This document shows positions 1 to 55,719 of a DNA stretch of 55,719 bases, one piece after another. How positions within the stretch are numbered: the stretch's first letter is position 1; every line of letters begins with the position of its first letter. Location of the stretch: positions 1-55,719 of the forward strand of contig CANIWJ010000008.1 in the NCBI GenBank assembly GCA_947471035.1, given 5' to 3'. Source of the DNA: Verrucomicrobiota bacterium. Lineage in GTDB: Bacteria > Verrucomicrobiota > Verrucomicrobiia > Opitutales > Opitutaceae. The notes beneath the pieces were generated by a model that made no database searches, had not been told where the DNA came from, and saw nothing but the letters and a program-made list of their open reading frames with translations. The position numbers were made by a program, and so were the translations under genes.

Positions 1-20
1 CTTCCGCCACCTCTACGTCC

Positions 21-3260
<3,240 letters not shown>

Positions 3261-3275
3261 TCGGACGCAACCCAC

Positions 3276-3307
3276 AGCCCGACCGCTAATGGCGGCCGGG
3301 CTTTTTT
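3276..3307 (+). terminator. Rho-independent terminator after carB
   Basis: An 11-bp GC-rich stem (AGCCCGACCGC paired with GCGGCCGGGCT, one mismatch) with a short TAAT loop is followed by six T. It begins 15 bases after the carB stop codon. Confidence 0.9.
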
Positions 3308-3505
3308 CTCGTGGGAAGCACTCGCTCAAGGTGCAGGGCAAATACCCGCGTTGGCCTCGTGCGTTTTAAGGGCGTTACAGGTCAGCTGTATTCGCCTGTC
3401 GGGCACTGCTCGAAAAATCCGGAATCCTGGTCGACGGGGGTGTTTTTTCAGGAATGAAGCACTGGTTCGTTTACAAACTCTGAGACCCCGTTTTTCTGGA
3501 TATCA

Positions 3506-4366
3506 ATGTCTGCCTGTCTTCCCGCCACTCTCGTCGCATTGCTCCATGGGCCTGATCAGCCGGGTCTGGTCGCGCGCGTGTCCGGTTGGATTTTTGAACA
3601 CGGAGGCAATATTTTGCATGCCGATCAGCATCGTGACATGGAAGCCGGCGTCTTTTTTCAACGCGTCGAATGGGTGCCACCGAAAGGTGCTGATTCGCCC
3701 GCCATGGCGCGCGAGTTTGAGGCGTTTGGCCGCTCACTCGGCATGGCTGCGCAAGTGGCGGATCGCACACGTCGAGCCCGGGTTGCTCTGTTTGTATCCA
3801 AATTCGACCACTGTTTCCACGATCTGCTTCTCCGTTGGAAGACCGGAGACTACGCGGCGGATTTCGTAGTCGTGGTATCGAATCACCCCGATCTCGCCGA
3901 TGCAGCACGCGGCTATGGAGTACCCTTTTACCATCTTCCCGTCACCGCCGCGACCAAGGCGGAGGCCGAGGCACGTCAACTCAGCCTGCTGCACGAGCTC
4001 GCGGTGGATCTGGTAATCATGGCGCGTTACATGCAGGTGCTGTCGGCGGAGTTCCTTCGCGCCGCGCCACCCGTGATCAACATCCACCATTCCTTTTTGC
4101 CCGCGTTTGCCGGAGGGAAACCTTACCATCAGGCGTACGAACGCGGGGTAAAACTCATCGGCGCAACTGCTCACTACGCAACCGCCGTGCTGGATGACGG
4201 ACCGATCATTCAACAAGATGTGGCCCGCGTAACTCATCGACATGATGTCCCGGACCTCGTGCGCATGGGGCGAGATTTGGAGCGATTGGTTTTAGCCCAA
4301 GCGGTGCGAGTCCACCTAGAAAACCGAGTGCTGGTTTACAGCAAGCGGACGGTTGTTTTTGATTAA
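3506..4366 (+). CDS. purU: Formyltetrahydrofolate deformylase
   Basis: The 286-aa protein has an N-terminal ACT domain (ALLHGPDQPGLVARVSGWIF, residues ~8-27, onward to ~80) and a C-terminal formyltransferase-fold domain. The latter has NIHHSFLPAF, IGATAHYAT and DDGPIIQQDV, the order typical of PurU. The enzyme hydrolyses 10-formyltetrahydrofolate to formate and tetrahydrofolate, balancing one-carbon pools and feeding formate-dependent purine synthesis. The ATG at 3506 is the first in frame and gives a normal N-terminus; no Shine-Dalgarno is present. The ~200 bases upstream after the carB terminator hold no recognised element. It appears monocistronic. Confidence 0.95.
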   Translation: MSACLPATLVALLHGPDQPGLVARVSGWIFEHGGNILHADQHRDMEAGVFFQRVEWVPPKGADSPAMAREFEAFGRSLGMAAQVADRTRRARVALFVSKFDHCFHDLLLRWKTGDYAADFVVVVSNHPDLADAARGYGVPFYHLPVTAATKAEAEARQLSLLHELAVDLVIMARYMQVLSAEFLRAAPPVINIHHSFLPAFAGGKPYHQAYERGVKLIGATAHYATAVLDDGPIIQQDVARVTHRHDVPDLVRMGRDLERLVLAQAVRVHLENRVLVYSKRTVVFD

Positions 4367-4465
4367 TACATAAGTCATTTTTTATCAGATATTTAACTTA
4401 AATAAATTCGCGGCTTTACTGAGGCATGAACGGGTGTTTTGTTTAACCCCCCGATTTCTTAAAGC

Positions 4466-5206
4466 ATGGTCGCTCCCTCCTCCACTCCCACTCCCTCTGC
4501 ATCTGGTGACGACCGCAATCTCGTTACCATCGATGAAAGCTATCTGGCCCCAAGCTTGGAAGACCGTGTTCAGCTCTTCTTGGAGAAAAACAGTCGGGCT
4601 CTCTCTGTGGTTGGGGTTGTCGTGGTACTTGGCCTAGCTGGTCGCTGGGGGTTTGAACAGTATGCCGCTTACCGAGAACGTCAGGTACAGGCCGCCTATG
4701 CCGGTGCGACCAACGCAAAAGATCTTGAAACGTTTGCCTCGGCGAATCCTGCCGCAGCTTTATCCGGTGTGGCCCGACTGCGCATTGCCGATGAAGCCTA
4801 TAAAACGGGTGATTTCCGCACTGCAGCTGCGACTTATGGCGCCGCCGTCGCCTTATTGAAGGAAACGCCACTCGTGCATCGTGCACGACTCGGCTCCGCC
4901 CTCTCCTTGTTGCAGACGCAAGACCCTGCGGCGCGGTCTGCCTTGGAAACACTGGCGAATGACGTCGCTTTAGCGAAAGCATGTCGGGCTGAGGCAGCTT
5001 ACCATCTGGCTGTTTTAGACCGTGACGCTGGCCGTAGCGAAGACGCCACGCGCTGGGCCGCCTTGGCCGCCTCGGTGGACACCTCCGGTCTTTGGTCACA
5101 ACGCGCTACCCAGCTTAAGGATTTGCTCCCGGTAGCCCCGATTCCTGTTGCCGTGACTCCCGCGACGCCGGCGACGGCCGTAAGCTTTCCCGGCAACACT
5201 AAATAA
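4466..5206 (+). CDS. Membrane-anchored TPR-like protein (YfgM-like)
   Basis: This 246-aa protein has a short acidic cytoplasmic N-terminus, one hydrophobic segment at about residues 43-62 (LSVVGVVVVLGLAGRWGF), and an alanine-rich helical domain resembling degenerate tetratricopeptide repeats (AYKTGDFRTAAATYGAAVALL; AEAAYHLAVLDRDAGRSEDA). The tail is Pro/Ala/Thr-rich. This layout matches the YfgM/'tetratricopeptide repeat-like' family, ancillary proteins of the Sec/periplasmic chaperone network in proteobacteria. The role here is inferred from architecture only. The GXY-like repeat consensus is weak, so other TPR families are possible. A terminator follows 50 bases downstream. Confidence 0.8.
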   Translation: MVAPSSTPTPSASGDDRNLVTIDESYLAPSLEDRVQLFLEKNSRALSVVGVVVVLGLAGRWGFEQYAAYRERQVQAAYAGATNAKDLETFASANPAAALSGVARLRIADEAYKTGDFRTAAATYGAAVALLKETPLVHRARLGSALSLLQTQDPAARSALETLANDVALAKACRAEAAYHLAVLDRDAGRSEDATRWAALAASVDTSGLWSQRATQLKDLLPVAPIPVAVTPATPATAVSFPGNTK

Positions 5207-5256
5207 GTCGGCTTACACACCCTTTCTCCTACTGGTTCTGGGAGACACCCGACGAG

Positions 5257-5289
5257 CCCGCCGATTCCCCAAACGGCGGGTTTCGTTTT
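5257..5289 (+). terminator. Rho-independent terminator after the YfgM-like gene
   Basis: A perfect 7-bp stem, CCCGCCG paired with CGGCGGG, is separated by ten bases and followed by TTTCGTTTT. It ends transcription upstream of the tRNA gene. Confidence 0.85.
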
Positions 5290-5387
5290 GTCGGGGGGGT
5301 GCGTGCAGAAAATGAATTATTAAATTCCAGGTGCTAAGCATTGACTCTACTCCTCAGAAACGTCTCGTTCGTCGTCCGCATGGTTCT

Positions 5388-5464
5388 CGGGGTGTAGCTT
5401 AGTCTGGTAGAGCGCCTGGTTTGGGACCAGGAGGTCGTAGGTTCGAATCCTATCGCCCCGACCA
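5388..5464 (+). tRNA. tRNA-Pro (anticodon UGG)
   Basis: A full cloverleaf can be drawn. The acceptor stem is CGGGGTG/CGCCCCG with one G-T pair, and the discriminator is A followed by an encoded CCA. The D arm contains AGTCTGGTAGA. The anticodon stem CCTGG/CCAGG encloses the loop TTTGGGA, placing the anticodon TGG at 5422-5424. The T arm is GTAGGTTCGAATCCTAT. The 3' CCA is at 5462-5464. Confidence 0.97.
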
Positions 5465-5597
5465 TCAGCGGGAGGATTCCACTCAATCACCCTTTTAAGC
5501 ATGAAATGGGGAATAACTCAGATATTTGCGCCGATGATTGAGTCTCTGCTTGAATCGAGCGCTGAATAGCCTACGCAATAAAACGAACTCTTTAAAA

Positions 5598-6137
5598 ATG
5601 GACCCGATTTCGCGCGAATCTTCACCCAGCTACCTGCCTATCGCAGGTCTAATTGCCGGCCTCGTAGGCTTGCTTCTCGGGGCAATTGCCCTGGCCAACG
5701 CTTCAAAGGCTAGCAAAGCGGCCGCCACGGCTAGCGAGCAAACCTCGGCTCTGACCACCAAGGTCGAGGGCGTTGAATCCACCCTCGCCACCGCCTCGGC
5801 CAATGCCGACACCGCGCTGCGTAATCTCTCCAGCCTGAAGAATTCCACGCAGGAAGGCTTTAACACCGTTGCCACCGAGCTCGGCAAAACCAACGGGGAA
5901 ATCGCCAAGCTTCAGGAAGCTGCCACCAAAGCAGCAAAACCCGCCAAAGCTGCAGACGCTAAATCGTCCGGTCCTGCCGTAGCAGGTCCAGATGAATACG
6001 TGGTAGTTGCGGGCGACACGGGTGCCAAAATCGCCCGCGCCAAGGGCGTGGGTCTGGCCGACCTCGTATCGGTCAATCCCGGTGTAAACTGGAGCGCGCT
6101 TAAAGTCGGTCAGAAGGTTAAGTTGCCTAAGAAGTAA
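5598..6137 (+). CDS. Membrane-anchored LysM-domain protein
   Basis: The 179-aa product has one transmembrane segment near the N-terminus (IAGLIAGLVGLLLGAIALA, residues ~17-35). A long Ala/Ser/Thr-rich heptad region, probably coiled coil, spans roughly residues 38-105, followed by an Ala/Lys linker. A C-terminal LysM-type module has YVVVAGDTGAKIARAKGV, LVSVNPGVNWSALKVGQKVKLP. LysM modules bind N-acetylglucosamine polymers such as peptidoglycan, so an inner-membrane anchor reaching the wall is likely. A TTG 60 bases upstream would add 20 residues, but the ATG at 5598 sits better before the membrane segment. A strong terminator lies 33 bases downstream. Confidence 0.85.
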   Translation: MDPISRESSPSYLPIAGLIAGLVGLLLGAIALANASKASKAAATASEQTSALTTKVEGVESTLATASANADTALRNLSSLKNSTQEGFNTVATELGKTNGEIAKLQEAATKAAKPAKAADAKSSGPAVAGPDEYVVVAGDTGAKIARAKGVGLADLVSVNPGVNWSALKVGQKVKLPKK

Positions 6138-6170
6138 ATCGGTCTGCCCTAAGTGTCTTCTTAATTTTCA

Positions 6171-6205
6171 GACCTCCCGCAATATTCGCGGGAGGTCTTT
6201 TTTTT
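6171..6205 (+). terminator. Rho-independent terminator after the LysM gene
   Basis: A perfect 10-bp stem, GACCTCCCGC paired with GCGGGAGGTC, has a 7-base loop and is followed by eight T. The T-tract ends only four bases before the start codon of the Nudix gene, so that gene must be read by read-through or from a promoter inside this region. Confidence 0.93.
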
Positions 6206-6209
6206 GCCC

Positions 6210-6827
6210 ATGTCTTCCGATTTACCCAAGTCTGCATGCGATCATGAATCGCTGTTGAATGCTCCGCCCATGCGTTGGGAACGCGGCGCGCCCAAGCTTC
6301 TCGCTCACACGCGTATCCTGGATTTGCAGAGCGTGCCCTTTCATCACCCGAAGCGCGGGGTGAGACGAGATTTCGTAATTGTGGATGCACCCGACTGGGT
6401 AAACGTCATCGCCCACACCGCCGATGATCAGCTCGTATTGGTAAATCAATTTCGCTACGGGATAAATGCGTTCTCGTGGGAAATACCCGGAGGCGTCATT
6501 GAACACGGGGAGGACCCCGTGCTGGCGGGCACCCGAGAGCTGCTAGAGGAAACCGGCTATTCAGGGGATCGAGCCCGGCTATTGGCCAGCATTCACCCCA
6601 ATCCTGCGTTTATTCAGAATCGCTGTCATCTTGTTTTAGTTGAAAACTGCCGCCGCATCGCTCCGCCAGCGTGGGATCCAGATGAGGAGATTGAAATCGC
6701 AACGCTACCCACCGCTGAGGTCTATGCCCGGGCTCGAGCGGGCGGCATCACCCATAGTCTCGTACTGAGTGCGCTGATGTTTTTCGAACCACTGTGGCGT
6801 GCGCGGACCCTTGGTTCGTCCGTTTGA
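6210..6827 (+). CDS. Nudix hydrolase (ADP-ribose pyrophosphatase-like)
   Basis: The 205-aa protein carries a complete Nudix box at about residues 95-117 (GGVIEHGEDPVLAG, then RELLEETGY), fitting GX5EX7REUXEEXGU. The fold region before it (VNVIAHTADDQLVLVNQFRYG and SWEIPGG) resembles the ADP-ribose/NudF-type subgroup, which cleaves nucleoside-diphosphate-sugar linkages. Substrate cannot be assigned from the box alone. The ATG at 6210 directly abuts the preceding terminator, leaving no room for a normal leader; translation may be leaderless or start from read-through RNA. The next gene begins 24 bases after its stop and may be co-transcribed. Confidence 0.88.
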   Translation: MSSDLPKSACDHESLLNAPPMRWERGAPKLLAHTRILDLQSVPFHHPKRGVRRDFVIVDAPDWVNVIAHTADDQLVLVNQFRYGINAFSWEIPGGVIEHGEDPVLAGTRELLEETGYSGDRARLLASIHPNPAFIQNRCHLVLVENCRRIAPPAWDPDEEIEIATLPTAEVYARARAGGITHSLVLSALMFFEPLWRARTLGSSV

Positions 6828-6851
6828 CTTAGCAGTTTACTCGCCTACTTC

Positions 6852-8132
6852 GTGAACCTTGTGATCTCGTCCGCGCCCCTCTTCGCCAATCATCCGGAAT
6901 TATTAGCTTCCCCCAGTCAGGAAGAAAACTCGCGCGTTCCTGAAATCCTGGAATCAGAAATTCGCCGCATCTACGCGCGAAGCCCGCTATATCCGAAACG
7001 TTTTCCGCTGCACCGAGACCCGCTTCATTGGGCGTGTTATCGTGAAATACCCGCGCTATCCAAGAAAGACATAGTCACATTGGGTCACGAGGCGTTCTTT
7101 GAGGACTACAAAGTTATCGAGCGCGGTTTAGAGGAAAGACGTTATGAATACGAAGCCACTTCGGGTACCACGCAGGGGCCGATGACGGTCATCATGGAAG
7201 ATGGCTGGTGGAATGCCCAGACCGCGCGCGCCTACCGCGCACATCCCTTGCTGGCACCTTATGCGGACCGTCCGCATCGCAAATGTGTGCTCGCGCCGGT
7301 GGGTTGCTCTTCGAATTTGTGCCCCTACGAGGACCACCCCTTCCCTCACCGTTACTTCGATGGGGTCGTATATTTGAACCTCACCAGTGATCCCTTCGTT
7401 TTTCCCGAGAGCGAGTGGGATCGTATCGTCACCGAACTCCAGGCCGTGCGTCCCGAAATCATCGAGGGTGAGCCGATCTACCTCTCGCTGCTGGCGCGCG
7501 CGGTGCTGCGCAGACGTGCCTCTGTGCCTTCATTGCGCGTGGCGATACTCACCTACGGAAAAGCGAGTCTGGTTCACAGCCGCCGCATCGCGGAAGCCTT
7601 TCCGTCGGCAGAGCAAGTCGATCTCTACGGCTCGACTGAAGCCGGCTACATTTTCGTCGGCGACGCCTTTCGCAACAACTCCCGGGTGATTGACGGCAAT
7701 GTTTTCGTCGAGCTCGAGCCTTTCCGTGGGCTGAACGACGTTTTCCAGTTGTATGTGACCACTCGCGACCGCGAGGCCATGCCGCTTTTGCGCTACCACA
7801 CCGGAGATGTGGTTCGTCGATTACCAACCGGCTACAGCGTATTGGGACGTGAGGGAGGATTACATTTTCGTTCCGACGGAAAAGTGATTTCGCCCACGGA
7901 GATCGACCAGACGATACCCGCTGATTTTCCCTGTTGGCATTACACCCTTTCCCAAGCCGGAGACTCGCGATGGAATCTGGATTACGTGGCCGAACAAAGC
8001 GCGCCTAACGGACTCATACACGCGATAGAGGAAATACTGGGAGACGGCGCGCGAGTCGCCGCATTCCGAAAGCGGCTAATCGCCCCTGCCGCGAGCGGGA
8101 AGTTTGCCCTCCTCAAGCCGATTACTCGCTAA
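6852..8132 (+). CDS. PaaK-like adenylate-forming enzyme
   Basis: This 426-aa protein resembles the phenylacetate-CoA ligase/coenzyme F390 synthetase branch of the ANL superfamily. It contains the Ser/Thr/Gly-rich ATP loop ATSGTTQGP (about residues 102-110), the A5-type motif YGSTEAG (~259) and RYHTGD (~313). These enzymes activate a carboxylate as an acyl-adenylate and usually pass it to CoA. No substrate can be read from the sequence. The start is GTG at 6852, with no nearby ATG that keeps the N-terminus. It follows the Nudix gene by 24 bases on the same strand. No paa or capsule genes are nearby. Confidence 0.82.
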   Translation: MNLVISSAPLFANHPELLASPSQEENSRVPEILESEIRRIYARSPLYPKRFPLHRDPLHWACYREIPALSKKDIVTLGHEAFFEDYKVIERGLEERRYEYEATSGTTQGPMTVIMEDGWWNAQTARAYRAHPLLAPYADRPHRKCVLAPVGCSSNLCPYEDHPFPHRYFDGVVYLNLTSDPFVFPESEWDRIVTELQAVRPEIIEGEPIYLSLLARAVLRRRASVPSLRVAILTYGKASLVHSRRIAEAFPSAEQVDLYGSTEAGYIFVGDAFRNNSRVIDGNVFVELEPFRGLNDVFQLYVTTRDREAMPLLRYHTGDVVRRLPTGYSVLGREGGLHFRSDGKVISPTEIDQTIPADFPCWHYTLSQAGDSRWNLDYVAEQSAPNGLIHAIEEILGDGARVAAFRKRLIAPAASGKFALLKPITR

Positions 8133-8367
8133 AACCAAGGCCGTGGGCGCTGACGGTAAGAGCTCTCGGCATTTTTTGCCCAAGACTCGGCAGGTGGTGT
8201 TTCATTTGATCGGCTGCGAACCCACGTAGCTGTGCTTATATGCAGGCGTAGGTTCGGTTCTGACATTAGCAACCCTTTACAACCGACAAGACGGCTTGTT
8301 AGTTCTCCGTCTGACCGCGCACTTCCGCGCCAATCCCGACCTCGATCCACTACCTGCCTTCATCGCG
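8133..8367. other. Gap upstream of sdhCAB, no gene seen
   Basis: These 235 bases separate the PaaK-like gene from sdhC and must hold the sdh promoter. No clear hairpin terminator, riboswitch or second gene is visible. A small overlapping frame from 8296 only extends sdhC. Confidence 0.6.
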
Positions 8368-9147
8368 ATGAGCTTATTCGCCAACCTGTTCCGTTCCTCC
8401 ATCGGCCGAAAGTTTCTGATGGCTGTTTCTGGTCTTATTTTGACCGGTTTCGCCTTCGGCCACTTAGCTGGCAATCTCCAGATCTTTTCGCACCCCGACA
8501 AGATCAATGGCTATGCCCATTTTCTCCAGTCACTTGGACCTGTGCTTTGGCTGGTTCGACTCGTGCTCTTGGGCGCGGTCGGCCTGCACATCTGGGCCGC
8601 CGTAGCGCTTACCCTGGAAAGTAAGGCTGCCCGTGGACCTTCTGACTATGGCGTCCATAAGTGGCTCGCCGCCACCATCGCCTCCCGCACCATGCGAATC
8701 AGCGGCTTGGTGGTGCTCGCCTTCGTGATTTACCATATCCTGCACTTCACCGTGGGACTCGCCGGCACCGAATACTACAAGGGCAACATCGCCGAGGTGA
8801 TCCTCGGTCATGATGTCCGAGAATTCGGCTTTCCCTTGGCATCCAAAGGCACTGCAGTTCACGACGTTTACTCGATGATCTTCATCGGGTTTTCGTCTCC
8901 CTTGGTCGCCGGTTTCTACATACTCGCGACCGGTCTGCTCGCCGTTCACCTCTGGCATGGTACGGATTCGATGTTTCAAACCCTCGGTTTGCGCAGCTCC
9001 AAATGGTCCTGCTGCCTGCGCAAGGCCGTCGCTCTGCTGGCCCTTGGCTACTTCATCGGCAATCTGGCCATCCCCGGCGCGATCTTAAGCGGCTTGGCAA
9101 AACCCGCCGAAGGCACCTACGCCGCCAAGGTCCTCTCCACTCGCTAA
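8368..9147 (+). CDS. sdhC: Succinate dehydrogenase cytochrome b subunit
   Basis: The 259-aa hydrophobic protein has five predicted membrane helices with histidines placed for heme ligation (FGHLAGNLQIF, VGLHIWAAVAL, IYHILHFTVGL, AVHLWHGTDSMF). This is the single large diheme b558-type anchor that replaces separate SdhC and SdhD in the SdhCAB arrangement. It anchors the complex and passes electrons to quinone. An in-frame extension of 24 residues upstream lacks family character, so the ATG at 8368 (MSLFANLFRSSIGRK) is preferred. The 235 bases upstream hold no other gene. sdhA follows after 21 bases, indicating an operon. Confidence 0.94.
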   Translation: MSLFANLFRSSIGRKFLMAVSGLILTGFAFGHLAGNLQIFSHPDKINGYAHFLQSLGPVLWLVRLVLLGAVGLHIWAAVALTLESKAARGPSDYGVHKWLAATIASRTMRISGLVVLAFVIYHILHFTVGLAGTEYYKGNIAEVILGHDVREFGFPLASKGTAVHDVYSMIFIGFSSPLVAGFYILATGLLAVHLWHGTDSMFQTLGLRSSKWSCCLRKAVALLALGYFIGNLAIPGAILSGLAKPAEGTYAAKVLSTR

Positions 9148-9168
9148 CCCTCGCACCCTTTAAACGTC

Positions 9169-11154
<1,986 letters not shown>

Positions 11155-11189
11155 ACCAACTGAACCCAACCCTCAGCCCACACCTTACG

Positions 11190-12011
11190 ATGGTCGCCAC
11201 CGCCCACTCCGCTCCCTCCACCACGCCGATCTCCATCACGCTCCGCGTCTGGCGTCAGGCCGGCCCCACCCAACCGGGCCGCTTCGTCGAGTATCCCGCC
11301 AAGGATCTCAACCCCAACATGTCCTTCCTCGAAATGCTCGACGTCGTAAACGACGAGCTCGAGCGCAAGGGCGAAGACGCGATCGCGTTCGCCCACGACT
11401 GCCGCGAAGGCATCTGCGGCACCTGCTCGCTGGTCATCAACGGCAAGCCCCACGGCCCCCACAAGGGCGTGGCCTCCTGCCAGACATACATGCGCAGCTT
11501 CGCCAACGGCGACGTCATCGTGGTCGAGCCCTTCCGCGCCAAGCCCTTCCCGGTCATCAAGGATCTCGTCACCGACCGCTCGGCCTTCGACGCCATCCAG
11601 CAAGCCGGCGGTTTCGTCACCGTGCGCGCCGGTTCCGCCTGCGATGCCAACGCCATCCCGGTCCCGAAGGACGACGCCGACCTCGCAATGGACGCCGCCC
11701 AATGCATCGGCTGCGGCGCGTGTGTCGCCGCCTGCAAAAACGCCTCCGCCATGCTCTTCGTATCCGCCAAGGTATCACACCTCGGCCTCCTTCCCCAAGG
11801 CCAGGCCGAGCGCGATTCCCGCGTGCTCAACATGGTCGCCAAGATGGACGAGCTCGGCTTCGGCAACTGCACCAACCAATACGAGTGCTCCGCCGCCTGC
11901 CCGAAGCTGATCTCCCACGATTTCATCGCTCGCATGAATCGCGACTACATCGGCGCTTCCTTCCGCCAGGCCTTCAAGCCCAAGAGCAACTCCACCGCCG
12001 GCGGCGCTTGA
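11190..12011 (+). CDS. sdhB: Succinate dehydrogenase iron-sulfur subunit
   Basis: The 273-aa protein has the plant-ferredoxin-like [2Fe-2S] cysteines in [15 protein letters not shown] with a distal VASCQ. Two further clusters are ligated by [11 protein letters not shown] and the YECSAACPK region, as expected for the [4Fe-4S] and [3Fe-4S] centres. It wires electrons from SdhA flavin to the quinone site. It starts 35 bases after sdhA without a Shine-Dalgarno. A terminator hairpin lies 35 bases downstream, so sdhCAB ends here. Confidence 0.97.
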
Positions 12012-12045
12012 TGCGCCAAACAGCGACGCCGCTATACGGCTTTTT

Positions 12046-12077
12046 AACCCGCGTTCCCCCTGGGGACGCGGGTTTCT
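12046..12077 (+). terminator. Terminator after sdhCAB
   Basis: AACCCGCGTTCCCC pairs with GGGGACGCGGGTT over 13 bp, with one bulged T and a tiny loop, followed by TTCT. The stem is strong but the T-tract short. Confidence 0.75.
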
Positions 12078-12132
12078 AGATTGTAGGCAATTTCTGAGCG
12101 TCTACGTCGGCATCCCCGCCAGCAGCTCGCAC

Positions 12133-12411
12133 TCAAAACATCGCGATCGCCCGGGCGCTTTCCAGCGCGACCCAACCCAAGCCACCGGCGGCGGCCAGCT
12201 TGGCCAGCGCCTTGAGGATTTTTTGGCGACGAATTCGCCGGTCATAACGATCGGCACGGCGTGCACTGAAACAACCGCTGGCGTCCACGAAGCTCACGAA
12301 CTGCGCATTGCGAATGGCCGTGCGACGAATGCGCGCGTTATCCACCCGGCCCATTTGGACCGGAGGACGACGAAAAAGATTCAAAAACGCACGCAACATA
12401 AGGCTCTGCAT
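12133..12411 (-). CDS. Small hypothetical protein, basic with hydrophobic C-terminus
   Basis: This 92-aa reading frame lies opposite the flanking genes in the 490-base gap between sdhB and lysA. The product is rich in Arg (AFLNLFRRPPVQMGRVDN, RADRYDRRIRRQK) and ends in an amphipathic or weakly hydrophobic helix (ILKALAKLAAAGGLGWVALE). Codons favour G or C at the third position as in the neighbouring genes, which supports coding. No homologous family is recognised. The ATG at 12411 has no Shine-Dalgarno, like most starts in this window; a start at 12399 is also possible. An overlapping forward frame exists but looks non-coding. Confidence 0.5.
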   Translation of the reverse strand: MQSLMLRAFLNLFRRPPVQMGRVDNARIRRTAIRNAQFVSFVDASGCFSARRADRYDRRIRRQKILKALAKLAAAGGLGWVALESARAIAMF

Positions 12412-12500
12412 GAAGGCGTGAATTTTGGGTGGTCTTCGCAAGGGAAAACCCGCCAAGTTGCACCTTTTTCAGGTCTCTTTACCAATCGCCATTCCCTGAC

Positions 12501-13808
12501 ATGCACCACTTCCACTACGCCGGTTCCAACCTCCAATGCGAAAATGTCGATCTCGCCGAGATCGCCCGCCTCTACGGCACGCCGACCTACGTTTATAGCG
12601 CGGCCACCATGGCCGATAACTACAACCGCCTGGCCAGCGGCTTAAAGGGCCTCGATCTTCAGATTTGCTACGCGATGAAGGCCAACTCGTCCCTCGCGAT
12701 CCTGCGCCATTTCGCGAATCTCGGCGCGGGTTTCGATCTGGTCAGCGGAGGCGAAGTCCGCCGCGTGCTCGCCGCCGGCGGCGACATCAAGCGCTCCGTG
12801 TTTGCGGGCGTCGGCAAGACCGAGGCCGAGATCGAGCTAGCGTTGAAAAACGATATTTTCGCCTTCCACGTTGAGAGCGAACCCGAGATTGCCCGCATTA
12901 ACCACGTGGCCGGCAAACTGGGCGTCAAAGCCCCCATCGCCATCCGCATCAATCCTGATGTGGATGCCCACACCCACGCGAAAATCACGACCGGCAAATC
13001 CGACAACAAATTCGGTATTCCGCTCGCCCACGCCGCCGCCGCGTATGAAGCCGCTGCGCGTTTCCCGCACATCCAGATCAAGGGCGCACAAATGCACATT
13101 GGCTCCCAGCTCACCAGCCTCGCGCCCTTCGTCGAAGCGGTGAAGAAAGTCGCGCCCTTCGTAACAGATCTCAAAGCCAAGTACGGCATCACCTATTGGT
13201 CGATCGGCGGCGGTATCGGCATTATCTACAAGGACGCCCTCGCCAGCGGTTCGCCTGAATGGTGGAGCGCACAACCGGCCGACACGCGCCCGCTCACCCC
13301 CGAGGCTTACGGCGAGGCGCTCACGCCCTTGCTCGCTCCGCTCGGGCTCAAAATCGTGCTAGAACCCGGCCGTTACATGGTGGGCAACGCCGGCGTGCTC
13401 CTCTCTCGCGTCGAATACCTCAAGCGCGGCAAAGGCAAAAACTTTCTCATCGTGGACGCCGCCATGAACGACCTCGTGCGCCCCGCGATGTATGATAGCT
13501 TTCACGAAATCGTCCCCCTGCACCGCGACACCGAGCGCCCCGCGCTGGTCGCCGACGTGGTCGGTCCGGTCTGCGAAAGCGGCGATTGTTTTGCCAAGGA
13601 CCGTCCGCTCCAGTCCGTCGGCGAAGGCGAGTATATCGCCTTCATGAGTGCAGGAGCTTACGGCTACACCATGTCCAGCCGCTACAATACCCGCAACATG
13701 GCCGCCGAAGTTCTGGTGCAGGGAGGCGCGAGCGATTTGATCAACGCTCGCGAAACCTTCGAGCAACAGATTCAGAACGAGAAACTGCCCGCATTTCTCA
13801 CCAAGTAA
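12501..13808 (+). CDS. lysA: Diaminopimelate decarboxylase
   Basis: The 435-aa enzyme has the fold-type III PLP decarboxylase signature. The PLP lysine lies in CYAMKANSS, the barrel has AQMHIGSQL and SIGGGIGI, and EPGRYMVGNAG and VVGPVCESGDCFA form phosphate and active-site contacts. It converts meso-diaminopimelate to L-lysine and CO2. In-frame sequence upstream of 12501 lacks family similarity, so the ATG at 12501 (MHHFHYAGSN) is used. It is not clustered with other lysine genes, although lysC and hom lie further along the window. It converges with the PepSY gene. Confidence 0.96.
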   Translation: MHHFHYAGSNLQCENVDLAEIARLYGTPTYVYSAATMADNYNRLASGLKGLDLQICYAMKANSSLAILRHFANLGAGFDLVSGGEVRRVLAAGGDIKRSVFAGVGKTEAEIELALKNDIFAFHVESEPEIARINHVAGKLGVKAPIAIRINPDVDAHTHAKITTGKSDNKFGIPLAHAAAAYEAAARFPHIQIKGAQMHIGSQLTSLAPFVEAVKKVAPFVTDLKAKYGITYWSIGGGIGIIYKDALASGSPEWWSAQPADTRPLTPEAYGEALTPLLAPLGLKIVLEPGRYMVGNAGVLLSRVEYLKRGKGKNFLIVDAAMNDLVRPAMYDSFHEIVPLHRDTERPALVADVVGPVCESGDCFAKDRPLQSVGEGEYIAFMSAGAYGYTMSSRYNTRNMAAEVLVQGGASDLINARETFEQQIQNEKLPAFLTK

Positions 13809-13821
13809 GGAGCCGCAAGCG

Positions 13822-13855
13822 GTCGGCGCAGCTCGCTCAGCTCGCCGACGCTTTT
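13822..13855 (+). terminator. Probable terminator after lysA
   Basis: GTCGGCG-c-AGCT pairs with AGCT-CGCCGAC (11 bp with one bulge), followed by GCTTTT. It overlaps the last codons of the convergent PepSY gene. Confidence 0.5.
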
Positions 13856-14391
13856 GGGGCGGTCACCGAGGTTTTCCTTCTTAGCATCGAAAGCCCGGTG
13901 ACCACCAAGGTCAGCAAACCAAGTCCGACCCAGAGTATATAAAAAGGCCGCCCCTTGGGTCCCAGCCAATTACCTTGGTGAATAGTCATCAGCAGGCTTT
14001 GAGTTTCTTTTTCGAAGCCGAAAACCAATTCGCCGTAGTGGTGTAGAATTCCAGTGGTGGCAGAGGCGAAAAGCGGCAGCACAAGCATCCATGCTACGAT
14101 CCGGTGCCATTGGCGAACCCCCTGCTTGGCTCTCGATTTCCAAAGCAAAGCAGCCCCACTGATTACCAGCGCCATCAGCCCCAGTCCGACGATGCTGGTG
14201 TAGGCCAACGAAGCGCCCTTCCCGAGCGCCATTCCGGTGTGAAAATCAAGTACTTGATGCCCCACGTCCTTCGACATTCCGAACCAAGAGCGACCAATGC
14301 GATAGGTCATTCCCGTCACCGCGAAAAGAATCAAAGGGGCGGCCAGCCAGGGCGAAAGACGACGATGAAGGGGACGGGAGACAGGTTTCAT
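13837..14391 (-). CDS. PepSY-associated transmembrane protein
   Basis: The 184-aa protein has about four membrane helices (APLILFAVTGMTYRIG, SIVGLGLMALVISGAALLW, VAWMLVLPLFASATTGILHHY, FYILWVGLGLLTLVVTGLSM). The LHRRLSPWLAAPLILFAVTG start and RQWHRIVAWMLVLPLFASATTG segment are typical of the PepSY_TM family, which includes putative iron-uptake or reductase-like membrane proteins. Conserved histidines (LHRR, QWHR, LHHYGE) could bind a metal or heme. Function is unproven. It starts 75 bases after the WD40 gene on the same strand, so the two may be co-transcribed. Confidence 0.8.
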   Translation of the reverse strand: MKPVSRPLHRRLSPWLAAPLILFAVTGMTYRIGRSWFGMSKDVGHQVLDFHTGMALGKGASLAYTSIVGLGLMALVISGAALLWKSRAKQGVRQWHRIVAWMLVLPLFASATTGILHHYGELVFGFEKETQSLLMTIHQGNWLGPKGRPFYILWVGLGLLTLVVTGLSMLRRKTSVTAPKASAS

Positions 14392-14466
14392 GTTATTAAA
14401 TTTAAGCAGATCAAGTGCCGTGAATGCGGAGAGTTTGACAGTGGAGACAGGGCATCGGCGACAGGA

Positions 14467-15495
14467 CTAGGTTTCGACTCGTAGCACGTAAACCACACCT
14501 TTTTCGCTGCCCACAGCAAGGAAAGCGTCATCCGGGGACCAGGCGAGTTTGGTCGCGGCGGTAGGCATTTTGACCGTGGCGCGCAAGGGTTGGGGACGCT
14601 CGGGACTCCAAAGTTGCACCACGCCATCTCTGCTGGCGGCGGCGAGCAAGCCGTGGCGGTTTTGAAAAGCCACCGCGACCAAGGGCGCATCGTGCGGCAG
14701 CATACCCGGCTCGCGTCCCTCGGGGCCCGCGCCCGAACAATCCCAGATGCACACATCCTGCCCGCCGGTGGTGGCGAGTTTTTGGCCGGTATGGTCGAAG
14801 CTGATTTGACGGACCTTGGTCTCGTAACCGCTCATGTGGAATTCCTGGTCCTCTTCGGGCAACCAGAGGTGCACGCTGGGGTCGGCGTTGCCCGAGACCA
14901 GCCAGCGTCCATCGGGCGGAGACCAAGCGAGCGTGGCGATGCCGTTGGCGTAGGCATATTCCTTTTGGGCGAGATGATCGTCGGCGTCCCACAGGCACAC
15001 ACCACCGAAGTAGGCGGCGGCCAGCGCACCACCTTGCGGATGCCAGGCGATGGCCGTGAGGGTTTTAGGCGCAGGTTTGAAGCGGTGGGAGACGCTCGCG
15101 TCTGAGTTAAGAAAAACCAAGTCGCGGCCCGAAGCGGCGGCGAGCAAAGGTACACCCGACACGGGCGCGGGCCGCCAGGCGAGTTGCTCGACCCAGGCGG
15201 ATCCGAGGGCGGCGGTGGCGAGGTGCTGCCCCGCTGCGGCGTCCCAGAGTTTTACCGCGCCATCCTGCCCGCCAGAGGCGAGGACGGCGGATGCTCCAAG
15301 ACTCGGAGCGAAAGCGAGCGCATTGGTGCCGTCGGTGTGGCCGGGCAGTTCGCGACGGTTTTCTCCGGTGGACCCGGCAAAAAGATAAATCGGTCCGGCT
15401 TGAGAGGCGGCGGCGAGGAGCGCCCCGTCTGGCGACCAGACGAGATCGATCACGTAATCATCGAGGGCTGCGGCCCAGACTTTGTGCAACTGCAT
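14467..15495 (-). CDS. WD40-repeat beta-propeller protein
   Basis: The 342-aa protein is built from about seven WD40-type blades. Recurrent segments include DLVWSPDGALLAAASQ, DGAVKLWDAA, GGVCLWDADD, DPSVHLWLP, GGQDVCIWDCS, DGVVQLWSPE and LAWSPDDAFLAVGS. No signal peptide or membrane segment is present, so it is probably a cytoplasmic protein-interaction platform. An in-frame extension of 21 residues upstream is not propeller-like, so the ATG at 15495 (MQLHKVWAAALDD) is chosen. It is followed on the same strand by the PepSY gene. The partner is unknown. Confidence 0.85.
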   Translation of the reverse strand: MQLHKVWAAALDDYVIDLVWSPDGALLAAASQAGPIYLFAGSTGENRRELPGHTDGTNALAFAPSLGASAVLASGGQDGAVKLWDAAAGQHLATAALGSAWVEQLAWRPAPVSGVPLLAAASGRDLVFLNSDASVSHRFKPAPKTLTAIAWHPQGGALAAAYFGGVCLWDADDHLAQKEYAYANGIATLAWSPPDGRWLVSGNADPSVHLWLPEEDQEFHMSGYETKVRQISFDHTGQKLATTGGQDVCIWDCSGAGPEGREPGMLPHDAPLVAVAFQNRHGLLAAASRDGVVQLWSPERPQPLRATVKMPTAATKLAWSPDDAFLAVGSEKGVVYVLRVET

Positions 15496-15561
15496 GGGCG
15501 CGCAGGTTGCGCGATGCGATAGGCTTGTCCACACCGCCATTAAACACCGGGGCGGCATTTT

Positions 15562-15575
15562 TTACCGCCGGGTAA
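15562..15575. promoter_or_regulatory. Palindrome TTACC-GCCG-GGTAA, possible operator
   Basis: A perfect 5-bp inverted repeat with a 4-base centre lies in the divergent gap between the WD40 gene and the 173-aa gene. It resembles the palindrome upstream of the PEP-CTERM gene at 20181. Operator function is inferred from symmetry only. Confidence 0.3.
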
Positions 15576-15590
15576 GTAGCCGGCCGTGAA

Positions 15591-15624
15591 TTCACTTTTT
15601 AAAGTTTATTAATAATTGTATAAT
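15591..15624 (+). promoter_or_regulatory. Candidate promoter upstream of the MamK-like unit
   Basis: A conspicuously AT-rich tract contains a perfect -10 hexamer TATAAT at 15619-15624. The candidate -35 region about 17 bases upstream (TTTTTA) is poor. It lies 43 bases before the 173-aa gene. Confidence 0.45.
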
Positions 15625-15666
15625 AATGATTAAAGAAACTGGCATCACCTTTGCTAAACCCGTGTC

Positions 15667-16188
15667 ATGAGTTTAGCCACGGTCAAAAATGTTCCTCAAG
15701 TCGAGCCTGCGGATGCACGCTGGGCGGAGTTGGAGCGATGGACCTTGGAGGCCTGCGTGCTACGTGCCGAAGGACGCGAAGCGGAGGCGGTGCGGGTTTT
15801 ACAGGAGCGCATGCCGTCGCTCATTCGCGATTGGAGCACGCACTGTCGCCTGCCCAAGCCATCCATCCAAGAGCGGCTGCGGCGCATGTTTGCCGATAAA
15901 CAGGACTTTGTTGCCCGCGGCCTCGCCCAACGACGTTTGATCACGTCCGAGCTCATCGCTCGTGGTCGTGACATCGAGGCGAGCATCCCGAGGCCTGCCA
16001 ACGCTTCCTCCGCCCAAGGCTCGGGTGCTTCCGTCCGTTCGACTGCTCCGGTCGGCCTCCGTCAACGCGTTCCGTTGGGCGACGTCGTCGGTATGCTGGA
16101 TGGCCTAGCCGAGGCCGAGCGCGAGGCCCGACGCGAGGCGATCTGGCCTCTGCGTTCCCCGGCCACGTTTGCCGCCGCGCAGCTCTAA
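15667..16188 (+). CDS. Uncharacterised protein upstream of the MamK-like actin
   Basis: The family of this 173-aa protein is not recognised. Residues ~15-105 look helical and charged (RWAELERWTLEACVLRAEGR, SIQERLRRMFADKQDF). A low-complexity Ser/Ala/Gly stretch follows (~107-127). The end is an acidic-basic helix (MLDGLAEAEREARREAIW) followed by a short Pro/Phe/Ala tail. No signal peptide or membrane segment is visible. It ends 47 bases before the MamK-like gene, has its own candidate promoter, and is the natural candidate for an accessory or regulatory partner of that filament. That role is inference from position alone. Confidence 0.75.
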   Translation: MSLATVKNVPQVEPADARWAELERWTLEACVLRAEGREAEAVRVLQERMPSLIRDWSTHCRLPKPSIQERLRRMFADKQDFVARGLAQRRLITSELIARGRDIEASIPRPANASSAQGSGASVRSTAPVGLRQRVPLGDVVGMLDGLAEAEREARREAIWPLRSPATFAAAQL

Positions 16189-16235
16189 TTTTCCCGTTTC
16201 CCCACCCAACCCAAATCAAAGTCACGTTAATCGTC

Positions 16236-17369
16236 ATGTCTAAGCCCACCACCATCCAAGCCGCCGCTCGCGTAACCTCCTCCGCCATCGTACCCGCTAC
16301 CGCCACCGACACCCTGTTGGTCGGTTTGGACTGGGGCACCAATCTCTCCAGCCTCCACGCCGCCCGTGGCACCAGCACCGAGTTGCTGGTGCAGGAGCAA
16401 ATCCCCACCATCGTCGGCTACGCGCAGGAAAACATCCTCGATGGTGTGCTTCCCGGTGATGCCCGCGTGCTCTTCGGCAAGCAGGCGCAGAAGCATCGTC
16501 AACACATGCGTCTGGTGCGTCCGCTGCAAGGTGGCGTAATCGCCGACCGCGAGGCAGCCAAGGAGTTCGCCCGCCATCTACGAACCCGTCTGCCGGATAA
16601 CGCCGGCGAAATTCGCGCCGTTATCGGCATGCCTGCCAGTTCCGATCTTGCTGCCCGCGAAAACGCCCGCGCCGCCGTGCAAGGTGTTTTCCAAAAAGTG
16701 ATCTTTGTGCCGGAGCCCTTCCTCGCCGCCCTTGGTTACCGCGACGACGACCGCCTAAACGACTCCGAATACCAGGACCCGGTGCTCAACTCCCTCTACG
16801 TCGATATCGGAGCCGGCTCGACGGACGTCTGCATCGTGCAAGGCCGTTACCCCACGGTGGACGACCAGCTAAGCGCACCCTTCGCGGGCGACGCGGTGGA
16901 CCAGATCATCCTTGATGCGGCGCAAATCGCCTATCCCGACGCCGGCCTCACCCTCGCCAAAGTGCGCGAGGTGAAGGAAAAATATTCCTGCGTGATGGGC
17001 GACGAAGGCCAGCAACCCGCTATCGCCACGGTGATGGTCGGCGGCAAACCGATGAAAATCGACCTCACCGCCCAGATCGCCGCCGGTTGCGCCGCGCTGC
17101 TGCAAAAGACCTTTGAAATGACCAGCGAACTGGTCGGCCGGGCCGATCCTGATTCGGTAAGCGAGTTGCTGCAAAACGTGATTGTGACCGGCGGCGGCAG
17201 CCTCATCCGTGGCTTTGGCGTGGCCCTGCAAACCAAGCTACTCGAAGAGGGTTTTGAGAACCCCCGCGTGCGCGTGTTGGGCCAAGGCTATAAGGAATAT
17301 GTAGCGCGCGGTGCCTTGAAGACCGCCCGGCAGGCGCAGGACCGCCACTGGCAAAACATTCTCGGCTGA
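16236..17369 (+). CDS. MamK-like actin family ATPase
   Basis: The 377-aa protein has the actin/Hsp70 nucleotide-binding motifs: phosphate-1 LLVGLDWGTN (~residues 28-37), phosphate-2 VDIGAGSTDVCI (~188-199) and adenosine motif VTGGGSLIRGFG (~317-328). Segments such as GRYPTVDDQ, VREVKEKYS and SELLQNVIVTGGGS resemble the magnetosome actin MamK more than MreB. MamK forms dynamic filaments that position magnetosomes, but no other magnetosome gene is in this window, so another cargo or a general positioning role is likely. The first ~25 residues are a variable Ala/Thr extension. It is probably co-transcribed with the 173-aa gene and ends at a strong terminator. Confidence 0.87.
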   Translation: MSKPTTIQAAARVTSSAIVPATATDTLLVGLDWGTNLSSLHAARGTSTELLVQEQIPTIVGYAQENILDGVLPGDARVLFGKQAQKHRQHMRLVRPLQGGVIADREAAKEFARHLRTRLPDNAGEIRAVIGMPASSDLAARENARAAVQGVFQKVIFVPEPFLAALGYRDDDRLNDSEYQDPVLNSLYVDIGAGSTDVCIVQGRYPTVDDQLSAPFAGDAVDQIILDAAQIAYPDAGLTLAKVREVKEKYSCVMGDEGQQPAIATVMVGGKPMKIDLTAQIAAGCAALLQKTFEMTSELVGRADPDSVSELLQNVIVTGGGSLIRGFGVALQTKLLEEGFENPRVRVLGQGYKEYVARGALKTARQAQDRHWQNILG

Positions 17370-17403
17370 TTGCGCCGTAACCCTTTGGGTTTGGATTGGA
17401 CGG

Positions 17404-17439
17404 AGGGCCGGTTCGCTAAGGCGGACCGGCCCTTTTTTT
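17404..17439 (+). terminator. Rho-independent terminator after the MamK-like gene
   Basis: A 13-bp stem (AGGGCCGGTTCGC with GCGGACCGGCCCT, one G-T pair) has a short TAAG loop and is followed by seven T. Confidence 0.93.
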
Positions 17440-17451
17440 CGCCCCTTCGTG

Positions 17452-18297
17452 TCAGGTCGCGAACGGGTTGTATTCTCTTTCGTGGGCGATGGTGGTCAAC
17501 GGACCGTGCCCGGGAGCAATGACCGTATCGGGCGGGCATAGACGGAGTACACGCGCCACTTGTTCGCGCAGCCGTTTGCAGCAGAAGTAGCCGCCGCCGA
17601 CCGAACCGGCAAAGAGCAGGTCGCCGCTGATCAGCAGCGGGGCGGCGTGGGGCGCGCCGGGCGCGCGCACGAGGTAGGCGTTATGCGCCTCGGCGTGACC
17701 GGGCGTGGCCAGCGTTTCGATTACGTAGCCTGCGCATTCCATACGAGCTCCGTCAGGCAAACCGGCGGCTCCGCCCACCTTGGCTCCAATAGGGGCGAAA
17801 ACCGGCGCAGCAGGGTGCAAGCGCCGCACCTCGGACAGGCCGCCGGTATGCTCGGTCTCGGCGTGGGTAAGGAAAACCGCCGCCAAGCGTTCGACCCGCG
17901 AGGGCCAAGCACGACGCAGGCGAGTGGGGTCGGGGCCGGTATCGAAAAGCACGCCTTCGCCACCACGACAATCGGTGATAAGGTAGGCGTTGGCCGTCCC
18001 GAGACCATGAGGCGCACGCAAGGGAAAAAGGCAAAACGGCAGCCCCGATATCACAGGCAGTGGGTAACGATTCACGGCCAGCGCCTGCACGCCGCGCGGG
18101 TTCAGACCCAAGGCTGATGCCAGACGATCCAGCTCTGGCGCGGTGAAATCGTAACGGTAATCGATGGCGTCGCGTATTCGCTCCGCGCTCACAGCGGTGC
18201 GCTCGGCCAAGGCCTCGGGAGTCAGACCGGCCTGACAGAGCCCCTTTTCGAGGATGTCACCCAGCTCGTCCTCCAAAAGTGTCTGTTCGATGACCAT
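17452..18297 (-). CDS. HTH plus metallo-beta-lactamase-fold protein, altered metal motif
   Basis: The 281-aa protein starts with a small helical domain resembling an XRE-type helix-turn-helix (TPEALAERTAVSAERIRDAI, ~residues 26-45). A metallo-beta-lactamase-fold domain follows. The usual HxHxDH motif reads H145-A-E-T-E-H150, so the second histidine and the aspartate are both Glu. Later ligands H201 (TPGHAEAH), D226 (ISGDLLF) and H264 (APGHGPLTT) are kept. It is a paralogue of the gene at 27304, sharing GHGPLTT and AHER.YNPF at the end. Hydrolase activity is therefore uncertain and metal content may be altered. It is convergent with the MamK-like gene. Confidence 0.85.
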   Translation of the reverse strand: MVIEQTLLEDELGDILEKGLCQAGLTPEALAERTAVSAERIRDAIDYRYDFTAPELDRLASALGLNPRGVQALAVNRYPLPVISGLPFCLFPLRAPHGLGTANAYLITDCRGGEGVLFDTGPDPTRLRRAWPSRVERLAAVFLTHAETEHTGGLSEVRRLHPAAPVFAPIGAKVGGAAGLPDGARMECAGYVIETLATPGHAEAHNAYLVRAPGAPHAAPLLISGDLLFAGSVGGGYFCCKRLREQVARVLRLCPPDTVIAPGHGPLTTIAHEREYNPFAT

Positions 18298-18354
18298 GCC
18301 CGAGCAAAGCCCGTCAAAGAAGAATGTCCAACGACCAATGCTCGAAGAAATCTT

Positions 18355-20037
18355 TTAAGGCGTTTGCGGCAAAACTCCCTCCGGCCCGAGGCGCTCCACC
18401 AATTCGGCAATCAACGGTTCCTGCGCCAGCAACGACCAAGGCGCATTACTCGAAATGCGAACGAAGAGCTGCTCCTGCGGCCGAAGCACGCCCTGTTTTA
18501 AGACCAGGGCAATTAAGCTCAGCGCTGATCCGGGCGTGGCGTAGGGCACGGGGTGACGGTTGGCGAAGTGCCAGAACCAAACATGACGACCGGCTTCACC
18601 GAGCAAGAAAACCCGTTGTTGCGCAGGCGTGAGCGTCTTGTCTCCGACCTTTAGCTCCACCGTGCTGGATACACCTTCGGCTGTGCTCCACCCAGCGCCG
18701 GGCCAGCAGGCGTCCGGGGTGTGCGACGCGACCAAACTTACCGGCGCCTGACCGGCGGCCCAAGCAGCCAGATACACCGTAACCACCACGAGTCGCTCCG
18801 GGGGCCCGTTCACGTAGGTGCGCTGCAACAGGTGTTCCGTGCGCAGGGTTGGAGCGAAACGGTAAAGCTCGGAGTCTGAATCGGTGCGCCATCCCGGCAT
18901 GGATTTCGGCAACAAGGTTTCCAGCCATTCCTGCTTCGCGGCGGGGGCCGACACGTGGGTTGGTCGAAGCACCCAAATTATCAGCGCAACACTCAATGCG
19001 AAACCGAGCATCCCAATCGTGAACGCACGCACCCATCGTCCAACCAGACGGCGAGAGGGTTCAGTCGAGTGCGCAGGCACCGGTTTGCCTGGTATTTCCG
19101 GCTCCAGCTGGTGGCTTCGTTCGCGCCGGGCCAAAAACCAAGCTAGACCAGTCAGACCGGCAGTGCCCGCGATGAGTATACTGAAACCCGTGAGGTCATG
19201 CCATCGCTCCAAATCATAGCCCTGAGCGGCTAACAGGGTCAGGATTAACGAACGGACATAGTTTAGCGCGAGCGCCCAAGGCGCGGCCACCACCATCACT
19301 GTTGCGCGAGCCAGCCAACCGCGAGGAATGACGGCGGCGAGGAAAACCGCGGCGTAAACGCAGGAAAATAAACTGCGCACCCCGCTGCAGGCTTCGTCCA
19401 CACCGACTTGGCCGCGCGGGAGTTCAATGACGGCACCCATTCGGTGGGCCGCCACGCCCGCCAAATCAAGGCCGCGAACAACCCACTCCGTTATCCAAAG
19501 CTGCAATTCCAGCGTAAGCCGCATCTGCGTGCCGGGCGGCAAGGGCGCGCTTAAAAAAAACAGAACAAGAATCGCGCCGGAGCAGGCGTTGAGCGGCAGG
19601 AGACGCACATCGCGATGCCCCGCGACGAATCCAGCGGTTGCGAGTAACAGGCAGAGGGCGACAGTGCCTAGCCAGAGCGACAGGGGGCTTTGCGCAGTAA
19701 GGGCGGCGGCGCTGAATCCAGTCGCGACGAGGGTAAGCAGGGCCAGCAACCCCAGGCTGAGGGTGAGCGCCGCCCAGCCCCGCCCGCCAGCGTGGTAACG
19801 CTTAGAACCGCGCCGGGCCTCGGCGATCAGTGCCAAGCCTGCGGGCAGCATAAAAAGACCGTGGGCAAGATCGGGATTGGCAATCCACTCCGGCCCCAGC
19901 CACGCCACCCACACCACGACCAGGCCTGCCAGGCAAAGAAGGCTTGTGGCCGCGAGCGCGTTCAGATTGCGCAAACTCGCCGCATAGTCGCCAAAGGCCC
20001 CGGGCGCGGACGAACTGAAATTGGGCGGGATGGACAT
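18355..20037 (-). CDS. Exosortase fused to an EpsI-like domain
   Basis: The 560-aa protein has about eight membrane helices and the exosortase catalytic residues Cys217 in VDEACSGVRSL, Arg262 in LNYVRSLIL and His280 in ERWHDLTGF. Exosortases are membrane transpeptidase-like enzymes that process the C-terminal PEP-CTERM signal of exported proteins. After a linker (~300-330) and another membrane helix (~333-352), residues ~365-560 form a soluble domain resembling EpsI (LLPKSMPGW, VTVYLAAW, HTPDACWPGAGW). It is divergent from a gene whose product has a PEP-CTERM-type tail and faces the same regulatory gap. The exact exosortase subtype is not assigned. Confidence 0.92.
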   Translation of the reverse strand: MSIPPNFSSSAPGAFGDYAASLRNLNALAATSLLCLAGLVVVWVAWLGPEWIANPDLAHGLFMLPAGLALIAEARRGSKRYHAGGRGWAALTLSLGLLALLTLVATGFSAAALTAQSPLSLWLGTVALCLLLATAGFVAGHRDVRLLPLNACSGAILVLFFLSAPLPPGTQMRLTLELQLWITEWVVRGLDLAGVAAHRMGAVIELPRGQVGVDEACSGVRSLFSCVYAAVFLAAVIPRGWLARATVMVVAAPWALALNYVRSLILTLLAAQGYDLERWHDLTGFSILIAGTAGLTGLAWFLARRERSHQLEPEIPGKPVPAHSTEPSRRLVGRWVRAFTIGMLGFALSVALIIWVLRPTHVSAPAAKQEWLETLLPKSMPGWRTDSDSELYRFAPTLRTEHLLQRTYVNGPPERLVVVTVYLAAWAAGQAPVSLVASHTPDACWPGAGWSTAEGVSSTVELKVGDKTLTPAQQRVFLLGEAGRHVWFWHFANRHPVPYATPGSALSLIALVLKQGVLRPQEQLFVRISSNAPWSLLAQEPLIAELVERLGPEGVLPQTP

Positions 20038-20180
20038 GCAACAGAGAGGGACGGCGGGATAGGGCGGAAGATTGCCCCAACTTGATGTTAAGACGCCGGA
20101 ACTGGCCAGCCCGCACTACACGATGCTAGAACGTGCGCCCCACCCGGTTAAGTAGATATTCTGAGTCGGCGAGGGTTGTT

Positions 20181-20194
20181 TTTACCGGGGTAAA
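20181..20194. promoter_or_regulatory. Palindrome TTTACC-GG-GGTAAA upstream of the PEP-CTERM gene
   Basis: A perfect 6-bp inverted repeat with a 2-base centre ends 17 bases before the ATG of the PEP-CTERM protein gene, in the divergent gap with the exosortase. It is a plausible operator. Its function is unproven, but see the similar site at 15562. Confidence 0.4.
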
Positions 20195-20211
20195 CGGTGT
20201 TTATTACAACC

Positions 20212-21075
20212 ATGCCACCCTGCATTACCCTTAGACTGCTCGCGCTGTGCGGGATTTTGCTTGGACTCACCGCTTCGGTGAAGGCGGGTTCCGCGACCGA
20301 CATCACCGGCCTCTACTTTACCGGTATCGACAATAATGGCACCACTTTGGCGGGCGGCACTGCGGACCCGCACTGGAGTGTCACCTACGCCAATGTCGGC
20401 GGCTCGACCAATAATAGCTACATCGGTCCTGCGTATGTGGCGACCACTACCGACCCCGGCTGGGTGTCCAATTCCACCACTTCGAAATGGATCGTGCCGC
20501 CCGGTGGCTCGGGTGGCGACGGCGGCTACAACCTGCCGGGCAACGGCACCTCAGGTAACAACGCGGCGTATTACATCTACACCCTCGCCTTCACCATTCA
20601 GGGCACCGGCACGGGCACCGCGACAAATCAGATCTCGATCGGCATCACCATCGCGGCTGACGACATTTATTCAATCTACGTTAATCCGAATCTTAGAAAC
20701 AACGGGGACATTGCAAACAACGTGACCCCCGCCGTGACCAACAACAATGGAGCATGGTCCAACACCACCTCGGCTACTTTGGCTAATTTCGGCTCGAATA
20801 ACAACTCGGTGTTTCAGATCGGCACCAACAAGCTCACCATCTTGGTGCGCAACTCCAACAGTATAACCGGCTCATCCAACAACACCGCTCTGAATCCGAC
20901 CGGACTACTGTTTTACCAGCAAAACAACCTGGTCACCATCGACGGTCGCGTGATTCCCGAAGTGGGCACGGTTTTACCTCTGTTAGGTGCGGCCCTGGCT
21001 TATTGGCTGAGTCTGCGTCGCCGTCGCGAGGTCGGGCAACTGTTTGAGGGTGACTCGCTGCGGCTTAGGGTTTGA
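20212..21075 (+). CDS. PEP-CTERM-type exported protein, probable exosortase substrate
   Basis: The 287-aa protein has a signal peptide (LRLLALCGILLGLTASVKAG, about residues 6-25) and a Gly/Asn/Thr-rich, probably beta-rich body with several aromatic residues. The C-terminal sorting signal is a variant PEP motif (IPEVGTVLP) followed by a hydrophobic helix (LLGAALAYWLSL) and an Arg cluster (RRRRE). Unusually, about 16 residues follow the Arg cluster, where most PEP-CTERM proteins stop. A GTG at 20197 would add five residues; the ATG at 20212 gives a standard signal peptide. It is divergent from the exosortase and overlaps the convergent TPR gene by 11 bases. Confidence 0.87.
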   Translation: MPPCITLRLLALCGILLGLTASVKAGSATDITGLYFTGIDNNGTTLAGGTADPHWSVTYANVGGSTNNSYIGPAYVATTTDPGWVSNSTTSKWIVPPGGSGGDGGYNLPGNGTSGNNAAYYIYTLAFTIQGTGTGTATNQISIGITIAADDIYSIYVNPNLRNNGDIANNVTPAVTNNNGAWSNTTSATLANFGSNNNSVFQIGTNKLTILVRNSNSITGSSNNTALNPTGLLFYQQNNLVTIDGRVIPEVGTVLPLLGAALAYWLSLRRRREVGQLFEGDSLRLRV

Positions 21076-22882
21076 TCCGTTCGAGCGCTTCCGCCACCAG
21101 CTGCGTTTCCAGCTTGGAGAGACTGTTCGTGGCCGCCTGTAAATTTGCCAGTCGTGGGCGGGCCTCGGCGGTTTTTCCTGCTTCGGCCAGAGCGAGAGCG
21201 TAGGTGAATTCAAAGCCCGGCGCCGACTCGCTTTCGGTTCTCATACGCTCGGCCAGAGGCTCCAGTAACGCGAGAGCGAGGGCGGGTTCGCCACGGCGCA
21301 CCTCGGCGAGGGCGGTTGTAATCTGATAAGCAACGCGCCCCGGATTTTTTTGCAGCGTCTGACGAGCGAGATGCACCGCACCCAACCTGTCCAAACCGGT
21401 AAGGGCGGAGAAATAGGCGAGATTGTTGGCCACGTCAGGGTCGTCCGGTCGCAAGGCGTGAAGCCGTCGAAAAACCGCATATTGGCCGGGTGCATCGTCG
21501 TTGATCTGGGCGTGGCGAACGAGGGCACCCAGGGCCAGCCAGGCGGTTTCGGGTTGTTGCGCGGCGGTTTCCCATAGCGCGAGCGCGGGTTCGATCCTTC
21601 CCCAGACGTAAAGGGTGTTGGCGGCAAAAAGCGCGGATGTGGTACGGGCTCGTGTTTGTGCCTCCAAGTTGGAACGCCCTTTTGCCGCCGACGCGAGGTC
21701 GCCCAGTTGCACGGCCGCTTCCCAGGCGTAGAGCGAACGGATGAACTCGACGTCGTCCCTCCAGGGCCCTTCGGCGGACCAGGCGGCCAGATCGGCCCAG
21801 CGGCCAGTCAGGCGACGCGCCTCGGCGAGGCTGACCACACCCGGGGGGCGGCGGGTGACTAATTCCGGCAGGGTGGAGGCCCAGCTCAGGGCGTCTTCGG
21901 CGCGTCCGATTTGCACCAGCCAGCCGAGCAACAGGCTGGCCCGCATGGGCTCGCCGATGTAGTCGCGCTGCAGGCCGGAGAGCACGGTCCGGTAATGGGT
22001 TTCGTCCGAGCGAGCCAAGGCATTGAGCACCGCCGGAACATCGGTGGTGGAGGCGCGGGGATGGGCGAGCAGCGCGTCGGCCCAGCGGCGAAGTGCGGAG
22101 CGATCATCGACCCGCAAAGCTTCACCGAGAAGCGGGCGCAGCGCCTCGACACCCCACTCCGGATCGCCGGCCCATTTGGCGAGTAACACCAAGGCATTTT
22201 CCCGGGCAACTTCGGTGCCGATACGCAATGAAACCAAGCCAAGCGGGATCTCGTTGACCGCGATTTCGCCTCCGATTTTTTGCGCTTGGGTAAAGTAATC
22301 AACCGCCTCGGTCCAGCGCCCCGAGCGCCGGGCCAGTTCGCCGCGCAGGCGCAAGGCGTAGTCCGAAGTGGAAACGAAACCAGGAGGCAACGCGTCGAGC
22401 CTGCGGGCGGTGGTGGTCTCGTCACCGGCGGAGAGGATCGCACCGCAAAGCGCAAGGGCGAGATCGAGCCGGTCGGGGGCGAGTTCCGCCGCCCGTTGCG
22501 CGGCGCGCAGAACAGCAGCGGGATCGTTGCGCAGGCGGGCGAGATCCGCCACAGCCTGCCAAGTATAGACCGACTTGGGTGCGAGCTCGATCAAACGGCC
22601 GACTGCCTCTTCCGCGCGATCAGCGCGTCCGGCGGCGAGCCATTGAGTGGCGATGCGTTGCGCCCGATACTGGGTCCAGCGCGGATAACCCCAAACGGCA
22701 AGACCTCCACCTGTCAGAAGTAGCCCGAGCCCAAGGTAAATTATGCGGCGAAACCCGACGCGTTCTTCCCAGCGGTCAAGCACCCACCAGAGACCTTCGC
22801 GCAAATCAATCCGGGCCCACCCCCGGTGCCAAGCGGCAAGGGGAGGTGATGGAGGGGGGAGATTATCCGGGGGTTCAGCCAT
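21065..22882 (-). CDS. Membrane-anchored TPR protein of the exosortase locus
   Basis: The 605-aa protein has a Pro-rich N-terminus and one membrane helix (YLGLGLLLTGGGLAVWGY, about residues 48-66). A long series of TPR-like helical pairs follows (WLAAGRADRAEEAVGRLIEL, WQAVADLARLRNDPAAVL, RSGRWTEAVDYFTQAQ). TPR proteins commonly accompany exosortase systems, where they may scaffold export or polysaccharide machinery. That link here rests on position. An upstream ATG at 22930 would add 16 residues; MAEPPDNL at 22882 is preferred. Its end overlaps the PEP-CTERM gene on the other strand. Confidence 0.83.
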   Translation of the reverse strand: MAEPPDNLPPPSPPLAAWHRGWARIDLREGLWWVLDRWEERVGFRRIIYLGLGLLLTGGGLAVWGYPRWTQYRAQRIATQWLAAGRADRAEEAVGRLIELAPKSVYTWQAVADLARLRNDPAAVLRAAQRAAELAPDRLDLALALCGAILSAGDETTTARRLDALPPGFVSTSDYALRLRGELARRSGRWTEAVDYFTQAQKIGGEIAVNEIPLGLVSLRIGTEVARENALVLLAKWAGDPEWGVEALRPLLGEALRVDDRSALRRWADALLAHPRASTTDVPAVLNALARSDETHYRTVLSGLQRDYIGEPMRASLLLGWLVQIGRAEDALSWASTLPELVTRRPPGVVSLAEARRLTGRWADLAAWSAEGPWRDDVEFIRSLYAWEAAVQLGDLASAAKGRSNLEAQTRARTTSALFAANTLYVWGRIEPALALWETAAQQPETAWLALGALVRHAQINDDAPGQYAVFRRLHALRPDDPDVANNLAYFSALTGLDRLGAVHLARQTLQKNPGRVAYQITTALAEVRRGEPALALALLEPLAERMRTESESAPGFEFTYALALAEAGKTAEARPRLANLQAATNSLSKLETQLVAEALERIKP

Positions 22883-23062
22883 GCGCAGGTAACGGAGCGG
22901 GGGATAAGTGCACTTCGTTAGCCTAGCCACAGAAGCGCGAGAAACCGCTGCCGCCGGAGATACGGGACCGGAAGCAGATTAGTTTACCCTTACTCCCCCG
23001 TGGAAAAGCCCAAGTCTAAAGTGGGCACCCCGAATACACCGCCCGGCCAACTTCAGTCAGAG

Positions 23063-24409
23063 TTAACGTCCGACGGCGAGGACCTCGACCTCAATCAGTG
23101 CTTTCTGCGGCAGGGTACTAACCGGGAAAGAGGTGCGCGCAGGTTTCTGCGGGTTGAGTTTCGCATGGTTAAAGAAACGCCCATAGGCTTCGTTCCACAG
23201 GTCGATGTTTTTACGGAACGCATCGCCCACCACCGGATAGGCGCGCAGTTGCACCACATCGGAAGGTTTGAGTCCGGCCGCCGCCAACCGATTACGCAAG
23301 GTGAGCAAGGCGGTGACACCTTGGTCGTGCATGTCGCCGCCGGCCGATCCAATCGCCCCTGCAAACCAAGTCACTGGCCGCAACCGGGCGACGGTGCCAG
23401 TGCTGCTAATCTGTGCTTCCGCCGTGCCGGTCATTTCGAGCCATGGATTGGTCGCCGCCACAAGGTCATGGCCGTTGAAGGGACCGCGCGCATCGGCGGC
23501 GGCGGCATACACTTCGATCTCAATTAACTGTCCGTTAGAGCTGAAACCGGGGCCGGTGACCAAAGCGAGCGCAGGGCGCAAATCGGGGTGCTTAGCCATG
23601 AACGCTTTTCCAAACTCCGCGCCGAAGCCCGCAAAATCGACATCTTTAGTCCCCGGGGTCGCCGAGAGGAGAGCGCGCACGTAGAAAACATCTTCCCAGT
23701 GGAAACCTTGGGCCGCGATGGATTGCTCCAGTTTCTTAAAAATCGAGCGGCTCTGCTCGGCAACCGAGCCATAACGTTCAACGGTGCGTTCAGGTTTGGT
23801 CAGGTCGGCTGGATCGGCAAGTACACCGGCGGAAAACAACATGGGAGAACCAGGCAAAACCACCGCTGCGCCCGAGGAGCCAAAAGGGCCCTCGCCGGCG
23901 AGACGAATGTAAGGATTAAACGGCGAAGGTTTACCCGGCGCGCTGGCCGAAGCCGGGGCAAAGAAGGCCGCGACCGCCTCAGCTTGAAGCGCTGTGCCGG
24001 TGCCGCCGAAAAGAGCGTCGGCGGCAAGCGTGGTGCGTGACGGAGTGTGACCGGCGGGGGCGAAGAATTCGCGCCACGCCGCGTTCCAGGATTCCATATC
24101 CAGCGTGCCATCGGGGCGCGGCGTCAGACTGGCGCGCACGTAGGCGATGTTTTTACGATCCAGCCCGAGCAAGGCGAGATTGCGCTCCAGGCCGACGAGG
24201 GCGGATGCGCCGTCTGGGGAAGGCTGCCCGGCGACGAAGACCTTGGCGGCATAGGGGGAAACGGTGGCGGATACCGAATAGGCGACGTTTTCCAAGGTTT
24301 TGAAAACAATGGGTTCGGCTTGTGCGAAGGCACCGGCACACCAGGCCGCGCTGCTCACGCCGCAAACGACCAAACTGCGGAGGAATCGATTAAGGGAAAG
24401 GGAAGGCAT
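23063..24409 (-). CDS. Exported protein with three RidA-like domains
   Basis: The 448-aa protein has a Sec-type signal peptide (RFLRSLVVCGVSSAAWCAGAFAQA) and three consecutive RidA/YjgF-like units at about residues 42-149, 186-303 and 341-448. Each shows a strand pair, the VRA or LRA element (NIAYVRASLTP, DVFYVRALLS, DVVQLRAYPV) and a closing segment with an arginine (PSRTTL, LRPALALV, PARTSFPV). RidA proteins hydrolyse reactive 2-imino or enamino acids. Cytoplasmic single-domain forms act as trimers, so a covalent triple could mimic a trimer in one chain. It is divergent from a Tat-exported amino-acid-oxidase-like gene, 90 bases away. The ATG at 24409 gives the best signal peptide. Confidence 0.85.
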   Translation of the reverse strand: MPSLSLNRFLRSLVVCGVSSAAWCAGAFAQAEPIVFKTLENVAYSVSATVSPYAAKVFVAGQPSPDGASALVGLERNLALLGLDRKNIAYVRASLTPRPDGTLDMESWNAAWREFFAPAGHTPSRTTLAADALFGGTGTALQAEAVAAFFAPASASAPGKPSPFNPYIRLAGEGPFGSSGAAVVLPGSPMLFSAGVLADPADLTKPERTVERYGSVAEQSRSIFKKLEQSIAAQGFHWEDVFYVRALLSATPGTKDVDFAGFGAEFGKAFMAKHPDLRPALALVTGPGFSSNGQLIEIEVYAAAADARGPFNGHDLVAATNPWLEMTGTAEAQISSTGTVARLRPVTWFAGAIGSAGGDMHDQGVTALLTLRNRLAAAGLKPSDVVQLRAYPVVGDAFRKNIDLWNEAYGRFFNHAKLNPQKPARTSFPVSTLPQKALIEVEVLAVGR

Positions 24410-24499
24410 GCGAGCGGACAAAGCACGTCCCGTGCGAATTAGTGCTGCTAGAAAAAAATTTCAGCCGAGTAGGCGTGCCGACTGCTTTTCACCAACACG

Positions 24500-25699
24500 A
24501 TGCAAAGACGTGATTTCCTACGGCGTTCGGGTGCGGCAGTGGGTTTCGGGGCTATCCTAGGCGGTTCTCGCCTACTCGCCGCGACGGTCGAGAAGGCTCC
24601 GCCGCCACCCTTGCCATTGGTCACAACCAAGATTGGGCCACTTGCGCCCGTGCGCGCCAATCCCGACCGGTTGATCCGCGTATCGGTGTGCCTGCGTCCG
24701 TTTCGCGCCCAAGGGCCGCGCATCGAGGGCGAGCGCATCGGCGAAAAGGTGGTAATTCACAACTACGGCCACGGCGGCAGTGGCTGGTCGCTTTCATGGG
24801 GTGCGGCCGCCATCGCGGTGCGCGAGGCGCTGGCGACCGGCGAACGTGAGTTTGCCGTGATCGGTTGCGGGGCGATCGGGCTCACCACCGCGCTCCTGCT
24901 CCAGCAATCCGGCGTCAAGGTGACGATCTATGCCAAGGATAGACCAAACGAGGCGCGTTCGGCTTTTGCCACCGGCGTGTGGTCGCCCGATTCGCGCATC
25001 TGCTCGGAGGAGGCGGCGACGCCGGCCTTCGCCGCGCTGTGGGAAAAAATGTGCCGTGATTCCTATCGTAAATATCAGACGCTGCTCGGTATCGCGGGAG
25101 CTCCGGTGGAGTGGCGCGACCGGTATTCGGTGTCGTCGATCCCCTTCGAGGAATTACGCAAGAAGCGCGAAGCCGAGGAAGGGCCGATTAAATTCGGCAA
25201 GTTTGGCGATCTGGTCAAAAATCTCACGCCCGGCACCGAGGAACTTGCGCCCGGCACCCATCCCTTCGGCGCTCCCTATGTGCGGCGTGCGACCTCGATG
25301 GTGTTTAACATCGCCTCTTTTCAACGCATCCTGGTTCAGGACTTTCTCGCCGAAGGTGGACGTATCGTGCGTCGCGAATTTAACACGGTGGCGGATTTCG
25401 CCAACCTGCCGGAAAAGACCGTCGTGCACGCCACGGGTTATGGTGCGCGCGCCTTGCTGGGCGACGAGTCCGTGGTGCCGGTGCGTGGCCAACTCGCGTT
25501 GCTCATCCCCCAACCGGAGGTGAATTACAGCCTCAGCGGCGAGGACGTTTCCATGGTCTCGCGTTCGGATGGCATCGTGGTTCAGACCAGTAAACCCACC
25601 GACTTCAACAATACCGACGAGGTGCCAAACCGCGCCGACTCGGAGGCGGGGGTTTTGGCCTTGGCTAAGATCATGGCTCCCTTGTGGCGCGCGGTTTAA
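24500..25699 (+). CDS. Tat-exported FAD-dependent oxidoreductase of the D-amino-acid oxidase family
   Basis: The 399-aa protein begins with a twin-arginine signal (MQRRDFLRRSGAAVGFGA). It contains the DAAO hallmark NYGHGGSGWSLSWG, but at residues 88-101, ahead of the FAD dinucleotide motif VIGCGAIGLTTALL at 120-133. In classical DAAO the order is reversed. Further DAAO-like pieces are ATGVWSPDSR and VVHATGYGARALLGDE, and the chain then ends with GVLALAKIMAPLW. The expected reaction is oxidation of an amino acid (probably a D-form or glycine-like amine) to an imino acid with H2O2. The exported RidA neighbour would hydrolyse that product. Substrate is not determined by sequence. Confidence 0.85.
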   Translation: MQRRDFLRRSGAAVGFGAILGGSRLLAATVEKAPPPPLPLVTTKIGPLAPVRANPDRLIRVSVCLRPFRAQGPRIEGERIGEKVVIHNYGHGGSGWSLSWGAAAIAVREALATGEREFAVIGCGAIGLTTALLLQQSGVKVTIYAKDRPNEARSAFATGVWSPDSRICSEEAATPAFAALWEKMCRDSYRKYQTLLGIAGAPVEWRDRYSVSSIPFEELRKKREAEEGPIKFGKFGDLVKNLTPGTEELAPGTHPFGAPYVRRATSMVFNIASFQRILVQDFLAEGGRIVRREFNTVADFANLPEKTVVHATGYGARALLGDESVVPVRGQLALLIPQPEVNYSLSGEDVSMVSRSDGIVVQTSKPTDFNNTDEVPNRADSEAGVLALAKIMAPLWRAV

Positions 25700-25714
25700 T
25701 CCGCAAGCAGGTCA

Positions 25715-25749
25715 GGGACCTTGGTCGCATCAATTGCGATTAAGGTCCC
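25715..25749. terminator. Hairpin between converging oxidase and kinase genes
   Basis: A 15-bp stem, GGGACCTTGGTCGCA with TGCGATTAAGGTCCC (two G-T pairs), has a 5-base loop. It starts 15 bases after the oxidase stop codon and covers the stop codon of the convergent kinase gene. No T-run follows, so it may work as a bidirectional attenuating hairpin rather than a classical terminator. Confidence 0.45.
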
Positions 25750-27244
25750 GGCGGCTGCTGGCGGGAATTGGAAAAGGCGGGACCGTATCCCCTTTGGCGG
25801 TGAAGAACTGAACATGAAACCGGAACGTAGAGCCGTGGCCGGGCTTGCTCTCCAGCTCTATGCCGCCGCCCATGAGCTCACAGAGTTTTTTGGAGATGGC
25901 GAGGCCGAGGCCGGTGCCGCCGTGGCGACGGGTAGATGAGGTGTCTAGCTGACTGAAGGCCTTGAACAACTTGGCGTGATCGGCGGGGGCGATGCCTATG
26001 CCGGTATCAATAATTTCGGCGCGCAGGGTATACTTGCGGACGCCGTTCTCGGTGGCGGATTCCGCCGGAGCGAAATCGCCCGTGATGCGTATGGTCACGC
26101 CGCCTTTTTCCGTAAATTTCAGGGCATTCCCCACCAAGTTGGATAGAATTTGGCGCAGCCGGTTCTGGTCGCCTTCGAGAATGGGGGGAACACCGGGTGC
26201 GATTTCGGTGCGCAGGGTAAGACCCGCCTGCTGGGCGGGCGCGGCGAAGAGCCGGTTGATCTCATCCACGCATTCGCGCAACGCGAAGGGGGCGATGGTA
26301 ATTTCAAGCCTTCCAGCTTCGATCTTGGAGAGGTCGAGAATGTCGGAAACGAGTGTTTCCAAACTTTCGCCGCAACGCTGGATTGTATCCGCATAGCCAG
26401 TTTGCTCGGGAGTCAGAGGGGTGCTCCGCAGCAGTCGGGTAAAACCGAGCACGCCATTAACAGGGGTGCGGATCTCGTGGCTGACGACGGCGATGAATTC
26501 GCTTTTGGCACGGTCAGCGGATTCGGCGGCTTCCTTGGCGTTGCGCAAGGCGAGTTCCGCCTGTTTGCGCACGGAGACATCATGGCCCACCGCCTGATAT
26601 TCGATGAGTTGACCGTCACGGTCTTTAATCGCGCGGTGTGACCATTGGAAAACGTGTCGCTTACCGTTAGGGTCGAGCAGTACGGTCTCGAAACTGGATG
26701 TTTCGGGCCAGGGATCGAGCACGCGCCAAGGGGTGAGTCCATCGGCCAGAATAGACCAAACCGCGCCGTTAAGCTCCGTGCGTTTGCGACCAAGGAATTG
26801 AGCGTAGGCACCGTTGACGAAGGTCAGGCGGCCGTCGGATTTATACCGGCAAATCAGATCGGCCTGGTCCTCAACGATGGCGCGATAGCTCGCCTCGGTT
26901 TTTTGAAGACTGCGGGCCATCTGCTCGATTTTCCGCGCCAAGCCCATGATTTCGTCGGGGGCATCGGCGTTCTCATCGGTGTTACTTACGGCTCGATCAG
27001 AGTGTTCACGACTTCCGCTCGCGTGGTGGTTAATCTCCTTGAGCTTGGCGAGGAGGTTGCGGTCAAAAACATAGCCGGCAAGCACGAGCAAAATCGCTCC
27101 GATAATAGCGAGCCCGAGCACCCAATAAGTATCACCCAACCGCTCGCGCAGCTCGCCATCGGTGGCGATGACGATGAGGGTAACGCTCAGGCTTAGGGCT
27201 AGCCCGAGGATAAATATAGTCTGGCGTCGGATGGTGCCGATCAT
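25730..27244 (-). CDS. PAS-domain sensor histidine kinase
   Basis: The 504-aa membrane kinase has two transmembrane helices (IFILGLALSLSVTLIVIA and YWVLGLAIIGAILLVLAGYVF) with a very short loop, so it probably senses a cytoplasmic or membrane signal. A linker of ~50 residues leads to a PAS domain (about residues 118-230; YRAIVEDQADLICRYKSDGRLTF). HisKA follows with the phospho-accepting histidine in VVSHEIRTPVNG (~residue 255), and then a HATPase domain with NLVGNALKFTE, DTGIGI and [13 protein letters not shown]. No receiver domain is attached and no response regulator gene is adjacent. Three genes lie upstream on the same strand with gaps under 60 bases. Confidence 0.92.
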   Translation of the reverse strand: MIGTIRRQTIFILGLALSLSVTLIVIATDGELRERLGDTYWVLGLAIIGAILLVLAGYVFDRNLLAKLKEINHHASGSREHSDRAVSNTDENADAPDEIMGLARKIEQMARSLQKTEASYRAIVEDQADLICRYKSDGRLTFVNGAYAQFLGRKRTELNGAVWSILADGLTPWRVLDPWPETSSFETVLLDPNGKRHVFQWSHRAIKDRDGQLIEYQAVGHDVSVRKQAELALRNAKEAAESADRAKSEFIAVVSHEIRTPVNGVLGFTRLLRSTPLTPEQTGYADTIQRCGESLETLVSDILDLSKIEAGRLEITIAPFALRECVDEINRLFAAPAQQAGLTLRTEIAPGVPPILEGDQNRLRQILSNLVGNALKFTEKGGVTIRITGDFAPAESATENGVRKYTLRAEIIDTGIGIAPADHAKLFKAFSQLDTSSTRRHGGTGLGLAISKKLCELMGGGIELESKPGHGSTFRFHVQFFTAKGDTVPPFPIPASSRRDLNRN

Positions 27245-27303
27245 GATGGGGTAGGGCTATTTTGAAAAAGAAGGCGTAAGGAACAAACCGCTAAGGGAAG
27301 GAT

Positions 27304-28359
27304 TTACTTGGACCGGGATCGGCGCGATTTGAATGCGACCTGGCCCTCGCGTCCCGGACGGGCGGACTTGGAGGGTTTCTTGGTCTGCGGGCTGGGTTTC
27401 GCTTGGTTGAGATCGGTGCGACCGGCTTTACCGGCGCGAGGCTTGGCCGGCAGGGCGACGGCGCGCGCGGGTTTCTGGGGCGTCGCGTCAGCTGTGGCGC
27501 CAGTCGGGTCGGCGGGGTCGATTTTAAAGATGCGATCCGGAGCGAAAAACGGGTTATATTTCCGTTCATGGGCAAGGGTAGTGAGCGGACCGTGGCCGGG
27601 GCCGATGACGGTATCCTTGGGCAAACTAAAGATGCGGGCTCGGGTGTTTTTTAACTGCTCACGGAAATGGGTCGGGCTGCCGCCGATCGAGGAGGAGAAA
27701 AGGGCGTCGCCACAAAGGGCGAGCGGCCAGCTCAGTCCTTGCACATAAAAAGTGGTAAGACCGGGCGAATGCCCCCAAGTCGCCAAGGCTTTGATGGCGA
27801 TCACGCCGAGGTGGAAATAGTCATTGGCGGCAAAGGTCCGCGCGCCGGGAAAATCCACCGGCTCGCGTTCGCCGGACCAGACTTCGGCGCCGGTTGCCTT
27901 CACGAGAGCCGACAGCGCGGCGATGTGATCTTCGTGGGTGTGGGTGAGCAGGATGCACTTTACCCGGAGTTTTTCGGCGGCGATGAAATCGATTAAATCG
28001 GAGGCGTCGGTTCCGGTATCGATCACAGCGGCCTCGCGGGATTTGGGGTCCCACACCAGGTAGTTGTTCACCGTCTGGGTACGGAAGGGAGTGTTAAACA
28101 TGGCAAGGCCGCGCGGGAAAATCGGCGCTTTCGGGTAGGCTTCTTTTTTGGCCAGCACCTCAAGAGCGTCGGGCGAAAGCTTAAGGTGCCGGGCGAGGCG
28201 GCGAATGAGAGGCAGGCGGGCTTCACCAGCCTTAATGGCATCGAGTTCGGCGGGCGTGATTTCGGCGCGGGTGGCGAGCTCGGCGTCGGTAATGCCGTAA
28301 CCCCGCTGGGCCTTGGCGATCACATCGGCAAAATTATCTTCGAGAGGAATGAGCGGCAT
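27304..28359 (-). CDS. HTH plus metallo-beta-lactamase-fold hydrolase
   Basis: The 351-aa protein has an N-terminal XRE-like helical domain (ITDAELATRAEITPAELDAI, ~residues 23-42). The metallo-beta-lactamase-fold domain carries an intact HxHxDH motif (H140-T-H142-E-D144-H145) plus later ligands in TWGHSPG, LCGDALF and GPGHGPLTT, so a binuclear metal site is expected. The layout suggests a glyoxalase II-like hydrolase. Beyond residue ~275 comes a disordered, Lys/Pro/Ala-rich tail of ~75 residues absent from its paralogue at 17452. The upstream in-frame extension lacks family character, so the ATG at 28359 (MPLIPLEDNFADV) is used. Confidence 0.88.
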   Translation of the reverse strand: MPLIPLEDNFADVIAKAQRGYGITDAELATRAEITPAELDAIKAGEARLPLIRRLARHLKLSPDALEVLAKKEAYPKAPIFPRGLAMFNTPFRTQTVNNYLVWDPKSREAAVIDTGTDASDLIDFIAAEKLRVKCILLTHTHEDHIAALSALVKATGAEVWSGEREPVDFPGARTFAANDYFHLGVIAIKALATWGHSPGLTTFYVQGLSWPLALCGDALFSSSIGGSPTHFREQLKNTRARIFSLPKDTVIGPGHGPLTTLAHERKYNPFFAPDRIFKIDPADPTGATADATPQKPARAVALPAKPRAGKAGRTDLNQAKPSPQTKKPSKSARPGREGQVAFKSRRSRSK

Positions 28360-28408
28360 GTAGAATAAGGGGGCGCAGGGAGAGAGCACCAAGTGAGTTA
28401 CAATCGTT

Positions 28409-29494
28409 CTATAAACGGACGGGCAGTCCGGAGCGCGAGGATTGATAAATGGCTTGGATAAGGGCAACGGCTGCGCGGCCAGCCTCGCCATCTACCAAGG
28501 GCGGTCGATTTTCGTGTATCGCGGCGATAAAATCCGTGAATTGCTCGCGGTGAGCGTCGCCCCACTTCCAAGCCGAGTCGGTCGAACTGGCCGCCGTTTC
28601 CTGCGTGGCGAGGCGGGTACCCCCGGTGGCGATTTGAAGCGCATGAGCAGAGGCGGGCGGGCCGTTGACGACTGGCTGACCTTTCAAGGCCAGGATATGG
28701 AGTTCATCACCTTCCAATACTGCCGTGCCTTCCGTGCCGTGCAACGCGAGTCGCGCAGGAAACCCCGGATAAGTAGCAGTGCTGGCAAACAAGGTTCCCA
28801 ACGCTCCATTGGCAAAGGTCAGCGTGGCGCAAACCAAGTCTTCGACCTCAATGCGTTGGTGGGCGGCGGTGGCCACCCGGGCGGAAACCTCACGGACCGG
28901 GCCACAAAACCAGAGAAGCAAATCCAGCGTGTGAATTCCTTGCGTCATTAAACAACCGCCTCCGTCCATCGCCCAGGTGCCGCGCCCTGCGCCGGAGTCA
29001 TAATACTCCTGAGTACGATACCAAGCGATGCGAACCTCGGCGGCAACGAGCCGACCCAACGCGTTTTTTTGCAGCAACGCATGGATCGCCTGACTGGCAG
29101 GGTCGAAGCGGTGCTGGCAAATAATCGCGAGCTGTCGGCCGGTTGCCTGCTGCGCGTCGATCAGCTCGGTGCACTCGGCGACAGAAACCGCCATCGGTTT
29201 TTCGATGATCAGATGTTTTCCCGCGCGCAGCGCCTCCGCGCCGATGCGCGCATGCAGTCCGCTAGGCACGCAGAGCGCGATGGCATCGATGTGCGGGTTG
29301 GCGAGGACTTCAACCCAGCTCGCCGCAGAAAGTTTATACTTAGCGGCGAAAGCAGCGGCCTTGGCCGGATCTTCGTCCACGCAATGGCTCAAGCGGGCCA
29401 AAGCAGGTAACTCCCTCATCGCATTGGCCTGAGTCGTCGCGATGGCACCGCACCCGACCAAAGCGAAATTCAGGGGCGGGGGCAGGGTGGACAT
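28409..29494 (-). CDS. Gfo/Idh/MocA-family oxidoreductase
   Basis: The 361-aa protein has the Rossmann NAD(P)-binding start NFALVGCGAIATTQANAMRE, the HIDAIALCVPSGLHARIGAEAL segment and the family motif GKHLIIEKPMAVSVAE. A substrate-binding domain follows with WAMDGGGCLMTQGIHTLDLLLW, whose histidine fits the catalytic position. Members oxidise or reduce sugars, inositols or related alcohols; the substrate here is unknown. It lies between the cysteine desulfurase and HTH-MBL genes on the minus strand with gaps of 54 and 49 bases, suggesting one transcript without an obvious shared pathway. Confidence 0.9.
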   Translation of the reverse strand: MSTLPPPLNFALVGCGAIATTQANAMRELPALARLSHCVDEDPAKAAAFAAKYKLSAASWVEVLANPHIDAIALCVPSGLHARIGAEALRAGKHLIIEKPMAVSVAECTELIDAQQATGRQLAIICQHRFDPASQAIHALLQKNALGRLVAAEVRIAWYRTQEYYDSGAGRGTWAMDGGGCLMTQGIHTLDLLLWFCGPVREVSARVATAAHQRIEVEDLVCATLTFANGALGTLFASTATYPGFPARLALHGTEGTAVLEGDELHILALKGQPVVNGPPASAHALQIATGGTRLATQETAASSTDSAWKWGDAHREQFTDFIAAIHENRPPLVDGEAGRAAVALIQAIYQSSRSGLPVRL

Positions 29495-29548
29495 ATGGAT
29501 AAACGATACGAAGAGGATATACTCCGCATCTGTATCCCAATAGCACGG

Positions 29549-30679
29549 TTATTGAGCCAGTTCGGTTGCCACCTCGCGTAACGCGGCGAGCAGCGCGACC
29601 CATTCGGGCTCCGTAGTCCCCCACCCTGCGCTGATCCGCAGTGCGCGTCGCGCCTCTTCGGCCGACACCCCCAGCGCCGCCAGCACGTGCGACGGGCCAT
29701 CTTTACCCGTCGAGCACGCCGCGCCGGTGGATATCTGCACGTCGCGTTTATCCAGCCGCGCGATCCAACGCGTCGCCTCGCCGTGGGGCATCAACGCAAA
29801 AACCGTGTTCCATAAACGGTCCGCCTCGGCGGCCACGATCCGCGTGCCCGGCAAAGTCGCTACCAGCTCGCGTTCAAAACCCCGCCGCCAACCTTCCCGT
29901 TGCGATTCCCAGATCACGTGCTTTTGCTCGCACTCAACCAGTGCCGCCGAAAGCGCCGCGATGCTGGCCACGTCCTCCGTGCCCGCCCGGTGCCCGCCTT
30001 CCTGCAAACCCCCGCCCTGCACGCAAAAATCGGGCTCGGCGCGCCCCGCTGGCAACTTCACGAAGCCGACTCCTTTGGGCGCACCAAACTTGTGCCCGCT
30101 CGCGATCACCCACGCTCCGCTCGCGCCCAAACCCGCTCCGGGCAGCTTACCCAGCCACTGCGTCGCGTCGCACAGGTATGGCACCGCCTCCGCCCGGCAC
30201 ACCGCCGCGATTTCCGACCACGGCTGCACCACGCCGGTCTCGTTGTTGGCCGCCATTACCACCACGCCGCCAGCCCCGGCTGTAATCGCCGCCCGCACCG
30301 TCGCCGCCGACACCACTCCAGCCGAGTCATGCGCCAGCCATTCAATCCGTCCGGCAAAAAATCGCCCCGCCGCCGCCAGCACCGCCGCGTGCTCCGTCGC
30401 CGCCACCGCGATACGTACCCCGACAGGCAGACGCTCGGCCCAATGCCGGAGAACCGCGTGCGCGCCCTCAGTCGCCCCCGAGTTAAAAACATACTGGGCC
30501 GGTTCGCCGCCCAACAGCACCGACAGCGCCTCATGATACGAATCCAGCCGTATGCGCGCCCGCGCCGCCGCCCGCGTCGGGCTGGAAGGGTTTTGCCAAT
30601 GCTCGGTTTGCACGCGCACCCACGCCTCCCGGGCGCAATCGGCAAGCGGGGTCGTGGCGTTGTGGTCGAAATACGGCAT
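29549..30679 (-). CDS. Cysteine desulfurase (NifS/IscS-like)
   Basis: The 376-aa class V aminotransferase fold protein starts MPYFDHNATTPL, the usual desulfurase N-terminus. The PLP lysine is K197 in SGHKFGAPKG, a conserved histidine lies in ATEHAAV (~97), and the sulfur-accepting cysteine is C322 in STGAACSTGKDGPSHVL. It would take sulfur from cysteine and hand it to Fe-S cluster assembly or thiolation systems. No iscU, iscR or thiI-like partner is adjacent. The upstream in-frame extension of 76 residues overlaps the region read by the divergent cyclophilin gene and is not credible. Confidence 0.92.
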   Translation of the reverse strand: MPYFDHNATTPLADCAREAWVRVQTEHWQNPSSPTRAAARARIRLDSYHEALSVLLGGEPAQYVFNSGATEGAHAVLRHWAERLPVGVRIAVAATEHAAVLAAAGRFFAGRIEWLAHDSAGVVSAATVRAAITAGAGGVVVMAANNETGVVQPWSEIAAVCRAEAVPYLCDATQWLGKLPGAGLGASGAWVIASGHKFGAPKGVGFVKLPAGRAEPDFCVQGGGLQEGGHRAGTEDVASIAALSAALVECEQKHVIWESQREGWRRGFERELVATLPGTRIVAAEADRLWNTVFALMPHGEATRWIARLDKRDVQISTGAACSTGKDGPSHVLAALGVSAEEARRALRISAGWGTTEPEWVALLAALREVATELAQ

Positions 30680-30794
30680 CGCACTTGACCAAAAGCCCAA
30701 ACCCCAAAGGGCCAAACTCCAAATTACCCCATGTGCGTGAGTGCGGGCTTGCAGGGGCCAGGCGCGAAGGCGACGCTGCGCCTTTAATTCATCC

Positions 30795-31295
30795 ATGAGC
30801 ACCACCAAAGAAGTCGCAGTCGTAACCACCACCAAGGGCGAAATCACCTTGGAATTCTGGCCCGATGTCGCCCCCGGCCACGTCGAAAACTTCAAGAAAC
30901 TCGCCAAGCAGGGTTTCTACGATGGCACCGCCTTCCACCGCATCATCAAGGGCTTCATGATCCAAGGTGGCTGCCCCAATTCCAAGCAAGGCGCACGCGG
31001 CGTCCCCGGCACCGGCGGCCCCGGCTACCAGATCAAGGCCGAATTCAACTCCAAGTCCCACGTGCGTGGAGTGCTCTCCGCCGCCCGCTCGGCTAACCCC
31101 GATAGCGCCGGTTCGCAGTTTTTCCTCTGCCACGGCGACGCCAAGTTCCTCGACAAACAATACACCGCTTTCGGCCAGCTGATCAAAGGCGACGAGGTAC
31201 TCGAAGCCATTGCCACCGTGCCGACCGGCGGTCCCGAGCGCAGCACCCCAAGCGAGCGCGTAGAGATCAAGAGCATCGCATTCGTCACGGTCTAA
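30795..31295 (+). CDS. Cyclophilin-type peptidyl-prolyl isomerase
   Basis: The 166-aa protein is a compact cyclophilin: TTKGEITLEFWPDVAPGHVENF, FHRIIKGFMIQGG and the catalytic-loop residues GSQFFLCHG. There is no signal peptide, so it should act in the cytoplasm, like PpiB. It catalyses cis-trans isomerisation of Xaa-Pro bonds. An in-frame ATG at 30741 would add 18 arginine-rich residues with no family match; the ATG at 30795 is preferred. It is divergent from the cysteine desulfurase and followed by a strong terminator. Confidence 0.95.
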   Translation: MSTTKEVAVVTTTKGEITLEFWPDVAPGHVENFKKLAKQGFYDGTAFHRIIKGFMIQGGCPNSKQGARGVPGTGGPGYQIKAEFNSKSHVRGVLSAARSANPDSAGSQFFLCHGDAKFLDKQYTAFGQLIKGDEVLEAIATVPTGGPERSTPSERVEIKSIAFVTV

Positions 31296-31326
31296 GCCCC
31301 TCGCTAGACAACGCGTCCACCTTCTG

Positions 31327-31354
31327 GCCCCGGCCCCGTTGCCGGGGCTTTTTT
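31327..31354 (+). terminator. Rho-independent terminator after the cyclophilin gene
   Basis: A perfect 8-bp stem, GCCCCGGC with GCCGGGGC, has a CCCGTT loop and is followed by six T. Confidence 0.93.
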
Positions 31355-31437
31355 GCGGCCGATTTGTTACTTTTCGTCATGCGTTGCCCCTTGTGCCGTC
31401 CACGGGGCCTACGCTATGTACAAGGCCACTTCTAGGC

Positions 31438-33162
31438 ATGGCCCGCACCGCAACCACTACCGCTCCACGCCACCAGAGCCTATGGAGCGATCTCTTGGTC
31501 ATAGCCCTCTTTGGTTCGGTTTTATTGGGTGCGCTTCATGTCGAGCAGGAGTGGCGCGCACCGCTCCGTGCCTCGGCTCCGATCGACCTCTCTCCCTCGG
31601 TTCTGCCGCTCTACGCACTCTACTCGCTAGCTCGTAGCTGGATCGCCTACGGCCTATCTTTGATTTTCACCATCCTGGTCGCCTCCTGGGCTTACTACGA
31701 CACCCGGGCCCGACGCATCATATTGCCTGCGCTCGATGTGCTGCAAAGCATCCCCGTGCTCGGGTTTCTGCCCGGCCTCGTCTTGGCCTTGGTGAAACTC
31801 TTTCCCCACAGCAACACCGGCCTGGAGCTGGCCTGCGTCATCATGATTTTGACCGGCCAGGTCTGGAACATGGCCTTCAGCTACTACGACTCGCTCCAGG
31901 GCGTTCCCGCCGAACATCGCAACCTTGCGCGGCTCTACGACTTTTCCCCGTGGCAGCGTTTCTGGCGAGTGGAGCTTCCTTTCGGCGCGCAGAGTCTGGT
32001 TTACAACAGCATGGTATCGATGGCCGGGGGCTGGTTTTTTCTCAGCATTACCGAGGCTTTTCGGCTGGGCGATCAGGACTTTCGCTTGCCCGGCATTGGT
32101 TCCTACATGAGCGAAGCGGTCGCTCGCGGAGACGTCACCGCGCAACTTAGCGGCGTGGCCGCGATGGGCGTGGTCATTATCACGGTGGATCGACTCGTCT
32201 GGTGGCCACTGGTTCGATGGGCGCGTAAGTTCAACTTGGACGACTTTGCCGGCTCCTCTTTGGACACCGGCGGTCCCAGTCGGCTCAGCCTCTGGCTGGA
32301 ACGCTCCGCCGCCTGGCGTCGCATTACCCTGACCGGTGCAAAAATCACCGACGCCCTCCTCCGCCGCCGTCACGCTCCTCATTCCGTCCTGATTACACCC
32401 CAAAAACACACCAGTATTAACACTAGGCTTGGCCATGGCGCACTGGGCGGGCTGATCCTCGTCGCCACCTACGCCCTATTCCGCCTCGGACTGCTCATGA
32501 CCCGCCTCAATGCCGCTGACTGGCACGACATCGCCCTCGCCACCGGCTGCACCAGCCTGCGCGTCTTCTGCGCCCTCGCCTTCAGTGTGCTCTGGACCGT
32601 GCCGGCCGGCGTCTGGCTCGGCCTGCATCCGTCGCTTTCCAACCGCCTGCAACCGTTGATTCAGTTCGCCGCGTCCTTTCCCGCCCCGATGGTTTACCCA
32701 TGGATTCTCGCGCTGGTAATCGCCGTCGGCGGCACCCTGACTTGGGGAGCCATACCACTCATCATGCTTGGGACGCAGTGGTACATCCTGTTCAACGTAG
32801 CCTCCGCCGCCTCCGCCATACCCAACGACATCCGCAGCTGCGCCGCGCTCATGAACCTCTCCGGTGTCCGCCGCTGGACGCGTTACCTCCTACCCGCCAT
32901 CGCCCCCGGACTTGTCACCGGCTGCATCACCGCCGCCGGCGGCGCGTGGAATGCCACCATCGTATCCGAATACATCCACTCCGGCACCGACATCGTGCGT
33001 ACCACCGGACTCGGTGCCTACATCAGCCACGCCACGGACGCAGGCGACTACCCCCAACTCGCCGCCGGCGTTATCGTGATGGCCGTGATCGTCGTGCTCA
33101 TTAACCGCTTCGTCTGGAAGAAACTCCAGACCCTCGCCAACGAACGCTGCCGCTTCGGCTGA
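31438..33162 (+). CDS. ABC transporter permease, two fused halves (nitrate/taurine type)
   Basis: The 574-aa product contains two BPD_transp_1 permease domains in one chain. The first spans about residues 15-270 with its EAA-like loop near ARLYDFSPWQRFWRVELPFGA. The second spans about residues 330-570 with ALMNLSGVRRWTRYLLPAIAPG. Each half has roughly six helices. This double permease is of the SsuC/TauC/NtrB type that imports nitrate, sulfonates or similar small anions. The substrate is not evident. The upstream in-frame extension is implausible because it overlaps the cyclophilin terminator; the ATG at 31438 (MARTATTTAPRHQ) is used. The ATPase gene follows after 14 bases. Confidence 0.9.
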   Translation: MARTATTTAPRHQSLWSDLLVIALFGSVLLGALHVEQEWRAPLRASAPIDLSPSVLPLYALYSLARSWIAYGLSLIFTILVASWAYYDTRARRIILPALDVLQSIPVLGFLPGLVLALVKLFPHSNTGLELACVIMILTGQVWNMAFSYYDSLQGVPAEHRNLARLYDFSPWQRFWRVELPFGAQSLVYNSMVSMAGGWFFLSITEAFRLGDQDFRLPGIGSYMSEAVARGDVTAQLSGVAAMGVVIITVDRLVWWPLVRWARKFNLDDFAGSSLDTGGPSRLSLWLERSAAWRRITLTGAKITDALLRRRHAPHSVLITPQKHTSINTRLGHGALGGLILVATYALFRLGLLMTRLNAADWHDIALATGCTSLRVFCALAFSVLWTVPAGVWLGLHPSLSNRLQPLIQFAASFPAPMVYPWILALVIAVGGTLTWGAIPLIMLGTQWYILFNVASAASAIPNDIRSCAALMNLSGVRRWTRYLLPAIAPGLVTGCITAAGGAWNATIVSEYIHSGTDIVRTTGLGAYISHATDAGDYPQLAAGVIVMAVIVVLINRFVWKKLQTLANERCRFG

Positions 33163-33176
33163 CCTTCCTTAACGCC

Positions 33177-34514
33177 ATGCTTGTACCGATTCTTTCCCTC
33201 GAACACGTCAGCCACGAATACGGCAACGGCGCGCAACGCGATCTCATCCTATCCGACGTCAGTCTGTCGGTCTCGACCAACGATGTCGTCGCCCTGCTCG
33301 GTCCCTCCGGCTGCGGCAAGTCCACGCTCATGCGCATCCTCGCCGGGCTCATCACACCGACCAGCGGCACCGTGCTGCACCACGGCCAGCCCTTGACCGG
33401 CATCGCCCCGCGCGTGGCGATGGTGTTTCAAAACTTCGCCCTTTTCCCGTGGCTGACCGTGCGCGGCAACGTGCTGCTCGCCATTGAGCACCTTCCGCCC
33501 GCCGAGCGCGACGCCAAGGCCGACCGCGTGCTCGCGACCGTCGGCCTGAACGCCTACGAAAACGCCTACCCGCGCGAACTCTCCGGCGGCATGAAACAGC
33601 GCGTGGGCATCGCCCGCGCCCTCGTGGCCGATCCCGAAGTGCTTTGCATGGACGAACCATTCAGCGCGCTCGACGTGCTGACTGCCGAAACCCTGCGCAA
33701 CGAACTCGCCCGTCTCCTCGCCGACCAGACGAATCCGCTGCGCACGATGATACTCGTGACCCACAACATCGACGAAGCAGTGGAACTCGCCACCCGCATA
33801 GTCGTGCTCGCGGCCAATCCCGGCCGGATCGGCCAGATCGTCCCCAACCCCCTGCCCTACCCGCGCGACCCCAAATCCCCGGCCTTCGCCGCCGCCGTGG
33901 AAAACCTCCACCGCATCCTCACCCACGCCTCCCTGCCTGATCTCGCGCCCGAAGGGACCGAGGCCGGCAAAGTGGTGCTCAAAACCGAGACCGGCCCGCG
34001 CCATATCGCCCCCGTCACCATACCGGCAGTCACCGCCGGCGAAGTGCTCGGCTTGCTCGCGCTGCTACCCGAACAGGTTTGCGATATTTTTGAGATCGCC
34101 GCTCGCCTGAGCCGCGATTTCGGCTCGGCGCTCAACTTGGTCAAAGCCGCCGAACTCCTCGAACTCGTCCATACTCCGGGCCAGGACGTGATCATAACCG
34201 AATTCGGACGCCAGGTGCTGGCTGCATCGGCGGTCGAGCAACGCCGCCTGCTCCGCGACAAGCTACTCAAGCTAAAGATATTCGAGCTGCTGGTGCGTTT
34301 GATCAATGTGCAGGAGGAAAAGACCCTCACCGACGAAACCTTGCTGGCGGAACTCGCCGCACTGCTCCCGCACGAAAAACCACGCGTGATTTTCCGCACC
34401 TTGATCAGTTGGGGGCGTTACGCCGAAATCATCCAACACGACCAGCGCAAGCATCAGGTCCGGCTTTACGAGCGGAAGCGTCCGCGTCCGCTCGCCGGTC
34501 CCGGCGAACTGTAA
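33177..34514 (+). CDS. ABC transporter ATP-binding protein with C-terminal AAA-associated domain
   Basis: The 445-aa protein has Walker A GPSGCGKST, signature LSGGMKQRVGIARAL, Walker B VLCMDEPFSALD and the H-loop THNIDEAVELA. The nucleotide-binding domain ends near residue 245. The extra ~200 residues (VTAGEVLGLLALLPEQVCDIFEIA, then SKLLKLKIFELL-like helices) match the AAA-associated C-terminal domain found on some nitrate/sulfonate-type ATPases, which may regulate transport. It lies 14 bases after the permease gene and pairs with it. No intact substrate-binding protein is immediately beside it; a disrupted one lies at 36661. Confidence 0.92.
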   Translation: MLVPILSLEHVSHEYGNGAQRDLILSDVSLSVSTNDVVALLGPSGCGKSTLMRILAGLITPTSGTVLHHGQPLTGIAPRVAMVFQNFALFPWLTVRGNVLLAIEHLPPAERDAKADRVLATVGLNAYENAYPRELSGGMKQRVGIARALVADPEVLCMDEPFSALDVLTAETLRNELARLLADQTNPLRTMILVTHNIDEAVELATRIVVLAANPGRIGQIVPNPLPYPRDPKSPAFAAAVENLHRILTHASLPDLAPEGTEAGKVVLKTETGPRHIAPVTIPAVTAGEVLGLLALLPEQVCDIFEIAARLSRDFGSALNLVKAAELLELVHTPGQDVIITEFGRQVLAASAVEQRRLLRDKLLKLKIFELLVRLINVQEEKTLTDETLLAELAALLPHEKPRVIFRTLISWGRYAEIIQHDQRKHQVRLYERKRPRPLAGPGEL

Positions 34515-34535
34515 GCTCCACCGCCGACCGGCCGC

Positions 34536-35897
34536 CTAGACCGCGTGTCGGTCCAGATAGGCGCGAATGGCGGCGGCGTCCGCCGGGAGTTTTTGTTTTA
34601 CCAGAGGCTTGGCCTTGAGCGCTTCCAAGCTCGGGTCGGTCGGCTCAATGCCGATGGCCGAAACGATGGTCTCGGGGAACTTGGCCGGACTGGCGGTGGC
34701 CAGCACGATGCTCGGGCGATCCTTGGCCAGCGACTTGAACCCGCAGGCGGTGTGTGGATCGGCAATATACCGAAAATCCTGATAAACTTGGCGGATCAGC
34801 CCGGGAATCTCGGCGTCGTTGCAGCGCGAGGCCGTGAAACCGTCGGCATTGAAATTCGCGAAGGTGTAGGCCCCGGTGGTTTTGAAGGTGCCCATGATCT
34901 CGCGCACTTTGGCGGCATCTTGACCAACGCTGTAATAGAGGAAGCGCTCGAAGTTACTCGATACCTGGATATCCATCGAAGGCGCGAGCGAGGGCGTGAC
35001 CGTGCCCACCCGGTAATCGCCGGTGGTAAAGAGGCGGTAGAGGATGTCGTTGTGGTTGGTGGCGACCCGAAACCCGCGCAGGGGCACGCCCATTTTCCGG
35101 AGCAACCAGCCCGCGAGCACGTTGCCAAAATTGCCGGTGGGCACGACCCAATCGATCTCGTCGCGCACTTCAGCGGGCAGTCGCAGATAGGCCCACAGGT
35201 AGTAAACGCACTGGGCGAGGATGCGGGCGAGGTTGATGGAGTTGACCGCGCTCAGGCGATGCCGGGTGCGGAATTCCTGATCGGCAAAAAGCTCTTTTAA
35301 CGCGGCCTGGGCGTCGTCGAAGGTGCCGTCAATGGCGAGGGCGTGGACGTTGCTCGCGCCGGTGCAGGCCATCTGCCGCTCCTGCAAGGGCGAGGTGCGG
35401 CCGTCCGGGTAAGCGATGAAAATGGCGACGCCGGGCTTGCCCAGCAGGCCGTGAATCGCGGCCGATCCGGTATCACCTGAGGTAGCGCCGAGCACGTTGA
35501 TGGTCTGGCCGCGGACCTGGCACTGGTAACCGTAGAGGTTGCCGAGGAGTTGGAGCGCAAAGTCCTTAAACGCGAGCGTCGGGCCATGGAAAAGCTCCAG
35601 CACGTAGGTGCGGGCGTCGAGCTTCACCACTGGAGCGATGTCGGCGTGGGAGAACGTGGTATAGCTCTTGGTAATGAGCGCACGCAGGGTGTCGGCCGGA
35701 ATGTCGGTGGCAAAGCGGGACAGGAATTCGAAACACAGCTCCGGATACGAGAGCGGCGCGAAGCGAGCGAGGTCGGCAGCGGTAAAGTCCGGAAGCGTTT
35801 CAGGCAGATACAAACCACCATCCGGCGCGAGGCCGGTGGCGACGGCATCGGAAAAGCCGAGGGAGGGAGACAGACCGCGGGTGGAAAGGTAGCGCAT
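34536..35897 (-). CDS. thrC: Threonine synthase
   Basis: The 453-aa protein starts MRYLSTRGLSPSLGFSDAV and carries the PLP lysine in LAFKDFALQLLGN. It also has the phosphate loop GATSGDTGSAAIHGL and the NFGNVLAGW element, matching the long-form threonine synthase. It converts O-phosphohomoserine to threonine. The in-frame extension upstream to 35957 overlaps the end of the toxin-like gene and is not expected; the ATG at 35897 is used. It begins 16 bases after that toxin's reconstructed stop, so transcription could be shared. hom and lysC are elsewhere in the window; no thrB was seen. Confidence 0.95.
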   Translation of the reverse strand: MRYLSTRGLSPSLGFSDAVATGLAPDGGLYLPETLPDFTAADLARFAPLSYPELCFEFLSRFATDIPADTLRALITKSYTTFSHADIAPVVKLDARTYVLELFHGPTLAFKDFALQLLGNLYGYQCQVRGQTINVLGATSGDTGSAAIHGLLGKPGVAIFIAYPDGRTSPLQERQMACTGASNVHALAIDGTFDDAQAALKELFADQEFRTRHRLSAVNSINLARILAQCVYYLWAYLRLPAEVRDEIDWVVPTGNFGNVLAGWLLRKMGVPLRGFRVATNHNDILYRLFTTGDYRVGTVTPSLAPSMDIQVSSNFERFLYYSVGQDAAKVREIMGTFKTTGAYTFANFNADGFTASRCNDAEIPGLIRQVYQDFRYIADPHTACGFKSLAKDRPSIVLATASPAKFPETIVSAIGIEPTDPSLEALKAKPLVKQKLPADAAAIRAYLDRHAV

Positions 35898-35913
35898 GAT
35901 AACAGGCGGAAAT

Positions 35914-36164
35914 TTAATCTGCGGGGTCGATTCGGGAAATGTAAACCAAACGCTCACCGTGATCGACCCAGTAAACGATGGCGTAGTTACACCGAATGAC
36001 TACGGACATGGCGCACCATCGGCTTCGGAGCGAATATAATCCGGTTCAAGGGCGGGACGCCGGGTAATGCTTTCACATTCACTCAGCATTTTTCTGCGCT
36101 CGGGAACGCTCAAACCGAACAGGGCGCGCAGCGCATCCTCATGAATTGCATGCGAATAACGCAC
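35914..36164 (-). pseudogene. Frameshifted RelE/ParE-like toxin
   Basis: Reading from a GTG at 36164 gives a toxin-like N-terminus (VRYSHAIHEDALRALFGLSVPERRKML) that ends at a TAG at 36000-36002. The next frame, opening with an ATG at 36009, gives the expected C-terminus (MSVVIRCNYAIVYWVDHGERLVYISRID) and stops at 35914. Joined, they form an ~83-aa protein of the kind found in type II toxin families. One base appears to be missing near 36005-36012; no slippery heptamer is visible. The GTG lies 10 bases past the stop of the antitoxin-like gene. A sequencing error or a real inactivating mutation are both possible. Confidence 0.65.
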
Positions 36165-36174
36165 AGGCCGACCC

Positions 36175-36366
36175 CTAAACGCCAAGACGCTTGCGCGCCT
36201 CGGCAAGGGTGATGCCCTGGCCAGCCAGTAGCTCACGATTGCGTCGGGCGGTCTCCCTTTTCCAGGCAGGCGTCTCGCTGCGGAGCTGAATCAAATAAAG
36301 CTGAATCTCCCGGCGCTGCCTCGCGTTCATCTTGGCGATACGTTCTTTAACTTCTTCGACGCTCAT
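36175..36366 (-). CDS. Small antitoxin-like protein
   Basis: The 63-aa protein is charged and helical (VEEVKERIAKMNARQRREIQLYLIQL; ETARRNRELLAGQGITLAEARKRLGV). It lies immediately upstream of the toxin-like frame, the order typical of type II toxin-antitoxin pairs. No DNA-binding motif is clearly recognisable. With the toxin disrupted, this gene could persist as an orphan antitoxin. Function is assigned from context and composition, not from a family match. Confidence 0.65.
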   Translation of the reverse strand: MSVEEVKERIAKMNARQRREIQLYLIQLRSETPAWKRETARRNRELLAGQGITLAEARKRLGV

Positions 36367-36660
36367 AAAATCAAAGTGGACGGAGGCCCCCTAAGCGTCA
36401 ACCGCAGCGAATTTCAAAAGCCGAAAGCCCCGCAGACATGTTGACCGATGTTGCCGCACCTGAAAGCCAAAGCTGTCCCTCGTGAATTTACACGTGCTGG
36501 GACGGCGAGGGGTGAAGTAGGTGACCTAGATCCGGCCATCGTCGAGAAACGGCACTGAACAGGTTTTTTCGAAAAACCCCTTAAATCCTTCAGCCAAGTG
36601 CCGATACTAGCGAACCCCGATTTTCAACACGCTCTCTGGGCGGTAACCGCTCACAACCGT
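36367..36660. other. Gap between antitoxin-like gene and substrate-binding gene
   Basis: These 294 bases between divergent genes show no credible reading frame. One inverted repeat, GGTTTTT with AAAAACC at 36562-36578, could be a weak hairpin, but it lacks a following T-run on either strand. Confidence 0.5.
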
Positions 36661-37632
36661 ATGCTGCTCAAACCCGTCTTAACCAAGGCCCTCGTCGTCC
36701 TTGCCTTGTTCCTGTTTTTGGCGGGGTGCGAACGCCGACACCCGCTGCGCATGGGCCTAAACGTCTGGCCGGGCTACGAGTTTCTCTACCTCGCGCAGGA
36801 ATTAGGTTACTACAAGGAGTAGGGCGTCGATGTGCAACTCGTCGAGTTCTCCTCGCTGGGGGACGCGCGGCGCTCTTTTGAGCGCGGACAGATCGACGGG
36901 CTCGGCACGACGGTCGTCGAAGTTGTTTTAGCCGGTGAAAACTCCACCGATCCGCTCAAAATCGTTAACGTCGTCGATTACTCCAACGGAGCCGACGTGA
37001 TCATCGCCAAACCCGGCCTGTCCGACCTCAAGGCTCTAAAGGGGCGCAAGGTCGGCGTGGAGCTCGGTTCGATTTGCGTCTACGTCCTCGCCCGCGCCCT
37101 CGAATCTAACGGCATGACGATGGCCGACATCGTGCCCGTCTCCAAGGATCAGGCCAGTATGGCCGCTGATTTGCGTGCCGGCGTGCTGGACGCCGTCGTC
37201 ACCTACCCGCCCACCTCGATCGATTTACTGCGTAACCGCTCCGGTGAAGTCATCTTCAGCACCGCCCAAATCCCCCGCGAGGTCGTGGATGTGATCGCCT
37301 TCGGCGAAGCCTCCATCAAGTCCCGCCCCAAGGACATCGCCGCCATCCTGCGCGCTTTCTACCGGGCCCAGGATTACCTAGCCAATAATCCCGCCGAGGC
37401 CTTGCGCACCTTAAGCGTGCGCGAGGGCTTAAGTCCCGAGGAATTTAACGCCGTGCTCACCGACGGCATGAAAATGCTCTCGGCCAGCGACCAGGCGCGC
37501 TACCTTAAGCAAGGCGACATTAAACCCATCGTCGAGCGCATCCTAAATGTGCTCAGGCAGAATCGTCTAATCACCCACCCCAAGTCCGAGCAGACTTACT
37601 ACACGGATTTCTTTGCCACAGAGGCTAGATGA
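36661..37632 (+). pseudogene. ABC substrate-binding lipoprotein interrupted by an amber codon
   Basis: The frame runs 324 codons as one protein except for a TAG at 36820-36822 (codon 54). The N-terminal part has a lipoprotein signal (ALVVLALFLFLAGC, Cys23) and starts the periplasmic domain: MGLNVWPGYEFLYLAQELGYYKE. After the TAG, in the same frame, GVDVQLVEFSSLGDARRSFERG continues the NMT1/SsuA-type fold. Relatives would read KEEGVDV, so GAG to TAG is the likely change. Restart at GTG 36832 would lose the signal peptide. Its last bases overlap the start of the hybrid kinase by four. Confidence 0.82.
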
Positions 37633-40600
37633 ACGCACCGCACTCCCAAGCCCAGGGCATATCACTATCGCGCAAAGTCACCCTGCCTTTGCTAGCGGTC
37701 GGTGCCGCGATGATCGTCATCGGCACGATCGTCATCTACCTGCTGGTCAAAAGCCAGTTCATGGACCACCTGAGCGAGCGGGCACGCACCGTCGCCCAAT
37801 CCATCGGCTACGCGGCCGAGACCTTCGACCGCCCCGGCGAACTGCAACGTATCGTGAGCGCGACCGGCGCGGACCGTGAAGTGCCCTTCATCGTCGTAGC
37901 CGGAGGCAGCAACCACCGCATAATCGCCAGCACCCACCCCGCTTGGAACGGCCGACCCCTGCTCGACTCAAGCCCCCCGCCGATCGCCGCCACGCTCGTA
38001 GCGGACGCCCTGCGCACCGCCGGCTTCAAGCCCGACCAGCTTCCTGCGCATTGGCTGCTCTACAGCCTGCCGCTGCAATTACGGGACCTCGACCAGCACA
38101 CCATCGACCTCCACCCGGCGGTCGTTGTGGTCGCCATGGACTCGACCCTCGTCCGTGAAAAGGTGCGGCACATCACCACGATTTCAGCCGCTGGATTTGC
38201 CCTCAGCCTTCTCGTACTCACCACAATCTGCTTCAAATACTTGCGGCGCTTTGTGCTTACGCCTCTGGAGGAAATCGAGCGCCGCCACCTGAGTAAACCC
38301 GGCGCATTGCCGACCGTTTCAAGCATCAACCCCTCCGACGAAATCGGTCGCCTGGAAAGCGCTCTCGCCCGCACCTTTGCCGAGATTAAGGAAGCGCGCC
38401 GCGAGCGCGACCTGCTCCAGTTTGCCTTCGACCAGCACGCCATCGTCGTATCTACCGACGTCCGCGGACGCATCAACTACGCCAACGACCGCTTTTGCCA
38501 GATCTCGGGCTACACCCGCGAGGAACTCCTCGGCCAAGATCACCGCCTGCTCAATTCAGGGCACCATCCCCGCAGCTTTTTCACGGACCTTTACAAAACC
38601 ATCAGCCAAGGTCGCGTCTGGCAGGGAGAAATCTGCAATCGCGCCAAAGACGGTTCCCTTTACTGGGTCGAAACCACTATCGCACCCGTGGCCGGCGAAG
38701 ACGGGAAAACCGCCCGCTACATCGCCATCCGCAGCCTGATCACCGAACGCAAAAACGCCGAGCGCGCCCTGGCAATTCTCAACGAACGCTTCGAGCTCGC
38801 CGCCCGCTCCTTCGGCTTCGGCGTCTGGGATTGGGTTATCACCTGCAACCAGCTCGAGTGGGACGACCGCATGTTCGCCCTCTACGGAGGCACCCGGGCA
38901 GACTTTTCCGGCGCCTACCAAGCTTGGACCGATCAACTCCACCCCGACGACCTCGACCGCGTTCAGGCCGATATCCAGGCCGCCCTCGCCAATGAGCGCG
39001 ACTATAACACCGTGTTCCGGGTCTCTACCCAAAACGGCACCCAACGCATTCTTCAAGCCGCCGGCCTCGTCCTGCGCGACGCATCCGGTAAGCCCCTGCG
39101 TATGGTGGGCATCAATTTCGACATTACCTCGGCCCGCTTCGCCGATCAGGCCCTGCGTAACAGCGAAGGCAAGCTTCGTGCCCTATTTGACCTCTCGCCC
39201 GTCGGCATCGCCCTGAACGACTTCGCCACCGGCGCCTTCATCGAGGCCAATCCCGCCATCATCGCCCCCACCGGCTACACCAAAGAAGAGTTTCTCAAAC
39301 TCAGCTACTGGGATCTCACCCCGCGTGACTACGAGGCCCAGGAGCAGGAGCAGCTCCGACTGCTCAACACCATCGGCCGCTATGGCCCTTACGAAAAAGA
39401 ATACCTGCGGAAGGACGGCACCCGTTACCCCGTCGTGCTCAATGGCGTCAAAACCATAGACCCTACCGGCCGAGTTGTCATCTGGTCCATCATCGAGAAC
39501 AACACCGAACGCAAACAGGCCGAACGCGAACTCCTGCAAACCAACAACCAGCTCGCCGAGGCCATCGCCCAGGCCAATCAACTCGCGCTCCGTGCCGAAC
39601 TGGCCAGCCTCGCCAAATCCGAGTTCCTCGCCAACATGTCACACGAGATCCGCACGCCCATGAACGGCGTGATCGGCATGCTCGGCCTCCTGCGCGAATC
39701 CCACCTCGACGACGAACAGCGCCGCTACACTGACATCGCAGTATCCAGCGGCGAGGCCCTCCTCTCCCTGATCAACGACATCCTCGATTTCTCCAAGATC
39801 GAAGCCGGTCGCCTGGAATTGGAATCCATCGATCTGGACCTCGAAAAACTCCTCCAAGAGGCCACCGCGCCCCTCGCCCTGCGCGCCCAAGAAAAAGACC
39901 TGGAGTTCATCTGCGAAATCGCCCCCGGCGTCCCCCTGCAACTCCAAGGCGACCCGGTCCGCCTGCGCCAGATCATCACCAACCTCGTAAGCAACGCCCT
40001 TAAATTCACCGAACGGGGAGAAATAGCCCTGCACACCTCGGTCGAAACACTCACGCAAGACCACGTCGTCCTACGGTTCTCGGTCACCGACACCGGCCTA
40101 GGCATCCCGGAGGAAAAACTCTCCGTCCTGTTCACCAAGTTCACCCAGGTAGATTCCTCCACCACCCGCAAATACGGCGGCACCGGCCTCGGCCTCGCCA
40201 TCACCAAACAACTCGCCGAACTCATGGGCGGCCGGGTCGGCGTTAACAGCCGCATGGGCCAGGGCTCTGAGTTCTGGTTCACCGCCCGCCTGCTGCTGCG
40301 CGACGTCCCCCCCAAGGCGGCTCCCGTGCTCCCGCCTTCGCTGCGCTCCGCCCGCATCCTCGTGGTCGAACCCAACCCAACCAGTTGCGCTGCGCTCGTC
40401 CACGCCTTCACACGCCTCGGCATCGAATGCACCCACGTCGGCAACGGCACCGCTACCCTCGCCGCACTGGAGGCAGCCCGCAGCCGCCCTTACGACCTGG
40501 CCTTCATCAACCAAAACCTGCCCGACACCACTGGCCTGGCGTTTGGCGGCTTAGTCGCTTCCCGCCCCGATCTCTCGAAGCTTCACCGTATTCTCCTCGT

Positions 40601-41543
40601 TCCGCTCGGACAGGTTCCCAATCCAAACGAGCTGCAAGCAGCCGGGTTCTTATCCTTCATCACCAAACCTATTTTCCCCCAAGTCCTGCTCAAAGCCCTG
40701 GGGGATGCCTTCGCGGAGACGCCCTCGCCCACCCCTCGTGAGCTCCGTCCGGCCGCCCCCACACCCACGGCGCATGCACCCCAAAGTCAGGCCCGCATCC
40801 TCGTCGTGGATGACAACTCCACTAACCAACTCGTCGCCCGCAGCATTCTTGGAAAACTCGGCTATTCTTGCGTAACCACCGACAGCGGCGAAGACGCCCT
40901 GCGCATTCTCAGGGACCAGACCTTCGACTTGGTTTTAATGGATGTTCAGATGCCCGGTATGGACGGCTACGAAACCACTCAAGCCATCCGCAGCGGAAGC
41001 ACCGGGCCCCTTAACTGCAAAATCACCGTGATCGCCTTGACGGCCAATGCACTTGCGGGGGACCGGGACCGTTGCCTGAAGGCGAGCATGGACGATTACC
41101 TGACCAAGCCCATCGATCCGCGAGACCTGCAGGCCATGCTCGAAAAATGGCTCGTCCGCTCCACCTCACAGTCGACCTCGACCATCGCCCCCACCGATAA
41201 CGAGGATCCCGTGCTCGATTACGCAGACGCTCGCGAGCGGCTCATGGGCGACGAGGATATTCTGCGCACGCTACTCGCTGAATTGCTGCCCTCCATCAAC
41301 GAAAGCCACGACCTCCTCCTGGCGGCGATACGCGCCGGAAACTCTGCCGAAACCAAACGCATCGCACACTTCCTCCGCGGAGCGATCACCAACGTCGGCG
41401 CACGCCGGCTGGCCAAGCTGCTCCAGACAATGGAAACCGCTCCTTCCCCGCCCGACGAACGCCTCGTCGCCCGAATCACGGCGGCCTGCGAGGAACTCAA
41501 AAACCACATGGTCTCCTACCTCGGGAGCTCCACCCCGAATTAA
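37629..41543 (+). CDS. Multi-PAS hybrid sensor histidine kinase with HPt domain
   Basis: The 1304-aa membrane kinase has helix 1 (~18-40), a periplasmic sensing region (~41-180), helix 2 (~183-203), and a linker. Three PAS domains follow (~263-375, 380-500, 513-635). HisKA has its histidine in [12 protein letters not shown] (~671), and the HATPase domain has [17 protein letters not shown] and GGTGLGLA. The first receiver-like domain (~905-1025) has Asn in place of the phospho-acceptor Asp (FINQNLPD). The second (~1054-1170) is intact ([23 protein letters not shown]). A C-terminal HPt domain has [13 protein letters not shown]. The ATGA overlap with the substrate-binding gene suggests translational coupling and a shared signal. 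Confidence 0.93.
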
Positions 41544-41562
41544 AAAAGCACCGCCGTTTCAA

Positions 41563-43674
<2,112 letters not shown>

Positions 43675-43681
43675 TCTAAGC

Positions 43682-43702
43682 CCAATGCCGTTAAAGCATT
43701 GG
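43682..43702. terminator. Weak hairpin between converging kinase and lysC genes
   Basis: A perfect 7-bp stem, CCAATGC with GCATTGG, has a 7-base loop but no T-run. A second 9-bp inverted repeat, AAAACTAAT with ATTAGTTTT, lies just downstream at 43707-43750. Together they may end both convergent transcripts. Confidence 0.35.
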
Positions 43703-43772
43703 CCCTAAAACTAATGTTATCAGGGCGTTTCAACCGCGGGAATTAGTTTTGAAGCCAGCGCTGACGACTCGC

Positions 43773-44990
43773 TCAAAGCGTCTCCAGCGCGAAGGCCTTG
43801 TGGGCTACGCGGGCGGCTTCGTCGGCCTTGGACTTGTCGATGATCACCGAGATTTTGATCTCCGAGGTGCTGATCAACTCGATGTTCACCCCGGCCGCCG
43901 CCAGCGCGGTGAAGAGCGTCGCAGCCACGCCGCTGTGGGTCTTCATGCCGACGCCGACCACGGAGAGCTTGGCAATGTTGTCGTGGATCGCGACCTGCGC
44001 GCCGCCGAGGACGGCAAGCACGGGCGCGAGGGTTTTCTCGACCTTGTGCGTATCCGTCAGGGGGACGGTGAAGGTGAGATTGGCCACGCCGTTGCGACCT
44101 ACGTTTTGCACGATCATGTCCACGATCACGCTGGCCTCGGCCAGAGCGGTGAAAACCTTGGCGGCCGAGCCGGGCTGATCGACGATATTGGAGACGACGA
44201 CCTTGGCTTGGTCCTTATCAACAGCGACGCCGCGAACGACGACTTTTTCCATGTAGGCGACTTCTTTTTTCACGATGGTTCCGGGGTTGTAGTTAAAGGA
44301 GGAGCGGACTTCGAAAACGACGTCATACTTGTGCGCGAACTCGACCGAGCGCGACTGCATGACTTTCGAGCCGGACGAGGCGAGTTCGAGCATCTCGTCG
44401 TAGGAAATTTCTTCGAGTTTCTTGGCGTCTTTCACCACCCGTGGATCGGCGGTGTAGACGCCGTCAACGTCGGTGTAGATCTCGCACTTATCGGCCTTCA
44501 GCGCACCGGCCAGGGCGATGGCGGTCAGGTCGGAGCCGCCGCGCCCGAGGGTCGAGATACGCCCATCGGCGGTGATGCCCTGAAAGCCCGCCACGATCAC
44601 GACCTTGCCAGCCTGGAGGTCGGCCTCGATCGACTTGGCGTCGATGCCTTGAATCTTGGCCTTGGTGTGCACGCTGTCGGTCACGATACCGGCCTGCGCG
44701 CCGGTGTAGGAAATCGCGGGCACACCCACGCCGTGCAGGGCCATGGCGGTGAGCGCGATGGTCTCCTGTTCACCGACCGCAAGCAGCTGGTCCATCTCGC
44801 GTTCATCGGGGTTGTCACAGACCGCCTTGGCGCGGGCGATGAGTTCATTAGTCACGCCGGAGCGGGCGGAAACCACCACGACGACCTCGTGGCCGTCTTC
44901 GCGGTAACCCTTGATGCGGGCGGCGACTTTTTTAATGCGTTCGACATCTCCGACTGAGGTGCCGCCGTATTTTTGGACGATTCTGGCCAT
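43773..44990 (-). CDS. lysC: Aspartate kinase
   Basis: The 405-aa monofunctional kinase has the signature KYGGTSVGDVERI at the N-terminus, the catalytic domain to about residue 245 (GFQGITADGRISTLGRGGSDLTA), and two C-terminal ACT domains that usually bind lysine or threonine. It phosphorylates aspartate, the committed step toward lysine, threonine, methionine and diaminopimelate. It is the last gene of a minus-strand run serA, plsY, hom, lysC, starting 52 bases after hom. No lysine riboswitch or leader is visible in that gap, so regulation is probably by feedback on the ACT domains. Confidence 0.97.
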   Translation of the reverse strand: MARIVQKYGGTSVGDVERIKKVAARIKGYREDGHEVVVVVSARSGVTNELIARAKAVCDNPDEREMDQLLAVGEQETIALTAMALHGVGVPAISYTGAQAGIVTDSVHTKAKIQGIDAKSIEADLQAGKVVIVAGFQGITADGRISTLGRGGSDLTAIALAGALKADKCEIYTDVDGVYTADPRVVKDAKKLEEISYDEMLELASSGSKVMQSRSVEFAHKYDVVFEVRSSFNYNPGTIVKKEVAYMEKVVVRGVAVDKDQAKVVVSNIVDQPGSAAKVFTALAEASVIVDMIVQNVGRNGVANLTFTVPLTDTHKVEKTLAPVLAVLGGAQVAIHDNIAKLSVVGVGMKTHSGVAATLFTALAAAGVNIELISTSEIKISVIIDKSKADEAARVAHKAFALETL

Positions 44991-45042
44991 AATGGGAATG
45001 GAGCGTGAGAAAAGTGCTTGTTAGTATGGGTGCCGAAAGCGG

Positions 45043-46344
45043 TTAAAAGTTGGCTATGCGCAACAAAAGTGGCTTGCCGAGCACGCAGCTATGCCGCGCG
45101 AGGCGGGCCACGGTCAGGCGGATCTGGGCCTCGCTGCACTCGTGCGTGGTGAGCAAGAGGGATGCGGCTTCCGGTTTTTCGCTCGGGCGCTGCACGAGGC
45201 TGGCAATGCTGACCCCAGCCTTGGCGGTGCAGTTGGCGATCTTGGCCAACACGCCGGGCTGATCCTTCACGTCGAGGCGCAGGTAGTGGCGCGAACGCAA
45301 AGCGGCCGGCGGAGTGAGGGCTAGCTTCGTGGCGGGCGCAGGAGGCAAGTAAGTGCCGCCGCGCACCAACTGGGAAGCGGCGTCGATGATGTCGCCGATC
45401 ACCGCGCTGGCGGTTGGGTCCTGACCGGCGCCGCGACCGATGTACGTGGTCTCGCCGACGATGTCGCCCGAGACGGAGATGCCGTTGTAAACCTCGTTCA
45501 CGTTGGCGATGGCCTTGGTAATGGGCAGCAAGGCGGGGTAAACGCCGACCGACAAAACGTCGCGCTCCAAGTCACGCTCGATCACCGCAAGCAGCTTGAT
45601 CGCGTAGCCGTTTTCGCGGGCGAAAGTGAGATCGGGCTGGGTCAACTGGGTGATGCCCTCGACCACCATTTGTTTGGTCGAAACCCAAGTGCCGTGGGCG
45701 AGATACGTGAGCACGGAGGCCTTGTGCGCGGTATCCCAACCCTCGACATCAAGCGACTCGTCGGCCTCGGCGTAACCCAGTTCTTTGGCTTCTTTGAGGA
45801 TCACCGGATAGGCCAGCCCCTCGCGCTCCATGCGGGTGAGGATGTAATTACAGGTGCCGTTCAAGATGCCGTAGATGCGGCGAAACCGATTAGCGACCAA
45901 GCCCTCGCGCAGCGCCTTGATGATGGGGATACCGCCCGCCACCGAGGCCTCAAAAAAGAAACGTCCGCCGTGCTTGCGGGCGGTGGAGAAAAGCTCGGGA
46001 CCGTGGGCGCACAGCAGAGCCTTGTTGGCGGAGATAACGGTCTTGCCGAGTTTGAGCGCGGCGAGCGTCACCTGGCGGGCGATGGTGGTGCCGCCGATCA
46101 GCTCGCAAACGATCTGGATGGATGGATCGGTGGCGATGGAGAGCGGATCGGTGGTGAGCTGCTCGGGCTTGAGGGTAACGTCGCGCTTCTTCTTAAGGTT
46201 CTGCACCGAGGCCCGTGCGAGCACGAGCTGGGCACCGAGCCGGGCTTCGAGCTCGGGGCGCGCGCGCTCGATGTGCTTCCACACGCCCTGGCCGACGGTG
46301 CCGAGGCCGCAGATGCCGATGCTGATGGTGGGAGCGGTTTTCAT
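45043..46344 (-). CDS. hom: Homoserine dehydrogenase
   Basis: The 433-aa enzyme has the NAD(P) motif GICGLGTVGQGVW and the conserved catalytic core segment EGWDTAHKASVLTYLA. ASVAGGIPIIKALREGL and a C-terminal ACT domain (YLRLDVKDQPGVLAKIANCTAKAGVS) complete the typical regulated form. It reduces aspartate semialdehyde to homoserine. It starts 19 bases after plsY, and lysC follows after 52 bases, so aspartate kinase and homoserine dehydrogenase are separate proteins but adjacent genes. Confidence 0.96.
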   Translation of the reverse strand: MKTAPTISIGICGLGTVGQGVWKHIERARPELEARLGAQLVLARASVQNLKKKRDVTLKPEQLTTDPLSIATDPSIQIVCELIGGTTIARQVTLAALKLGKTVISANKALLCAHGPELFSTARKHGGRFFFEASVAGGIPIIKALREGLVANRFRRIYGILNGTCNYILTRMEREGLAYPVILKEAKELGYAEADESLDVEGWDTAHKASVLTYLAHGTWVSTKQMVVEGITQLTQPDLTFARENGYAIKLLAVIERDLERDVLSVGVYPALLPITKAIANVNEVYNGISVSGDIVGETTYIGRGAGQDPTASAVIGDIIDAASQLVRGGTYLPPAPATKLALTPPAALRSRHYLRLDVKDQPGVLAKIANCTAKAGVSIASLVQRPSEKPEAASLLLTTHECSEAQIRLTVARLARHSCVLGKPLLLRIANF

Positions 46345-46363
46345 GAGAGAGATAAGGCAGGTT

Positions 46364-47002
46364 TTAGGCCGATGGAGCGGCGGATTTTTTAACGAACTTG
46401 TTTTCCGTACCGTTGCGCAGGCGAGTGATGTTGGCGCGATGCCGTAAGATCACGAAAACACCAATCACCGTCGCCAATATGGCAAAGGGACGCGGCGTGC
46501 CCGGCCAAAACGAAGCGGCGGCGGGCAACACCACGGCGGCCACGATCGAGGCGAGCGAGACGTAGCGGGAGATTTGAAAAACCAGGATCCAAGACACGAG
46601 CCCGAGCAGCGTCGGAATGGGCAGCAACACGCACAAGCCTCCCGCCGAGGTAGCCACGCCCTTGCCGCCTTTAAAGCGGGTCCAGCAACTGAAACTGTGA
46701 CCGACGAGTGCGAAGACCAGCCCGGTGAGCTGCATTGCCACAACGTGCTCGCCGCCGAACCAAACCGGCCAACCCGCGGCGGCCGCGCCCTTCAAGGCAT
46801 CAAGGAAAAACGCCAGATCGCCGGCGCGTTTACCCTTGGCCCCGAATTTCTCGCCCAGCACGCGTTTGACGTTAGTCGCACCGGGATTCTTCGAGCCGTG
46901 ATCGAAGATGTTTATCCCAAATTTGCGCGCGATCAGCCACCCGAAGGGCAAAGCGCCCAACAGGTAGCCAGCAATCGCAGCAAGGAGAAGCGGGATAAGC
47001 AT
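46364..47002 (-). CDS. plsY: Glycerol-3-phosphate acyltransferase (acyl-phosphate dependent)
   Basis: The 212-aa membrane protein has about five hydrophobic helices and the PlsY signatures GALPFGWLIARKFGINIFDHGSKNPGATN and FKGGKGVATSAGG. It transfers an acyl group from acyl-phosphate to glycerol-3-phosphate, beginning phospholipid synthesis. It is embedded between serA and hom, an unrelated-pathway neighbour. The 112 bases upstream, after serA, contain an unusual inverted repeat (47014-47090) that would lie in its leader. Confidence 0.94.
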   Translation of the reverse strand: MLIPLLLAAIAGYLLGALPFGWLIARKFGINIFDHGSKNPGATNVKRVLGEKFGAKGKRAGDLAFFLDALKGAAAAGWPVWFGGEHVVAMQLTGLVFALVGHSFSCWTRFKGGKGVATSAGGLCVLLPIPTLLGLVSWILVFQISRYVSLASIVAAVVLPAAASFWPGTPRPFAILATVIGVFVILRHRANITRLRNGTENKFVKKSAAPSA

Positions 47003-47013
47003 GACTCAATCGT

Positions 47014-47090
47014 TTGCACAGAAGGCAACAAAGCTAACTAAGGCTCCACCCGGAGACGGGCCTTCGTTTCCTTCGTTAGCTTCTGTGCAA
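47014..47090. repeat. Inverted pair of a 9-nt-periodic repeat
   Basis: The left arm reads TTGCACAG then AAGGCAACA, AAGCTAACT and AAGGC. The right arm, on the opposite strand, reads TTGCACAG then AAGCTAACG, AAGGAAACG and AAGGC. Both follow one template: TTGCACAG plus units AAGNNAACN. The outer 10 bp (47014-47023 and 47081-47090) and an inner 11-bp block (47033-47043 and 47070-47080, one mismatch) can pair, capped by CCCG-GAGA-CGGG (47049-47060). It fills the gap between serA and plsY. Confidence 0.75.
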
Positions 47091-47114
47091 TTCATTTCGA
47101 GGTAAGGCTTCGCC

Positions 47115-48704
47115 TCAGAGCTGGACGAACTTCGCCAGCTTGATGTTCGCGTTGGCCTTGATCGCCTCGCGCGCGGCGGCGCTGGGCTCGTGATCGACGC
47201 GGACCACCATGTAGGCGGTGCCGCCGGGAGTAAGACGCGAGAGCGACATGTCGGCGATGTTCACGCCGTCGCCGCCGAGCAGAGTGCCGACCGCACCGAC
47301 CATGCCGGGCTTGTCGCTGTTTTCGAGCACGAGGAGCGATCCCTCGGCGGCGACTTCCACATCGCGGCCATTGATGCCGACGAGGCGAGGCGCGTTGCTC
47401 TTGCCGATAAGCGTGCCGGCCGCGCTATGCACCGTGCCGTCGCCGGCCGTGGCTTCGACTTCGATGAGATCGGTGTAGTCGCCGGCGTCGGAGGATTTCA
47501 CGACCTCAAACTGGAGGCCGAGGCGCTGGATATAGGTGGGAGCGTTGACCGCGTTGACGCCTTCGCCGCTGATGCGGCGGAGGAAGCCGCACTGGAGCGC
47601 GCGGGTGATGGCGTTGACGTCGAGTTCGGCGACCTTGCCCTGAAAAACCACGCGGAGCTTCGCGATCTGCTTGGGCGCGATTTGCTGAACGAGCGTTCCC
47701 AGCTTGGCGGCGAGATCGAGGTAGGGAGCGACGACCTTGGCGGCGGCGGCGTCCATCGAGGGGAGGTTCACGGCGTTACGCACCGCGCCGTGGAGGAGCA
47801 CGTCGGCGATCTGCTCGGCGATCTCGATACCGACGGTCTCCTGCGCCTCGGAGGTGGAGGCGGCGATGTGGGGGGTGAGCACGATATTGGGCGCGGAGCG
47901 AAGCTCGCTGTCTTTGGGGAGGGGCTCGGTCTCGAAAACATCGAGGCCGGCGGCGCCGACCTGGCCACTCTTGAGAGCGGCGACCAAGGCCTTCTCGTTG
48001 ACGATGCCGCCGCGGGCGCAATTGACGATGCGGACACCCTTCTTGCACTTCGCGAGCGCGGCCTCGTCGATCATGTTGTTGGTCTCGTCGGTCAGCGGCA
48101 TGTGCACCGTGATGTAGTCGGAACCGGCCAGAAGCGCATCGAGCGAGACGGACTCGACCTGCATGGCGGCGGCGCGGGCGGGCGTGAGGTAGGGGTCGTA
48201 GGCGAGCACCTTCATGCCAAAGGCTTGGGCGCGCTTGGCGACCTCGCTGCCGATGCGGCCGAGGCCGATGATGCCGATGTTTTTCCGGAGCAGCTCGACG
48301 CCGCTGAGCGTCTTGCGATCCCAGTTGCCGGCCTTCATCGAAGCCGCGCCTTGGGCGATAGGGCGGGCGCAGCAGAGAATGTGGGTAAAGGTGAGCTCGG
48401 CGGTCGAGATCGTGTTACCGCCCGGGGTGTTCATGACGACGACGCCGCGCTCGGTGGCCGCATCGACATCCACGTTGTCCACGCCTACGCCGGCGCGACC
48501 AACCACCTTCAGGAGCGGCGCGGCGGCGAAAACCTCGCGCGATATCTTCGTCTCGGAGCGAACAGCGATCGCGTGGACGTCCTTAACGAGATCCAGCACC
48601 TGGGCCGGCGTGGAACCGTAGGCCTCGATGACTTCAAAGCCCGCCTGCTGACGCAGGAAAGCGACGCCCTTGGGTGATATTTTATCGGCGACGAGGATTT
48701 TCAT
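47115..48704 (-). CDS. serA: D-3-phosphoglycerate dehydrogenase (long form)
   Basis: The 529-aa protein is the long form with three parts. The first is a D-2-hydroxyacid dehydrogenase core (KILVADKISPKG start, NAD motif GIIGLGRIGSEVAKRA, catalytic ELTFTHIL, GGIVNEKAL and LTPHIAASTSEAQ). The second is an intervening domain of ~130 residues, and the third is a C-terminal ACT domain (LLVLENSDKPGMVGAVGTLL). It oxidises 3-phosphoglycerate as the first step of serine synthesis, with the ACT domain a likely serine sensor. In-frame residues before 48704 lack similarity. It is the first gene of the minus-strand run to lysC. Confidence 0.97.
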   Translation of the reverse strand: MKILVADKISPKGVAFLRQQAGFEVIEAYGSTPAQVLDLVKDVHAIAVRSETKISREVFAAAPLLKVVGRAGVGVDNVDVDAATERGVVVMNTPGGNTISTAELTFTHILCCARPIAQGAASMKAGNWDRKTLSGVELLRKNIGIIGLGRIGSEVAKRAQAFGMKVLAYDPYLTPARAAAMQVESVSLDALLAGSDYITVHMPLTDETNNMIDEAALAKCKKGVRIVNCARGGIVNEKALVAALKSGQVGAAGLDVFETEPLPKDSELRSAPNIVLTPHIAASTSEAQETVGIEIAEQIADVLLHGAVRNAVNLPSMDAAAAKVVAPYLDLAAKLGTLVQQIAPKQIAKLRVVFQGKVAELDVNAITRALQCGFLRRISGEGVNAVNAPTYIQRLGLQFEVVKSSDAGDYTDLIEVEATAGDGTVHSAAGTLIGKSNAPRLVGINGRDVEVAAEGSLLVLENSDKPGMVGAVGTLLGGDGVNIADMSLSRLTPGGTAYMVVRVDHEPSAAAREAIKANANIKLAKFVQL

Positions 48705-48794
48705 AGTAGGGAAAAGGGTTGAGCGAATGCCCCGCATGCCCCTTCGGCAAGGAAAAGCTCGGCGAACGCGCCCACCGGCTTAACTTCCCCGGCA

Positions 48795-49382
48795 ATGACC
48801 CGCATCGAGCAGCAGTTCGCCTTCCTCACCGAGACCCTAAAACTCTCGGAAATCCTTCGCCAAACGCTTCTCCCGACCAGCCGCCGTCGCGAAAACGACG
48901 CCGAGCACTCCTGGCATCTTTGCCTCATGGTGCTGGTGCTCGCCGAGCACGCCAACACCCCGGTCGATGCCCTGCGGGTGTTAAAAATGCTGATCATCCA
49001 CGATCTGGTCGAAATCGACGCCGGCGACACCTACGCCTATGACTCGGCCCGCATGGTCGGGCAACACGAGCGCGAGGCCCGCGCCGCCGACCGCATTTTC
49101 GGCCTGCTCCCCGCCGACCAAGGCTCGGAACTCCGTGCCTGCTGGGACGAGTTCGAAGCACGCGCCACCCCCGAGGCCAAGTTCGCCGCCGCGCTCGATC
49201 GCCTCCAACCCGTTTTGTTAAACGTCCTCACCGACGGCGAAAAGTGGCGGGAACATGGCGTCACCCTGTCCAAAGTCATCGCCCGCAACCAACATGCCCG
49301 AGACGGCGCGGCCACCGTCTGGGAACATGCGCTTAAACTGCTCGACGACGCGGTGGCTCGCGGCGTCCTGCCCGCTAAGTAA
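48795..49382 (+). CDS. HD-domain hydrolase (YfbR/HD_3-like)
   Basis: The 195-aa protein carries the HD metal-binding motifs: DAEHSWHLCLM (~residues 35-45) and IIHDLVEIDAGD (~67-78). A later DRLQPVLLN segment is also present. This pattern is found in YfbR-type 5'-deoxynucleotidases and related HD_3 hydrolases. The product probably dephosphorylates small nucleotides, but the substrate is not certain. It is divergent from serA, with 90 bases between, and convergent with the EIIA-DAC gene, whose stop lies 20 bases away. Confidence 0.85.
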   Translation: MTRIEQQFAFLTETLKLSEILRQTLLPTSRRRENDAEHSWHLCLMVLVLAEHANTPVDALRVLKMLIIHDLVEIDAGDTYAYDSARMVGQHEREARAADRIFGLLPADQGSELRACWDEFEARATPEAKFAAALDRLQPVLLNVLTDGEKWREHGVTLSKVIARNQHARDGAATVWEHALKLLDDAVARGVLPAK

Positions 49383-49401
49383 CGCGAGCCGGAGCGTCGG
49401 C

Positions 49402-50769
49402 TCAGGCCGCGCCAGGGTTCAACTTACGCTCGGTCAACGGCAGCATGACGCCGCGCCGGAACAGCGTTACCTGCCCCGTGCTCGACGAAACCACGATGCT
49501 CACGCAGTCCGTCGCCACGCTCACCGCCGCCGCCGCCGCGTGCCGGCTGCCCAGACCGCTCGGCAACACGTGGTCGCTGTCCGCCGCCTGCAAGAGACTG
49601 CCCGCCGACGAGACCGTGCCGTCGCCGCGAATGACGAAAGCCCCGTCGATGGAGGAAAACTCCTTCACCGTCTCGTCCATGAACGGATTCAAAATATTCC
49701 GGTCCTCGTCCTTGTAACCGTAAAACGGGTTCAGCACCAGCGGCTTGGTCAGACGCTCAACCCGCGCGGTGTCGCCGACCACGAAGAGGCAGCCCACCGG
49801 CTTGCCCTCACGACCCTCGACCCCGAGCTCCATCGCGATGCCAATCACGCGCTCCAGCACCTCGGGTTTCACGTCGGCGGGCAGCAGATCGGCGTGGCCG
49901 CCCAGCAGAGTTTGAAACTCACGCTCCACGTCCACGATCACCACCGTATCGAACTGATTGCTACCCGCCAGACCGCCGACGCAGCAGATGCGGTCGTTGA
50001 AGGAAATGATGCCGCGGGTTAGCGCCACAAACATCGCGCTGCGCAGCTGGGCCATGCGCTGGGTGGAAAACGAACGCACCTGCACCACCTGCACTGCCCG
50101 GTCGGCGGCGGATTCGTCGTCGAGCTCCACGTGGTTACGCGTCACCAGAATGGTTTTGGCCTTGGGAAACCACGCGCCGGGCTCGATGCCGCCCACGAAG
50201 GTATCGCCAAAAACCATGATGGCCCGGCACACCGCGCCGCGCGCCACCCGGTCGGCCTCGCGAATCATCAGGCGGTTGATGCGGTTTTGCTGCGCATGCA
50301 CCGGTCGGGCGAGCAATCCACTCACCCCCGCCACCAAGCGGTCGTGCAAGTCGCCCAAGGTCGGCGCGCCCACCAAACTGGCCACTAATTCAGGCTCCTT
50401 CACCAGCCGGGCCACCGTGGCCAGCACTTGCAGGTAATCGCGCGCCCGCTCGTCGGCCAGGAGCAGTATGATCAAATGCGCGCGTTCGCCCTCCAGCGTG
50501 CCCTCGTGCACGATGCCCTCGCGGCTGCGCCCGATCACCAGCACGTAGCGCCGGGGCATTTTTACCCGCACATGCGGCATGGCCACGCCGTTGCCCAAGT
50601 AAGTGGTCATCGTGCTCTCGCGCTGGAGCAGCCCGCGCAACAAAGCATCGCGTCGTAAATCAGAGAAACACGCGGCGGCGTTTTCCAATAACTCGTTCAG
50701 GGCGCCTTTGAGGTCATGCGCACGCAACTCGACGAAACGGTTGCGGGCGATGTGACGTTCGAGACGCAT
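49402..50769 (-). CDS. PTS-EIIA-like domain fused to a DisA_N/diadenylate-cyclase-like domain
   Basis: The 455-aa protein begins with a PTS EIIA type-2-like domain (about residues 10-150), with the phosphohistidine region GNGVAMPHVRVK (H66). A middle region follows (~160-300). The C-terminus (~312-455) is a DisA_N-type domain with the DGA motif at D375-G376-A377 and the RH pair at R409-H410. The third arginine of the usual RHR is alanine (SRHAAAAA). Diadenylate cyclases make c-di-AMP from two ATP, so activity is plausible but the motif change leaves doubt. No membrane segment is seen. It is 71 bases downstream of nuoA on the same strand. Confidence 0.83.
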   Translation of the reverse strand: MRLERHIARNRFVELRAHDLKGALNELLENAAACFSDLRRDALLRGLLQRESTMTTYLGNGVAMPHVRVKMPRRYVLVIGRSREGIVHEGTLEGERAHLIILLLADERARDYLQVLATVARLVKEPELVASLVGAPTLGDLHDRLVAGVSGLLARPVHAQQNRINRLMIREADRVARGAVCRAIMVFGDTFVGGIEPGAWFPKAKTILVTRNHVELDDESAADRAVQVVQVRSFSTQRMAQLRSAMFVALTRGIISFNDRICCVGGLAGSNQFDTVVIVDVEREFQTLLGGHADLLPADVKPEVLERVIGIAMELGVEGREGKPVGCLFVVGDTARVERLTKPLVLNPFYGYKDEDRNILNPFMDETVKEFSSIDGAFVIRGDGTVSSAGSLLQAADSDHVLPSGLGSRHAAAAAVSVATDCVSIVVSSSTGQVTLFRRGVMLPLTERKLNPGAA

Positions 50770-50840
50770 GAGTTAGAGAGAAACGGACCGAGATAAAATC
50801 AACCGAGAGCGGCCAGCCAGGGCCGCGACCAATAAAAAAC

Positions 50841-51221
50841 TTATTTCTCCCACTCGAGTGCACCCTTTTTAACTTCGTAAAAAAGGCCCAGCACCAGCAC
50901 GCCGAAAAAGAACCCGATGGGAGCCAAAATCGAAATATTATTGGCCAGGAAATCGCGATAAATGAACGACCAGGGAATCAAGAAAACCACCTCGATATCG
51001 AACAGGATAAAGAGCATGGCGGTGACGTAAAACTTCACCGAGAAACGGGTGTGCACGATGCCCTCGGCCTTGATGCCGCACTCGTAGGCGGTGTCGGTGA
51101 TGGCGGTCTTTTTCTGAGCGCGCTGCCCGAGCAAATGGCTGACACCGACGATCAAGCACGCCAAACCTGCGGCGAGAATGAGCTGGATAAGAATAGGTGC
51201 GAAGTCGGCGGCGGTCGTCAT
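50841..51221 (-). CDS. nuoA: NADH-quinone oxidoreductase subunit A, isolated
   Basis: The 126-aa protein has three hydrophobic helices and the NuoA/NdhC signatures YECGIKAEG and RFSVKFYVTAMLFILFDIEVVFL, so it is a membrane subunit of complex I. The extension to 51260 adds 13 residues without family match; the ATG at 51221 is preferred. Unusually, nuoB does not follow on the same strand: the next gene downstream is the EIIA-DAC fusion. The rest of complex I would have to be elsewhere. Confidence 0.93.
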   Translation of the reverse strand: MTTAADFAPILIQLILAAGLACLIVGVSHLLGQRAQKKTAITDTAYECGIKAEGIVHTRFSVKFYVTAMLFILFDIEVVFLIPWSFIYRDFLANNISILAPIGFFFGVLVLGLFYEVKKGALEWEK

Positions 51222-51310
51222 GCGGAACAGTAGGTAAGGGCGAAAGAGCACAGCGAGCACGCCGCGTCCGCAAGGGTGTTTTTAATGCAGCACAAAGGGA
51301 TTTTACCTGC

Positions 51311-52384
51311 TCACGGCACTCCCACCGGTTTCACCGCCACCGGCTCGGCCCCGAGCCGCGAACCCACGCCCAGGGTCTCGGCGAATTCCAAGGTGCGAAT
51401 CTCGGGGCTGATCGGCTCAAAACCCGTCTCGCGCCGGGCCTGATTGATCCGGGTTAACATCAGGGAATCCATCTGCACCGGATCGGTGCCCAGCCAGAGC
51501 CGGGGGTCGCCGCGGGTGTAGAGCGCATTGTAGCCGGGGCCGCCCACGAATTGCCACTGCTCCAAGGTCGCAAGGGTAAACGCCCACGTCTGGCGCAGTT
51601 CGGGGATCGCCGCCATCTCCGCCACCGCCGCCGGGGCGCTGCGCGTGCTGCGGAAAAACCGCGAGGTGTTCGACGCGTTCCAGAGCGTGGCATTAACAAG
51701 CGCGCCATTTACGCCAAGTGCCTCGTGGTCGGTGTAAACCGGCAAGTTGATCCAAAAATCGGCCTCCAAAAAAAGCGGCGTGGCGAGGAAACTCTTGCGG
51801 TCCGCATCCCGATCTCCCTTGGGCGTGGTCACACCCGGACGGTCCAGATCGAAGTCCGGGGCCATGTCCTGTCGACCCGACAAAATCGGATCGAAACGCG
51901 AGGGTAACGGACTGTCATAAAACCAGACCGGGTCGTAAAACCGCCCCGATTCCAGCACGAAAAACGGATGCCCGGCAAAGGGCGGTGCCAACCTCGGATC
52001 ATTAGGCAAGTAACCGGTCAGGCGCAGGCGCAGTTGATTGAGCCCGACCAGAAAGATGTTTTCCCGCGTATAGCCGCGCCGCATCAGCGCCTCGATCACC
52101 GCCCGCACCAGCGGTTTCGGGGTCGCCAGGCCTGGGCCGGACTCGGCGTAGATTTTGAGCCCCACCTTGGCTTTTTCACCGGGCGTCAGCCGTCGTCCCG
52201 CCTTGGCCTCAAACTCGCGAAACAGCGCCTCGACCGGACCGGCATACCGATCCGGGCTGGACATCGCCGGGCTCGCCCCCGCCGGTAAGGGCGACAACGC
52301 GACCTCCCAAAGCGTCTGCGCACGCGGCGCAACGACACCGGCTAAGAGAAAACCAAGGAGAGAAAACAGGACTCGTTTAAACAT
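51311..52384 (-). CDS. Secreted DUF362-like protein
   Basis: The 357-aa protein starts with a hydrophobic signal segment (VLFSLLGFLLAGVVAPRAQT). The mature region has VGLKIYAESGPGLATPKPLVRAVIEALMRRGYTRENIFLVGLNQ, resembling the DUF362 family, whose biochemical role is not established. A long variable middle and a C-terminus without recognisable cofactor motifs follow. The upstream frame to 52612 would overlap dnaG and is not credible; the ATG at 52384 is used. It is divergent from dnaG with 61 bases between. Confidence 0.75.
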   Translation of the reverse strand: MFKRVLFSLLGFLLAGVVAPRAQTLWEVALSPLPAGASPAMSSPDRYAGPVEALFREFEAKAGRRLTPGEKAKVGLKIYAESGPGLATPKPLVRAVIEALMRRGYTRENIFLVGLNQLRLRLTGYLPNDPRLAPPFAGHPFFVLESGRFYDPVWFYDSPLPSRFDPILSGRQDMAPDFDLDRPGVTTPKGDRDADRKSFLATPLFLEADFWINLPVYTDHEALGVNGALVNATLWNASNTSRFFRSTRSAPAAVAEMAAIPELRQTWAFTLATLEQWQFVGGPGYNALYTRGDPRLWLGTDPVQMDSLMLTRINQARRETGFEPISPEIRTLEFAETLGVGSRLGAEPVAVKPVGVP

Positions 52385-52445
52385 GATGAACAGGCGCAGT
52401 CCTTGACAGAGCATGGGCCGGGCCGAAAGTGCAAACCCCGCCTCG

Positions 52446-54371
52446 ATGCCGCGCCTCAAAGACAGCTGCAAACAAGACCTCAAACTGCGCATCAACATCG
52501 TTGACGTGGTCTCCCGTGTCGCCACCCCGCGCCGGGCCGGGGGCAGCAAGTTCAAGGCTCTCTGCCCCTTCCACCAGGAAAAATCGCCGTCCTTCCACTT
52601 CGACGCCGACAAGGGTTTCTACAAATGCTTCGGCTGCGGAAAGTCGGGCGACATCTTCTCTTTTGTCCAAGAAACCGAGGGGCTAAACTTCACCGAAGCG
52701 GTCGAGGCCCTCGCCCAGCGTTTCAACGTCGCCCTGGAATACGAAGAAGGCGCCGGCGGCCCCTCGCGTGAAGAGCGTTCGCTGCGTCAGGAGCTTTTCG
52801 ATCTACACGAATTCGCCACCGACCACCTACATCAGGCCTTCAAGGGCACCGGCGACTCCGCCACCTGGATGCGCGATTATTGGACCCGCGACCGGCGTTT
52901 CAGTCCCGAACTGGCCGAGGAGTTCAAAATCGGTCTCGCCGACCCCACCGGCTCCGGCCTCGGCGCGGCCTTGTTACGAAAAAAGTTTTCCGAAGCCGCC
53001 CTGCGCCAGTGCGGCCTATTCTTCATTTACGAGGACCAGCTGCTCACCGTCGGCGCGCTCCGCCCCCGCTTCCGCGGCCGCCTGATGATCCCGATTCGCG
53101 ACCACCAGGGCCGCGTGGTCGCCTTCACGGCCCGCCAAACCAAGCTCACCCCGGAGGACGACCCGGCCCGCGAAGCCAAATACGTTAACTCGCCCGAGAC
53201 CCCGATTTTCACCAAGGGCAACCTGCTCTTTAACCTCGACCGCGCTCGCGCCCACGCCGGCGACGGAAAACCCTTCGTGATGGTCGAGGGCCAGCTCGAC
53301 GCGCTGCGCTGCTGGTCGGTCGGCCTCAAAACCGCCATCGCCCCCCAAGGCACGTCAATCACCGAAGGACAACTCCAGCTCCTGCGCCGTTACCACACCG
53401 AGCTCGAATGCTTTTTCGACAGCGACGGCGCCGGCCAAAAAGCCGCCCTGCGCCTGCTTCCCCTCGCGCTCAAAACCGGCATCGAGGTGCGTTTCCTCAC
53501 CCTCGCCGGCGAGGGCAAGCTCGATCCCGACCTGCTCTTCTTGGAAAAAGGCCTCGCCGGTTACGACGAAGTCAAAGCCGCCTCATTCGGTGGTATGCAG
53601 TTCATGCGCCGCTACATCCTGCCCGACGCACGCTCCGCCACCGCCGAAAAAACCCAAGGCGCGGTCCGCGAGATCTATGGAGTCATCGCCGCCGCCGAAT
53701 CCGAACTGCTCCGCAAACGCCTGCTCGGCGAAATCGCCCCCGCACTCGGCGCTCTCCAGGTCACTCCCGATGTCTTCGAGCGCGATTTCGCCCAATTTCT
53801 CGCCCGCGGCGGCCGCGCCTCCGGTGGCTCATCCGGAAGTGCCTCCTCCGCCCCGTCCTCTGGCACCTCTTCCGCCTCGAATACTGGCTCTCCGCTCTCC
53901 GCCCCCGGCTCCCCGCTCGAAGACGACCCCGCCGCCCCCGAGCGCGATCTCCTTCTGCTCGTTCTGCATTTCGAGGCCTTGGGCAAACCCCTCGCCGCCG
54001 GCTGCCCGCACGACTGGATCGACCAACGCATGCCATCCGGCGCGCTCTTAAACCGTTTCCTTGCAGAATTTTCCGAAAACCAGTGGCCAGGGCGCGACCA
54101 CCTCGACAGTCTGCTCGAAACCGATGCCGAGCGCTCCTTGGTCGCCTCCCTCCTTTTCGAAGCCCCCAAAATCGACGACCCCGCCAAAGTCGCCGTCGAA
54201 GGACTGAATCGCCTCCGCACCCGCGCACTCACTCCGCGCCTGCGACAAATAGACCTCAAGTTGGCCGAGGCTTCGACCGATAGCACTATTGACGCTTCCA
54301 CCTTGCTCAAAGAACGCTCCGAACTTCAACGCCGCCTGCGCTCCCCCCTTGCGCTCGCCGCCGTCGCCTGA
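52446..54371 (+). CDS. dnaG: DNA primase
   Basis: The 641-aa primase has an N-terminal CHC2 zinc finger (CPFHQEKSPSFHF followed by CFGCGKSGDIF). The RNA-polymerase core and TOPRIM domain (VEGQLDALRCWSVGL, FFDSDGAGQKAALR) follow. A low-complexity Gly/Ser/Pro linker (about residues 456-496) precedes the C-terminal helicase-binding region. An ATG at 52413 would add 11 residues; MPRLKDSCKQDLKLR at 52446 fits the family's N-terminus better. The sigma factor gene follows after 63 bases, recalling the macromolecular synthesis operon, but rpsU is not found before it. Confidence 0.96.
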   Translation: MPRLKDSCKQDLKLRINIVDVVSRVATPRRAGGSKFKALCPFHQEKSPSFHFDADKGFYKCFGCGKSGDIFSFVQETEGLNFTEAVEALAQRFNVALEYEEGAGGPSREERSLRQELFDLHEFATDHLHQAFKGTGDSATWMRDYWTRDRRFSPELAEEFKIGLADPTGSGLGAALLRKKFSEAALRQCGLFFIYEDQLLTVGALRPRFRGRLMIPIRDHQGRVVAFTARQTKLTPEDDPAREAKYVNSPETPIFTKGNLLFNLDRARAHAGDGKPFVMVEGQLDALRCWSVGLKTAIAPQGTSITEGQLQLLRRYHTELECFFDSDGAGQKAALRLLPLALKTGIEVRFLTLAGEGKLDPDLLFLEKGLAGYDEVKAASFGGMQFMRRYILPDARSATAEKTQGAVREIYGVIAAAESELLRKRLLGEIAPALGALQVTPDVFERDFAQFLARGGRASGGSSGSASSAPSSGTSSASNTGSPLSAPGSPLEDDPAAPERDLLLLVLHFEALGKPLAAGCPHDWIDQRMPSGALLNRFLAEFSENQWPGRDHLDSLLETDAERSLVASLLFEAPKIDDPAKVAVEGLNRLRTRALTPRLRQIDLKLAEASTDSTIDASTLLKERSELQRRLRSPLALAAVA

Positions 54372-54434
54372 TAGCCTGCTCGTTTTTCGCCTCTCCACGC
54401 CTTCCCATTTCCGCCCTCCGCCCGCCCACTTCCT

Positions 54435-55719
<1,285 letters not shown>

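Follow-up and report, generated by a model that had tools for sequence, protein, structure and literature searches.

The window, which is the whole analyzed stretch of 55,719 nucleotides from an Opitutaceae assembly (92% complete, 6.6% contamination), encodes a flavoprotein with a naturally circularly permuted D-amino-acid oxidase (DAAO) fold, a relative rather than a regular member of the DAAO/DASPO family. Its gene diverges from that of a protein of exported type, which carries three Rid units in tandem. Judged from their sequences, the two proteins probably form a periplasmic module for amino-acid oxidation, in which the flavoprotein would make an imine, the triple-Rid protein would hydrolyze it and the electrons would likely pass to a cytochrome.

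Organization of the Locus

The triple-Rid gene (23063..24409, minus strand, stop codon included) encodes 448 aa from the ATG at 24409, and the flavoprotein gene (24500..25699, plus strand) encodes 399 aa. The ATG at 24409 is kept as start codon in the two nearest relatives, while the alternative upstream TTG at 24421 is missing in one relative (L016). Because this start is conserved, the gap between the divergent genes measures exactly 90 bases (24410..24499), which confirms the arrangement described in the earlier note. No sigma-70-like, promoter or terminator match was found in these 90 bp.

Two related proteins, encoded at 17452..18297 and 27304..28491 and 33% identical over 284 columns, flank the pair about 9 kb apart; the metallo-beta-lactamase fold is confirmed by Pfam only for the protein of 27304..28491. 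At 18355..21075, an exosortase gene (PF09721 and DUF3485) adjoins the gene of a small exported-type protein, the end of which resembles, by eye, a PEP-CTERM sorting substrate.

Circular Permutation of the Flavoprotein

The flavoprotein matches the Pfam family DAO (PF01266, 97.8 bits) as well as DAAO/DASPO structures by sequence and fold, in line with the family membership given in the earlier note, which also read the Tat-type signal (by eye) but did not notice the permuted order. In the PDB sequence match with the D-amino acid oxidase 7ct4, residues 13-111 align to 269-376 and residues 117-349 to 25-256 of the oxidase, so that the segments follow each other in reversed order. The same reversal is seen with a family profile of 13 flavoprotein sequences. 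When the sequence is rotated to place the FAD half first, a single alignment results (6-352 on 26-370 of 7ct4, 70.0 bits), whereas the unrotated sequence aligns in two pieces (28.1 and 42.3 bits); the whole-sequence scores are similar (75.1 and 76.3). Compared with the domain order of DAAO/DASPO, the C-terminal-type segment thus stands first, at residues 57-111 (24668..24832, plus strand; LRPxR ... HNYGHGGSGWSLSWG and a helix), and is followed at residues 113-399 by the FAD-binding (GCGAIG) and substrate half (24836..25696, plus strand), which matches human DASPO 1-264.

An AlphaFold2 model built from a 13-sequence alignment (mean pLDDT 84.2, pTM 0.83) has a helix at 92-111 that runs into the first Rossmann strand at 117-121. 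Among solved structures, its fold comes nearest to those of D-aspartate and D-amino-acid oxidases (Z 19-21). Residues 113-396 of the model superimpose on residues 1-264 of human DASPO (6rkf; Z 21.4, rmsd 3.0, 255 aligned), and the sequential aligner leaves the remainder of the chain unaligned, as expected for a permuted protein.

The HNYGHGG segment precedes GxGxxG in 37/37 aligned rows (the window and 36 relatives), which were chosen by an HNYGHGG-type motif and include near-copies (L022-L024 of L021). They come from Opitutales, other classmates, Solimonas, Dyella, Frateuria, Erythrobacter, an uncultured gammaproteobacterium and Acetobacteraceae. Left out of the alignment were the repeats of L017 and L021 (L067, L068), three plasmid matches, the fragment in G489, two fragments in G1056 and one distant Verrucomicrobiota match (L014 of G166), in which the segments follow the usual DAAO order. 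Since all 37 rows share the order, the permutation is not confined to the genome of the window, and because they come from many assemblies, an assembly error was ruled out.

No report of a permuted DAAO was found in the openly licensed literature, covered mostly as titles and the beginnings of abstracts. The available part of PMC12667903 contains no mention of one, and PMC11334425, as far as its text is available, concerns a different flavin domain and was discarded as such a report. The flavoprotein would therefore be the first natural case in the literature searched. The permutation appears to be fixed in a lineage that spans two phyla, and it represents an evolutionary experiment on a thoroughly studied enzyme, in which the termini were moved while the FAD and substrate motifs were retained.

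Active Site and Export Signal of the Flavoprotein

Arg66 (codon 24695-24697, plus strand) aligns to the carboxylate-binding arginine of DAAO, which we take to be the residue labeled R283/R285, and is present in 37/37 rows, so that the flavoprotein should bind a carboxylate. The glycines of HNYGHGG and those of GxGxxG are equally found in every row, and Trp161 in 35 of the 37. The active-site tyrosine of DAAO, presumably the residue preceding the PR/PG motif, varies among the rows: the window has Ser at position 351, where 15/37 rows have Tyr, and the substrate may therefore differ from that of DAAO.

The replaced tyrosine, together with the loss of the following GGT motif in the subgroup of the window, would fit an enzyme that oxidizes something other than an amino acid, such as an opine, a hydroxy acid or a modified amine, with the Rid protein acting on the product or a ligand of it; the weaker structural matches also include opine dehydrogenase (7fgp) and glycine oxidase. 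We regard such a substrate as unlikely, given the carboxylate-type arginine and the HNYGHGG glycines in all rows, the top sequence and fold matches to DAAO/DASPO, and a Rid partner that points to an imine product. A small amino acid that is bound by its carboxylate through Arg66 and dehydrogenated to the 2-imino acid is the reaction that we propose.

An RR pair stands ahead of the enzyme part in 36/37 rows, although its setting is not always Tat-like (L013, L048), and several rows have lipobox-like sequences (by regular expression and by eye). The flavoprotein of the window starts with a twin-arginine signal (MQRRDFLRR...LAA; 24500..24583, plus strand) and, by this motif and by eye, appears to be of the Tat-exported type.

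Units and Arginines of the Triple-Rid Protein

The partner protein starts with a putative signal peptide, MPSLSLNRFLRSLVVCGVSSAAWCAGAFA (24323..24409, minus strand; by eye), followed by Rid unit 1 (23942..24310), unit 2 (23486..23914) and unit 3 (23066..23446) on the same strand. The whole protein matches Ribonuc_L-PSP (PF01042) with 71.6 bits over two stretches. Of the isolated units, unit 3 scores 47.9 bits and unit 2, with 24.4 bits, stays below the cut-off of 27.3, while unit 1 alone gave no Pfam match. A five-sequence profile of unit 1 matches the Rid3 protein PSPTO3006 (E 7e-11) and many RidA structures, and the Rid3-like unit 2 matches PFL1385 and PSPTO3006. Profile-profile comparison of the three units with each other, from 13 sequences of both triple-Rid types, gave probabilities of 99.1, 99.5 and 98.9. 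Unit 1 is hence a Rid unit as well, and the three RidA-like units that the earlier note had read behind a signal peptide are borne out by Pfam and the profiles.

The catalytic-type arginine is present in unit 1 (PSRTT, codon 24035-24037) and unit 3 (KPARTS, codon 23135-23137), and unit 2 has a leucine in its place (RPALA, codon 23567-23569). All eight proteins of the window type (those of the window, L015, L016, G158, G134, G363, G289 and G432, with L015 being the same record as G292) retain the arginine within xxRTT of unit 1 and KPxRTxFPV of unit 3 but have lost that of unit 2, so a chain has at most two arginine sites. The reading of the earlier note depended on RidA active-site residues in the three units, and for the arginine this holds in two of them but not in the middle one.

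A predicted model from three sequences reached a pLDDT of 35; by analogy with known trimers, the protein may form a pseudo-trimer. As one unit has lost the catalytic arginine in all eight members, the protein lends itself to testing directly what number of sites a RidA trimer requires. A scan of viral contigs gave no relative of the Rid protein.

Pairing Within the Order

Among 273 genomes of the order, including that of the window, the flavoprotein occurs in nine (1e-10; G389 and G465 are counted here) and the window-type Rid protein in eight. This latter count leaves out G119, which has only the second triple-Rid type described below (paralog B), and G360, which has a single exported-type Rid unit. 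The single-unit protein of G360 (L033, G360:C33) has a signal peptide by eye.

Both genes are found in seven genomes and are adjacent in 7/7. Six of these carry the intact divergent pair (G000, which is the genome of the window, G292, G158, G134, G432 and G363), and one further MAG beyond the order sample (L016) carries another. In the seventh genome, G489, the last Rid residues abut the last flavoprotein residues (L061 4723-5143); such an arrangement would result from a single deletion that cut through the two genes, an event that seems to have occurred. The Fisher p-value is 4e-10 without the genome of the window and 1e-8 without G292 as well, by which a chance neighborhood of the two genes is unlikely. 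The exceptions within the order are G289, with the Rid gene but no flavoprotein, and G465 and G389 (75 and 80% complete), with the flavoprotein but no Rid gene. Three other genomes of the genus of the window have neither gene. The adjacency across Verrucomicrobiota that the earlier note asked about is found in all co-carriers sampled in this order, but the pairing was seen in this order only.

Pairing in a single order, and the occurrence of each gene alone within it, would be expected if the two genes were neighbors by inheritance only and shared no function. This explanation is very improbable: the adjacency is maintained between pairs at 32-53% protein identity, in G489 a single deletion seems to have removed the greater part of the two genes, and the second triple-Rid gene likewise adjoins an amine oxidase gene.

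A Second Triple-Rid Cluster

Paralog B is encoded on another contig of the window's genome (L039 896-7209; G000:C5:30895-37208), in a tight cluster on one strand that comprises a Tat-type amine oxidase (PF01593), a cytochrome c, an ammonium transporter (PF00909), the triple-Rid protein and an aldehyde dehydrogenase. By tblastn, the first four genes occur in identical order in 7/7 paralog-B loci (G000, G292, G134, G158, G363, G432 and G119), and the aldehyde dehydrogenase gene comes next in four of them (G000, G292, G158 and G119). This cluster shares the logic of amino-acid oxidation combined with a Rid protein. Together with the pair in the window, it suggests that some Opitutales may deaminate amino acids outside the cytoplasm, releasing ammonia.

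In paralog B, the arginine of unit 2 is kept in 6/6 proteins (the copy of G432 is left out), that of unit 3 is lost in 6/6 and that of unit 1 is kept in 4/6. These losses, and that of unit 2 in the window type, would suit a chaperone, a binding protein or a structural partner with degenerated units and no imine hydrolase activity. We consider this role improbable for the window type, the members of which keep both remaining arginines in proteins with identities down to 32-35% to that of the window; such retention would be hard to explain without selection. Hydrolysis of an imine is thus still the function that we favor.

An exported-type aminotransferase is encoded beside the paralog-B cluster in four of the seven stretches, and in G000 one is encoded 1.4 kb upstream of the cluster. 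In G158, the gene of a related aminotransferase, 53% identical, follows the window-type Rid gene. The window's genome has at least four copies of this aminotransferase with HisC-like family matches (G000:C99, C19, C32 and C5), which are 45-54% identical to that of G158; those of C99, C19 and C5 look exported by their N-terminus.

The Flavoprotein Outside the Order

In a phylum sample of 387 genomes, six more class members match the flavoprotein, without a Rid match at 1e-10; five of these are permuted and G166 is not. Unit profiles detected no Rid unit in 16 unpaired flavoprotein loci of 9.2-14 kb, of which 14 lie outside the order (L017-L026, L043-L046) and two inside (L062, L063), nor in 21 short loci of about 2-4 kb (L009-L013, L068-L083), among them the 4-kb locus that represents G251 and the Acetobacteraceae loci of about 4 kb. 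Seven genomes from other groups yielded no triple-Rid protein and one weak single-unit match. In a sample of the class Gammaproteobacteria, one of 274 genomes matches the flavoprotein at 1e-20, this being the genome on which the sample was centered, and three matching records are plasmids.

In the Acetobacteraceae sample, 13/200 genomes match the flavoprotein. All 14 near-full-length loci of this family have the permuted order, and in nine of the 14 a reading frame for a c-type cytochrome lies directly downstream on the same strand. Pfam confirms three of these genes (L021, which is the same gene as L068, L070 and L072). In the midpoint-rooted flavoprotein tree, all cytochrome-linked rows group in a single clade (100/100). 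The rows of Rid-paired Opitutales branch off as a basal grade within the larger clade containing them, on branches with only 92-93% support. No CxxCH reading frame of at least 80 residues is present at 13-37 kb of the window. The gene order in Acetobacteraceae and the paralogous triple-Rid cluster nevertheless suggest electron transfer to cytochrome c, and a cytochrome, not O2, may accept the electrons of the flavoprotein.

Proposed Function of the Pair

In the proposed mechanism, the flavoprotein would fold with FAD, be exported by the Tat pathway and pass on the electrons from its substrate, to a c-type cytochrome more probably than to O2. The exported triple-Rid protein would fold into a single covalent pseudo-trimer in which two sites carry an arginine, and would speed the hydrolysis of the imine to a keto acid and ammonia, which would be available for uptake. 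The coupling of the two proteins is likewise proposed. For the periplasmic module proposed in the earlier note, the adjacency, the conserved arginines and the paralogous cluster speak in favor, but each gene also occurs alone, the pairing is limited to one order and one unit has no arginine.

More tentatively, and with somewhat less than even confidence, we suggest that the permuted DAAO-fold lineage of Verrucomicrobiota, gamma- and alphaproteobacteria consists of extracytoplasmic respiratory amino-acid dehydrogenases that feed c-type cytochromes, to which one order has added an asymmetric, covalent Rid trimer with just two functional sites in each chain.

Comparison With Known Systems

Periplasmic amino-acid oxidation with a Rid protein and the triple architecture are both already known (PMC4433059, PMC5053998). 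According to the accessible text of Niehaus et al. (2015; PMC4433059), 3x-RidA proteins are presumed covalent trimers, and Rid genes cluster with those of FAD amine oxidases; among the openly licensed papers searched, this is the only one with the terms for 3x-RidA. The protein of the window shares with the 3x-RidA proteins the three tandem Rid units and may share the presumed trimer; in comparison with the part of that work available, the loss of the unit 2 arginine in 8/8 proteins and the flavoprotein partner are its own. It also has an exported-type signal, and the export of the published 3x-RidA proteins is left aside in this comparison.

The lao-cccA-ridA operon of Gluconacetobacter diazotrophicus encodes a Tat-type LAAO, a cytochrome c and RidA (PMC5053998, in part), and the same text refers to a LAAO/RidA complex in the periplasm of Chlamydomonas, with the LAO1/LAO2-RidA pair being reported in the accessible part of PMC10805672. 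Both systems resemble the window pair in that an amino-acid oxidase is exported and accompanied by a Rid protein, in the bacterium together with a cytochrome c. The oxidase of the bacterial operon, however, belongs to the PF01593 LAAO family and is no permuted DAAO, and its RidA is not described as triple in the available text. The combination of a PF01593 oxidase, a cytochrome c and a Rid protein is absent from the window pair and present in the G000:C5 cluster, which is, as far as the operon is described there, nearer to it than the window pair is.

In the portion of PMC5619798 that was available, Rid2 and Rid3 proteins act on the iminoarginine made by the D-arginine dehydrogenase DauA. The likeness lies in a Rid protein acting on the imine from a FAD-dependent D-amino-acid dehydrogenase, but those are single-domain proteins tested in vitro, and the word periplasm is absent from the main text. 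A cytoplasmic chitin-oxidation pathway also includes a ridA gene, of unknown role according to the accessible text of PMC9537276. With DAAO/DASPO (PF01266; 7ct4, 6rkf), finally, the flavoprotein of the window has in common the fold (by model), the FAD motif, the carboxylate-type arginine and HNYGHGG, while the permuted order, the Tat-type signal, the unconserved DAAO tyrosine and a subgroup without GGT are its own.
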